From an uncultured Sphingomonas sp. (GTDB lineage: Bacteria > Pseudomonadota > Alphaproteobacteria > Sphingomonadales > Sphingomonadaceae): a DNA stretch of 64,000 bases. The stretch's first letter is position 1, and each line of letters begins with the position of its first letter. Under the pieces are notes generated by a model. It did not search any database, was not told the origin of the DNA, and saw only the letters and a program-made list of their open reading frames with translations. The position numbers were made by a program, and so were the translations under genes. The stretch lies in contig CAJYKB010000083.1 of NCBI GenBank assembly GCA_913774925.1, forward strand, positions 1-64,000, in the 5' to 3' direction. Below, one piece after another: positions 1-64,000 of this stretch.

Positions 1-45
1 CGATCATGTTCCCTCCATCGATTGAAACGGAACATAGGCAGAACA

Positions 46-405
46 TCAGCGTGTAGGACAGCGCTCTCGAACGATTTCGCAACCGACCCGCGCATCGGGG
101 AAGATATCGGGCTTTTCCGATCGCACCCGCACCCGCACCACCCGCCCATCAGCGAGGCACAGCGCTGCAACCGCCTCGACCAGCGTCTCCTGCAACGCGA
201 ACCCGCGCCCGGCCAGCGCCAGGATACCCGCCCGTATCGCATCGTAATCGAGCACTTCGTCGATCGAGTCGGCGGACGGCGGCTTTGCATAGTCGACCGT
301 CATCCACACCGACACCAGCACGCGCTGCGGCACCGCCTCATGCGGGTGGATGCCCAGCCGCATCGACACCGACAGGTCGCGCAGGATGATCGTATATTCA
401 GCCAT
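46..405 (-). CDS. folB: dihydroneopterin aldolase (FolB)
   Basis: ORF 46..417 minus; MAEYTIILRDLSVSMRLGIHPHE...RVLVSVWM is FolB-like; third gene of a folE/SDR/folB run. Confidence 0.85.
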   Translation of the reverse strand: MAEYTIILRDLSVSMRLGIHPHEAVPQRVLVSVWMTVDYAKPPSADSIDEVLDYDAIRAGILALAGRGFALQETLVEAVAALCLADGRVVRVRVRSEKPDIFPDARVGCEIVRERCPTR

Positions 406-1129
406 CGTCGCGCCCATCGAACATCACGTCGCGGTCGCTCTTCACGAACCGCTGCCCGCAGTCGACGAACAGATTCTGTCCGGTCACGCTGCGCGCCTCC
501 AGCAGATAGACGACCGCCTGCGCCACCGCCGCCGCGCCCACCGGCCGTTCCAGCAGGTTCATCGCGCCCGTCCGCGCGAATTCCTCCGCGCTCTGGTCGC
601 CGCTCGGCAGCGTCAGCCCGGGCGATACCGCATTCACCCGCACGCGCGGCGCGAACGCCTGCGCCATCAGCACCGTCGCCGTCGCCAGCGCCGCCTTGCT
701 GAGCGTGTAGGAGAAGAAATCCGGGTTGGGGTTCGCCAGCTTCTGGTCCAGCAAATTGACCACCGCCCCCTCCCCGCCCTGTGCCGCCAGCGCCGCGGTC
801 AGCAACGCCGGGGCGACCGCGTTGACGGCGTGGAGCCGCGCCGCCAGCGCCGGGTCGATCGCGCCGGGCCGGTCGAATTCGAAGAGCGAGGCACTGTTGA
901 CCAGCCCGTCGACGACCCCGCCCTCACAGGCCGCCGCAAACAGCGCGTCCACCGCCGCGGCATCGGCCAGGTCGCCCTGCACCACCGCACCGCCGACCTC
1001 GCGTGCCAGGGCCTCGGCGGCATCCCGCGAGCGGCCGCAATGGATCACCGGCACGTGCCCGGCGGACGCCACCGCGCGCACGATCGCGGCGCCCAGCCGC
1101 TTCGCGCCTCCCGTCACCAGCACGCGCAT
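398..1129 (-). CDS. SDR family oxidoreductase, FolM/pteridine reductase-like
   Basis: MRVLVTGGAKRLGAAIVRAV (TGX3RXG variant of the Rossmann motif), YTLSK active site, NAVSPG; lies between folE and folB. Confidence 0.8.
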   Translation of the reverse strand: MRVLVTGGAKRLGAAIVRAVASAGHVPVIHCGRSRDAAEALAREVGGAVVQGDLADAAAVDALFAAACEGGVVDGLVNSASLFEFDRPGAIDPALAARLHAVNAVAPALLTAALAAQGGEGAVVNLLDQKLANPNPDFFSYTLSKAALATATVLMAQAFAPRVRVNAVSPGLTLPSGDQSAEEFARTGAMNLLERPVGAAAVAQAVVYLLEARSVTGQNLFVDCGQRFVKSDRDVMFDGRDDG

Positions 1130-1134
1130 TCCGG

Positions 1135-1770
1135 CTATCCCCTGTTGCCCAGCCCCATCAACGACAGCACTTCCTTGCGGCTGCGCTCGTCGTCGCGGAA
1201 CACGCCCATCATGCGGCTGGTCACCATGCCGACGCCCGGCGTGCGCACCCCGCGCGCGGTCATGCACGCGTGGCTCGCCTCGATCACCACGGCGACGCCC
1301 TGCGGCTTGAGGCCATGCCAGATGCAGTCTGCCACCTCCGCCGTCAGCCGCTCCTGCACCTGCAACCGCCGCGCATAGGCATGAAGCACGCGCGCCAGCT
1401 TGGAGATGCCGACGACATGGTCCTGCGGCAGATAGGCGATATGCGCCTTGCCGATGATCGGCGCCATATGGTGCTCGCAATGCGACTGGAACGGGATGTC
1501 CTTCAGCAGCACGATCTCGTCATAGCCGCCGACCTCCTCGAACACCCGCGACAGATGATGCGACGGGTCGTCGGCATATCCGGCACAATATTCGCGCCAC
1601 GCCCGCGCCACGCGCTTAGGCGTGTCGAGCAGCCCCTCGCGACTCGGGTCGTCGCCGGCCCAGCGGATCAGCGTGCGTACCGCATCCGCCACCTCGTCGG
1701 GCACCGCCACCTTGCCGTCCCCCGCCACCAGATCGCCATCGGAAGGGGAATTTCCCGTCATCTCTGTCAT
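1135..1770 (-). CDS. folE: GTP cyclohydrolase I FolE
   Basis: LLDTPKRVARAWREY, SHCEHHMAPIIGKAHIAYLP, SRMMGVFRDD signatures. Confidence 0.95.
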   Translation of the reverse strand: MTEMTGNSPSDGDLVAGDGKVAVPDEVADAVRTLIRWAGDDPSREGLLDTPKRVARAWREYCAGYADDPSHHLSRVFEEVGGYDEIVLLKDIPFQSHCEHHMAPIIGKAHIAYLPQDHVVGISKLARVLHAYARRLQVQERLTAEVADCIWHGLKPQGVAVVIEASHACMTARGVRTPGVGMVTSRMMGVFRDDERSRKEVLSLMGLGNRG

Positions 1771-1883
1771 CTCTGTCCCGCCTTGCGATCCTGCCGCGTT
1801 GCAGCATGACCGATGTTCGATTCGTAAACCGGTGCAATTGTGCCACTCGGCACGGTTACCGCACGAAAGCTGCGCAAAATCGT

Positions 1884-1912
1884 TTGACGAACGAAATTTT
1901 CGGTCGCTACCT
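1884..1912 (+). promoter_or_regulatory. possible sigma70-like promoter for the TonB-dependent receptor gene
   Basis: TTGACG - 17 nt - CTACCT in the relatively AT-rich folE/TBDT intergenic region. Confidence 0.25.
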
Positions 1913-1980
1913 TCCATACCGCATCATCAAACGCCGACAGACCGACGACAGATCGGATGCGGCTTCCGGAGGGGATGTCC

Positions 1981-4917
1981 ATGAAGAAGTTCGACCTGCT
2001 GTGCGCGTCCGCCATCAGTCTGCTGGCGGCCGCGCCCGTCGCCGCCCAGACCGGGGCCACCACCAGCGCGCAGAACGGCGCGCCGACCAATGGCCCGGGG
2101 CAGGAGGTATCGAGCAATCAGTCCTCTGGCTACGCCCCCGACATCGTCATCACCGCGCAGCGCCAGTCGCAGCGACTGCAGGACGTGCCGATCGCGGTGA
2201 CCGCCTTCACGGCGGAAAATCTTGAAAAGCAGCAGATCGTCAACCCGACCGCGCTTCAGCAGACGCTGCCCAACATTACCTTCACCAAGACGAACTTCAC
2301 CTCGTCCAGCTTCACGATCCGCGGCGTCGGCGACCTCTGCGTCGGCGTCACCTGCGATTCGGCGACCGCCATCCACGTCAACGACATGCCGCTGCTCGGC
2401 ACGCGCCTGTTCGAAAGCGAGTTCTTCGATCTCGAGCGGGTCGAGGTGTTGCGCGGACCGCAGGGCACGCTGTTCGGCCGCAACGCGACCTCGGGCGTTG
2501 TCAACTTCATCTCGGCCAAGCCCGATTTGTCGCGCGTCGCCGCGGCGGGCGAGTTCGAGTACGGCAACTATGATTCGAAGCGCGTCCGCGCGATGATCAA
2601 CCTGCCGCTTGGCGAAACGCTCGGCATCCGGGTGGCGGGCACCTACCTCAACCGCGACGGCTACACGCTCAACACCTACACCGGCAACAAGATCGACGGG
2701 CGCGACCTCTATTCGGTACGCGGCACGCTGTCGTGGGAGCCGTCACCCGACACCCGCATCGACCTGATCGGCTATTACTTCCGCGAAAAGGACAACCGCA
2801 GCCGCATCCAGAAGCAGCTTTGCCGCCGCGATCCAACAGGGATCCTCGGCTGTACGCCGGACGGCCTGGATTTCCAGACGACCAACGCCAACGCCACACT
2901 GGCGACCGCGCTCACCAGCCGGGAATTTTTGAGCATCGCCGTCTCGCCCGCACTGGCCCCGCTCGCCTTGGGCAGCGTCTATGGCTCCGACAATTTCGCC
3001 GGCGTCGTGAACCCGGCCGATGTGCGCACCGTCCGCATCGATTACGAGCCGACCTACTTCGCCGAGGAGCAGCAATATACATTCAAGCTGTTCCACGACT
3101 TTGGCCCGGTCAGCTTCAACTTCACCGGCGGCTACATGAAGAGCAAGGTCGACTCGACCTCCGACTACAATCTTGCCGTCGAAAATTCCTATGCCAACAA
3201 CACCGGCCTCGCGAATCTTAACGCGCTCGCCCGTCCCGGCCTGGCCTACGCAGCGTTCAACAACGTGCGCCAATACCTGATTCCGAACGGCCCATCCAGC
3301 CTGTGCCAGTCGCTGGCCGAACCCAGCAACACCGGCGTGTACGGCGGAAACAAAGTATGCGCGCCCACCAGCCTCGACTTCGACCGATCGGTCGGAACGA
3401 CCCGGCAATATTCGGCCGAGGCCCATATCGACAGCAAGTTCGACGGCGCGTTCAACTTCCTGCTGGGCGGTATCTATTTCGACAGCAAGGCGACCGACGT
3501 CGATTATTACGTGACCGCGTTCGGCCTCGACTATGCCACCGGCCTGCTCGGTTCCGCCGCCAGCGGCGGCACGTCTTACCTCGCCTCGCCGTTCTTCCGC
3601 AGCAACTCGCCCAGCTTCCGCCTGAAATCCTACGGCATCTTCGGCGAAACCTATTTCGAGGCGAACGACAAGCTGAAGCTCACCATCGGCCTGCGCTACA
3701 ACAACGACGACAAGACGGTGCGCGCGCGTACGACGCTGGCCAACGTGCCGGTGCCGTTCGGCAATGCGACCGCCTATCCGCAGCTGGATAGCGGCGCGGT
3801 CGACTTCGATGCGACACGTGCCGGCAATCAGCCATATGCCGACGCGCAAGTGAAGTTCCAGCGCCTGACGGGTCGCGCCGTGATCGATTACAAGATCACC
3901 AACGACAACCTGCTCTACGCCTCCTATTCGCGCGGCTACAAGTCGGGCGGCATCAATCCGCCGCTTTCGCCGGTCTTCTCGGTCCCTTCGACCTTCGGGC
4001 CGGAAACGGTCGACGCGTTCGAAATCGGGTCGAAGAACACCTTTGGCGGCGGCGCGCTGCGCCTGAACCTCACGGGTTTCTACTATAAGTATAAGAACCT
4101 GCAGCTCAGCCGCATCGTCGCGCGCACCTCGGTCAACGACAACGTCAACGCCACAATCTACGGCGTCGAGGCCGAAACCGTCATCAGCCCGATCCCGCGC
4201 TTCGTCGTCAATGCCAACTTCAGCTATCTGAAAACGAAGGTGGCGGACGATCGCTTCCTGTCCAACCCGCGCGACCCCTCGGGCGGCCGCTCCGACGCCG
4301 TCATCATCAAGGACATCACCAACGCGTCGAACTGTGCGGTCATTCCGACGACGGCGGGCAACACCACGGGCGTCAACACCTTCGTCCGGACGATCAACAC
4401 CGCGATCGGCTTGCAGGGGCCGGTCGCCATCCCGGGCACCAACACCACCGGCGCGTTCGGCATCTGCTCCGCACTCCAGGCGCAGGCGACCGCGGTCGGT
4501 GCGGCATTTGGCGGCATCCAGGTGCTAAATTCCGGTGTCGAGGTGAACGTCAAGGGCAACCAGCTGCCCAACGCGCCGACCTTCAAATGGTCGGTGGGTG
4601 CGCAATACACCATCGACATGGGGGGTAACGGCTGGACCGTCGTTCCGCGCGCCGACATCAACTACACCGGCAACTCCTACGGCACGATCTTCAACAAGGA
4701 TCCGATCGACCGCATTCAGGGCTATGAGGTCGTCAATGCCCAGATCCAGCTCAATGCGCCGGACGACCGCTTCTACGTTCGCGGCTTCGTGCAGAACCTG
4801 ACCGGCAACAATGCGACCACCGGCATGTACGTGACCGATCAGTCGTCCGGCCTGTTCACCAACATCTTCACGATCGAACCGCGCCGCTACGGCATGGCTG
4901 CGGGGTTCAAGTTCTGA
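1981..4917 (+). CDS. TonB-dependent receptor
   Basis: Signal peptide MKKFDLLCASAISLLAAAPVAAQ; DIVITAQRQSQRLQDVPIAVTAF plug; VEVLRGPQGTLFGRNATSGVVNFIS; C-terminal beta-strand ending in F. Confidence 0.95.
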   Translation: MKKFDLLCASAISLLAAAPVAAQTGATTSAQNGAPTNGPGQEVSSNQSSGYAPDIVITAQRQSQRLQDVPIAVTAFTAENLEKQQIVNPTALQQTLPNITFTKTNFTSSSFTIRGVGDLCVGVTCDSATAIHVNDMPLLGTRLFESEFFDLERVEVLRGPQGTLFGRNATSGVVNFISAKPDLSRVAAAGEFEYGNYDSKRVRAMINLPLGETLGIRVAGTYLNRDGYTLNTYTGNKIDGRDLYSVRGTLSWEPSPDTRIDLIGYYFREKDNRSRIQKQLCRRDPTGILGCTPDGLDFQTTNANATLATALTSREFLSIAVSPALAPLALGSVYGSDNFAGVVNPADVRTVRIDYEPTYFAEEQQYTFKLFHDFGPVSFNFTGGYMKSKVDSTSDYNLAVENSYANNTGLANLNALARPGLAYAAFNNVRQYLIPNGPSSLCQSLAEPSNTGVYGGNKVCAPTSLDFDRSVGTTRQYSAEAHIDSKFDGAFNFLLGGIYFDSKATDVDYYVTAFGLDYATGLLGSAASGGTSYLASPFFRSNSPSFRLKSYGIFGETYFEANDKLKLTIGLRYNNDDKTVRARTTLANVPVPFGNATAYPQLDSGAVDFDATRAGNQPYADAQVKFQRLTGRAVIDYKITNDNLLYASYSRGYKSGGINPPLSPVFSVPSTFGPETVDAFEIGSKNTFGGGALRLNLTGFYYKYKNLQLSRIVARTSVNDNVNATIYGVEAETVISPIPRFVVNANFSYLKTKVADDRFLSNPRDPSGGRSDAVIIKDITNASNCAVIPTTAGNTTGVNTFVRTINTAIGLQGPVAIPGTNTTGAFGICSALQAQATAVGAAFGGIQVLNSGVEVNVKGNQLPNAPTFKWSVGAQYTIDMGGNGWTVVPRADINYTGNSYGTIFNKDPIDRIQGYEVVNAQIQLNAPDDRFYVRGFVQNLTGNNATTGMYVTDQSSGLFTNIFTIEPRRYGMAAGFKF

Positions 4918-4986
4918 TCGCCTGAGGCAACCATTCGTCGCTCCATCCGCTTGATCGCGCACGATCATCCGCGAAGGAGCGACGAC

Positions 4987-5193
4987 ATGGCGAGCAATCT
5001 GAAGAAGGGCGACGAGGTCACGTGGAAGTCGCATGGCGGCACCGCGCACGGGACCGTCGAGAAGAAGCTGACCAGCGACACCACCATCAAGGGGCACAAG
5101 GTTCGTGCGTCGAGCGACGATCCGCAGTATCTGGTAGAGAGTGACAACGGCGGAAAGGCAGCGCACAAGCGCGAAGCGCTCAAGAAAGCGTGA
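4987..5193 (+). CDS. DUF2945 / Hva1_TUDOR-type small protein
   Basis: MASNLKKGDEVTWKSHGGTAHGTVEKKLTSDTTIKGHKVRASSDDPQYLVES; RBS-like GAAGGAG upstream. Confidence 0.85.
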   Translation: MASNLKKGDEVTWKSHGGTAHGTVEKKLTSDTTIKGHKVRASSDDPQYLVESDNGGKAAHKREALKKA

Positions 5194-5240
5194 TTCCGCG
5201 AGGAGCCGGCCCGTCGGTCGGCGCAACAGGAAGGAATGCA

Positions 5241-5555
5241 ATGGCTACCAAGACCAAGGCCGACGCGGCTGCCCCCAAGAAGGCGAAGGCCGATGCGGCC
5301 GCTGCGCCCAAGACGGGCGGCATCCACGCCCCCGTGCAGCCCTCGGCCGAACTGGGTGCAGTCGTCGGCAACGAGAAGCTGCCGCGCAGCCAGGTCATCA
5401 GCAAGGTGTGGGAATATATCAAGTCCAACAACCTGCAGAACCCTGAGAACAAGCGCGAGATCCTCGCCGACGACAAGCTGAAGAAGGTCTTCGGCAAGGA
5501 CAAGGTGACGATGTTCGAGATGAACAAGTACATCTCGCAGCACGTCAAGGCCTGA
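5241..5555 (+). CDS. SWIB/MDM2 domain-containing protein with Lys/Ala-rich N-terminal tail
   Basis: LGAVVGNEKLPRSQVISKVWEYIKSNNLQNPENKREILADDKLKKVFGKDKVTMFEMNKYISQHVK is a SWIB domain. Confidence 0.92.
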   Translation: MATKTKADAAAPKKAKADAAAAPKTGGIHAPVQPSAELGAVVGNEKLPRSQVISKVWEYIKSNNLQNPENKREILADDKLKKVFGKDKVTMFEMNKYISQHVKA

Positions 5556-5564
5556 CATTGATTC

Positions 5565-5606
5565 GCCGATCCGCCTCGCGACCGTGACAGGGCGCGGCGG
5601 ATCGGC
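5565..5606 (+). terminator. stem-loop downstream of the SWIB gene, possible terminator without a T-tract
   Basis: GCCGATCCGCC ... GGCGGATCGGC inverted repeat 10 nt after the stop codon. Confidence 0.3.
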
Positions 5607-5720
5607 CGCCGGACGGTGCGCGCCTCGCCGCGCGCCGTTTCGCCGACGCGCGGCGATGTCGCCCCGTCCGCGTCGCGACGATTGATTCGCGCCCGCCGGG
5701 GCGTTACGCCCGCGCCGCGT

Positions 5721-5797
5721 GCCCCCGTAGCTCAGCAGGATAGAGCGACGGTTTCCTAAACCGCAGGCCGGAGGTTCGAATCCTCTCGGGGGCACCA
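5721..5797 (+). tRNA. tRNA-Arg (anticodon CCT)
   Basis: GCCCCCG acceptor pairs with CGGGGGC; TTCCTAA anticodon loop; GGTTCGAATCC T-arm; encoded CCA. Confidence 0.95.
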
Positions 5798-5827
5798 GCC
5801 ACGTGTTGAGGCGTGCCCGTTCGCCAC

Positions 5828-6376
5828 ATGCCGCCGCCGTTCGACGCCATTAAGCTCACACTGGCGGACGCAGGGCCCATCGCCGCGCTGTTTGCTCGCT
5901 GCAGCGACCATTTCCTCCTTCAGGATGGAGTCGAAGCCGATCCGTCCGACGCCGCGGCGCTATTTCGCGACGTGCCGACGGGCAAGTCCGCAACGGATCA
6001 GACGATCTTCGGCTGGCGCGACGACAGCGGCCTTTACGCCGTTGCCGCGATGTTGCGCGACTACCCCGAGGATGGCGTCTGGTATCTCGGGCTGTTGCTG
6101 CTCGATCCACGCCGACGCGGACAAGGCGTCGGTCGCGCGCTGCACGAGGCGCTCGTTCGCCATGTGATCGGGAAAGGCGCACGCGAGTTTCGGCTGGCGG
6201 TGATCGAGGCGAATGTTGGGGCGGAGCGATTCTGGCGGTCGCTCGGCTACCGCGAGCGTCGTCGGGTCGGCCTCGAAGCCTTCAAGGCACGGCAGCAACG
6301 CCGCGTAGAGATGACCCGCGACCTGCGACCGCCTCAGAACGCGACCTGCCCCACGACATTGCCCGCCGGCAGGTAA
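5828..6376 (+). CDS. GNAT family N-acetyltransferase
   Basis: WYLGLLLLDPRRRGQGVGRALHEAL ... NVGAERFWRSLGYRE acetyl-CoA binding pattern. Confidence 0.85.
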   Translation: MPPPFDAIKLTLADAGPIAALFARCSDHFLLQDGVEADPSDAAALFRDVPTGKSATDQTIFGWRDDSGLYAVAAMLRDYPEDGVWYLGLLLLDPRRRGQGVGRALHEALVRHVIGKGAREFRLAVIEANVGAERFWRSLGYRERRRVGLEAFKARQQRRVEMTRDLRPPQNATCPTTLPAGR

Positions 6377-6900
6377 CGGCACACCAGATAGTCGTCGCTG
6401 CGCCCGCTCGCGACCGCACAGCCGAACCGCTTCGTATCGCGCCAGACGATCTGGACGTAATGCGCCACCCCGCCCCAATGCCCGGTCCGGCTCGCCCCCG
6501 GCACCGGACGATTGACGAAGTCGCGCTGCTCGTCGACCCACAGCCGCACCATTTCATCATAGCGATAGGCGCCGCGCGTACCGGTGAAGAGGTTTTCGCC
6601 CTGGCGTCCCGGCCCCTGCGGCTGCTCGGCATGCGCGAAGCGGCCGGTCTGCGCCATCTCGCGGGCATAGGCCGCTGCCGACGCGGCAAGCGCGTCGTCC
6701 CAGACCAATGGCGGGACGCCGACATCGGCGCGGGCGCGATTGTGTCCGTCGAGCATCGCGCGGCGCAACAGCGCCTCGCCGCGCGCGGCGGGGGCGGCAC
6801 CCACGCGCGGCTCGGTCACCCGCGGCGGGCCGGCATCGGCGGAGCATCCGGCGAGCAGCAGCATCAGGGCGGCGACGGCGGCATGGCGTTTCGGGCGCAT
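6334..6900 (-). CDS. CAP/SCP-like domain lipoprotein
   Basis: MRPKRHAAVAALMLLLAGCSA lipobox; LDGHNRARADVGVPPLVWDDALAASAAAYA; GHWGGVAHYVQIVWRDTKRFGCA; YLVCRY. Confidence 0.88.
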   Translation of the reverse strand: MRPKRHAAVAALMLLLAGCSADAGPPRVTEPRVGAAPAARGEALLRRAMLDGHNRARADVGVPPLVWDDALAASAAAYAREMAQTGRFAHAEQPQGPGRQGENLFTGTRGAYRYDEMVRLWVDEQRDFVNRPVPGASRTGHWGGVAHYVQIVWRDTKRFGCAVASGRSDDYLVCRYLPAGNVVGQVAF

Positions 6901-6921
6901 CGCCGCCATATCGGCGCGGCC

Positions 6922-8091
6922 ATGCCCGCCGACAATATCCCCGCCGCCGCGAGCGACGAGCCGCTGGCGCTCTACGTCCACTGGCCGTTCTGCGTGTCGA
7001 AATGCCCCTATTGCGACTTCAACAGCCATGTGCGCGAGCAGGTCGATCAGCAGCGCTGGCGCGACGCGCTGCTGGCGGACCTGGCGCACGAAGTCGCGTT
7101 GCTGCCGGGGCGGCGGCTGGGCTCGATCTTCTTCGGCGGGGGCACCCCGTCGCTCATGCCGCCGGCTACCGTCGCCGCGATCATCCAGGCCGCCACCACC
7201 GCGTGGACGCCCGACGGCGATGTCGAGATCACGCTGGAGGCCAACCCCTCCTCGGTCGAGGCGGCGCGCTTCGCCGACATCGCCGCCGCCGGGGTCAACC
7301 GCGCCTCGCTCGGGCTACAGGCGCTGGACGACATGGCGCTCGCCTTCCTGGGGCGGGCGCATGACGTGCGCGAGGGACTGGGCGCGCTGGATGTCGCGCA
7401 GGCGGCATTCTCGCGCGTCAGCGTCGACCTGATCTATGCGCGTCCGGACCAATCGCTGGCCGCGTGGGAGGCGGAGCTGACGCAGGCGCTCGCGTTCGGC
7501 ACCGAGCATCTGTCGCTCTATCAACTCACGATCGAGCCCGGTACGCGCTTCGCGACCGAGGCGGCGGCGGGGCGGCTGACCATCCCCGATGGCGATGCCG
7601 CCGCCGACCTGTTCGACCTGACCCGCGCGATGACCGCGGCGGCGGGGCGACCGGCATATGAGATTTCGAACCACGCGCGTCCGGGGGCGGAGAGCCGGCA
7701 CAACCTCGCCTACTGGCGCTACCGCGACTAGGCCGGCATCGGCCCCGGCGCGCACGGCCGCCGCCACCGGCTGGCCAGCGTCCGCCGCCGCAAGCCCGAA
7801 AACTGGCTCGCGGCGGTGGACCGCAACACACACGGCATCGAGAGCGAGGAACCGCTCGCGCCCGAAACACGCGCGGCGGAGGCGCTGCTGATGGGGCTGC
7901 GGCTGGCGGAGGGGGTCGATCTGGCCCGCATCTCGTCAAGAACCGGGCTGCCGGTCGACACGCTGGTCGACGCGGAGGCGATCGCGGCGCTTCCGGGCCT
8001 GATCGCACGCGATGGCGATCGGCTGTCCGTCAGCGAAGCGGGGATGATCCTGCTCGACGCGATACTGCCGAGGGTCGTGAAGGTGGGGTGA
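6922..8091 (+). pseudogene. hemW: radical SAM HemW (coproporphyrinogen III oxidase-like), interrupted by an in-frame TAG at 7729-7731
   Basis: YVHWPFCVSKCPYCDFNSH (CX3CX2C), FFGGGTPS, LEANPSS; reading continues in the same frame after TAG: HNLAYWRYRD*AGIGPGAHGR... Confidence 0.85.
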
Positions 8092-8129
8092 GCGGAGGGG
8101 ACCCCTCCCTTCGAAGGGAGGGGCTTGGA

Positions 8130-9320
8130 TTAGCGCCGGAATTCCGTCGGCGCAGGCGACACCGTCACGGTCGTCGAACCGCGGATCTCCTGCACCTCCA
8201 GCATCCGCTCCGCCACGCCGTCGCGGCCGAAGCGGAACGCGCCGTCGATCCCCGCGAAGCCATCGCCGTCGCGCAGCCTGCTTTCGGGGAAGACGCTGCC
8301 CGGCTTCCAGTCGCGCGCGATGCGCACCACCAGCAGCACCGAATCGTAGCCCAGGCTCGACAGCCGGTACGGCGAGGCGCCGAACCGCGTGCGGTAATTG
8401 CGCGCATATTGGCGGTAGAGCGTGTTGGGGACGCTGGCGAACCACGCGCCGTTCAGCGACGCGGCGCCCGCGACATTGTTGTCGGAATTCCACAATTCGG
8501 TGCCCAGGATCTGCACCGAGGGCGACGTGCGCCGCAGCAGCGGCACCGCCGCATTCGCCTGCGTCGCGCCGTCCGCGATCAGCACCGCACCGAACGGCGC
8601 GTCCTTCGCCATCCGCTGCACCGCCCCCGCGATCGCGCCCGATCCGCGGTCGTAGGTCTGCAGCGAGACGACGCGCCCGCCAGCCTGCTCGACCGCGCGC
8701 AGGAACGCGGTCGATGCACGGCTGCCGTAGAGCGCGTTGGGCACCAGCCCGCCGAAATTGCTGATTCCCTTGCCCGCGGCATAGCCGACCACGCGCTCGA
8801 TCGCCTGCGCCGGGGCATAGCCCAGAACATAGGCGCCGTTCCCCGCCACGCTGACGTCGTTGGAAAAGGACAGCACGGGCACGTTCGCGGCGCGCGCGAT
8901 CGGCGCCACCGCACGCACGTCGTCGGCCAGCAGCGGCCCCAGAATCAGCTGCGCGCCCTCCGCCAGCGCGCGGCGCGCTGCCGCCGCGGCACCGGGCGCG
9001 GTGTCGTAATTGGTGATGCGGACCTGCTGGTTCTTCGTATCCAGCAGCGCCAGCTGGGTCGCATTGGCCAGGCTGCGCCCGACGCCGGCATTGCCACCCG
9101 ACAGCGGCACCAGCAGCGCGACGCGGTTTCGCGCGACGTCGCGCGGCAACCCTTGCGCCACGTCGGGCGCCATCACCCGCGGCGGCGGCGGCGCGGTATC
9201 GACGCTCTGCTGAACCGGACCACGCGGCACGACCGTCGAACACGCCGCCAGCAACAATGCCCCCGCCAGCGTGACCAGCCGGGAAATGACCCGTTGCGGC
9301 CGTGCGTTCGCCTCTGCCAT
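8130..9320 (-). CDS. penicillin-binding protein activator (LppC/LpoA-like periplasmic binding lipoprotein)
   Basis: Lipobox LLAACSTV; VALLVPLSGGNAGVGRSLANATQLAL; divergent from rsmI, as typical for lppC. Confidence 0.85.
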   Translation of the reverse strand: MAEANARPQRVISRLVTLAGALLLAACSTVVPRGPVQQSVDTAPPPPRVMAPDVAQGLPRDVARNRVALLVPLSGGNAGVGRSLANATQLALLDTKNQQVRITNYDTAPGAAAAARRALAEGAQLILGPLLADDVRAVAPIARAANVPVLSFSNDVSVAGNGAYVLGYAPAQAIERVVGYAAGKGISNFGGLVPNALYGSRASTAFLRAVEQAGGRVVSLQTYDRGSGAIAGAVQRMAKDAPFGAVLIADGATQANAAVPLLRRTSPSVQILGTELWNSDNNVAGAASLNGAWFASVPNTLYRQYARNYRTRFGASPYRLSSLGYDSVLLVVRIARDWKPGSVFPESRLRDGDGFAGIDGAFRFGRDGVAERMLEVQEIRGSTTVTVSPAPTEFRR

Positions 9321-10161
9321 GACACCTCCCGTGAACTCTCTCGACCCCGGCCTCTATATCGTCGCCACCCCGATCGGCAATCTCGGCGACCTGTCGCCGC
9401 GTGCCGCCGAGATCTTGCGCCAAGCCGATGTTATCGCGGTGGAAGATACCCGGGTTACCGCCGGCCTGCTACGCCATATCGGCGCGAAACGACCGATGAT
9501 CCCCTATCACGACCACAATGCCGCGCACGTCCGGCCGCAGCTGATCGCGCGCATGGCGAGCGAGGCGGTGGCGCTGGTGAGCGATGCGGGAACGCCGCTG
9601 ATCTCCGACCCCGGCTTCAAACTGGTGCGCGAGGCGCGCGCGGCGGGCCATGCGGTGGTCACGATCCCCGGCCCCTGCGCCGCGGTCGCCGCGCTGACGC
9701 TCGCCGGGCTGCCGACCGACCGCTTCCTCTTCATGGGGTTCCTGCCGTCGAAGGAGCACGCCCGCGCCGAAGCGATCGCGGAGGTGGCGGCGGTGCGCGC
9801 CACCCTGGTCTTCTACGAATCCGGCCCCCGCCTCGCCGTCTGCCTCGCCGCGCTCGCGACCGGGCTCGGCGACCGCGAGGCGGCGGTCACGCGGGAGATC
9901 ACCAAGAAGTTCGAGGAAGCCGTCACCGGCACGCTGTCCTCACTCGCCGCGCGCTACGCCGATGCGCCACCGAAGGGCGAGATCGTCGTCGTCGTCGCAC
10001 CGCCCGATCCTCCCGCCCCGGCGAGCGAGGCGGACGCCGACGCGGCGCTGGCCGACGCCCTCACCCGCCTTCCCGCCTCCAAGGCCGCAGGCGAGGTCGC
10101 CAGGGCGCTCGGGCTCGATCGCAAGGCGCTCTATGCCCGCGCGCTGGAGATGAAGGGCTGA
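9319..10161 (+). CDS. rsmI: 16S rRNA (cytidine(1402)-2'-O)-methyltransferase RsmI
   Basis: GLYIVATPIGNLGDLSPRAAEIL; DAGTPLISDPGFKLVR; GPCAAVAALTLAGLPTDRFLFMGFLP. Confidence 0.95.
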   Translation: MTPPVNSLDPGLYIVATPIGNLGDLSPRAAEILRQADVIAVEDTRVTAGLLRHIGAKRPMIPYHDHNAAHVRPQLIARMASEAVALVSDAGTPLISDPGFKLVREARAAGHAVVTIPGPCAAVAALTLAGLPTDRFLFMGFLPSKEHARAEAIAEVAAVRATLVFYESGPRLAVCLAALATGLGDREAAVTREITKKFEEAVTGTLSSLAARYADAPPKGEIVVVVAPPDPPAPASEADADAALADALTRLPASKAAGEVARALGLDRKALYARALEMKG

Positions 10162-10250
10162 TCGTGCGCCGCCGCGAAACGGCAACAAAAGCTCAGCCGG
10201 GCTGACACAGAACATCGCCATGGCCACCCCGACGCCACCGGGAAGGCCAG

Positions 10251-11063
10251 ATGATGTTGCTCCGATCGCTTCGTCGCGCCCTGATCGCCCTGCTGGCGAT
10301 GCTGCCGGCATTCTCGACCGCCGCCTCGCCCCAACTCACGGACGGGATCGAACGCGCGCAGTTGCTGGATACGCTCCGGCTCGACGGCGAGCTCTTCCAT
10401 GTCCAGGGGCTGGAGATGACCGCGACCCGCATCTGGGTCACCTCGGTCGACCGCCGGGAGCACCGCGGATACATCCACGAATTCGACCGCGCGGGCGGAC
10501 GCTTCCTGCGCCGGGTCGAGCTGACCGACGGACCGCGCTACCACCCCGGCGGCATCTCGATCGCGGGCGATTCGATCTGGGTGCCGGTCGCGGAGAACCG
10601 CCCGGACAGCACGTCGCAGCTGGTGGAAATCGACGCCGATACGCTGACGATCCGGCGGCGCGTCGCCTTTCCCGACCACCTTGGCTGCGTCGCGGTGCTC
10701 GGACATCAGCTGATCGCGGGCAATTGGGACAGCCGGTTGCTGTACGTCTTCGACCTGACCGGGCAGGCGCGCACGCGGGTGCTGCCCAACCCGTCCGACA
10801 CGCATTATCAGGATATGAAGTTCGTCGGCCGCGCGCTGGTCGCCGGGGGCAGCCGCGGGCTGTTCAGCGGCACGGTGGACTGGATCGACTGGTCGACGAA
10901 GACGGTGGTGCGGACGCTGCGGGCGGGATCGGTCGGGCCGGTGCGTCCCTTCGGGCGTGGTGGACCGCTGACCGGCGAGGGCATGACGATCGAAGGACGC
11001 GACCTCTTCGTCGTTCCGGAGGACGGCCCCAGCCGCGTGTTCCACTTCCGCCTCGACGCCTGA
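10251..11063 (+). CDS. exported beta-propeller-like protein, possibly DUF6454
   Basis: Signal peptide; HVQGLEMTATRIWVTSVDRREHRGYIHEFDRAGGRFLRRVELTDGPRYHPGGIS. Confidence 0.65.
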   Translation: MMLLRSLRRALIALLAMLPAFSTAASPQLTDGIERAQLLDTLRLDGELFHVQGLEMTATRIWVTSVDRREHRGYIHEFDRAGGRFLRRVELTDGPRYHPGGISIAGDSIWVPVAENRPDSTSQLVEIDADTLTIRRRVAFPDHLGCVAVLGHQLIAGNWDSRLLYVFDLTGQARTRVLPNPSDTHYQDMKFVGRALVAGGSRGLFSGTVDWIDWSTKTVVRTLRAGSVGPVRPFGRGGPLTGEGMTIEGRDLFVVPEDGPSRVFHFRLDA

Positions 11064-11107
11064 CCGCACCGCTTGCGCGCGGTGCGCCCGCCCGCCATCG
11101 TGCCGCG

Positions 11108-11488
11108 ATGCGCCGCCCTGTCCCACGCCCTACCGCGACCCGGATTGCTGCCGAGGCCGCGGGGCGTCGGGGCGAGCGGATCGCGGCGTGGTGGCTGCGG
11201 CTGAAGGGCTGGCGCATCCTCGACCGCCGCGTGCGCACCCCCGCGGGCGAGGTCGACCTGGTGGCGCAGCGCGGCGCGCTGATCGCCTTCGTCGAGGTAA
11301 AGGCGCGACGTACCGCGGCGGAGCTGGACCATGCGATCGACCAGCGCCGCCTCGCCCGCGTCGCGGCGGCGGCGGAGGTGCTGATGCCGCGCTACGCCAC
11401 GAAAGGAGAGGACATCCGTGTCGACGTGCTGCTGCTGGCGCCGGGCACCCGCCCGCGCCATATCGAGAATGCGTGGATCGGCTACTGA
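11108..11488 (+). CDS. YraN/UPF0102 family endonuclease-like protein
   Basis: GERIAAWWLRLKGWRILDRRVRTPAGEVDLVAQRGALIAFVEVKARR. Confidence 0.93.
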   Translation: MRRPVPRPTATRIAAEAAGRRGERIAAWWLRLKGWRILDRRVRTPAGEVDLVAQRGALIAFVEVKARRTAAELDHAIDQRRLARVAAAAEVLMPRYATKGEDIRVDVLLLAPGTRPRHIENAWIGY

Positions 11489-11520
11489 CACGCACGCGCC
11501 TCCCGCCTACATCGCGGCAC

Positions 11521-12486
11521 ATGACCCAGCAAATCACCGTCGCCGTGCAGATGGACCCGCTCGCTTCGATCAATATCGCGGGCGACAGCACCTTCGCGCT
11601 GATGCTCTCGGCGCAGGCGCGCGGCCACCGGCTGTTCCATTACGCGCCCGAGGATCTCAACTGGTCCGACGGCCGGCTGTGGACGAAGGCACATCCGGTG
11701 ACCGTCCAGCGCGTCGCCGGCGACCATTTCCGCTTCGGCGAGCCCGTCAGCCTCGATCTGGGCGCGGACGCCGACGTGGTGCTGATGCGGCAGGATCCGC
11801 CGTTCGACCTGGGCTATATCACCGCCACGTACCTGCTGGAGCGCATCGCCGACCGCACGTTGGTGGTGAACGATCCCGCCAGCGTCCGCAACGCGCCGGA
11901 GAAGGTCTTTGTCCTCGACTACGCGCGTTACATGCCGCCGACGCTCGTCACGCGGTCGCTGGAGGAGACGCGCGCCTTCCTGAAGCAGCACGGCGCGATC
12001 GTGGTGAAGCCGCTCCACGGCAACGGCGGCAAGGCGATCTTCCGCGTCGGCGCTGAGGGCGAGAACCTGTCGGCGCTGATCGAGGTGTTCAACCAGACCT
12101 GGCGCGAGCCGCACATGGTGCAGGCCTTCTTGCCCGGCGTCGCGAAGGGCGACAAGCGTATCGTACTGGTCGACGGCGAGGTGGCGGGCGCGATCAACCG
12201 CCTGCCGGGCGAAGGCGAGATTCGCAGCAACCTGGCGGTCGGCGGCTCCGCGCAGAAGACCGAGCTGACCGAGCGCGAGCGCCAGATCTGCGCGGAGCTG
12301 GGCCCGGAACTGAAGCGCCGCGGGCTGATCTTCGTCGGGATCGACGTGATCGGCGGCGAGTGGCTGACCGAAATCAACGTCACCTCCCCCACCGGCATCG
12401 TCGCGATCGAGAAATTCGACGGCACGGATGTCGCCGGGCTGATCTGGGACGCGATCGACCGCAGGCTTGCGGAACGCGCGGGCTGA
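11521..12486 (+). CDS. gshB: glutathione synthase
   Basis: MDPLASINIAGDSTFALMLSAQARGH; VVKPLHGNGGKAIF; FVGIDVIGGEWLTEINVTSPTG. Confidence 0.95.
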   Translation: MTQQITVAVQMDPLASINIAGDSTFALMLSAQARGHRLFHYAPEDLNWSDGRLWTKAHPVTVQRVAGDHFRFGEPVSLDLGADADVVLMRQDPPFDLGYITATYLLERIADRTLVVNDPASVRNAPEKVFVLDYARYMPPTLVTRSLEETRAFLKQHGAIVVKPLHGNGGKAIFRVGAEGENLSALIEVFNQTWREPHMVQAFLPGVAKGDKRIVLVDGEVAGAINRLPGEGEIRSNLAVGGSAQKTELTERERQICAELGPELKRRGLIFVGIDVIGGEWLTEINVTSPTGIVAIEKFDGTDVAGLIWDAIDRRLAERAG

Positions 12487-12722
12487 CGGGCGGGTTGGGG
12501 GCGTGACATGACGCGCCTCGCACCTTCCCCCGCCTCCGTTTGCCCTGAGGAGGGGCCGAGCTTGTCGAGGCCTCGTCTCGAAGGGCACGCGCGACGGCTG
12601 TGCTTCGAGAAGGGTGAGCGGGTCGGATCGTCCCCCGGACGATCCTGGACATGCCGGGGGCATGTTCACCCGATAACTCGACTTGGCTCGATGCCTCCTC
12701 GGCACGAACGGCAGCGGGCCCG

Positions 12723-13322
12723 ATGACCGACTTCATCGTCAACTGGATCGTCTGGGGCGGCTATTTCGGCATCTTCATGCTGATGGCGCTGGAGAATGTC
12801 GTGCCCCCCATCCCGTCGGAGGTCATCATGGGCCTGGGCGGGATCGCGGTCGCGCGGGGGCAGATGGAGATGATCCCGCTGCTGCTGTGGGGCACCGCCG
12901 GCACCACCGCAGGCAATGTCTTCTGGTACGAGATCGGACGGCGGCTGGGCTATGCGCGGTTTCGCCCGTTCGTGGAGCGACACGGCCGCTGGCTGACGAT
13001 GGAGTGGGAGGATGTCGAGCGGTTGCGCACCTTCTTCCATCGCCATGGCGGCTGGGTGATCTTCGTCTTCCGGTTCATGCCGACGTTCCGCACGCTCATT
13101 TCGCTGCCCGCGGGAATGGCGCGGATGCCGGTGTGGCGGTTCCTGCTAACGACGTTCCTCGGCAGCGTCATCTGGAACGGCGTGCTGGCAGGCGCCGGCT
13201 TCTACCTCGGCAGCCGCTATGCCGATCTCGACAAATACGTCGGCCCGGCAGGAATCGCGCTGACCGTGCTGGCGCTAGGTTATTACCTCCACCGCGTCGT
13301 CACCTGGAAACCGCGCGGCTGA
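12723..13322 (+). CDS. DedA family membrane protein
   Basis: MALENVVPPIPSEVIMGLGG; GTTAGNVFWYEIGRRLG; FVFRFMPTFRTLISLPAGMARM. Confidence 0.93.
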   Translation: MTDFIVNWIVWGGYFGIFMLMALENVVPPIPSEVIMGLGGIAVARGQMEMIPLLLWGTAGTTAGNVFWYEIGRRLGYARFRPFVERHGRWLTMEWEDVERLRTFFHRHGGWVIFVFRFMPTFRTLISLPAGMARMPVWRFLLTTFLGSVIWNGVLAGAGFYLGSRYADLDKYVGPAGIALTVLALGYYLHRVVTWKPRG

Positions 13323-13326
13323 CCCC

Positions 13327-14226
13327 TCAGCCCCGCGGATGCGCGGCGCGATAGACGTCGAGCAGGTGCGCCGCATCCACCGCGGTATAGACCTGGGTCG
13401 AACTCAGGCTGGCGTGCCCCAGCAGCTCCTGCAACGCGCGCAGGTCGGCGCCGCGTCCCAGCAGATGCGTCGCGAAACTGTGGCGCAACGCGTGCGGCGT
13501 CGTCCGCTCCGACAGGCCCAGTCGCATGCGCGCCGCGCGTACCTTCACCCGCACCACGCCGGGAGACAGCGCGCCCCCCTTCACCCCGCGGAACAGGATC
13601 CCGTCACGTACCGCCGGCCAGGGGGCGAGCCGCACATAGTCCTCCACCGCCGCGCGTACCGCGGGAAGCAGGGGCACGACGCGCGTCTTGTCGCGCTTGC
13701 CGCGAACGCTGATCGTCTCGCCCAGCGGCAGGACCGCGCCGGTCAGTCCCAGCGCCTCACCGATGCGCAGCCCCGCGCCGTACAGCAGCAGCAGGATCGC
13801 CCAGTCGCGCGCCGCGACCCAGGGCTCGTCGCTTTCCTCCGCCACCGCGCCCGCCAGCGCCACCGCCTCGTCGGGGGAGACGGGGCGCGGCACGCCCTTC
13901 TTCACTCGCGGCCCCTTCAATCGCGGGGTGGCGCCCTCTCCGTTGGCCCAGTCGAGGAAGCCGCGCACTGCTGACAATTCCCGCGCCGCCGAGGCATTGG
14001 TCAGCCCCCCGCCCCGCCGCTGCGCCAGATAGGCACGCAGGTCCGCCGCCTCCACCGACGCCAGCGCCGGCCGGTCCACCGCTGTCCCCCAATGCATCGT
14101 CAGAAACACGACCAGACGCTCTGCGGTGGCGCGATAGGCGCGAACGGTATGTTCCGAACGCCGCCGGTCGCGCGCCAGATGCACCGACCATTGCACGGCG
14201 ATCGGGAGCGGTTCGGCGGGTTCCAT
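13327..14226 (-). CDS. xerC: tyrosine recombinase XerC
   Basis: LYGAGLRIGEALGL; TPHALRHSFATHLLGRGADLRALQELLGHASLSSTQVYT catalytic motifs. Confidence 0.9.
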   Translation of the reverse strand: MEPAEPLPIAVQWSVHLARDRRRSEHTVRAYRATAERLVVFLTMHWGTAVDRPALASVEAADLRAYLAQRRGGGLTNASAARELSAVRGFLDWANGEGATPRLKGPRVKKGVPRPVSPDEAVALAGAVAEESDEPWVAARDWAILLLLYGAGLRIGEALGLTGAVLPLGETISVRGKRDKTRVVPLLPAVRAAVEDYVRLAPWPAVRDGILFRGVKGGALSPGVVRVKVRAARMRLGLSERTTPHALRHSFATHLLGRGADLRALQELLGHASLSSTQVYTAVDAAHLLDVYRAAHPRG

Positions 14227-14293
14227 CCCGTCTTTTCAATCAATTCGCCGCGCCAGCAAAGCAATATTAAGCACCTCCCGCTACGTCGACGAC

Positions 14294-15739
14294 ATGCACC
14301 AGCCTGCCCTCACCGATCGCCTTGATGACGAGGCCGCCCGGCTCGCCGCATTGCGCGTGCTGGCGCTGATGGATGCCGAACCGCAGCAGGAATTCACCGC
14401 GCTGACCGCGCTGGCGTCGCGCCTGATCGGCTGCCCGACCGCCCTCATCAACATGGTGGATCGCGACCGGGTCTGGATCACCGCCGGTGACGTGCCCGGC
14501 CCGCGCGAGCTTCGCCGCGACGTCGCCTTCTGCGATCGGACGATCCGGACCGATGCCACCGTGGTCATCGACGACCTGACGCTCGACGCCGAATATGCCG
14601 CCAACCCGCTGGTGACGGAGGGCGGGATGCGCTTCTACGCCGGCGCACCGCTTCATGTGGAGGGCGACGACGGCTTGCGGCATGCCGTCGGCACGATCTG
14701 CGTCATCGATCAGACGCCGCGCACGCTGGACGCCGCGGGGCGCGAGGCGCTGCTCCATCTCGCGACGCTCGCGGAAACGCTGCTCGCCTCGCGCAGCGCG
14801 GCGGTGCGCGCGGTCGCCATCGCCACCCGGACGGAGGAACTGCGGGCCGAGGTGGCGCGCCGCGACAGCATCTTCCGCCAGACGGAGCGGATCGCGATGA
14901 TCGGATCGTGGCGGCTGTCGGTGCTGGAGCATACGCTGACGTGGTCGGACAATGTCTTCCGAATCTATGGCCTGCCGCATGGCGAGCAGCCGCCGCTCGA
15001 CAGAGCGATCGATTTCTATCCCGCCGCGATGCGCCCGCGGATCAGCCGGATGCTGGACGAGTCGATCCGCCGCCGGCAACCCTTCGATTTCGAAAGCGAC
15101 TTCCACGCCGCCGACGGCAGCCTGCGCCGCGTCCGCTCGATCGGCGAGCCGGAAATCGTCGATGGCCGCGTCGTGGCGCTGGTGGGCGTGTTCATGGACA
15201 TGACCGAACGATACGCGCTGGAGCAGCAACTGCGCCGCTCCGCCGATACCGACGTGCTGACCGGACTGGCCAACCGTGCCGCGTTCGACCGCACGCTGGA
15301 GGCGGCGATGGCGCGCGCGCGACAGGACGGCGGCCCGCTCCTGCTGGCGCTCGTCGACCTCGACGGGTTCAAGGCGATCAACGACACCCTGGGCCATGAC
15401 GCCGGTGACGAGGTGCTGCGCCTCACCGGTGCTGCCCTGGCGGAGCCCTGGCTGAACGGCGTCTTCGCCGCGCGCATCGGCGGTGACGAGTTCGCGCTGG
15501 TGATAGAGGATGCCGCGTTCGCCGCCGACGTCGAGGGGCTTCGCGCCCGGATCGAGGCCGCGCTGCGCGTGACGGTCGAATCCGGCGGCATCGCGATGGC
15601 AAGCGGCGGGTCGATCGGGATCGCGTCGTTCGACGCCGGTTGCGGTTCGCTGCGCGAATTCGCGCGGCGGGCGGATACGATGCTGTATGCGACGAAGCGG
15701 TCGCGCATCGGGCGCCATCCGGCGCGCCGCGCCGCTTGA
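14294..15739 (+). CDS. GAF-PAS-GGDEF diguanylate cyclase
   Basis: GAF-like N-terminus (ALINMVDRDRVWITAGDV...GMRFYAGAPL), PAS region, ARIGGDEFAL. Confidence 0.9.
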   Translation: MHQPALTDRLDDEAARLAALRVLALMDAEPQQEFTALTALASRLIGCPTALINMVDRDRVWITAGDVPGPRELRRDVAFCDRTIRTDATVVIDDLTLDAEYAANPLVTEGGMRFYAGAPLHVEGDDGLRHAVGTICVIDQTPRTLDAAGREALLHLATLAETLLASRSAAVRAVAIATRTEELRAEVARRDSIFRQTERIAMIGSWRLSVLEHTLTWSDNVFRIYGLPHGEQPPLDRAIDFYPAAMRPRISRMLDESIRRRQPFDFESDFHAADGSLRRVRSIGEPEIVDGRVVALVGVFMDMTERYALEQQLRRSADTDVLTGLANRAAFDRTLEAAMARARQDGGPLLLALVDLDGFKAINDTLGHDAGDEVLRLTGAALAEPWLNGVFAARIGGDEFALVIEDAAFAADVEGLRARIEAALRVTVESGGIAMASGGSIGIASFDAGCGSLREFARRADTMLYATKRSRIGRHPARRAA

Positions 15740-15794
15740 TCGCGGAACACCTTCCGACTTCCCGCCGTCTCGGCTTGCCCCCATATGGGCGGCG

Positions 15795-17966
15795 ATGTCC
15801 TCCCGCGCCCGCGTCCTCGTCCTCAATTCCGCGCTCGGCCCGCTCGACTACCGGGTGCCGCACGGCATGACGGTCGAGCCGGGGTCGATCGTCGTCGCGC
15901 CGCTCGGCCCGCGCCAGCTGACCGGCGTCGTCTGGGAAGCCGAGCGGATGCCGTCCGATGCGGAGGTCGGCGACAACCGCCTGCGCAACCTGCTCGCCGT
16001 CGCCGACGCACCGCCGCTGCGCGCGCCGCTGCGCCGGCTGGTCGAGTGGACCGCCGATTATTATCTCGCCCCGCCCGCCGCGGTGGTGCGCATGGCGCTG
16101 TCGTCCAGCGCCGCGCTGGAGGGGTCGCGCACCGCGATCGAATATCGCGCCACCGGCCATGTCCCCGATCGCCTGACCCCGCAGCGCGCGCAGGCGCTGG
16201 AGCGGATCGGCGACCGGCAGGGGCTGATCCGCGAACTGGCGACGCTGGCCGATGTCAGCGACGGCGTCATCCGCGGGCTGGTGAAGGCGGGCGCGATGGA
16301 AGCGGTGGAGGTCGCGATCGACACCCCCTACGCCGTTCCCGACCCCGACCACGCGCCCCCCGCCCTGTCCGACGACCAGCGCGCCGCCGCCACCACGCTC
16401 TGCGATGCGGTGGAGGCGACCAGCTTCCGCACCATCCTGCTCGACGGCGTCACCGGATCGGGCAAGACCGAGGTCTATTTCGAGGCGGTGGCGGCGGCGA
16501 TTCGCAGCGGTCGACAGGTGCTGGTGCTGCTGCCCGAGATCGCGCTGACCGAGCCGTTCCTGAAGCGCTTCCACGACCGCTTCGGCTGCGAGCCGGTGGC
16601 GTGGCACTCCGGCCTGCGCGCGGCGCAGCGCCGCCGCGCGTGGCGCGCCATCGCCAGCGGAGAGGCGCGCGTCACCGTCGGCGCGCGTTCGGCGCTGTTC
16701 CTTCCCTACGCGAACCTGGGGCTGATCGTCGTCGACGAGGCGCATGAAACCAGCTTCAAGCAGGAGGACGGCGTCCATTACCACGCGCGCGACGTCGCGG
16801 TGATGCGCGGACTGTTCGAGGGCTGCCCGACGATCCTGGCCTCCGCCACCCCCGCGATCGAGACCCGGCACCAGGTCGCGCTCGGCAATTACGCGGAGGT
16901 GCGACTGCCCGGCCGGTTCGGCGCGGCGGAACTGCCGACGATCGAGGCGATCGACCTGATCGCCGAGCCGCCCGAGCGCGGCCGCTGGCTCAGCCCGCGC
17001 CTCGTCGCTGCGCTGGGCGAGACGCTGGAGCGCGGCGAGCAGTCGTTGCTGTTCCTCAATCGTCGCGGTTATGCACCGCTGACCTTGTGCCGCACCTGCG
17101 GCCACCGCTTCCAATGCCCGAACTGCACCGCGTGGATGGTCGAGCATCGCCTGACCCGCCGCCTCGCCTGCCATCATTGCGGGCATGTCGAGCCGGTGCC
17201 GCGGCTGTGCCCGGAGTGCCAGAACGAGGATACGCTGGTCGCCTGCGGCCCGGGTGTGGAACGCATCGCCGACGAGGTCGCCGCGCTCTTCCCGACGGCG
17301 CGCACCGCGGTCGTCACCTCCGACACGATCTGGTCGCCCGCCAAGGCGGCGGAATTCGTCGCCCGCATGGAGGCGGGCGCGATCGACATCGTCGTGGGCA
17401 CGCAGCTGGTGACGAAGGGCTATCACTTCCCCAACCTCACGCTGGTCGGGGTCGTCGATGCCGATCTTGGACTGGACGGCGGCGACCTTCGCGCGGCGGA
17501 GCGCACCTTCCAGCAGATCCGGCAGGTCTCCGGTCGTGCGGGTCGTGGCGAGAAGCCGGGCCACGTCTTCATCCAGACCCATAGCCCCAAGGCACAGGTG
17601 ATGCAGGCGCTCGTCACCGGCGATGCCGAGGCCTTCTACGCCGCCGAGACGGAAGCGCGGCAGGATGCGGGCGCCCCGCCCTTCGGTCGTTATGCCGCGA
17701 TCATCGTCTCGTCGGAGGATCAGCCGAGCGCGCTGGAAACCGCACGGCTGATCGGTCGCGCCGCGCCGCGGGTCGACGGTATGGAGGTCTATGGCCCGGC
17801 CCCCGCCCCGCTTGCGATACTGCGTGGGCGTCACCGCTACCGCCTGCTCGTCCACGCCCGCCGCGCGCTCGACGTACAGGATGTGATCCGCGACTGGCTA
17901 GGCGCGCTCGACTGGCCCGCCAAGGTACGCGTAGCAGTCGACGTCGACCCCTACAGTTTTCTCTGA
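15795..17966 (+). CDS. priA: primosomal protein N' (replication restart helicase PriA)
   Basis: LLDGVTGSGKTEVYFEAV; VVDEAHETSFKQEDGVHYHARD; Zn-binding CRTCGHRFQCPNC...CHHCGH. Confidence 0.96.
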   Translation: MSSRARVLVLNSALGPLDYRVPHGMTVEPGSIVVAPLGPRQLTGVVWEAERMPSDAEVGDNRLRNLLAVADAPPLRAPLRRLVEWTADYYLAPPAAVVRMALSSSAALEGSRTAIEYRATGHVPDRLTPQRAQALERIGDRQGLIRELATLADVSDGVIRGLVKAGAMEAVEVAIDTPYAVPDPDHAPPALSDDQRAAATTLCDAVEATSFRTILLDGVTGSGKTEVYFEAVAAAIRSGRQVLVLLPEIALTEPFLKRFHDRFGCEPVAWHSGLRAAQRRRAWRAIASGEARVTVGARSALFLPYANLGLIVVDEAHETSFKQEDGVHYHARDVAVMRGLFEGCPTILASATPAIETRHQVALGNYAEVRLPGRFGAAELPTIEAIDLIAEPPERGRWLSPRLVAALGETLERGEQSLLFLNRRGYAPLTLCRTCGHRFQCPNCTAWMVEHRLTRRLACHHCGHVEPVPRLCPECQNEDTLVACGPGVERIADEVAALFPTARTAVVTSDTIWSPAKAAEFVARMEAGAIDIVVGTQLVTKGYHFPNLTLVGVVDADLGLDGGDLRAAERTFQQIRQVSGRAGRGEKPGHVFIQTHSPKAQVMQALVTGDAEAFYAAETEARQDAGAPPFGRYAAIIVSSEDQPSALETARLIGRAAPRVDGMEVYGPAPAPLAILRGRHRYRLLVHARRALDVQDVIRDWLGALDWPAKVRVAVDVDPYSFL

Positions 17967-17996
17967 ACGCTTGCTCGAGGCGATTCAGCACTGACG

Positions 17997-18034
17997 GCAA
18001 AAGAAAAGGCCACCCCGGAAAACCGGGGCGACCT
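17997..18034 (-). terminator. intrinsic terminator of the csbD-like gene (minus strand)
   Basis: Minus strand reads GGTCGCCCCGGTTTTCCGGGGTGGCC-TTTTCTTTT, 34 nt past the CsbD stop. Confidence 0.6.
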
Positions 18035-18067
18035 CATCTTCTGACTGTAAAGTGCGCGTGAGGATAA

Positions 18068-18250
18068 TCAGATATCGTCGCCCAGCGCGCCCTTCACCTT
18101 GCCCTTGAACTGCTCGCCCTTGCCCTGCGCCTGCTGCGCCTGACCCTCGGCCTTCATCTTCTCGTCATTGTTGTGATCGCCCAGCGCTTCCTTCGCCTTG
18201 CCGACCATTTCGTTGACGTTGCCCTTGATCTTGTCGACCAGCTCGCCCAT
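18068..18250 (-). CDS. CsbD family stress protein
   Basis: MGELVDKIKGNVNEMVGKAKEALGDHNNDEKMKAEGQAQQAQGKGEQFKGKVKGALGDDI. Confidence 0.9.
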   Translation of the reverse strand: MGELVDKIKGNVNEMVGKAKEALGDHNNDEKMKAEGQAQQAQGKGEQFKGKVKGALGDDI

Positions 18251-18341
18251 GAAAAATCTCCTTTGCGGTGGGCCGGATAACGGCCGCGTTCCCGGTACGT
18301 AATGAACGTGGAGACTTCGCAGAGGTTCCGCTTTTCTTTAT

Positions 18342-19337
18342 TCAGATCAGACCGGCGAGCGGGCTCGACGGATCGGCGTAGCGGCGCTGCCCCATTCGCC
18401 CGGCGCGGTAGCTCATTCGCCCCGCCTCGACCGCGCTCTTCATCGCCGCCGCCATCAGGACGGGGTCCTTCGCCTCGGCGATCGCGGTGTTCATCAGTAC
18501 GCCGTCGCAGCCCAGCTCCATCGCCACCGCCGCATCCGACGCGCACCCGACGCCCGCATCGACCAGCACCGGCACGCCCGCGCCCTCTACGATCAGCCGC
18601 ACCGTGACGCGATTCTGGATGCCCAGCCCGCTGCCGATCGGCGCGCCCAGCGGCATGATCGCGACCGCACCGGCCTCCTCCAGCTGCTTCGCCGCGATCG
18701 GATCGTCGACGCAATAGACCATCGGCTTGAACCCCTCGCGCACCAGCACCTCGGTCGCCTTCAGCGTTTCGCGCATGTCCGGGTAGAGCGTGCGGGCCTC
18801 GCCCAGCACCTCCAGCTTGACCAAGTCCCAGCCGCCGGCCTCTCGGGCCAGCCGCAGCGTGCGGATCGCGTCGTCGGCGGTGACGCAGCCTGCGGTGTTG
18901 GGAAGGTACGTGATCTTCTTCGGATCGATGAAGTCGGTCAGCATCGGCGCCTTGGGGTCGCTGACGTTCACGCGGCGCACTGCCACCGTCACGATCTCCG
19001 CACCCGACGCCTCCACCGCGGCGGCGTTCTGCGCGAAGTCCTTGTACTTGCCGGTGCCGACGATCAGACGCGAGCGAAAGGTGCGCCCCGCCACGGTCCA
19101 CGTATCGGCGTCATGGTCGCCGCCCCCGACGAAATGGACGATCTCCAGCTCGTCGCCATCCTCCACCGTCACCTGCGCCAGCGTCGAGCGCGGCACCACT
19201 TCCAGGTTGCGCTCCACCGCCACCTTCTCGGGCACCAGCCCCAGCTGCTCCGCCAGCTGCGCGATGGAAAGGCCCGCGGAGACGCGCTTGTGCTCGCCGT
19301 TCACGGTGATGGTGATGGTGCCGTCGGTATGTGCCAT
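18342..19337 (-). CDS. fused ThiS sulfur carrier - ThiG thiazole synthase
   Basis: N-terminal [27 protein letters not shown]...[15 protein letters not shown] (ThiS) runs directly into [23 protein letters not shown] (ThiG). Confidence 0.92.
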
Positions 19338-19409
19338 GCGCGCCATCTAAGGGGCGCCGCCCGCAGGGGCAACGTTGCACCGCGCCGCCGCCGGTGCGAT
19401 GAGGCGGGG

Positions 19410-19856
19410 ATGACCGACACCGTGCCAGATATCATCTACGTCCTGAACGGCCCGAACCTGAACCTGCTCGGCACCCGCGAGCCGGAGATCTACGGCCACG
19501 AGACGCTCGACGACATTGCCGGAAACCTGGAGGATCGCGCTCGCGAGCTGGGTCTCTCGATCGACATGCGCCAGTCCAACCACGAGGGGCATCTGGTCGA
19601 CTGGCTGCACGAGGCGCAGGCGCACGATGCGCGCGCCGTCATCCTGAACGCCGGCGCGTTCACCCACACCTCGGTTGCGGTGCACGACGCGATCAAGTCG
19701 ATCAGGACGCCGGTGATCGAGGTGCATCTGTCCAACCCGCACCGACGCGAGGACTTCCGCCACATCTCCTTCGTCGGACAGGCGGCGAAGGGGACTATCG
19801 CCGGGTTCGGCGCAATGTCCTATATGCTCGCGCTTGAAGCGGCGGCGCGCTTCTGA
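19410..19856 (+). CDS. aroQ: type II 3-dehydroquinate dehydratase
   Basis: IYVLNGPNLNLLGTREPEIYG; ILNAGAFTHTSVAVHDA; EVHLSNPHRREDFRH. Confidence 0.95.
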   Translation: MTDTVPDIIYVLNGPNLNLLGTREPEIYGHETLDDIAGNLEDRARELGLSIDMRQSNHEGHLVDWLHEAQAHDARAVILNAGAFTHTSVAVHDAIKSIRTPVIEVHLSNPHRREDFRHISFVGQAAKGTIAGFGAMSYMLALEAAARF

Positions 19857-19891
19857 CAGGAGGCGCGCCCTAATCAGGGAAATGGGGTCGC

Positions 19892-20380
19892 ATGACCGAT
19901 AACAACGATAAGAACGGCGCGATGCAGGTCGACGTGGAACTGGTGCGCCAGCTGGCACAGCTGCTGGACGCAACGCAGCTGACCGAGATCGAGGTCGAGG
20001 ACGGCGATCGCAAGATCCGGGTGGCGCGCAAGGCCGCCGCGGTCAACGCCGCGCCGGTCACGCATTACGCACCGGCACCGGCCGCAGCGCCCGCCGCCGC
20101 CGCCGCGCCGCAGGTCGATACCGCCGGTCCGTCCGCGCCGTCGAACGCCAATGCTGTGCGCTCGCCGATGGTCGGCACCGTCTATCTCGCCGCCGAGCCG
20201 GGCGCAAAGCCGTTCGCCACGGTGGGCCAGAGCGTCGCCGCGGGCGATACGCTGGTAATCGTCGAGGCGATGAAGGTCATGAACCCGATCACCGCGCCCA
20301 GCGCTGGCGTGGTGAAGGCGGTTCTGGTCGAGAACGGCCAGCCGGTCGAGTTCGACCAGCCGCTGGTGGTCGTCGAGTAA
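19892..20380 (+). CDS. accB: acetyl-CoA carboxylase biotin carboxyl carrier protein
   Basis: Biotinylation motif [10 protein letters not shown]; Ala/Pro-rich linker; followed by accC. Confidence 0.95.
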
Positions 20381-20381
20381 C

Positions 20382-21731
20382 ATGGCGCAGATCAAGAAGC
20401 TGCTGATCGCCAACCGCGGCGAGATCGCGCTGCGCATCCACCGCGCCTGCCGCGAGATGGGGATCAAGACCGTTGCGGTGCATTCCACCGCGGACGCGGA
20501 CGCGATGCACGTACGCCTCGCCGACGAGGCGATCTGCATCGGGCCGCCGGCGGCGACCGACAGCTACCTCAACATCCCCAACATCATCTCCGCCGCGGAG
20601 ATCAGCGGGGCGGACGCGATCCATCCCGGCTACGGCTTCCTGAGCGAGAATGCGAAGTTCGCAGAGATCGTGGAGCTCCACAATCTCATCTTCGTCGGGC
20701 CGAAGCCGGAGCATATCCGGACGATGGGCGACAAGGTGGAGGCGAAGCGCACCGCGGGCGCGCTCGGCCTGCCGCTCGTCCCCGGCTCCGACGGCGCGAT
20801 CAGCGACGTGGACGAGGCCAAGGCGCTCGCCGAACGGATCGGCTATCCCGTCATCATCAAGGCCGCGAGCGGCGGCGGCGGGCGCGGCATGAAGGTCTGC
20901 GAGTCCGCGGACCAGCTGGAAACGCTGATGCAGCAGGCAGGGACCGAGGCGAAGGCGGCGTTCGGCGACGCCACCGTCTATATGGAAAAGTACCTCGGCA
21001 ACCCGCGGCATATCGAGTTCCAGGTGTTCGGCGACGGCAACGGCAACGCCATCCACCTGGGCGAGCGCGACTGCTCGCTCCAGCGCCGCCACCAGAAGGT
21101 ACTGGAGGAGGCCCCCTCCCCCGTCATCTCCGCCGCCGAGCGCGAGCGGATGGGCGGAGTCGTCGCCAAGGCGATGGCCGACATGGGCTATCGCGGCGCG
21201 GGGACGATCGAATTCCTGTGGGAAGACGGCGAGTTCTACTTCATCGAGATGAACACCCGCCTGCAGGTGGAGCATCCGGTGACCGAGGCGATCACCGGGC
21301 TGGACCTGGTGCGCGAGCAGATCCGCGTCGCGGAGGGCCATCCGCTGACGCTGCGGCAGGAGGACGTGATCTTCCGCGGCCATGCGATCGAATGCCGCAT
21401 CAACGCCGAGGATCCGCGCACCTTCGCCCCCTCGCCGGGCCTGGTGAAGCAATATCACGCGCCGGGCGGGATGCACGTGCGCGTCGATAGCGGGCTGTAT
21501 GCCGGCTACAAGGTGCCACCCTATTACGACAGCATGATCGCCAAGCTGATCGTTTACGGCACCACCCGCGAAGGCGCATTGCGCCGCCTGCGCCGTGCGC
21601 TGGAGGAATTCGTGATCGAGGGGATGAAGACCACCATCCCGCTCCACCAGGCGCTGCTGGACGATCCGGAGTTCCGCGAGGGCCAGTACACGATCAAGTG
21701 GCTGGAGGAGTGGCTGGCGAAGCAGGGGTGA
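20382..21731 (+). CDS. accC: acetyl-CoA carboxylase biotin carboxylase subunit
   Basis: [52 protein letters not shown]. Confidence 0.97.
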
Positions 21732-21751
21732 GCCCTGCCTCCCAGACTATT

Positions 21752-21864
21752 GTCATCCCCGCGAAGGCGGGAATCGAGAGGCGCTGATGCGTCGCCTCCA
21801 TCGCGATGTCAGCGTATCTGGATCCCCGCCTTCGCGGGGATGACGGGGGCTGTCGCGGGGATGA
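21752..21864. repeat. REP/MITE-like inverted repeat, copy A
   Basis: GTCATCCCCGCGAAGGCGGGAATC ... GGATCCCCGCCTTCGCGGGGATGAC; a partial extra right end follows at about 21854-21864. Confidence 0.85.
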
Positions 21865-22094
21865 CGGGGCCGTCCGAGGGTGACCTGTCATCCAGCGCGG
21901 AAGTTTACAAAGTTGACGCCACGTCGGGGCTGTAATCGCCCCGCCGCCGGGAGCGACATCGGTCGCCGGGCCAAGTCGGGCTGTCGACGCTGAGAAGGAG
22001 CGTCGGAAGAATGACAGGTTCACGGCGTGTAGGACAGCGGCTTTCGTGCCCCTCCGGGCTGGACCCGCTCCGTCCATGCTGTAGGACAGCCTGT

Positions 22095-22415
22095 ATGAAG
22101 GCGACCATCTGGCACAATTCGCGCTGCTCCAAGTCGCGGCAGGCACTCGATTTGTTGCGCGACGGCGGAGCGGACGTCACCATCGTCGAATATCTTAAGA
22201 TGCCACCGACCCGCGACGAACTTGCCCGGCTCTATGCCAAGGCGGGAATCTCGCCGCGCGACGGCCTGCGCAAGGATGCGCCGAAGGTCGCAAGCGACGA
22301 CGACGCGCTCGACCTGATGGCCCGCGATCCCGCGACGATCGAGCGTCCGCTGGTGGAAACCGAGAAGGGCGTCCGCCTCGCCCGCCCGCCCGAGCTGGTG
22401 CGCGACCTCCTGTGA
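22095..22415 (+). CDS. ArsC-family (arsenate reductase/Spx-like) glutaredoxin-fold protein
   Basis: MKATIWHNSRCSKSRQALDLLRDGGADVTIVEYLK ... ERPLVETEKGVRLARP. Confidence 0.88.
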   Translation: MKATIWHNSRCSKSRQALDLLRDGGADVTIVEYLKMPPTRDELARLYAKAGISPRDGLRKDAPKVASDDDALDLMARDPATIERPLVETEKGVRLARPPELVRDLL

Positions 22416-23836
22416 CGCTCTCCGAACGTGCCTATTGGCGGATCGCGCGCGCCACCCGCGCCAGCGTCATCGTCGATGCCGATGCGTATTTCCGCCGCGC
22501 GCGCGAGGCGATGCTGAACGCCCGGCACCAGATATTGCTGGTCGGCTGGGACTTCGACGCGCGCATCACGCTGGCGTTCGACGACGACCATCCCGAGGCG
22601 CCGACGACGGTGGGCGAGTTCATCGGCTGGCTGGTGAAGCGCACGCCGGGGTTGCAGGTCTACATCCTGCGCTGGGACAAGGGCGCGCTGAAGACGCTGG
22701 TGCGCGGCAAGACGCTGTGGACGCTCTTCAAGTGGCGGTTCTTCCAGAAGCGCATCCACCTGCTGCTCGACGGTCATCATCCGGTCGCCGCCTCCCACCA
22801 TCAGAAGATCGTCGTGATCGACGACGACCTCGCCTTCTGCGGCGGGATCGACATGACCGACGAGCGCTGGGACACGCGCGAGCATCGCGACGACGATCCC
22901 CGCCGCACCTCGCCGTCGGGCACGCCGTACAAGCCGTGGCACGATGCGACGACCGCGCTGGAGGGGCCGGCGGCGGTGGCGCTGGGCGAGTTGTGCCGCA
23001 CCCGGTGGGAGATCGCCGGCGGCGATCCGGTCCGTCCGCCGCCGCCGCGGCTGGGGACGTGCTGGCCCGCGAGCCTGGCGCCGGACTTCACCGACGTCGA
23101 CGTCGCGCTGTCGCGGTCGCAGCCGGAGCATGGCGGGCTCCCTGCGATCCGCGAGATCGAGGAGCTGTATCTGGCACTGATCGCGGGGGCGAAGCGGTGC
23201 ATCTACGCCGAGAGCCAGTATTTCGCATCGCGCCGCATCGCGGAGGCGATCGCGAAGCGCGTGATGGAGGACGATCCGCCCGAGATCGTCATCGTCAACC
23301 CCACCACCGCGCAGGGCTGGCTGGAGCCGCTGGCGATGGACACCGCGCGCTCGCGGCTGGTGGCGGAGATCGAGCACCGCGACCACCGCGACCGCTTCCG
23401 CCTCTATCACCCGGTCACGCAGGGCGGAGAGCCGATCTATTGCCACGCCAAGGTGCTGGTGGTGGACGATGTCGCGATCCGCGTCGGCTCGTCCAACTTC
23501 AACAATCGTTCGCTGCGGCTCGACACCGAATGCGACGTGACGATCATGCAGGAGCCGGCAACGATCCTGCGGCTGCGCGACGACCTGATCGCGGAGCATC
23601 TGGGCGTCGATGTCGCCGCGGTGGCGGAGGGCGCGGCGCGCGACGGGCTGATCGCGACGATCGACCGGCTGCGCGGCGAAGGCCGGACGCTGACCCCGTA
23701 CGAGCACAAGGACCTGAACGAGGTCGAGGCGTGGCTGGCGGACAACGAGGTGCTGGATCCCGAGGGGCCGGCGGAGATGTTCGAGGCGTTTTCGAAGCGG
23801 CCCGGGTTGCTGCGGCGGTTCCGGCGGCGGCGGTAA
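22412..23836 (+). CDS. phospholipase D-family protein, two HKD motifs
   Basis: SHHQKIVVIDDDLAFCGGIDMTDERWD and CHAKVLVVDDVAIRVGSSNFNNRS; GTG start overlapping the upstream stop. Confidence 0.88.
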   Translation: MTLSERAYWRIARATRASVIVDADAYFRRAREAMLNARHQILLVGWDFDARITLAFDDDHPEAPTTVGEFIGWLVKRTPGLQVYILRWDKGALKTLVRGKTLWTLFKWRFFQKRIHLLLDGHHPVAASHHQKIVVIDDDLAFCGGIDMTDERWDTREHRDDDPRRTSPSGTPYKPWHDATTALEGPAAVALGELCRTRWEIAGGDPVRPPPPRLGTCWPASLAPDFTDVDVALSRSQPEHGGLPAIREIEELYLALIAGAKRCIYAESQYFASRRIAEAIAKRVMEDDPPEIVIVNPTTAQGWLEPLAMDTARSRLVAEIEHRDHRDRFRLYHPVTQGGEPIYCHAKVLVVDDVAIRVGSSNFNNRSLRLDTECDVTIMQEPATILRLRDDLIAEHLGVDVAAVAEGAARDGLIATIDRLRGEGRTLTPYEHKDLNEVEAWLADNEVLDPEGPAEMFEAFSKRPGLLRRFRRRR

Positions 23837-23849
23837 GTTACCGCTCGCC

Positions 23850-24041
23850 GTCATTCCCGCGAAGGCCAGACCTCCAATAAAGTCTTTTCGCAGGCTCCAT
23901 TAGCCCCGTCACCCCGGACTTGTTCCGGATCTACCGTTCCGCGAAATCACGAGCTTGTGAGTTTGCGCCACGGTGGATGCCGGAACAAGTCCGGCATGAC
24001 GATGGAGACTTTTGCAGAGGTCCCGCCTTCGCGGGAATGAC
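23850..24041. repeat. nested inverted repeat, copy B
   Basis: Outer GTCATTCCCGCGAAGG...CCTTCGCGGGAATGAC encloses inner GTCACCCCGGACTTGTTCCGG...CCGGAACAAGTCCGGCATGAC (23918-24000) plus the GATGGAGACTTTTGCAGAGGT tag. Confidence 0.8.
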
Positions 24042-24094
24042 GGATTGGGGAAGGAGAGCGCGCTCCCCGCTGGCATCCCAGCCCCCATCCCGCT

Positions 24095-26317
24095 ATGCGC
24101 CCGCGCATGAGCCAGATCACGCCCGAGATCGTCGCCGACCACGGCCTGTCCCCCGAGGAATATGACCGCGTGCTCCACGCGCTGGGCCGCGAGCCCAATC
24201 TGGTCGAGCTCGGCATCTTCTCGGTCATGTGGTCCGAGCATTGCAGCTACAAATCCAGCCGCATCCACCTGAAAAAGCTGCCCACCACCGGCCCGCAGGT
24301 GATCTGCGGCCCCGGCGAGAACGCCGGCGTGGTCGATATCGGCGACGGGCAGGCCGCGATCTTCAAGATGGAGAGCCACAACCACCCGTCCTATATCGAG
24401 CCCTATCAGGGCGCGGCGACGGGCGTGGGCGGGATCCTGCGCGACGTGTTCACGATGGGTGCGCGCCCGATCGCGAACATGAACGCGCTGCGCTTCGGGC
24501 GGCCCGACCACCCGAAGATGCGGCACCTCATCAGCGGCGTGGTTCACGGCATCGGCGGCTATGGCAATTGCGTCGGCGTGCCGACGGTCGGGGGCGAGGT
24601 GGACTTCCACCCCGCCTATGACGGCAACATCCTGGTCAATGCGATGACCGTGGGCGTCGCGCAGACCGACAAGATCTTCTATTCGGCCGCATCAGGCGTC
24701 GGCAATCCGATCGTCTATGTCGGGTCGAAGACCGGGCGCGACGGCATCCATGGCGCAACCATGGCCTCGGCCGATTTCGGCGAGGATGCCGATGCCAAGC
24801 GCCCCACGGTACAGGTCGGCGATCCCTTTACCGAAAAGCTGCTGATCGAGGCCTGCCTGGAGCTGATGGCGTCGGATGCCATCGTCGCGATACAGGACAT
24901 GGGCGCGGCGGGGCTCACCTCCTCCTCGGTCGAAATGGCGTCGAAGGGCGGTGTCGGCATCGAGCTGGTGATGGACGACGTGCCGCAGCGCGAGCAGGGC
25001 ATGACGCCCTATGAGATGATGCTCTCCGAATCGCAGGAGCGCATGCTGATGGTGCTCAAGCCCGGGCGCGAGGCATTCGCGCAGGCCATCTTCGAGAAGT
25101 GGGAGCTGGACTTCGCGGTCATCGGCCACGTCACCGATACCGGACGCATGGTGCTGAAGTGGAAGGGCGAGGTCGTGTGCGACATTCCGCTCGCCCCGCT
25201 GGCCGACGATGCGCCGCTCTACGACCGTCCGCATGTCCCCACCCCGCCCGCGAAGGCGCTGGTGAACGTGCCGGAGAGCAAGGATCCCGCCGCCGACCTG
25301 CTGGCGCTGATGGGTTCGCCCGACATCGCGTCGCGGCGGTGGATCTGGGAGCAATACGACCACATGGTCGGCGCCGACACGGTCCAGCGCCCCGGTGGCG
25401 ACGCCGCGGTGGTGCGCGTCCACGGCACCGACAAGGCGCTGGCGATCACCACCGACTGCACGCCGCGCTATTGCTTCGCCGATCCCGTAGAGGGCGGCAA
25501 GCAGGCGATCGCGGAGGCGTGGCGCAACCTGACCGCGGTCGGCGCCAACCCGCTGGCGGTGACCAACTGCCTCAACTTCGCCAACCCGCAGCGTCCCGAG
25601 ATCATGGGCCAGATCGTTGGCTGTCTGGAAGGAATGAGCGACGCCTGCCGCGCGCTCGACTTCCCGATCGTGTCGGGCAACGTGTCGCTCTACAACGAAT
25701 CGAAGGCGACCGGCGGTGGCTCCGCGATCCTGCCGACGCCCGCGATCGGGGCGATCGGGCTGCTGGCGGACTGGCAGAAGAACATGACGATCGCGTTCAA
25801 GCAGGCCGGCGACATCATCGTCGCGGTCGGCACGCGGCGCGGCGACCTGGGCCAGTCGCTATGGCTGCGCGAACTGCACGGGCGCGAGGAAGGCCCGCCG
25901 CCGCGCGTCGACCTGGACGCGGAGCGGCGCACCGGCGACTTCATCCGCGCGCAGATCGCGGCCGGACATCTGGGCGCGGTCCACGACGTGTCCGATGGCG
26001 GCATCGCGGTCACGATCGCGGAGATGGCGCTGGCGGGCGATATCGGCGCGATGGTCGACCGCGCGCTGCCGTTCGACACCGCCGCCTCGCTCTTCGCGGA
26101 GGATCAGGGCGTGTATATCGTGACGGTGCACGACCATGCGCTGCTCGACTTCCTCCAGGCCGCGCTGGATGCGGGCGTGGACGCCGATCCGCTGGGGCGG
26201 ACGATCGGTACGCGGCTGATCTTCGAGCTGCGCGACGGCGATTTCTGCGTGCCGCTGGCGGACCTGCGCGCGGCGCATGAAGAATTCTTCCCGAAGCTGA
26301 TGGGCGCGGTGGCCTAA
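24095..26317 (+). CDS. purL: phosphoribosylformylglycinamidine synthase subunit PurL
   Basis: [73 protein letters not shown]. Confidence 0.97.
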
Positions 26318-26320
26318 TCG

Positions 26321-26410
26321 CCCTCACCCTTCCCACCCGGCTTTGCCGGGCGGGCCCCTTCCCTCTCCCGGCGGGAGAGGGAGGGAGCGACGAAGTCGCG
26401 GAAGGGTGAG
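26321..26410. repeat. intergenic hairpin-rich repeat between purL and the enoyl-CoA hydratase gene
   Basis: CCTCACCCTTCC...GGAAGGGTGAG outer arms; CCTCTCCCGGCGGGAGAGG inner palindrome. Confidence 0.6.
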
Positions 26411-26476
26411 AATGACCAAGGTGTCAGCTTCCCCTCGCCCGTCCCCCGTGCCACCCTCCCGCCGAAGGAGAGGCAC

Positions 26477-27268
26477 ATGCACGACGACATCCGCTACGAG
26501 GTCGGCGACCATATCGCGACGCTGACGCTGGACCGCCCGGAGCGGATGAACACCATCTCCGGCCCGATGCTGGACCTGATGGGCGCGCTGCTGGTGCGCG
26601 CCAACGCCGATCCGGAGGTGCGCGTCGTCATCCTGACCGGCACGGGCCGCGCCTTCTGCGCCGGGCTCGACCTCAACAGCGCGACCAAGGGCGAAGGCAT
26701 CGGCTCGTCGGGGGCGGCGCAACCCGCGACGATCGACCTGCGCACCGCGCCGCCGACCGTCCTGTTCGCGATGGACAAGCCGGTGATCGCCGCGCTCAAC
26801 GGCTCCGCTGCAGGGTACGGCATGGACATCGCGATCGGGTGCGACATCCGCGTCATGGCGGAGGATGCGAAGCTGGCCGCGGCGTTCGTCAAGCGCGGAG
26901 TGGTGCCGGAGTCGGGCGGCACCTGGCTGCTGCCGCGAATGATCGGCTGGGCGAAGGCGGCGGAACTGGTCTTCACCGGGCGCACGCTGACCGCGGCGGA
27001 GGCGCTGGACCTCGGCCTCGCCAACCATGTCGTGCCGACGGCCGATGTCGCGGCGACCGCGCGCGCGCTGGCGCAGGAGATCGCCGCCAACGCGCCGCTC
27101 GCGGTGCAGGCGTCGAAGCGGATGATGCGCATGGGGCTGGACGAGACGTTCGAGACGCATGTCCAGCACGTCTATCTCCAGCTGCTGCCGCTGTTCCGGT
27201 CGCAGGATTTTCAGGAAGGGATGCGGTCGTTCCTGGAGAAGCGCCCCGCGTCATTCGCGGGGCGATGA
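26477..27268 (+). CDS. enoyl-CoA hydratase/isomerase family protein
   Basis: TLDRPERMNTISGPML; VVILTGTGRAFCAGLDL; GSAAGYGMDIAIGCDIRVM. Confidence 0.92.
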   Translation: MHDDIRYEVGDHIATLTLDRPERMNTISGPMLDLMGALLVRANADPEVRVVILTGTGRAFCAGLDLNSATKGEGIGSSGAAQPATIDLRTAPPTVLFAMDKPVIAALNGSAAGYGMDIAIGCDIRVMAEDAKLAAAFVKRGVVPESGGTWLLPRMIGWAKAAELVFTGRTLTAAEALDLGLANHVVPTADVAATARALAQEIAANAPLAVQASKRMMRMGLDETFETHVQHVYLQLLPLFRSQDFQEGMRSFLEKRPASFAGR

Positions 27269-27295
27269 AGGAGAACGCGTCCCCTCGCCCTTGCC

Positions 27296-27389
27296 GTCAT
27301 TCCCGCGGAGGCGGGAATCCGGACGCGCAGGTGGCGCGTCTCCATCACCGACGTCAGCGTTTCTGGATCCCCGCCTACGCGGGGATGAC
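27296..27389. repeat. REP/MITE-like inverted repeat, copy C
   Basis: GTCATTCCCGCGGAGGCGGGAATCC...TCTGGATCCCCGCCTACGCGGGGATGAC; core similar to copy A. Confidence 0.85.
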
Positions 27390-27414
27390 GGAGGTGGGGC
27401 GCCTCCCCCGCCCG

Positions 27415-27729
27415 TCACTGCAGCGGAACGATCACCTCGTCCGGATGCGCGACGTTCAGTTCCTTGCGCACCAGCTCGTCGACCATGTCCGGATTCGCGT
27501 GGCGCGGGTCGAGCAGCGCGACGCGGTTCTTCAGCATCGTACGCCGCTGGTCCAGCGCGGCATAGGCACGCTCACGCTGGACGATCTGCCGCTTGTAGTC
27601 GCCCAGCGCCAGCACGCCGTTCGGCCCCAGGAACGCATAGGCGCCGAAGAACGTCAGCACGGCGACGAACAACGCCGGCGCGATCGCGCGGCGTAACGTG
27701 GCCTTGAGCGGATGGGGCTTGCGCGGCAT
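27415..27729 (-). CDS. septum formation initiator (FtsB/DivIC family)
   Basis: N-terminal TM, coiled-coil KRQIVQRERAYAALDQRRTMLKNRVALLDPRHANPDMVDELVRKELNVAHPDEVIV; upstream neighbour eno. Confidence 0.85.
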   Translation of the reverse strand: MPRKPHPLKATLRRAIAPALFVAVLTFFGAYAFLGPNGVLALGDYKRQIVQRERAYAALDQRRTMLKNRVALLDPRHANPDMVDELVRKELNVAHPDEVIVPLQ

Positions 27730-27785
27730 GATGGACGCGATTCTCGCGTCCCATCCGCCGCTTGGCAAGCATATTTAACGAGAAT

Positions 27786-29078
<1,293 letters not shown>

Positions 29079-29242
29079 CTATCTTTGGTGCCGATGGCGG
29101 CAGGACGCGCTCGCCTTAGCGATCAGGTTGCGCCGCGGCAAATATGCAGGCGCGCAGGCGGGCGACGCGTTCACCGGGATCAGCCAGCGGAACCGCGGCC
29201 GTACCCTGGGGTTGTTTCGCCTCGAAGATGAAAGGGATTCAG

Positions 29243-29767
29243 ATGGCCGACCAACAGGATCGCGACACGACGACCGAGGGTTACGTCGCCCCGCCGCCCA
29301 CCGGCACCACCTTCCAGCCCGAGCCGTCGCTTGGCGAAGGCGCATCCTTTACCCCCGAGGGCGAGGAGAAGGGCACGATCGCGGGCGCGAAGCAGGCGCT
29401 TCTCGACAACGTCGCCAAGGGTCGCGAGCAGGCCGGCGACAAGGCTCGGCTGCTGGCGGAGGACGGCAAGGCCAAGGCGACCAGCGCGCTGGGACAGCTG
29501 TCGTCGATGCTGACCGACGCCGCGTCGCAGGTCGACGAGAAGCTGGGCGAGCAATATGGCCAATATGCGCGTCAGGCCGCGGACAAGGTGCAGGGCTTCT
29601 CCAGCGCGGTCGATGCCAAGAGCATCGACGATCTGCTGGAGGATGTCCGCGAACTGGTGAAGAAGAGCCCCGGGGTGGCCGTGGGCGTCGCCGCCGGGCT
29701 GGGCTTCGTGATCGCACGCGTGCTGTCGTCCGGCCTCGATCAGCGTCCCGGACAGAGCGACCTCTGA
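29243..29767 (+). CDS. ElaB/YqjD-like small membrane-anchored protein
   Basis: Acidic/Ala-rich amphipathic segment then KKSPGVAVGVAAGLGFVIARVLSSG C-terminal TM. Confidence 0.6.
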   Translation: MADQQDRDTTTEGYVAPPPTGTTFQPEPSLGEGASFTPEGEEKGTIAGAKQALLDNVAKGREQAGDKARLLAEDGKAKATSALGQLSSMLTDAASQVDEKLGEQYGQYARQAADKVQGFSSAVDAKSIDDLLEDVRELVKKSPGVAVGVAAGLGFVIARVLSSGLDQRPGQSDL

Positions 29768-29770
29768 TCG

Positions 29771-30100
29771 ATGGATCTGCGTGAGCAGGTGCTGGAAGAT
29801 CGCAGCATCCCCCATCTCGTCTCCCGCCTGACCGGCGACGCGCGCGAGGTCGCGCGCGCCGAAATCGCCCTAGCCAAGGCGAAGGCGGGGGCTGCGATGA
29901 CGCGCTATCGCACCGCCGCGGTGTATTTTGCGGTGGCGGGTGTGCTGGCGCTGGCGGCGCTGGTCGCGCTGCTGGTGGGGCTGATCCTGTCGCTGGCGAC
30001 GCTCGTCGGTCCCGGCCTTGCCACGCTGATCGTGATCGGCGTGACGCTCGCGATCGCGTGCGCGCTCGCCTTCGCCGGCAAGTCGAGGCTGGCACGATGA
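29771..30100 (+). CDS. phage holin family (holin-X/YqjE-like) membrane protein
   Basis: LVSRLTGDAREVARAEIALAKAKAGAAMTRYRTAAVYFAVAGVLALAALVALLVGLILSLATLVGPGLATLIV. Confidence 0.75.
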   Translation: MDLREQVLEDRSIPHLVSRLTGDAREVARAEIALAKAKAGAAMTRYRTAAVYFAVAGVLALAALVALLVGLILSLATLVGPGLATLIVIGVTLAIACALAFAGKSRLAR

Positions 30101-30372
30101 GCGACGTCGCCACAGCGGAGGCACGCGCCCTCGCCGCCCGCGCGCGGCTGACCGGCACGGTCGAGGCGCTGCAAAGCGAGCTTGCGCCGGAAAAGCTGGC
30201 ACGTGTCGCACTGGCGGAAGTCAGCGACGGCGGCGCGCGCGCGGCGCAGGCTTCGATCGACGCTGCGCGGCGCAATCCCGCTGCGGTCGCCGGCGCCGGT
30301 GCGGTCGCGCTCGCCGTCCTCAACCGTAAACGTATCGCAGGCCTGCTGCGCCGGTTGCGCGGCAAACCCTGA
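30097..30372 (+). CDS. DUF3618-like protein
   Basis: ATEARALAARARLTGTVEALQSELAPEKLARVALAEV; 4-nt ATGA overlap with the upstream gene. Confidence 0.65.
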   Translation: MSDVATAEARALAARARLTGTVEALQSELAPEKLARVALAEVSDGGARAAQASIDAARRNPAAVAGAGAVALAVLNRKRIAGLLRRLRGKP

Positions 30373-30422
30373 CACATGGCGCCCGAACCCACCTTCGTCC
30401 GTCCGCCCGAAAGGAATGGATC

Positions 30423-30884
30423 ATGACCGACCACGACACCACCACCGACATCAGCGGCCGCATCCGCGACGGCGTCGACACCGCGAAAGAAACTGCCGCA
30501 TCCGCCTATGAAACGACGCGCGAGAAGGCGAGCGACGCTGCGCACGCCGCCGCCGATGCGATCGAGACCAACCCGCTCGGCATCGTCGTCGGCGGGCTGG
30601 CGCTGGGCGCGCTGGTCGCCGCCGTCATCCCGCGCAGCCAGCGCGAAAAAGATCTGCTGGCCCCCGTCGGCCAGCGCGTCAGCGCCGCCACCGTCGCCGC
30701 GATCGCGGCGGCCAAGGACGCAGGGCGCGCCGAGCTCGACAATCTGGGGCTCAACAAGGGTGCCGCAAAGGATCAGGCGCGCTCGTTGTTCCAAGGCGTG
30801 GTGAAGGCCGCGACCACCGCCGGCGCCGCTGCCGCGCAGGCGGGCAAGGAAAAGGTCAAGGGCGACGGCACTACCGCCGCCTGA
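30423..30884 (+). CDS. DUF883/YqjD-like membrane-anchored stress protein
   Basis: VDTAKETAASAYETTREKASDAAHAAADAIETNPLGIVVGGLALGALVAAVIPRSQREKDLL. Confidence 0.6.
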   Translation: MTDHDTTTDISGRIRDGVDTAKETAASAYETTREKASDAAHAAADAIETNPLGIVVGGLALGALVAAVIPRSQREKDLLAPVGQRVSAATVAAIAAAKDAGRAELDNLGLNKGAAKDQARSLFQGVVKAATTAGAAAAQAGKEKVKGDGTTAA

Positions 30885-31048
30885 CGCCCCCCTTCAAAAA
30901 CGTCGCTCCCGGCGCTAAGCACGGGGCAAGGAAAGCGCCCGCCACGGGCCGAAGCGGGAGAGCCGGTGCGTATGATGCGCGCCGGCTTTACCATATCGGC
31001 ACCTCTGGCGGCGACAATCCGCCCGTCTCTTCCCCAAGGAGCCCGCGC

Positions 31049-31279
31049 ATGAGCAAGCTGCACCTCGTCTTCGGCGGCCGCGTCGCCGATCCCCGCACGC
31101 TCGACTTCGACGATCTCCGGTCGATCGAAGTCGTCGGCATCTTCCCCGATTATGCCAGCGCCGAAAAGGCATGGCGCGCCGCCGCGCAGCGCACGGTTGA
31201 CGATGCCGAGATGAAGTACGTGGTTGTCCACCTCCACCGTCTGCTTGAGCCGGACCTGCTGGCGAAGCCCGAGGCGTAA
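31049..31279 (+). CDS. DUF4170 domain-containing protein
   Basis: KLHLVFGGRVADPRTLDFDDLRSIEVVGIFPDYASAEKAWRAAAQRTVDDAEMKYVVVHLHRLLEP. Confidence 0.8.
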   Translation: MSKLHLVFGGRVADPRTLDFDDLRSIEVVGIFPDYASAEKAWRAAAQRTVDDAEMKYVVVHLHRLLEPDLLAKPEA

Positions 31280-31579
31280 GCGCGAGCACGCCCGGCCTCA
31301 ATCAACATGCCGGGGCGCGTGTGGCGCGTGGCCTGTCGGGTTTCGCGGGCCGACACGTGGCGCCGGGCGGCGCGAGCAGGATCAGCCATATCCCGACACA
31401 GGCCGGGCCGCCCGTTGCATTCCGTCACCCCGGGCTCCTGCCTGCGCAGGAGCACAATTGTGGTGATCGATCACCTCAGGTAAGGCGTCACATCGGCCGG
31501 TCTGACACTCTCAACGTTTCCGGCGACGGTAGGAGGCAAGGGCTGGAAGGCGCCTCCGCCGCGTCCCGCCGTCGTGGGC

Positions 31580-32356
31580 TCAAAAGAGTTCGTCGAGCGC
31601 GCGGTGCAGTTCGCGCCGCTGGGGATCGAGCGTGTCGATCCCCAGCGCGGCAAGGAACGCGGCCTGCGCCGCTGCGCCGAATCCGCCCAGATCGCGCCAG
31701 CCGATGAAGATGTCGCGATAGGGGTCACCCACGCCCAGCCGCCCGACATCGATGCACCCGACGATCGCGCCGTCGTCGCCGATGATGATGTTGCCGAGCG
31801 AGAAGTCGCCATGGACGACGACACGCCCCCGCTCCGCCCACGCCATCTCCTCGACCTTGGCGAGCACGCGTTCCGCGCTCCAACCGCCATGCTCGTCGTC
31901 GAAATCGTCGGTATCGACCAGCCCGTCCACGACCAGCCGGCGCACCACCGGCAGCCACGCGGCGACGCCGGAATCGAAGGGGCAATCCGCGACCGGCACG
32001 GCGTGTAGCTGGAGCAGGAACGCCGCCATCGCCTCCGCGACCGCGACGGCGCGTGCGCGATCCGCCTTGATGAAATCGCCGGCGGAGACACCCGGCAGCG
32101 GCGTGGTCAGCAGCCAGGCGGCATCCGCCTCCTCCACCGCCGCGACGACGCGCGGCGCGGGGATACGTCCGTTCGACCAACGAAGGCGCTTGGCCTCGTC
32201 CAGCACGAGCTGACGGACATGCCCGCGCCCCGTCTTCAGAAAGAGGTCGCCCGCATCGCCATACAGGCGGACGATCCCGGCTCCCGACTGGCCATCGGTG
32301 ACCGCGACCGGGCGGCGATCGCCGACATGCGCGGCGATCGCCTCCGGCCAGCGCAC
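31580..32356 (-). CDS. APH(3')-family aminoglycoside phosphotransferase-like kinase
   Basis: VVHGDFSLGNIIIGDDGAIVGCIDVGRLGVGDPYRDIFIGW; C-terminus LDELF; probable GTG start just after the greA stop. Confidence 0.88.
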   Translation of the reverse strand: MRWPEAIAAHVGDRRPVAVTDGQSGAGIVRLYGDAGDLFLKTGRGHVRQLVLDEAKRLRWSNGRIPAPRVVAAVEEADAAWLLTTPLPGVSAGDFIKADRARAVAVAEAMAAFLLQLHAVPVADCPFDSGVAAWLPVVRRLVVDGLVDTDDFDDEHGGWSAERVLAKVEEMAWAERGRVVVHGDFSLGNIIIGDDGAIVGCIDVGRLGVGDPYRDIFIGWRDLGGFGAAAQAAFLAALGIDTLDPQRRELHRALDELF

Positions 32357-32357
32357 G

Positions 32358-32834
32358 TCAGATGAACTCGATCTTCGACACCACGTAATAGCGGTCGCCC
32401 GCGGGCACCGACACCTCGACCTCGTCATCGACGCTGCGCCCGATCAGCGCACGGCCCAGCGGGGAATTGTAGCTGATGCGCCCGGTCTTCGCGTCCGCCT
32501 CGGTCTGGCCGACGATCTGGTACTTCACCGGCTTGTCGTCGTCGTCGAGCAGCGTCACGGTCGCGCCGAACACGATCTTGTCGCCCGACAGGTCGCGCGG
32601 ATCGATGATCTGCGCGCGGCTCAGCTTGTCCTCGATATCGGCGATCGTCGCCTCGACCTGGCCCTGCCGCTCCTTGGCGGCATGATATTCGGCATTTTCC
32701 GACAGGTCGCCGTGGGCGCGCGCTTCCTCGATCGCGTCGACGATCAGCGGGCGTTCGGTCTTCAGGCGCTTCAGGTCCGCGGTCAGCTTCTCATAGCCTT
32801 CCTGCAGCATCGGCATCTTGTCGACGGTCGCCAT
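32358..32834 (-). CDS. greA: transcription elongation factor GreA
   Basis: [69 protein letters not shown]. Confidence 0.97.
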
Positions 32835-32862
32835 CGCTAGTCCTTCAATATTCGTAGCCCCC

Positions 32863-32904
32863 AAAAACCAGCGAGCGGGCGACCCACCATGGGGAGGGTC
32901 GCCC
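32863..32904 (-). terminator. intrinsic terminator-like hairpin between carB and greA (minus strand)
   Basis: GGGCGACCC...GGGTCGCCC arms (32877-32885/32896-32904), then TTTTT on the minus strand (32863-32867). Confidence 0.55.
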
Positions 32905-32926
32905 ACACGGTCCGAAACTGTGGGGA

Positions 32927-36271
<3,345 letters not shown>

Positions 36272-36340
36272 GTCAGTCCTGCAAAGTTCGAGCGACGCCC
36301 GTGCGCGTCTTTCTATATCCGGGGCAGCGAAGGGACGGCG

Positions 36341-37507
36341 TCATCGCAACGCGTCGACGAACCGCTCGAACAGATAGAAGCTGTCCTGCGGCCCCGGGCT
36401 TGCCTCCGGGTGATACTGGACCGAGAACGCCGGGCGATCGGTCAGCTCCAGCCCCGCGTTGCTGCCGTCGAACAGCGACACGTGCGTCTCGCGGGCATTA
36501 TGCGGCAGCGTCTCACGTTCGACCGCGAAGCCGTGGTTCATGCTGGTGATTTCGACCGCGCCGTCGCTCAATCGCTGGACCGGGTGGTTGGCGCCGCGGT
36601 GGCCCTGGAACATCTTGGTGGTCTTTGCCCCCACCGCGAGGCCGAGCAGTTGGTGGCCCAGGCAGATGCCGAACAGCGGCTTTCCCGTATCGAGCAGTTG
36701 CCGGATCACCGGGACCGCATATTCGCCGGTCGCGGCGGGATCGCCGGGACCGTTGGAGAGAAAGATGCCGTCCGGGCTCAGCGCCATGATCTCGTCGAAC
36801 GTCGCCTGTGCGGGCACGACCGACACCTTCGCCCCGGCCTGAACCAGGTTGCGGAAGATATTGAACTTGCTGCCATAGTCGATCGCGACAACATGCGGAC
36901 GCTCGCCCGCGTCTGCCGCGCCATAGCCGAAGCCGAGCCGCCAGATGCCGCCGTCCCACGTGCCGTGCGTCTCGCGCGTCACGTCCTTGGCAAGGTCCAT
37001 CCCCTCCAGCCCCGGCCAGCCGCGCGCCATCGCGAGCAGCGCCGGCAGGTCGAACTGGCCCGCCGGCGAATGAGCGACCACGCCGTTGGGCGCGCCGCTG
37101 GAGCGGATGCGCCGCGTCAGCGCGCGCGTGTCGATCCCGGCGAGGCCGATGCGGGTGTGGCGCTTCATCCAGCCGTCGAGGTTCTCCATCGCGCGGAAGT
37201 TGGAAGGCGCGGTCGGATCCTCGCGCACGATCATGCCCAGCGCATGGGGGTTATCCGCCTCCACGTCGTCCGGGTTGGCGCCGACATTGCCGATATGCGG
37301 GAAGGTGAAGGTGATGATCTGACCCGCGAAGGACGGGTCCGTCATGATCTCCTGATAGCCGGTCATCGCGGTGTGGAAGCACACCTCGCCCACCGCCGCG
37401 CCCTCCGCGCCGAAGCCACGGCCCCATGCCACCTCGCCATTCGCCAGGACGAGGACGCCGGTGGCCCCTTCCGGTTGCGGGACGCGCGAAATGTCGGGCT
37501 CGGCCAT
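36341..37507 (-). CDS. carA: carbamoyl-phosphate synthase small subunit
   Basis: GEVCFHTAMTGYQEIMTDPSFAGQIITFTFPHIGNVG; FGICLGHQLLGLAVGAKTTKMFQGHRGANHPV. Confidence 0.97.
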   Translation of the reverse strand: MAEPDISRVPQPEGATGVLVLANGEVAWGRGFGAEGAAVGEVCFHTAMTGYQEIMTDPSFAGQIITFTFPHIGNVGANPDDVEADNPHALGMIVREDPTAPSNFRAMENLDGWMKRHTRIGLAGIDTRALTRRIRSSGAPNGVVAHSPAGQFDLPALLAMARGWPGLEGMDLAKDVTRETHGTWDGGIWRLGFGYGAADAGERPHVVAIDYGSKFNIFRNLVQAGAKVSVVPAQATFDEIMALSPDGIFLSNGPGDPAATGEYAVPVIRQLLDTGKPLFGICLGHQLLGLAVGAKTTKMFQGHRGANHPVQRLSDGAVEITSMNHGFAVERETLPHNARETHVSLFDGSNAGLELTDRPAFSVQYHPEASPGPQDSFYLFERFVDALR

Positions 37508-37631
37508 GATCGGCAAGCACTCCTCAGGTTGGTTTGCAGCAATGTCGCTAAGTGCCGCCCGCTAGTCCCCCGGCCCCGCAACGTCAACCGGCCACTCGCC
37601 TGACGGCGACGGGGGCGCTATCGCAGCGGGC

Positions 37632-38084
37632 ATGATTCGAGACGACATCAAGCAAGCCCAGATCGCCGCCATGAAGGCCGGCGACAAGGAAACCCGCGCC
37701 GCGATCGGCCTGATCCAGGCAGCGGTGAAGAACCGCGATATCGAGGCGCGCACCGGCGGCGCGCCCGCGGACGACGACGCGCTGGTGATCGAGGTTCTGC
37801 AAAAGATGGTGAAGCAGCGCCGCGAATCGATCGCGATGTACGAGCAGGGCGGCCGCGCCGAACTGGCCGCCGCGGAGGCCGCAGAGGTCGCCGTGATCGA
37901 GCGCTTCCTGCCGGCGCAGATGAGCGAGGACGAAACGAAGAACGCGATCGAAGCGATCAAGGCGGACCTGGGGGCGAGCGGCATGAAGGACATGGGCCGC
38001 GTGATGGCGGAGCTGAAGGCGCGCCATGCGTCGACGCTGGACATGAGCAAGGCGTCGGGGCTGGTGAAGGCGGCGCTGGCGTAA
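37632..38084 (+). CDS. GatB/YqeY domain-containing protein
   Basis: IRDDIKQAQIAAMKAGDKETRAAIGLIQAAVKNRDIE...ASGMKDMGRVMAELKARH; upstream of dnaG-rpoD. Confidence 0.92.
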   Translation: MIRDDIKQAQIAAMKAGDKETRAAIGLIQAAVKNRDIEARTGGAPADDDALVIEVLQKMVKQRRESIAMYEQGGRAELAAAEAAEVAVIERFLPAQMSEDETKNAIEAIKADLGASGMKDMGRVMAELKARHASTLDMSKASGLVKAALA

Positions 38085-38125
38085 CCCCCTACCCACCCCC
38101 TACCCCGGCATTCCCGCGAACCTCC

Positions 38126-38232
38126 GTCATCCCGCGGAGACGGGAATCCATATACGCTGAACTTCATACGCTGAACTTCGCGATAGAGCCGGAACGTCGG
38201 CGTGTATGGATCCCCGCCTTCGCGGGGATGAC
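38126..38232. repeat. REP/MITE-like inverted repeat, copy D, with internal ATACGCTGAACTTC tandem duplication
   Basis: GTCATCCCGCGGAGACGGGAATCCATATACG...CGTGTATGGATCCCCGCCTTCGCGGGGATGAC. Confidence 0.82.
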
Positions 38233-38241
38233 GGGTGGTTG

Positions 38242-38454
38242 GTTCGGGCGAAGGCGCGAAGACGCGAAGAAGGCTGGTTCACGCGGAGGCGCGGAGATTG
38301 GCGTCGGCGGTGACGCTCCGAGCCACGCCAGCCGTTCAACATGTGGCAGACTGATGAGCGATTGCGCTGACGCGCAGCATGACCCCAAACGCACCCCCTC
38401 CGCGTCTCCGCGTAAACCCCCGTAATCTTCGCGGCTTCGCGGCTTCGTGCGAAC
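38242..38454. repeat. large imperfect inverted repeat (about 55-nt arms) between yqeY-like gene and dnaG
   Basis: GTTCGGGCGAAGGCGCGAAGACGCGAAGA..GGTTCACGCGGAGGCGCGGAGA versus CCTCCGCGTCTCCGCGTAAACC..TCTTCGCGGCTTCGCGGCTTCGTGCGAAC. Confidence 0.75.
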
Positions 38455-38506
38455 AGGATCATTGCAATTTCGCCACCCCCGCGGTAATGCCACGTTACAA
38501 TCGCGC

Positions 38507-40404
38507 GTGAGCCTCACTCCCGCCTTCCTCGACGAATTGCGCGCGCGGACATCGCTGTCCGCGCTGCTCGGCAAGACGGTGAAGCTGACCCGCGCCGGGC
38601 GCGAGATGAAGGGCTGCTGCCCCTTCCACAATGAAAAGACGCCCAGCTTCTACGTCAACGACGACAAGGGCTTCTATCACTGCTTCGGCTGCTCGGCGCA
38701 CGGCGATGCGATCCGCTGGCTGACCGACCATCAGGGGCTGCCCTTCATGGAGGCGGTGAAGGAACTCGCCGCCGCCGCCGGAATGGAGGTGCCCGCGCAG
38801 GACCGCCACGCCGCGCAGCGCGCCGAGAAGGCGAAGTCGCTCCACGACGTGATGCAGGCCGCGGCCGATTTCTTCGTCCAGCAACTCGGCGCGATCGACG
38901 GCGCGGAAGCGCGCGCGCTGCTCGACCGGCGCGGCGTCACGCCTGCCAGCGCGAAGGCGTTCGGCATCGGCTATGCGCCCGATTCGCGTACCCGGCTACG
39001 CAGCGCGCTCAAGGACTTCGGCGACGCCATGCTCGTCGAGGCGGGGCTGCTGATCCAGGTCGAGGGGAAGGAGCCGTACGACCGGTTCCGCGGCCGCCTG
39101 ATGATCCCGATCCGCGATCCGCGCGGGCGCGTCATCGCATTCGGCGGGCGGATCATCGGAGAGGGCGAGCCCAAGTATCTCAATTCCCCCGACACCCCGC
39201 TCTTCGACAAGGGGCGCACGCTCTACAATCTCGATCGCGCCGCGCCCGCCGCGCGCAAGGCCGACCGGCTGTTCGTGGTCGAGGGTTATATGGACGCGAT
39301 CGCGCTGGCGCAGGGCGGCGTCGGCGAGGCGGTCGCCCCGCTCGGCACCGCGCTGACCGAGGCGCAGCTGGAGCGGCTGTGGCGCGTGGTCGACGTGCCG
39401 GTGGTGTGCCTCGACGGCGATGCCGCGGGGCAGAAGGCCGCGATCCGCGCCGCGCACCGCGCGCTGCCGATGCTGGCGCCGGGGCGCAGCCTCGCCTTCG
39501 TCACCTTGCCCGACGGCCAGGACCCCGACGACCTGATGCGCGCGAAGGGCGCAGCGGCGTTCGAGGCGCTGGTGCGCGAGGCCGAACCGCTGGTCGACCG
39601 GCTGTGGAAGCACGAACTGGCGGCGGAACCGCTGGGCACGCCGGAGCAGCGCGCGGGGCTGAAGCGCCGCCTGTCGGAGCTGGCGCAATCGATCGCCGAT
39701 CCTGCGGTAAAGGGCGAATATCAGGCGGAGTTCCGCCACCGCTTCGACGAACAGTTCGCGCGCAACCGCAGCACCGGCTTCCAGCAGCGCCAGCCTTTCT
39801 ACCCGATGGCGCAGCGCCGCCCGGGGCAGAAGTGGACGCCCCCTCCCCCGCCCGTGACCGAGGATGCGAAGAAGCTGCGCGCCGCCGGCGGGATCGACCG
39901 CGTGCTGGCCAAGGCGGTGCTTGCCGGGCTGATCCGCCATCCGGCCGAGATCGCGCGGCATATGGAGGTCCTGGGCAGCCTGAAACTCGCCGACGGCGCG
40001 CTGGGGCGGCTGTTCGAGGCGGTGGTGGATGTGGCGCTGGAGGACCGGCGCGACGGCACGCTTGATAGCGGACGCCTCGTCACCATATTGGCACGGTCCG
40101 GTTTCGATACGGTCGCGCACGATCTCCTGAGAGCCGATACGATGCCCTATTCCTTCACGCGCGCCGATGGCGACACGAAGCAGGCACGTGAGGATCTCGA
40201 CGAGGCGATCGCGATACTGGTCACCCGGCCTGAGGTGGATGCGGCATTGGCGGAGGCCACCTCCGCGATGCAGGCGCGCTTCACCGACGAGGCGTTCGAA
40301 CGGCAGGTGGCATTGGTGAACGAACAGCGGGCGCTGGACCAGCGCCTTGCAAATCTCGTGCAGGCGAACGAAGACGCCCGCGCGCTTGGACCTGAGGACG
40401 ATTG

Positions 40405-40405
<1 letters not shown>
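38507..40405 (+). CDS. dnaG: DNA primase
   Basis: [36 protein letters not shown] zinc-binding; [25 protein letters not shown] start inferred. Confidence 0.96.
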
Positions 40406-42432
<2,027 letters not shown>

Positions 42433-42500
42433 GATGGGACGCGGGACGGCTTGAGCCATTCCGCTGTCCGGCCGAGGCGAACCGGATACCGACCCACCTC

Positions 42501-42638
42501 GTCATGCCGGACGTGTTCCGGCATCCACCGTGCCGCTCACTCACACGCATTCGATGGGCGGAGCGGTGGATGCCGGAACAGGGCTCTCCTGAGCTTCGTC
42601 GAAGGGTCCGGCATGACGATGGAGACTTTTGCAGAGGT
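42501..42638. repeat. inverted repeat, copy E, with right-hand GATGGAGACTTTTGCAGAGGT tag
   Basis: GTCATGCCGGACGTGTTCCGGCATCCACC...GGTGGATGCCGGAACAGGG...GGGTCCGGCATGAC followed by the tag also present in copy B. Confidence 0.78.
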
Positions 42639-42829
42639 TCGAACATCTCCGGGGTGACGGATCTTCCGGGGCGCCAGAGGAGGCGCTGGCGAACGTTTCA
42701 CGAGAGCCGCTACCTCCGATTGTAAAAAATTCCGACATAAACCTCCCATTTACGTCGCGCTGCTAGTCCGGCTCTACGGAATGCGGCGGTCGCCTTCCGG
42801 TTCTCGCAGGCTGGCGTTCGGGAGGCGCG

Positions 42830-43501
42830 ATGATGGCGACGATACTCGGTAACGTCGGGCTCAAACCCACGGGCGCCGCCCATACCATCCTGACGCTGGT
42901 CGCATCGGACGGCACGGCGGCCTCGCCCCACGCCGCGACGCTGGAAAGCGCGACCGCGACGCTGCGCGACCTCACCGATGCGGTACACGCGCTCGCGGTC
43001 GTCCACGGCGCCTTCCCCGGCATCGTCGATCACGCCATGGCCCGTACCACCGACGATGCGGCACGCGACTGGCTGATCGCGGCGGGCGCCGCGATGACCG
43101 CGGAGCGATCGATGCTCGTCCGGCTGGCCTCCGCGGTCGGCCCCCTGCCCTCCACCCCCAATCAGGCGGCGTCGCAGGCCGCGATCCTGGGGCAGCGCCA
43201 CACGCTGGAGATGCTGGCGCAATCCGACCGCAACGGCTGCGCGACCGGCACGGCGCTCGCCTTCGTGCTCGACTGGGCCGCGGTCCGCCGCGTGCTCGAC
43301 AGCTGCGCCGATCGCGTCGGCCTGCCCGCCGCCGCCGATTTCGCCGCGACGACGATCGCCGCGCACGCCTTCGTCGAGGGGATCGATGCCACCCCGCCCG
43401 TCGAACGCGCGATGGCGTTCGGCGCGCAGCAGATGCTCGCGCAGCACCGCGGTCTGTGGCACCTGCTCGCCGCCCGCGCCGCCGCCCGCGCACAGCTCTA
43501 A
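42830..43501 (+). CDS. hypothetical alpha-helical protein (223 aa)
   Basis: Long ORF on the coding-consistent strand between rpoD and moxR; no family recognised with confidence. Confidence 0.65.
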   Translation: MMATILGNVGLKPTGAAHTILTLVASDGTAASPHAATLESATATLRDLTDAVHALAVVHGAFPGIVDHAMARTTDDAARDWLIAAGAAMTAERSMLVRLASAVGPLPSTPNQAASQAAILGQRHTLEMLAQSDRNGCATGTALAFVLDWAAVRRVLDSCADRVGLPAAADFAATTIAAHAFVEGIDATPPVERAMAFGAQQMLAQHRGLWHLLAARAAARAQL

Positions 43502-43572
43502 CCGCGCTTGCACAGCGGCGACGCTTCCCGCTACACCATACCCGTTATTCGAGACGACGACGGGAAGAGGCT

Positions 43573-44427
43573 ATGCAGCGGTTCGAGGGCACGCAGGATT
43601 ATGTCGCGACCGATGACCTGAAGGTCGCGGTCAATGCCGCGGTGACGCTGCGCCGCCCGCTGCTGGTCAAGGGGGAGCCGGGCACCGGCAAGACGGTGCT
43701 CGCCTATGAGATCGCCAAGGCGGTCGGCACCGACCTGATCGAATGGAACATCAAGTCGACGACCAAGGCGCAGCAGGGGCTGTACGAATATGACGCCGTC
43801 GCGCGCCTGCGCGATGGTCAGCTGGGCGACGAGCGCGTCCACGACATCGCCAACTACATCCGCAAGGGCAAGTTGTGGGAGGCGTTCCAGCGGGAGAAGC
43901 CCGCCGTCCTGCTGATCGACGAGATCGACAAGGCCGACATCGAGTTTCCCAACGACCTGTTGCAGGAACTCGATCGGATGGAATTCCACGTCTACGAGAC
44001 GAAGGAAACCGTGCGCGCGACCGAGCGCCCGATCGTCGTCATCACCTCCAACAACGAAAAGGAGCTGCCCGACGCCTTTCTGCGCCGCTGCTTCTTCCAT
44101 TATATCAAATTCCCGGACCGCGAGACGATGCAGTCGATCGTCGACGTCCATTTCCCCGGCATCCAGAAGATGCTGGTGTCGAAGGCGATGGACATCTTCT
44201 ACGACGTGCGCGAGGTGCCCGGTCTCAAGAAGAAGCCCTCGACAAGCGAGCTGCTCGACTGGCTCAAGCTCCTGCTGCACGAGGATATGCCATTGGAAGT
44301 GTTGCAGAACCGCGATCCGACGAAGGCGATCCCGCCGCTTCACGGTGCGCTGCTGAAGAACGAGCAGGACGTGATGCTGTTCGAGCGGCTGGCGTTCATG
44401 GCGAAGCGGCAGGCCAACAAGAACTGA
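43573..44427 (+). CDS. MoxR family AAA+ ATPase
   Basis: LVKGEPGTGKTVLAYEIAKAVG (Walker A); VLLIDEIDKADIEFPNDLLQELDRMEF; ITSNNEKELPDAFLRRCFFHYIKFP. Confidence 0.95.
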   Translation: MQRFEGTQDYVATDDLKVAVNAAVTLRRPLLVKGEPGTGKTVLAYEIAKAVGTDLIEWNIKSTTKAQQGLYEYDAVARLRDGQLGDERVHDIANYIRKGKLWEAFQREKPAVLLIDEIDKADIEFPNDLLQELDRMEFHVYETKETVRATERPIVVITSNNEKELPDAFLRRCFFHYIKFPDRETMQSIVDVHFPGIQKMLVSKAMDIFYDVREVPGLKKKPSTSELLDWLKLLLHEDMPLEVLQNRDPTKAIPPLHGALLKNEQDVMLFERLAFMAKRQANKN

Positions 44428-44509
44428 GCCCACCCAAACCGGCAACGAACAACATTGTTCATCCGACGTTCACCACGCTACACGGGTTCGTGCGGCGTGA
44501 GGGTGGCGT

Positions 44510-45487
44510 ATGATCGAAAGCGGTTCGTTGACCCCGGGTACGCGTGTCGAACGCTTCGACGTGCCCGAGCACACCGCGCTGCGGGTCGAAATGCCGGCCC
44601 CGGCGCTCCGCGATCTCGTCAGCAATTATCACATCATGGATTCGCAGCGCGAGCATCATGACGGCCGGCAGCAATGGCTGCTGCCGTCATGGCCCGCGCT
44701 GCGCTTCATCCTGGCCCCGGACCCGATCACGCTGACCGTCGGGGCGCGACGCTACGATCCCATTCCCGAGGCCGCGTTGTACGGCACCGCCAGCAGGGCG
44801 ATGCAGATGACCACGCACGGCGGGGTCACCGTCGGGGTCGACCTCACCCCGCTCGGCTGGGCGCGGCTGATGAACCGGCGCGCGGATCTCTACCGCGACC
44901 GCATCGTGCCGTTGGAGACGGTGCTGCCCCCCGCATGGGTGGCGCGCACGCTCCAACGGCTGCGCGACAGCGATCAGGGCAGCGAGGTGAAGGCGATCCT
45001 GGACGACATGCTGCTCGCGATCGTCGCGCCTGCCACGCCGGACGATGCCGCGATCGTGGCGTTGCAGCGGCTGATCGCCGACGACGCCACCCGCGACCTG
45101 ACCGCCGCGGCCACCGCGGTGGGGATGACCCCGGCGGCGTTGCGCCGATTGGCGACGCGCTATTTCGGCTTCCCGCCCAAGACGCTGCTGATCCGCACCC
45201 GCTTCCTGCGCTCGCTGGTGCGGATGATGCACGCGGGCGACGATGCCGATTACAGCGCGATCGCGCCGACCTATTTCGACGCCTCGCACTTCCTGCGCGA
45301 CGCCGACCGCTTCCTGGGCACGACGCCGCGGCGGTTCCTGCGACAGGATCACCGCTACCTCAGCGCATTCCTGCGGGCGACGAGCGAGGTGCGCCGCGCC
45401 GCCCGCGCGGCGGACGGCCGTGCGCCCGCATCGATCCGGGCGACGGCCGCCAGCGAAGGCGGCCAAGGCCTTTCCAACATGGGTTAA
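44510..45487 (+). CDS. AraC-like helix-turn-helix transcriptional regulator
   Basis: N-terminal sensory region; C-terminal DLTAAATAVGMTPAALRRLATRYFGFPPKTLLIRTRFLRSL...YFDASHFLRDADRFLGTTPRRFL. Confidence 0.82.
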   Translation: MIESGSLTPGTRVERFDVPEHTALRVEMPAPALRDLVSNYHIMDSQREHHDGRQQWLLPSWPALRFILAPDPITLTVGARRYDPIPEAALYGTASRAMQMTTHGGVTVGVDLTPLGWARLMNRRADLYRDRIVPLETVLPPAWVARTLQRLRDSDQGSEVKAILDDMLLAIVAPATPDDAAIVALQRLIADDATRDLTAAATAVGMTPAALRRLATRYFGFPPKTLLIRTRFLRSLVRMMHAGDDADYSAIAPTYFDASHFLRDADRFLGTTPRRFLRQDHRYLSAFLRATSEVRRAARAADGRAPASIRATAASEGGQGLSNMG

Positions 45488-45522
45488 CCATCGTTTTACC
45501 CCCGTCGACTACGGTCGTCGCC

Positions 45523-46098
45523 ATGTCGCGCGTCCGTCGCCTCCTCATCCTCGCTGCCTACTCGCTCATGGGCACCGCAGCAGCGGCGAGCGCCGCCCCC
45601 GCGCCATCGCTGCTCGACTATGTCGGGCAATGCGTCCCCTTCGCGCGCGAGGCCTCGGGGATCCAGATCTACGGCGATGCCTGGACGTGGTGGGAGCAGG
45701 CGGAGGGCCGCTATCCCCGCGGCCATCGCCCGCGTGTCGGTGCGGTGATCGTGTTCGCGCGCAGCGGGCAGTTGAAGCTCGGCCATGTCGCGGTCGTCAG
45801 CCGCACCGTCGAGCGCCGCGTGGTGATGCTGACACACGCCAATTGGTCGCGCCGCGACGGCGTGCGCGGCCATGCCGAGCAGGACGTCACGCTCCACGAC
45901 GTCTCGCCCGCGAACGACTGGTCGCAGGTGAAGGTATGGTACGGCGACCGCGGCGGACTGGGCAGCAGCATCTATCCGGTCGAGGGGTTCATCTACGGCG
46001 ACGGACATGCCGCGGCGGGGCTGAGCGGCCGCCAGCCGGACGACGTCGGTGCGCTCATCGACGCCTATGTTCCGGAGGCCGCGACCGCGGCACGGTGA
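45523..46098 (+). CDS. CHAP domain-containing exported protein
   Basis: Signal peptide; YVGQCVPFAREASGIQIYGDAWTWWEQAEGRYPRGHRPRVGAVIVFARSGQLKLGHVAVVSR. Confidence 0.9.
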   Translation: MSRVRRLLILAAYSLMGTAAAASAAPAPSLLDYVGQCVPFAREASGIQIYGDAWTWWEQAEGRYPRGHRPRVGAVIVFARSGQLKLGHVAVVSRTVERRVVMLTHANWSRRDGVRGHAEQDVTLHDVSPANDWSQVKVWYGDRGGLGSSIYPVEGFIYGDGHAAAGLSGRQPDDVGALIDAYVPEAATAAR

Positions 46099-46157
46099 AC
46101 CAACCGGGTCTTCGATAGCAACTCGACACGGCCGCCCGCGCGGGGCATCATGGGTGC

Positions 46158-47336
46158 ATGTTCCTCGCTTTCCTCGACGAGCTCCGCTCCGCCGGCATCC
46201 CGGCCAGCATGAAAGAGCACCTCCTCCTTCTCGAGGCGTTGCAAGCCGACGTGATCGACCGCTCGCCGGAGAATTTCTATTATCTCAGCCGCGCGGTGTA
46301 CGTGAAGGACGAGGGGCTGCTCGACAAGTTCGATCAGGTCTTCGCCAAGGTGTTCAAGGGGCTGGAGGCCAGCTTCGGACAGTCGGGCGCGGAGATTCCC
46401 GAGGATTGGCTGAAGGCGATCGCGGAGAAATATCTCACGCCGGAGGAGATGGAGGCGATCAAGTCGCTCGGCTCCTGGGAGGAGATCATGGAGACGCTGA
46501 AGAAGCGTCTGGAGGAACAGCAGAAGCGCCATCAGGGCGGCAACAAATGGGTCGGCACCGGCGGCACCAGCCCCTACGGCAATTCAGGCTACAATCCAGA
46601 AGGCGTGCGGATCGGCGGCGAGTCCAAGGAGAAGCGCGCGATCAAGGTGTGGGACCAGCGCGAGTTCCGCAATCTGGACAGCACGCGCGAGCTGGGCACG
46701 CGCAACATCAAGATCGCGCTGCGCCGGCTGCGCAAGTTCGCGCGCGAGGGGGCGGCGGACGAACTGGACATCGACGCAACAATCGACGGCACCGCGCGGC
46801 AGGGCTGGCTCGACGTGCATATGCGCGCGGAGCGCCGCAATGCGGTCAAGCTGTTGCTGTTCCTGGACGTCGGCGGGTCAATGGATCCGTTCATCAAGCT
46901 GTGCGAGGAATTGTTTTCGGCAGCGACGACCGAGTTCAAGAACCTGGAATTCTTCTACTTCCACAATTGTCCCTATGAAGGCGTGTGGAAGGACAACAAG
47001 CGCCGCTTCCAGGAGCGCACCCCGCTGTGGGACGTGCTGCACAAATACGGTCACGACTATAAGCTGATCTTCGTCGGCGATGCGTCGATGAGCCCGTACG
47101 AGATCACGCATCCCGGCGGCTCGGTCGAGCATTTCAACGAGGAGTCGGGCGCGGTGTGGATGCATCGGCTGACCAATACCTATCCCGCCGCCGTGTGGCT
47201 GAACCCCGTCGCGAAGGCGCAATGGGGCTATTCGCAGTCGGTGAAGATCATCCGCGAGCTGATGACCGACCGCATGTACCCGCTGACGCTGGCCGGGCTG
47301 GACGATGCGATGCGCGAGCTGACGCGGAAGCGTTGA
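46158..47336 (+). CDS. VWA domain-containing CoxE-like protein
   Basis: LRSAGIPASMKEHLLLLEAL; LLLFLDVGGSMDPFIKLCEELFSAATTEFKNLEFFYFHNCPYEGVW. Confidence 0.9.
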   Translation: MFLAFLDELRSAGIPASMKEHLLLLEALQADVIDRSPENFYYLSRAVYVKDEGLLDKFDQVFAKVFKGLEASFGQSGAEIPEDWLKAIAEKYLTPEEMEAIKSLGSWEEIMETLKKRLEEQQKRHQGGNKWVGTGGTSPYGNSGYNPEGVRIGGESKEKRAIKVWDQREFRNLDSTRELGTRNIKIALRRLRKFAREGAADELDIDATIDGTARQGWLDVHMRAERRNAVKLLLFLDVGGSMDPFIKLCEELFSAATTEFKNLEFFYFHNCPYEGVWKDNKRRFQERTPLWDVLHKYGHDYKLIFVGDASMSPYEITHPGGSVEHFNEESGAVWMHRLTNTYPAAVWLNPVAKAQWGYSQSVKIIRELMTDRMYPLTLAGLDDAMRELTRKR

Positions 47337-47367
47337 CGGCGGGGCGAGTGGTTCGCCGGATCTTACT

Positions 47368-47457
47368 GTTCCCCGGCGAAGGCCGGGGTCCAGTTGGGAT
47401 GGCCTTGCGGACCATTGCGAACGTTTCCCAGCTGGACCCCGGCCTCCGCCGGGGAAC
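47368..47457. repeat. intergenic inverted repeat, copy F, between convergent VWA and RNase T2 genes
   Basis: GTTCCCCGGCGAAGGCCGGGGTCCAG ... CTGGACCCCGGCCTCCGCCGGGGAAC. Confidence 0.82.
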
Positions 47458-47516
47458 GAAGAGATGATGTTCGCGAAGGTTCCAGCCCAGGAGGGCGTGG
47501 GGATCGTGATCGCCCC

Positions 47517-48290
47517 TTACCGCGCCATCGCCATCGCGCGTCCGCGCCAAATCCGCACCGTCGTCGCGGGCGTCACGCCGCCCTGATGCGCGGGGCAGCG
47601 CGCGTAGCGGAAGCTCTTGTCGAGGCACAGCCAGATCTCGTCCAGCCACCCCTGCCGCGTCGTCGTGATCCGCATCATGTCGGCGCCCAGTCCGGAATTG
47701 CTGCGCGCCATCGCCTGCGCCAAGGCGCCGGCGGTTTGCGGGGTGCGCGACAGTCGCTCCATGTCGGGGAAGCGCAACGCGGCGAACAGCGCGTTCGACT
47801 TCGCGAAATAGCGCTGCGGCGTGTAGCCCGCCATGCAGGTGCCGTGCTTGGCCCATTCATGCTGCAACAGCTGCGGCGAGGGGGTCGCGCACAGGTGCTC
47901 GCGGATCACCTTGCGCGACAGGATCGGCGTGGCGCGGCAATATTGCGGCCAGTCCTTTCCCGGACCGTCGGGCCACAGGCCGTGGAGCACGAAGCCGAAG
48001 CGATTGCCGCCCCCGCACTGAATCTGCGCGCCCGGCTTGCCGGCGCGCGTGCGGCAGAATTCCGGGCTCCAGCTGATCGCGAGCGTGTAGCTGGCGATCG
48101 GCAGCCGGCGGACGGGCTGACTGGCGTTCGGGAGGTCGGCGCGCGGACGCGGTACCTGCGCGGGGATCTCGCACGACAGCGCCTGCGCCACGGCCGCCCC
48201 CGGCAATATCGCCACCCCCATCATCGCGGGAACGGCATAATGCAGGATCGATCGGACAGCGGTCACGGCCGGGCTTTCGTCGTTGGTCAC
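47517..48290 (-). CDS. ribonuclease T2 family protein (exported)
   Basis: FVLHGLWPDG (CAS I) and HEWAKHGTCMAG (CAS II); N-terminal hydrophobic signal; GTG start uncertain. Confidence 0.9.
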   Translation of the reverse strand: MTNDESPAVTAVRSILHYAVPAMMGVAILPGAAVAQALSCEIPAQVPRPRADLPNASQPVRRLPIASYTLAISWSPEFCRTRAGKPGAQIQCGGGNRFGFVLHGLWPDGPGKDWPQYCRATPILSRKVIREHLCATPSPQLLQHEWAKHGTCMAGYTPQRYFAKSNALFAALRFPDMERLSRTPQTAGALAQAMARSNSGLGADMMRITTTRQGWLDEIWLCLDKSFRYARCPAHQGGVTPATTVRIWRGRAMAMAR

Positions 48291-48334
48291 TTGCCCTTCC
48301 TGCGCGTGCGGTCGCGTTGACGCAAGCACCGGGA

Positions 48335-49180
48335 TCAAGCCGCGGCGAAATCCAGCCCGATGTCGGCGGCCGGCGCCGATTGGGTGATCCGCCCGACGCT
48401 GACATAGGTCACGCCCGTCTCCGCGATGGCGCGGATCGTCTCCAGCGTCACCCCGCCCGACGCCTCGCTGGGCACCCGTCCGGCGATCAGCGCCACCGCC
48501 TCGCGCAGGACCGCGGGGGGCATGTTGTCGAGCAGCAGGTGCGTCGCGCCGGCGTCGATCGCGGGCGCGATCTGGTCGATGCGGTCGACCTCGACGATGA
48601 TGTCGCGGATCCCCGCCGCCTTCGCCAACGCCGCCGCGGGGCCGACCCCGCCCGCGACCGCGACGTGATTGTCCTTTATCATCGCGGCATCCCACAGCCC
48701 CATGCGGTGATTCCGCGCGCCGCCGGTGCGCGTGGCATATTTCTCCAGCCGCCGCAGCCCCGGGATCGTCTTCCGCGTGTCGAGCAACGTCGCCCCGGTG
48801 CCGTCGATCCGGTCGACATAGGTGCGCGTCAGCGTCGCGATCCCCGACAGATGCTGAACCGTGTTGAGCGCGGATCGCTCAGCGGTCAGCAGCGCGCGCG
48901 CATTGCCGGTGACGCGCATCAGGTCGCTGCCCGGCGCGACGCGGTCGCCGTCCGCCGCGATCGGCTCGATCAACGCATCGGGATCGAGCGCGCGGAAGAA
49001 AGCGGCGGCGATCTCCAGCCCGCACACCGTGATCGCGTCGCGGCTGTCCATCACCGCGGTGAAACGCGCGGTCGCCGGGATGACCGCGGCGGAGGTGACG
49101 TCGCCACCCTCCCCCAGATCCTCCGCCAGCGTCGCCGCGACGAAGGCGTCGAGATCGAACCCGTCGAGCCGGAACGTCAT
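48335..49180 (-). CDS. nadC: nicotinate-nucleotide pyrophosphorylase (carboxylating)
   Basis: LAEDLGEGGDVTSAAVIP; LNTVQHLSGIATLTRTYVDRIDGTGATLLDTRKTIPGLRRLEKYA; EASGGVTLETIRAIAETGVTYVSVG. Confidence 0.95.
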   Translation of the reverse strand: MTFRLDGFDLDAFVAATLAEDLGEGGDVTSAAVIPATARFTAVMDSRDAITVCGLEIAAAFFRALDPDALIEPIAADGDRVAPGSDLMRVTGNARALLTAERSALNTVQHLSGIATLTRTYVDRIDGTGATLLDTRKTIPGLRRLEKYATRTGGARNHRMGLWDAAMIKDNHVAVAGGVGPAAALAKAAGIRDIIVEVDRIDQIAPAIDAGATHLLLDNMPPAVLREAVALIAGRVPSEASGGVTLETIRAIAETGVTYVSVGRITQSAPAADIGLDFAAA

Positions 49181-49656
49181 GGCAGCATCTCCTCCGCGTC
49201 GACGCCCCACAGGCGGTCGGTCTGGACGAAGCCCGCCTGCCCGCGCACATCGAAATGGCACCAGCCGTTGGCGCATTGGCTCACCTTGCCCACGACGCCC
49301 GGCTGCGCGCGAAAGGCGATCCGCGGGCCGCCCGGGCGATCGCGCATGTCCGCCGGCTCGGTCCCCTGGATGATCGCGGTGCGGGTGTTGCTGACCATAT
49401 TGCCCAGCATCCACCCCTGTGTCCCGCTGGGATCCTCGATCTTGCGCCACTCCTTGAACGTGTCGACCACCCGCACCGGCAGCCCGGCGCGAACGTAGAG
49501 CCAGCTGGCGGGGAAGGTGCGCCCGGGGCCGGTGCGCATGCGCGCGCGCGCCGGCGCCAGCGAGGCGTAATAGGGCGGCTTGCGCTCCTCCGGCGCGGCC
49601 TCCGCGGGCAGCGGCGCGACCACCGCCGCCATCATCGCCCAGACCGCCACCCGCCG
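49177..49656 (-). CDS. exported SH3 domain-containing protein
   Basis: Signal peptide; YYASLAPARARMRTGPGRTFPASWLYVRAGLPVRVVDTFKEWRKIEDPSGTQGWMLGNMVS. Confidence 0.85.
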   Translation of the reverse strand, partial: RRVAVWAMMAAVVAPLPAEAAPEERKPPYYASLAPARARMRTGPGRTFPASWLYVRAGLPVRVVDTFKEWRKIEDPSGTQGWMLGNMVSNTRTAIIQGTEPADMRDRPGGPRIAFRAQPGVVGKVSQCANGWCHFDVRGQAGFVQTDRLWGVDAEEMLP

Positions 49657-49757
49657 CATCGCCTTCGTCCTCCCGGTATCAGGATCGTCCTGTAGCGTCG
49701 GGATCGCCACGGCATCAACCGTTGACGCGCCCCCTCCCCTGCGCCAATCCGCTGGGC

Positions 49758-50756
49758 ATGGCCGATACGCGACGCTCCGCCCGCCCCAAGGTGATCGTGA
49801 CGCGCGAGCTTCCGGACGTCGTGATGCGGCGGCTGGAGGAATTGTTCGATACGCAAGCGCGCCACGACGACCGCGCGATGACCCGCGACGAGCTGGCCGC
49901 CGCCATGGCCGATTGCGATGTGCTGATCCCCGCCGTCACCGACACGATCGATGCGGGGCTGATCGACGGCGCGGGCCAGCGGCTTCGGCTGATCGCCAAT
50001 TTCGGCGCGGGCGTGAACCATATCGACCTGAAGGCGGCGCGCGCGCGCGGCATCATCGTCACCAACACCCCCGGCGTCCTGACCGAGGATACCGCCGACA
50101 TGACGATGGCGCTGATCCTGTCGGTGCCGCGCCGGCTGGCGGAGGGCGAGAAGCTGGTCCGCTCGGGCGAGTGGAAGGGGTGGAGCCCCGGCGGGATGCT
50201 GGGTTACCGCATCGGCGGCAAGGCGCTGGGCATCGTCGGCATGGGGCGCATCGGCCAAGCGGTGGCGCGGCGCGCGCGCGCGTTCGGGCTGTCGATCCAT
50301 TATCACAACCGTCACCGGCTGCCCAAGGTCGTGGAGGCGGAGTTCGGCGCGCAATGGCACCCGAACCTGGACGAGATGCTGGCCGCGATCGACATCCTGA
50401 CGATCCACACCCCGCTCAATGCCGACAGCCGCGACCTGCTCGACGCGCGGCGCATCGCGCTGCTGCGCGATCACGTCTTCGTCATCAACGCCAGCCGCGG
50501 CGGCATCCTGGACGAGGATGCGCTGGTGACCGCGCTGGAACAGGGGCGGCTCGCCGGCGCCGGGCTGGACGTATGGCGGCACGAGCCGGAGATCGATCCC
50601 CGCCTGCTGGCGCTGCCCAATGTCGTGATGACCCCGCACATGGGCTCCGCCACGTACGAGGGCCGGGTCGCGTCGGGCGAGCGGGTCATCGCCAACATCC
50701 GGATGTGGGCCGACGGGCACCGCCCGCCCGATCAGGTGCTGGAAGGCTGGGCCTGA
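49758..50756 (+). CDS. D-2-hydroxyacid dehydrogenase (glyoxylate reductase/D-glycerate dehydrogenase type)
   Basis: GKALGIVGMGRIGQAVARRARAFGLSIHYHNR; NASRGGILDEDALVTALEQGRLAGAGLDVW; TPHMGSAT. Confidence 0.92.
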   Translation: MADTRRSARPKVIVTRELPDVVMRRLEELFDTQARHDDRAMTRDELAAAMADCDVLIPAVTDTIDAGLIDGAGQRLRLIANFGAGVNHIDLKAARARGIIVTNTPGVLTEDTADMTMALILSVPRRLAEGEKLVRSGEWKGWSPGGMLGYRIGGKALGIVGMGRIGQAVARRARAFGLSIHYHNRHRLPKVVEAEFGAQWHPNLDEMLAAIDILTIHTPLNADSRDLLDARRIALLRDHVFVINASRGGILDEDALVTALEQGRLAGAGLDVWRHEPEIDPRLLALPNVVMTPHMGSATYEGRVASGERVIANIRMWADGHRPPDQVLEGWA

Positions 50757-50760
50757 AGCG

Positions 50761-50949
50761 TCACGCGCCGCGCGCGCGTCCCCTGACGCGATCCGCCGCA
50801 GACAGGATCAGCGCCGCGATCATCCGCCCGCTGTAACGCAGGCACAGATCCTGATGGATCGCCGCCGCTTCGCCGCGGGCGCGGATCGCGCGCACCGCTT
50901 CCTCGCGCGCGCGCCGGGCGTGATAGTCGGCTTCGTGGTCGTGCAGCAT
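50761..50949 (-). CDS. small hypothetical protein (62 aa)
   Basis: MLHDHEADYHARRAREEAVRAIRARGEAAAIHQDLCLRYSGRMIAALILSAADRVRGRARGA; start inside a longer ORF. Confidence 0.5.
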   Translation of the reverse strand: MLHDHEADYHARRAREEAVRAIRARGEAAAIHQDLCLRYSGRMIAALILSAADRVRGRARGA

Positions 50950-51169
50950 CGCAAAGGCCTCCTGATGGACACCCTCCGGATGACGGCCGCGCCGCACGGA
51001 TCGATGTCGCGCGCGTTGCAGCATCGACACGTTTGTCACGGCACCATGCGCGGGCGACGCGCCGGAACCGCGCGCAAATGACGGATATAGCGTGACGAAA
51101 CATGTCCCGCCGGAACCCGTCATGTTGCGCTGCATTCACCATGCAGCCATCCAATAGAGGAACCGTCCC

Positions 51170-51361
51170 ATGAAGAAGATCGCCTTGTCCGCCCTGCTCG
51201 TCGCTTCCGCGGTATCGATGTCGGCCTGTTCCACGCTGCGAGGGGCGGCGATCGGCGGGGCGGGCGGCGCCGGCGTCGCGGCGGCGACCGGCGGCAGCAT
51301 CGAGAAGGGCGCGGCAGTCGGCGGCGTCGGCGGTGCGGTGGTCGGCACCGTCGTCGACTGA
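51170..51361 (+). CDS. small glycine-zipper lipoprotein
   Basis: MKKIALSALLVASAVSMSACSTLRGAAIGGAGGAGVAAATGGSIEKGAAVGGVGGAVVGTVVD; lipobox. Confidence 0.85.
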   Translation: MKKIALSALLVASAVSMSACSTLRGAAIGGAGGAGVAAATGGSIEKGAAVGGVGGAVVGTVVD

Positions 51362-51368
51362 GGCCGCC

Positions 51369-51815
51369 TCAGCCGTTTGCGAAGGGCCGCGTTGCACCCA
51401 GCAGCGCGGCCCTTTGCATATCCTTTGGCCGCCCGAACAGCCGCAGGATCGCGATCAGTTCGGCGCGATCGGGTACGGGCGAGCCATCCCGAACAACGCG
51501 TGTCCGCGGTAGGAGCGGACGCCATCCATCGTCGGCTCGGATGTGCAGCCCCGCCATGATCTCGATCGGCAGCGCGGCTCCGCCCAGCCGTGCGAACGGA
51601 GTCGAGCGAAAGCGAGCGTCGGGCGCGCCGATGACCACTTCGCCGTGCCACGCCGCGACCACCGCCGCCCCGTCCGCGGCGCTGGTCAGCACATCGACAT
51701 CGGCCACCGGCGTCTCCACGCCATACAGCCGCACCGCCGCGCTGCCGATGATCCACCACGGATCGCGCGCCGACGCCATCGCAACCGCGACGGCGCGCAG
51801 CGCATCGTCCAGCAT
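51369..51815 (-). CDS. nucleotidyltransferase-like protein
   Basis: WWIIGSAAVRLYGVETPVADVDVLTSAADG; ends against the flavin oxidoreductase stop. Confidence 0.65.
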   Translation of the reverse strand: MLDDALRAVAVAMASARDPWWIIGSAAVRLYGVETPVADVDVLTSAADGAAVVAAWHGEVVIGAPDARFRSTPFARLGGAALPIEIMAGLHIRADDGWRPLLPRTRVVRDGSPVPDRAELIAILRLFGRPKDMQRAALLGATRPFANG

Positions 51816-53218
51816 CAGTCGCCGGTCAGGATGCGATCGACCAGCTGCTTCACGCTGGGCACGAAGCCGTTGGAATAGAACGGATCGCGCTTGAAATTGT
51901 ACGCGGCATGGCCGGCGAACATCAGGTTGCGGTCGGTATCCCCGCCGTGCGCGATATCCTGCAGCGTCTTCTGGATGCAGAAGCTGCGCGGATCGGCCAG
52001 GCGCCCGGTCGAGTTCGTCTCGGTATCGGCCCAGCTGGAGAACAGGCACTGGCTGAGGCAGCCCATGCAGTCCGCCTGATCCTTGCGGATTTCCGCCTTC
52101 TCGCCCGGCGACACGAAGACGAGCGTGTTGTCCGGAGTCTTCAGCGCGTCGGTAAAGCCCTCGCCGAACCACTGGCGCGCGCGCAGCAGGTCGTTGCGCG
52201 TCACCCAGAAGTTCTTGCCCTTCACCCCCACGTCGAGCTGGAAGACATGGTCCCCGGCCTCCTGCGTGGAAAAGGCGATCTGCCGGTCGGAGCGCGCCTC
52301 CAGCTGGCGCAGGAAGGGATTGCGCACCGCCGAGGAATAGAAGCCGGTCGGCGAGAAGCGGTGGAGCGACACCTCCCCCTCCTCGATCTCCGTCAGCTTC
52401 GCCTTCCACCCGTCGGGAATCGGGCTTTCCTTCGTCAGCAGCGGGCGCGTGCCATACTGGAACGCGATCTGCCCCAGCTCGGGATTGTCGATCCAGTCGT
52501 TCCAGTCGCGCAGATACCAGACGCCGCCCGCCATGATGATCGGCGTGCTGTCGGGGATGCCGCCGTCGCGCATCGTCTCGCGCAGCACCTTGACGCGGGG
52601 ATAGGGATCCTCCGGCTTCAGCGGGTCTTCCGCGTTCGACAGGCCGTTGTGCCCGCCGGCCAGCCACGGGTCCTCATAGACGACCGCGCCCAGCAGATCC
52701 GCGACCTTCGAATAGGCGCGTTTCCACAACGCACGGAACGCGCGGCCGGAGCTGACGATCGGCAGATAGTTGACGTTGTGCGCAGCGGCGATCTCGGACA
52801 GCTTGTAGGGCATGCCCGCGCCGCAGGTGACGCCCGCGACCAGCCCGCGGGTCCGCTCCAGCACGCCCTCCAGCACGCGCTGCGCGCCGCCCATCTCCCA
52901 CAGCACGTTGATGTTGATCGCCCCCTTGCCGCCGGCGATGTCCCAGGCGCGCTGCACCTGCTGGACCGCGCCGTCGATGGCATAGGCGATGAGTTCCTCG
53001 TGCCGCTCGCGCCGGGTCAGCGCGCGGTACACCTGCGGAATGATCCGCCCCTCGGGATCGTAGCTGTCGGCGTTGACGGCCGAGACGGTCCCGATCCCGC
53101 CGGCCGCCGCCCATGCCCCCGCCGACGCATGATTGGTGGCAGCGACACCCTTGCCACCTTCCACCAGCGGCCAGACTTCGCGGCCCGCATAGACGATCGG
53201 CTTCAGCCCCTTGAACAC
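51815..53218 (-). CDS. nitronate monooxygenase-like NAD(P)H-dependent flavin oxidoreductase
   Basis: KGVAATNHASAGAWAAAGGIGTVSAVNADSYD; VAGVTCGAGMPYKLSEIA; IIMAGGVWYLRDW; start may extend to 53317. Confidence 0.85.
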   Translation of the reverse strand: MFKGLKPIVYAGREVWPLVEGGKGVAATNHASAGAWAAAGGIGTVSAVNADSYDPEGRIIPQVYRALTRRERHEELIAYAIDGAVQQVQRAWDIAGGKGAININVLWEMGGAQRVLEGVLERTRGLVAGVTCGAGMPYKLSEIAAAHNVNYLPIVSSGRAFRALWKRAYSKVADLLGAVVYEDPWLAGGHNGLSNAEDPLKPEDPYPRVKVLRETMRDGGIPDSTPIIMAGGVWYLRDWNDWIDNPELGQIAFQYGTRPLLTKESPIPDGWKAKLTEIEEGEVSLHRFSPTGFYSSAVRNPFLRQLEARSDRQIAFSTQEAGDHVFQLDVGVKGKNFWVTRNDLLRARQWFGEGFTDALKTPDNTLVFVSPGEKAEIRKDQADCMGCLSQCLFSSWADTETNSTGRLADPRSFCIQKTLQDIAHGGDTDRNLMFAGHAAYNFKRDPFYSNGFVPSVKQLVDRILTGD

Positions 53219-53298
53219 GCGCTTTCCCGTTTGCTGACGAATGACGAAGCGCCCGTATAAACCAAACCGGCCGGGACGCGACAAAATAGCGACCGGCG

Positions 53299-54441
53299 TC
53301 AGCGGGGGCTCAGGCAACCGGGACGGCCGAGTACGTCGGCGTAGAGCGCGGCATAGCGTTCGATCATCACGCCCTCGTCATGCTCGGCACGCGCCTTCGC
53401 CTGATTGGCGGCCCCGATCGCGCGGCGCCCGTCCGGATTGTCGGCCAGCGCCTGGATCATGTCGCGCAGGCGCACCTCGCCGTGATGCTCGGTGATGAAG
53501 GGGCGGTTGGCGGCCGACACCATGTCGGCGACGTCGCCTACGGGCGGGCTGACGACCGGCAGCCCCGCCGCCATGCCCTCCAGTACGCTGATCGGCGCCT
53601 GCTCCGATCGCGACGACAGTGCCAGCACGTCGAACAGCCCCATGTAGCGGTACGGCCGGTCGACGAAGCCGGGCAGCACGACGCGGTCGTCGATCCCCAT
53701 CGCCATCGCGGCCTGTTCGATGGCAGCCCGCTCCGGCCCCTCCCCCACGATCACCAGCCGGAACCGCCCCGACAGCCCCCCCGCCGCGCGCACCAGCGCC
53801 GGGAGATCCTTGACCGCGCGCAGCCCCGCGACGCTGCCGATCACCAGTTCGCGCTCGTTGCGGACGAAGCCGGGGATCGCCCTCGGATCGGGCCGCTCGG
53901 CATAGAGCGCGGTCGCGATACCGTTGCCGATGCGATGGACGCGCGCGCGGGGCTGCTTCCACGTCTCCAGCGCGATCTGCTCCAGCGCCTTGCTGGGCAC
54001 CACCAGCGCCGCCGCGGCGCCCAGCGCCAGCCGGCGGTAGAGGTTGCGCTCGCGCTTCAGCCCGCCGGCCTCGTCCTCGTTGAAGCCGTCCTCGTGGTGG
54101 ACGACCGGGGGCGTGCCGCGCGCGAAGACGCGTTTCGCCATCACGCCGTCGATCGCGCCCCAGTTATAGGTAAGCACGAGGTCGAAGCGCCGCATGTAGC
54201 GCGCGATCGCCTCGTAGCGTCCGACCGAGGGCTTGCCGGTCAGCGGCGGCGCATCCTGCGCGATCTCGTAGCGGACGCGCTTGTCGATGCGCACCCGCGC
54301 GCCGAGCCGATCGGGCATTGCGGAGACGATCGTGTGCCGCGCGCGATCGCCGAAAGCATTCATCAGCCGGACCGCGCGTGCCTCCTTCCCGCCCAGGTCG
54401 AAGGTGGAATGAAGATGCAGGATCGAGAGCGGTTGCGACAT
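53299..54441 (-). CDS. glycosyltransferase family 4-like protein
   Basis: LHLHSTFDLGGKEARAVRLMNAFG; VIGSVAGLRAVKDLPALVRAAG; GEGPERAAIEQAAMAMGIDDRVVLPGFV; DVLALSSRSEQAPISVLEGMAAGLPVVSPPVGDV. Confidence 0.93.
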   Translation of the reverse strand: MSQPLSILHLHSTFDLGGKEARAVRLMNAFGDRARHTIVSAMPDRLGARVRIDKRVRYEIAQDAPPLTGKPSVGRYEAIARYMRRFDLVLTYNWGAIDGVMAKRVFARGTPPVVHHEDGFNEDEAGGLKRERNLYRRLALGAAAALVVPSKALEQIALETWKQPRARVHRIGNGIATALYAERPDPRAIPGFVRNERELVIGSVAGLRAVKDLPALVRAAGGLSGRFRLVIVGEGPERAAIEQAAMAMGIDDRVVLPGFVDRPYRYMGLFDVLALSSRSEQAPISVLEGMAAGLPVVSPPVGDVADMVSAANRPFITEHHGEVRLRDMIQALADNPDGRRAIGAANQAKARAEHDEGVMIERYAALYADVLGRPGCLSPR

Positions 54442-54547
54442 GCCCGCCCCTTACGCGCTGTCGCAGCCGGATGCACCTCCGCTACAACACGAAGGGGCGG
54501 ACCGTCGCCAGTCCGCCCCCACGTCGCGTCAATCGAGGATGTGACGA

Positions 54548-54835
54548 TTACTTCTCGCCATTGTCCTTCACGCCGACGGTCGGCACGTCGACCTCGGTCT
54601 TCTTGGTGCCGACGACGACTTCCTTGCTGTCCAGATCGACCTTGGGCAACTCACCGCCCTTGGCGGATACGTCGACCTTCGGTAGCGAGCCTTCCTTGAC
54701 GTCGGCGCTCCAGAAGCCGGTGGCGAACAGGATGACAGCGATCAGGAGCGCGATGCCCACGATGATGGCGATCGTACGCCCCGCGCCGCCGCGGCGCACG
54801 GCAACCCGCTCGTCCGTGGTCCGATAGTCCGCCAT
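54548..54835 (-). CDS. single-pass membrane protein with short internal repeats
   Basis: TM TIAIIVGIALLIAVILFATGFW then GSLPKVDVSAKGGELPKVDLDSKEVVVGTKKTEVDVPTVGVK. Confidence 0.7.
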   Translation of the reverse strand: MADYRTTDERVAVRRGGAGRTIAIIVGIALLIAVILFATGFWSADVKEGSLPKVDVSAKGGELPKVDLDSKEVVVGTKKTEVDVPTVGVKDNGEK

Positions 54836-54950
54836 GTTACTCTCCCGTTACATATCGTTGCGGACCCCGAACCATCTGCGCCAAGCATTTGTTCCGCCGG
54901 TGGAAACGGCGCGGTGTCTTACATCGACACGGGAGGGGGCACGTTCCCGC

Positions 54951-55217
54951 TCAGGGCTCCACCGGCCCGACGACCATGCCCGGGTCGATCCAGCCGAACT
55001 CGTAATTGGCGATGAACAGAGCGAACAGGGTCGTTGCGACGATCGTGGTGCGGATCACGACCTTCTTCAGCGAGAATTCGTGCGGCGCGCTTTCCGCGGT
55101 GCCGGGGATGTGCTCCACCCCCGCCTCCGCGGAGGTGCGCACGCCCCATGGCAGGACGAGGAAGACCGAAAACGCCCAGAACAGGACGTAGATCGCCAGC
55201 ATCGACGTCCAGCGCAT
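54951..55217 (-). CDS. DUF1467 family membrane protein
   Basis: VLFWAFSVFLVLPWGVRTSAEAG...; two TM segments; adjacent to rnj. Confidence 0.85.
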   Translation of the reverse strand: MRWTSMLAIYVLFWAFSVFLVLPWGVRTSAEAGVEHIPGTAESAPHEFSLKKVVIRTTIVATTLFALFIANYEFGWIDPGMVVGPVEP

Positions 55218-55221
55218 CGCG

Positions 55222-56865
55222 TCAGACCTGTACGATCACGACGTCGATGATCGGCTTCTTGCCGGTCCAGCGCGTCGCCACCTTGCGCACCGCGAGGCGC
55301 ACGTCCTCGCGCAGCCGCTCGCGGTCGCGCGGACGGCCCTGCATCGCGTCCTTGGCGGCCTCGACCGCATCCTCCAGGAACGGCTCGCGCTCCTCCTCGA
55401 CCGGGATGCCCTGGAAGCGGATCTCGGGCACGCCGCCGGCGCGACCGTTGCGGTCGACCGCGATCCCGACCGAGATCTGGCCGTTGACCGCGATGCGGCG
55501 GCGGTCGTTGATCGTGCCGCCGTCGGACGGCAGGATCACGTCGCCGTCCAGCACCAGCCGCCCGACCGGCGCGTTGCCGATCTTCTCGGGCTTTCCCGGT
55601 GCCAGCCGCACGATATCGCCGTTGGTCTGGACGAAGGCGTCGCGGATGCCCTGCGTCTGACCGTAGCGTGCGTGTTCCATCAGGTGGCGCATCTCGCCGT
55701 GCACCGGCAGCAGCACGCGCGGTCGCAGCCAGCCGTACATCTTCGCCAGTTCGGGGCGACCCGGATGGCCGGAGACGTGGACGTGCGCCTGCTTCTCGGT
55801 CACCATTTCCACGCCCTTGGCGGCGAGCTGATTCTGGATGCGGCCGATCGCGACCTCGTTGCCGGGGATCTGCTTCGACGAGAAGATCACCATGTCGCCC
55901 ATGTCGAGCTTGATCGGGTGCGAGCCGGCGGCGATCCGCGCCAGCGCGGCGCGCTCCTCACCCTGTCCGCCGGTCGCGACCACCAGCACCTTGTTGCGCG
56001 GCATCCGCATCGCGGAGTCCATGTCGATCGTGTCGGGGAAATCCTTCAGATACCCCGTCTGGCGCGCCACCTTGATGATCCGGTCGAGCGAGCGGCCGGT
56101 GACGCACAACTTGCGCCCGGTCTCCTGCGCCACCTTACCGAGCGTGGACAGCCGTGCCGCGTTGGATGCGAAGGTGGTGACGACCACGCGCCCGCGCGCA
56201 CGCCCCACGCTCTCCATCAACCCGTCGCGCACGCTCGCCTCGCTGGGCGAGGCGTCGTTGTTGAACACGTTGGTGGAATCGCACACCAGCACGTCGACGC
56301 CCTGGTCGCCGATCGCGGTCAATTCCGCGGGCGAGGCGGGCTTGCCGATCACCGGCGTGGGATCGAGCTTCCAGTCGCCGGTGTGGAAGACCTTGCCGGC
56401 CTTCGTTTCGATCAGCAGCGCATTAGCTTCGGGGATGGAGTGCGACAGCGGCACGACCTCGACCTTGAACGGGCCGACGTCGAACGACTTGCGCGCATGG
56501 ACCAGCCGGATCTTGACGCGATCCTCGATCCGCTCCTCCTCCAGCTTGCCGCGTACCAGCCCGGCGGTGAAGGGCGTGGCATAGATCGGCACGCCCAAGT
56601 CTTCGGCCAGATATGGCAGCGCGCCGATATGATCCTCGTGCCCGTGGGTCAGCACGATGCCGACCAGATCGCCCAGACGCTCCTCGATGAAGCGCAAATC
56701 GGGCAGGATCACGTCGATCCCGGGATAATGGCCATCGGCGAAGGTGACGCCGCAGTCGATCATCAGCCACTTGCCGGCATGGCCGTACAAGGTGACATTC
56801 ATGCCGATTTCGCCCGACCCGCCGAGCGCGCAGAAAAGGAGTTCGTTCTTTTGTGGAGTGGTCAT
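55222..56865 (-). CDS. rnj: ribonuclease J
   Basis: LLFCALGGSGEIGMNVTLYGH; GIVLTHGHEDHIGALPYL metallo-beta-lactamase; SGHPGRPELAKMYGWLRPRVLLPVHGE. Confidence 0.95.
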   Translation of the reverse strand: MTTPQKNELLFCALGGSGEIGMNVTLYGHAGKWLMIDCGVTFADGHYPGIDVILPDLRFIEERLGDLVGIVLTHGHEDHIGALPYLAEDLGVPIYATPFTAGLVRGKLEEERIEDRVKIRLVHARKSFDVGPFKVEVVPLSHSIPEANALLIETKAGKVFHTGDWKLDPTPVIGKPASPAELTAIGDQGVDVLVCDSTNVFNNDASPSEASVRDGLMESVGRARGRVVVTTFASNAARLSTLGKVAQETGRKLCVTGRSLDRIIKVARQTGYLKDFPDTIDMDSAMRMPRNKVLVVATGGQGEERAALARIAAGSHPIKLDMGDMVIFSSKQIPGNEVAIGRIQNQLAAKGVEMVTEKQAHVHVSGHPGRPELAKMYGWLRPRVLLPVHGEMRHLMEHARYGQTQGIRDAFVQTNGDIVRLAPGKPEKIGNAPVGRLVLDGDVILPSDGGTINDRRRIAVNGQISVGIAVDRNGRAGGVPEIRFQGIPVEEEREPFLEDAVEAAKDAMQGRPRDRERLREDVRLAVRKVATRWTGKKPIIDVVIVQV

Positions 56866-56964
56866 TTACGTCCTTCGTCCGTCGTCGCCGCGAGATCGTG
56901 AAATCTCCAGCCGCGAGACGTCATGTGGTGAATTGCCCGGAAAAAGGCGCCGGGCGGCGCAAAT

Positions 56965-57756
56965 TCATGATGCTATATGGGCGCGTTCCCACATGATCGC
57001 CAGCCCCTGGATCGTCAGGTCGGGCTCGATCGCGTCGAACACGTCGGTATGCTGCTCGAACAGGGTCGCGAGACCGCCTGTCGCGACGACCTTCACCGGG
57101 CGGCCGATCTCGCGCTTCATGCGCGCGACCAGGCCCTCGATCATCGCGATATAGCCCCAATAGACGCCGATATTCATCTGATCGACGGTGTTCCGCCCGA
57201 TCACGCTCATGTTGCCGCGCGGCGCCTCGATCGCGATGCGGGGCAGCTTGGCGGCGGCATTGACCAGCGCGTCGAGCGACAGGTTGATGCCCGGCGCGAT
57301 GATCCCGCCCTTGTACGCGCCCTTGAAGTCGGAGTGATCGACCGTGGTCGCGGTGCCGAAGTCGATGACGATCAGGTCGCCGGGATGGAGCGCGTGCGCC
57401 GCGATCGTGTTGACCGCGCGGTCAGCGCCCAGATTCTGCGGTTCGTCGACGTCGAGCGCCAGCCCCCATTCGACCGGCTTGCGTCCCGCGACCAGCGCGT
57501 CGGTCCTGAAATATTTGGACGCCAGCACCTCCAGATTGTGGAGCGCACGCGGCACCACGGTGGAGACGATCACCGCCTCGACATCGTCGCGGCTGAAGCC
57601 CTCCAGCGCGAGCAGCTGGCTGAGCCACACCGCATATTCGTCAGCGGTGCGGCGCGGGTCGGTGGCGATGCGCCAGCGCGCCTTGATCTCGCGCGTCCCG
57701 GCCTCGACCAGCGCGAAGACCAGGTTGGTGTTGCCGGCATCCACCGCAAGCAGCAT
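56965..57756 (-). CDS. coaX: type III pantothenate kinase
   Basis: [55 protein letters not shown]. Confidence 0.96.
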
Positions 57757-57767
57757 GGCCTATCCTC

Positions 57768-58439
57768 TCATCCGACCAGAAACACGTCGCCGGCGTGAAT
57801 GACACGCGCCGCGCCGTCCGCCAAGCGGAGCACCAGCGCGCCGTCCGCGTCCAGCGTCTCGAACGTGCCGGGCACCTCCTCGCCATCGGGCAGGCGCGCC
57901 ACCAGCGGCGTGCCGGGCGCATGGGCGCGCTCGCGCCAGCGCTGGGTGACGGGGGCGAGCCCCTGCGTGCGCCACAAAGTCAGCCAGGCGCCGAACTGCG
58001 CAGCCAACGAGTCGAGGAAGGCCGCCGCGTCCAGCGTCGCGCCTTCCGCATGGAGGCTGGTGGTGGCGCGGTCGGCGAGGTCGGGATGATGGGCGATGTT
58101 GACGCCGATGCCGATAACAACCCATTCGCCGCTGCGCTCGAGCAGGATGCCGGACAGCTTGGCGCCTGCCATCAGCAGGTCGTTGGGCCATTTGAGCGCG
58201 AGCCGGCGCGCGCGATCCGCGGGGACGGCGAGGCGCACCGCCTCGTCCAGCGCCACCGCGGCGACCAGCGCCAGCGTGGGGGGCGGAGGATCGGAGGGCG
58301 CCAGTCGCACCAGCGTGCTGGCGAACAGATTGCCCTCGGGCGAGTCCCACGCCCTGCCCTGCCGCCCGCGACCCGCGGTCTGCCGCCGCGCCCGCAGCCA
58401 CAGCCCGTCCTCGCCCGCGCCGTCGCGGGCCAGCGTCAC
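57768..58439 (-). CDS. birA: biotin--[acetyl-CoA-carboxylase] ligase
   Basis: RRQTAGRGRQGRAWDSPEGNLFAST; LALKWPNDLLMAGAKLSGIL; VIGIGVNI; in-frame VEATGSTNADL extends upstream of the listed GTG start. Confidence 0.92.
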   Translation of the reverse strand: MTLARDGAGEDGLWLRARRQTAGRGRQGRAWDSPEGNLFASTLVRLAPSDPPPPTLALVAAVALDEAVRLAVPADRARRLALKWPNDLLMAGAKLSGILLERSGEWVVIGIGVNIAHHPDLADRATTSLHAEGATLDAAAFLDSLAAQFGAWLTLWRTQGLAPVTQRWRERAHAPGTPLVARLPDGEEVPGTFETLDADGALVLRLADGAARVIHAGDVFLVG

Positions 58440-58500
58440 CAGATCGGCGTTGGTCGAGCCTGTGGCCTCGACCGTGACGATGCGGGTCAGCGCGCGTCCC

Positions 58501-59961
58501 TCAGAACAGGCTGCGCGCGGCGGCCAGCGTCCAGCCCGACAGCAGCGGGATCGCCAGATAGCCGAGCGGCGAGACGATCACCGCCGCGACCGCGATCAGC
58601 CCCCCCTCCAGCGCATCGCCCTCGCCATAGGCCGCAGCCGGCTCGTCGAAGTACATCGTCTTGACGACGCGCAGATAATAATAGGCGCCGATCACGCTCA
58701 TCGCGATGCCGACCACCGCCAGCGGGAACAGCCCCGCCTCGACCGCGGCGTAGAAGACCGCGAACTTGGCGTAGAAGCCGAACAGCGGCGGGATGCCGGC
58801 GAGCGAGAACATGAACATCGCCATCGCCGCGGCCAGCCCGGGCCGCGTGCGCGACAAGCCAGCGAGGCTCGCGATCGTCTCGACCGGCTGGCCCTCGGCG
58901 TCGCGCATCTGGAGCACGACCAGGAAGCTGCCCAGCGTCATCGCGATATAGATCGTCAGATAGGTCATCACCGACGCAACGCCCGCCTCGGTCCCCGCGG
59001 CGAGGCCGATCAGCGCGAAGCCGATGTTGTTGATCGACGAATAGGCGAGCAGCCGCTTGATGTTCTGCTGCCCGATCGCGGCGACCGCACCCAGCAGGAT
59101 TGAGGCGAGCGCGGCGAAGATGACGATCTGGCGCCACTGCGCCTCCGCCGGCCCCATCGCCTCGACCGCGACGCGCACACCCAGCGCCATGGCGGCGACC
59201 TTGGGCGCGGAGGCGAAGAACGCCGTGACCGGGGTCGGCGCGCCTTCGTACACATCGGGCGTCCACATGTGGAACGGCACCGCCGACATCTTGAACGCCA
59301 GCCCCGCGAAGACGAACACCAGCCCGAACAGCAGCCCGATCGACTTGCCGTTGCCAGTCAGCGGTGCCGCGGCATAGGCGCCCGCGATCTCGTCGAACAG
59401 CGTCGAGCCGGTGAAGCCGTAGACCAGGCTGATGCCGTAGAGCAGGATGCCCGAGGCCAGCGCGCCGAGAACGAAATACTTGAGGCCGGCCTCCGCCGAG
59501 CGCGTGTCCTGCCGCATGAAGCTGGCCAGCACGTAGGCGGCGAGGCTCTGCAGCTCGAGCCCGACGTACAGCGTCAGCAGGTCGGCCGCGGACACCATGA
59601 TCCCCATGCCGCACGCGGACAGCAGGATCAGCACCGGATATTCGGGGCGCAGATTGTCGCCCGCGGTACGCCGGAAGAAGTCGGGCGCCATCACCACCGC
59701 GACCGCGGCGGCAATGTAGATCAGCACCTTGGCAAAGGCGGCGAAGGCATCCGCGCGGTATAGCCCGTCGAACGCCGCGCCGCCCGACGACGCCGGCCCG
59801 ATCAGCGCGACGCACGCCCCCGCCAGCACCGCGACCGCGGCCCAGGACACCGCACGCGTCGCGGCCGGGCCGCCCCAGGCGGACACCAGCATCAGCGCGA
59901 TCGCGCCCAGCCCCAGCACCAGCTCGGGCAGCGTCATCGCAAGATTGGCGGCGTAGCTCAT
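58501..59961 (-). CDS. nuoN: NADH-quinone oxidoreductase subunit N
   Basis: Membrane subunit; LKYFVLGALASGILLYGISLVYG; KRLLAYSSINNIGFALIG; in nuo order. Confidence 0.96.
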   Translation of the reverse strand: MSYAANLAMTLPELVLGLGAIALMLVSAWGGPAATRAVSWAAVAVLAGACVALIGPASSGGAAFDGLYRADAFAAFAKVLIYIAAAVAVVMAPDFFRRTAGDNLRPEYPVLILLSACGMGIMVSAADLLTLYVGLELQSLAAYVLASFMRQDTRSAEAGLKYFVLGALASGILLYGISLVYGFTGSTLFDEIAGAYAAAPLTGNGKSIGLLFGLVFVFAGLAFKMSAVPFHMWTPDVYEGAPTPVTAFFASAPKVAAMALGVRVAVEAMGPAEAQWRQIVIFAALASILLGAVAAIGQQNIKRLLAYSSINNIGFALIGLAAGTEAGVASVMTYLTIYIAMTLGSFLVVLQMRDAEGQPVETIASLAGLSRTRPGLAAAMAMFMFSLAGIPPLFGFYAKFAVFYAAVEAGLFPLAVVGIAMSVIGAYYYLRVVKTMYFDEPAAAYGEGDALEGGLIAVAAVIVSPLGYLAIPLLSGWTLAAARSLF

Positions 59962-61499
59962 CAGTGTGCGCTCCCATGCGCAGGCGTTTCGGCATCGGCG
60001 GTGGAGATGACGCCCGTGCCCTTCGTCGGCCTGGAGTCACCGGCAGGCTTGGCGCGGTCGATGCGCGCCAGCAGGATCTGCGTATCCTTGCGCATCGGCG
60101 CCAGGAAGCTCTCCGGATACACGCCCATCCACAGCACCGCCGCCGCGATCGGCGCCAGCAGCCATAGCTCGCGCGAGCTGAGGTCCGGCATCGAGCGCAC
60201 CTCGTCCGACGTGATCTCGCCGAAGACGACGCGGCGATAGAGGTACAGCATGTACGCCGCGCCCAGGATGATGCCCGTCGTGCACAGCAGCGCGATCGTG
60301 GTCGAGACCTGGTACGTCCCCATCAGGCTCAGGATCTCGCCGACGAAGTTGCTGGTGCCCGGCAGCCCGATCGAGGCCATGGTGAACAGCAGGAACAGCA
60401 GCGCATAGCGCGGCATGTTGATCGCAAGGCCGCCATAACGGCTGATCTCACGGGTGTGGAGCCGGTCGTAGATGACGCCGACGCACAGGAACAGCGCGCC
60501 CGATACCAGGCCGTGGCCCAGCATCACCATCATCGCACCCTCGATCCCCTGCGCATTGAACGCGAACAGGCCGATCGTCACGATCGCCATGTGCGCGACC
60601 GAGGAATAAGCGATCAGCTTCTTCATGTCCGACTGCACCAGCGCGACGAGGCTGGTGTAGATCACCGCCACCGCCGACAGACCGAAGACCAGCCACACGA
60701 GGCTCGCCGACGCTTCCGGGAACATCGGCAGGCTGAACCGCAGGAAGCCGTAGCCGCCGAGCTTCAGCAGCACGCCCGCCAGGATCACCGACCCCGCGGT
60801 CGGCGCCTGCACGTGCGCGTCCGGCAGCCAGGTGTGTACCGGCCACATCGGCATCTTCACCGCGAACGACGCGAAGAAGGCGAGCCACAGCCACGTCTGC
60901 ACCTGCGGCGGGAAATCGTAGTTCAGCAGCACCGGGATGCTGGTCGTCCCCGCGGTGATGCTCATGTAGAGCATCGCAACGAACATCAGCAACGAGCCGA
61001 GCAGCGTGTACAGGAAGAACTTGTACGACGCATAGATGCGGTTCGCGCCCCCCCAGATACCGATGATGAGGAACATCGGGATCAGGCCGGCTTCGAAGAA
61101 GATGTAGAACAGGAACAGGTCCTGCGCCGCGAAGGTGCCGATCATCAGCACCTCGGTAAGCAGGAACGCTGCCATATATTCCGGCACGCGCTTCTCGATC
61201 GCCTGCCAGCTGGCGCCGATGCAGATCGGCATCAGGAACACGCTGAGCGCGATCAGCAGCAAAGCATAGCCGTCGATGCCCAACGCCCAGGCGAAGCGGC
61301 CGAAGACCGGGGCATATTCGACAAACTGCCACTGCGCGCCGCCGACGTCGAACGACAGCCACAGCACGACGCCGAGCGCCAGATCGGCCAGCGTCGCGGC
61401 GAGCGCGGTCATGCGCGCGGCCTGGGGAGAGAGGAAGAGGCAGACGACCGCGGCCACGGCCGGGATCGCGAGCATCAGCGACAGGATCGGGAACGACAC
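59961..61499 (-). CDS. nuoM: NADH-quinone oxidoreductase subunit M
   Basis: [51 protein letters not shown]. Confidence 0.97.
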
Positions 61500-61512
61500 G
61501 TTACTGACCCCC

Positions 61513-63618
61513 TCAGCCCGCGATCGCCCAGGTGATCGCGGCGGTAAGCCCGATCAGCATGACGAAGGCATAGGTATATACATATCCGGTTTGCAGGCGC
61601 GCGGTGACGCGGCTGCCCATCTGCACCACCCAGGCCGATCCGTTCGGCCCGAAGCGGTCGATCGTCCCCTCGTCACCACGATGCCACAACAGGCGGCCGA
61701 TCGCGAAGGCGGGGCGGACGAACAGGAAGTGATACAGTTCGTCGAAATACCATTTCCGCAGCAGGAACTGGTAGATCGGCTGGAAGGTATCGACGAACTT
61801 CGCCGGGAAGGACGGCGACTTGAGGTACGCGGCCCAGGCGATCAGCAGCCCGGTCAGCATCACGATCGTCGCGGCCAGCTTCACCAGCAGCGGTACGCCA
61901 TGCATTTCATGCATCAGATGCCCGTTGAAGAATAGCGCACCCTTCCAGAACTCGCCCGCCGTCTCCGGCTCGATGAACCAGCCGTGGAAGACGAAGCCCG
62001 CGGCGACCGCGCCGATCGACAGCACAATCAGCGGGATCAGCATCGGCAACGGGCTCTCGTGCGGGTGATAGCCGCCGGTCCCGGTCGGGATTTCGTTGAA
62101 GCCGCGCGTCTCGACGTGCGGCGTATGGCCCGCGTCTTCCTCGGCGGCCTCGCCATGATGCGCCTCGGCCGCATGGTCGTGCGCGTGATCGTCGTGATGC
62201 GCATGGTCATGGCCATGGGCATCGTGAAGCGCGTGCTGGATATGCTCCGACGCGGCCCAGCGCGGCGTGCCCCAGAAGGTAAGGAACATCAGACGCCACG
62301 AATAAAAGCTGGTCAGCAGCGCGGCGAACACGCCCACCATCGACGCGACCGGCGATCCGGCGGCCCAGGCCACCTCGATGATCGCGTCCTTCGAGTGATA
62401 GCCCGCGAACCCGCCGATGCCGTAGATGCCGACGCCGGTGATCGCGAGCGTCCCCAGCAGCATCGCCCAGAAGGTGACCGGGATCGCCTTCCGCAGGCCG
62501 CCGTAGAAGCGCATGTCCTGCTCGTGGTGCATCGCGTGGATCACCGAGCCCGCGCCCAGGAACAGCAGCGCCTTGAAGAAGGCGTGCGTAAACAGGTGGA
62601 ACATCGCCGCGCCATACGCACCGACACCCGCCGCGAAGAACATGTAGCCCAGCTGCGAACAGGTCGAATAGGCGATCACGCGTTTGATGTCGGTTTGCGT
62701 CGTGCCGACGGTCGCGGCGAACAGGCAGGTCGCGGCGCCGATGAAGGTGATGAACCCCATCGCGGTCGGCGACGTCTGGAACATCGGCGACAGGCGGCAC
62801 ACCATGAAGACGCCCGCGGTCACCATCGTAGCGGCGTGGATCAGCGCCGACACCGGGGTGGGCCCCTCCATCGCGTCGGGAAGCCAGGTGTGGAGGCCCA
62901 GCTGCGCCGACTTGCCCATCGCGCCGACGAACAGCAGCAGGCAGATGACCGTCATCGTGTCGGCACGGAACCACAGGAACCCGATCGTCGAGCCGGCCAT
63001 CGACGGCGCCGCGGCCAGGATCGCGGGGATCGAGACGGTGTCGAAGACCAGATACGTCGCGAAGATGCCGAGCATGAAGCCCAGGTCGCCGACGCGGTTG
63101 ACGACGAACGCCTTGATCGCGGCGGCATTGGCGCTGGGCTTGCGGAACCAGAACCCGATCAGCAGGTAGCTGGCGAGGCCGACGCCTTCCCAGCCGAAGA
63201 ACATCTGGATCAGATTGTCCGCGGTCACCAGCATCAGCATCGCGAAGGTGAACAGCGACAGATAGGCGAAGAAGCGCGGCTGGTCCGGGTCCTCGCTCAT
63301 ATAGCCCCAGCTATAGAGGTGGACGAGCGCCGAGACGCTGGTGATGACCACCAGCATGACCGCGGTCAGCGCATCGACCCGCAACGCCCAGGACACGTCG
63401 AACGTGCCCGAGGTGATGAAGTGGAGCACCGGCACGACGGTCGCGGTGCTGGTCTCCATCAGATAGCCGATGAACACCGGCCACGACAAAGCGCACGAGA
63501 CGAACAGCGCGCCCGTGGTGATCGCCTTGGGCAGCGTCGCGCCGAACGACTTGTTGGCGAAGCCCGCGACGACCGCCGCGACCAGCGGCAGGAAGACGAT
63601 GAAGAGGATCGGGTGCAC
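61513..63618 (-). CDS. nuoL: NADH-quinone oxidoreductase subunit L
   Basis: [72 protein letters not shown]. Confidence 0.97.
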
Positions 63619-63625
63619 GGAGATC

Positions 63626-63940
63626 TTACCCCTTCATCCGGCTGGGATCGTCGACCGAGATGGAGCCGCGGCCGCGGAAGAAGATGACGATGATGGCGAG
63701 ACCGATCGCGGACTCGCCCGCGGCGACCGTCAGCACGAACATCGCGAACACCTGCCCCACCAAGTCCTGCAACGCCGCCGAGAAGGCGACGAGGTTGATG
63801 TTCACCGCAAGCAGGATCAGCTCGATCGCCATCAGGATGACGATGATGTTCTTGCGGTTCAGGAAGATGCCCAGCACCCCCATCGTGAACAGCAGTGCCG
63901 CCACGACGAGATAGTGGAGCAGGCCCACGCCACCACTCAC
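63626..63940 (-). CDS. nuoK: NADH-quinone oxidoreductase subunit K
   Basis: [55 protein letters not shown] start. Confidence 0.95.
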
Positions 63941-64000
63941 AGCTGCACCCCCTGCCCCACGTCGGGCTTCATGTTGCGCGTCGCATCCTGCGGACGCCGC
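63937..64000 (-). CDS. nuoJ: NADH-quinone oxidoreductase subunit J, C-terminal end only (truncated by window edge)
   Basis: Minus strand translates to [20 protein letters not shown], a NuoJ-like C-terminus overlapping the nuoK start. Confidence 0.75.

Follow-up and report, generated by a model that had tools for sequence, protein, structure and literature searches.

The locus described here lies in a Sphingomonas draft genome (G000; 125 contigs, 2.98 Mb, 81.4% complete, 2.89% contaminated) whose closest named relatives are also Sphingomonas. The window, i.e., the whole stretch of 64,000 nucleotides that was analysed, comprises bases 1-64000 of a contig (C83) of 68,447 bp. A hemW gene starts at an ATG at position 6922 of the forward strand and extends to 8091; an in-frame TAG at 7729-7731 interrupts it after 269 of its 389 residues. 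Past the TAG, the frame is open through to a TGA at 8089-8091. The initial annotation had described a hemW split by a single in-frame TAG, with HemW sequence continuing in the same frame to 8091 without a further lesion. Both observations were borne out, with radical-SAM sequence before the stop and a HemN_C domain after it. The features of the locus are the following:

6922-7728, forward strand: part of hemW before the stop, 269 codons; radical-SAM domain (PF04055, E 6e-20); TIGR00539 at 231.3 bits, above cut-off
7729-7731, forward strand: in-frame TAG at residue 270, Tyr in relatives (sequence, translation and an alignment of 51 homologues)
7731-7744, forward strand: palindrome GGCCG-GCAT-CGGCC, the first base of which is the changed base (RNA folding and sequence)
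7732-8091, forward strand: remainder of hemW in the same frame, with GxGPGAHG and HemN_C (PF06969 at full length, E 1e-13), ending in TGA
7778-7824, forward strand: stem-loop in coding sequence, 46 nt past the stop (RNA folding), unmatched in relatives

HemW is described as a protein that binds heme and hands it to bacterioferritin and NarI, without radical SAM enzyme activity (PMC11442138). The read-through protein scores 271.7 bits against TIGR00539 (cut-off 205.4), and the truncated form also passes. The cysteines of the CxxxCxxC motif (C24, C28 and C31, followed by D32-F33) are in the part before the stop, and the fourth Cys of HemN is absent, as described for the CX3CX2C motif of HemW (PMC11442138). 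The HNxxYW motif, which has a reported role in heme binding (PMC11834973), is found as HNLAYW at residues 260-265, also ahead of the TAG. HemN_C is in frame but beyond the TAG, and would belong to the same polypeptide only if the TAG were read through or erroneous. The full-length model shares its fold with HemN, the oxygen-independent coproporphyrinogen III oxidase (PDB 1olt; Foldseek E 3e-28, TM 0.80), but the HemN model gives this protein only 98 bits, below its cut-off of 325. With the HemW orthologues of Sphingomonas (TIGR00539; at most 84% protein identity) it shares CxxxCxxC, HNxxYW, GxGPGAHG, HemN_C and the presence of a single copy, and differs from them in the TAG at residue 270.

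The position of the TAG is highly conserved. In an alignment of 51 HemW sequences, taken from within the genus and from close to it and including this genome, the residue at the site is Tyr in 49 of the other 50 and His in the remaining one, in agreement with the earlier suggestion that Tyr is typical here; in a wider alphaproteobacterial alignment, Tyr occupies the site in at least 90%. The stop is private to this genome among the 51 homologues. A single base would explain the lesion, as had been proposed. The proposal that the earlier codon was TAC was not confirmed, as relatives encode this Tyr more often by TAT (39) than by TAC (10). We also considered a second lesion next to the stop, given that the second codon before it encodes Arg (RD*AG), where other groups have Gly. 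This was rejected, as Arg is normal there in the genus.

A survey of 101 genomes, all from the source genome's own genus, found hemW in 99, including all 88 with a completeness of 90% or more and a contamination not above 5%. The two genomes without a match have a completeness of 84-85% and are fragmented into 450-610 contigs. Loss of hemW is thus unexpected. The possibility that HemW naturally ends at the TAG, which the initial annotation had set as a check, is ruled out by the 99 genomes. The other flagged hemW stops that were inspected (G040, L009, L011) are natural gene ends. The only other hemW break in the genus is a frameshift in G087 (L174), near the same GxGPGAHG motif. We suspect that it is probably an indel error of assembly, because this single-contig genome scored only 88% complete.

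As judged from its sequence, hemW shows no decay on either side of the stop. After it, all 35 sites that do not vary among 29 genus relatives are unaltered; before it, one of 146 such sites is altered (E232D), and relatives span the same range. Mean identity is 0.83 before the stop and 0.69 after it, both comparable to the values of relatives, and there is no signal of relaxed selection past the stop. The change would therefore be either very recent or not real.

Other lesions are essentially lacking in the sequence covered. When the first 18.6 kb were compared with syntenic regions of seven relatives, no real gene except hemW had an internal stop; the other apparently broken genes were accounted for by gene junctions and overlapping shadow frames. 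Over 424 kb of the source genome, a scan based on codon usage gave 15 sites where a strongly coding frame runs past a stop, among which hemW is the only clear case of mid-gene nonsense. Five of the other 14 sites were tested against Pfam and have no domain split over the stop (four have differing families on the two sides, and in the fifth no family follows the stop); the remaining nine look like gene junctions by eye.

Both CxxxCxxC and HNxxYW would be retained in a product of 269 residues. In the predicted structure (mean pLDDT 91.6), a strand at 270-273 starts exactly at the lost residue, and this strand would be lost together with the invariant GPGAHGR and HemN_C. Deprived of its final core strand and of both GxGPGAHG and HemN_C, the truncated HemW would probably be inactive or unstable, and loss of HemW function is the likely result. 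If the stop is real, the insertion of heme into some hemoproteins would suffer, and the strain would be a naturally occurring case of incomplete HemW within a genus that otherwise nearly always has the gene intact. If it is not, a single base of a draft genome would make an annotator call a core heme-handling gene lost. The phenomenon is ordinary: this is an isolated nonsense change of one base, and nothing points to an evolved function or a new mechanism.

We consider the chance slightly better than even that the TAG is a one-base error in the consensus of a metagenome-type draft, or else a minor allele picked by the assembler. In this scenario, hemW would be ordinary and intact in the living population, and reads would be expected to show a Tyr codon at the site. 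We slightly favour this explanation over a fresh mutation because hemW is a core, single-copy and undecayed gene, and because the draft bin is mixed. Regarding the bin, prfA is found on two contigs (C2:5044-6102, L171, and C14:28399-29460, L172), with proteins that are 91% identical. Given that the regions around the two copies are collinear with a DNA identity of 82-87%, the sequences indicate that the bin also contains contigs of a second congeneric species (one contig pair, C2/C14). The collections searched gave no other strain of the species; the closest hemW there has a DNA identity of about 82%.

A lone mid-gene nonsense codon in 424 kb is as expected for a rare random error. Systematic Illumina miscalls are associated with GGC and inverted repeats (PMC3622629). 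Minus-strand reads approach 7731 through GC-rich inverted repeats and GGC, and the base called there is the same as the preceding base. This context fits an Illumina miscall, but the argument carries little weight, since such motifs abound at 68% GC. Against an error, hemW has no excess of odd substitutions, the one altered invariant site (E232D) being of a kind seen in many relatives. Similarly, the assembly is not visibly error-ridden, given that the 424 kb yielded no further lesion.

A real and very recent nonsense mutation, by which the strain would produce a HemW of 269 residues, is a serious possibility, although we hold it somewhat short of an even chance. The base at 7731 is unambiguous in the assembly, a fresh mutation predicts the absence of decay that is seen, and the lack of other lesions in 424 kb is contrary to what a generally poor consensus would give. 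However, hemW is near-universal and otherwise unbroken in the genus. No second hemW or HemN copy that could compensate, nor any other HemN_C protein, was detected in the draft (81% complete), and the loss would therefore be uncompensated.

The base that creates the stop at 7731 also completes the perfect palindrome GGCCG-GCAT-CGGCC (7731-7744), as in hairpin-templated mutation. Completion of the palindrome is weak evidence, fitting such a mutation or a hairpin-related miscall, and the odds of chance are high.

Sequencing error and recent pseudogene, two of the three options offered in the initial annotation, thus survive, whereas the third, readthrough, is strongly disfavoured. We regard programmed or suppressed UAG readthrough yielding full-length HemW as very improbable. 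The frame is open and conserved past the stop, and the locus shares with amber-recoding systems (pyrrolysine, suppressor tRNA and TAG-reassigned codes) an in-frame TAG within an otherwise conserved gene. Unlike in those systems, TAG is an ordinary stop in the source genome, where it terminates 52 of 334 strongly coding ORFs, including gltX (glutamyl-tRNA synthetase gene), and the release factor 1 (RF1) gene prfA is present; there is neither TAG avoidance nor loss of RF1. The amber suppressor tRNA that the initial annotation had suggested looking for did not turn up, as no CUA anticodon is present among the 32 tRNA genes found, which include tRNA-Tyr(GTA). The genome is 81% complete and its tRNA set incomplete, such that a suppressor could be absent from the draft. 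One partial tRNA match (L142) has a CGT-like loop by eye. A search for PylS gave only a match below the cut-off (E 9e-4), of a kind that most control genomes also give, and pyrrolysine was rejected. Given the ordinary use of TAG as a stop, the presence of RF1 and the lack of a CUA tRNA among the 32 found, recoding is very unlikely, and genome-wide TAG reassignment was likewise rejected. Furthermore, no relative has TAG at the site, and the relatives have Tyr codons instead.

The stem-loop 46 nt downstream of the TAG, which is strong and specific to this genome, could be taken to favour readthrough. It has a z of about -3.8 to -4.6 here, versus -1.9 to +1.6 in 29 relatives. However, the spacing is long for a readthrough signal, and 4 of 640 coding windows of the contig (~0.6%) are as low as z -3.77. 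The stem-loop is probably due to chance. The idea that UAG readthrough, aided by this genome-specific structure, determines the level of HemW in the lineage is slightly less probable still than readthrough in general. The least probable explanation of all is a split HemW, in which the truncated core would cooperate with a C-terminal domain started separately from an in-frame GTG at 7816 or ATG at 7891 (with GGCGGAGG some distance ahead of the ATG), because the arrangement is found in no relative and the GxGPGAHG motif would fall in neither piece.

Upstream of hemW, two neighbouring small genes on the forward strand (4918-5555) encode an Hva1_TUDOR domain and a SWIB/MDM2 domain, and a tRNA-Arg(CCT) is found just downstream of them, at 5721-5797. 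A gene for a CAP-domain lipoprotein-like protein (6337-6903, reverse strand) is divergent from hemW. The starts of these two genes are only ~20 bases apart, and thus they have a very short promoter region in common.
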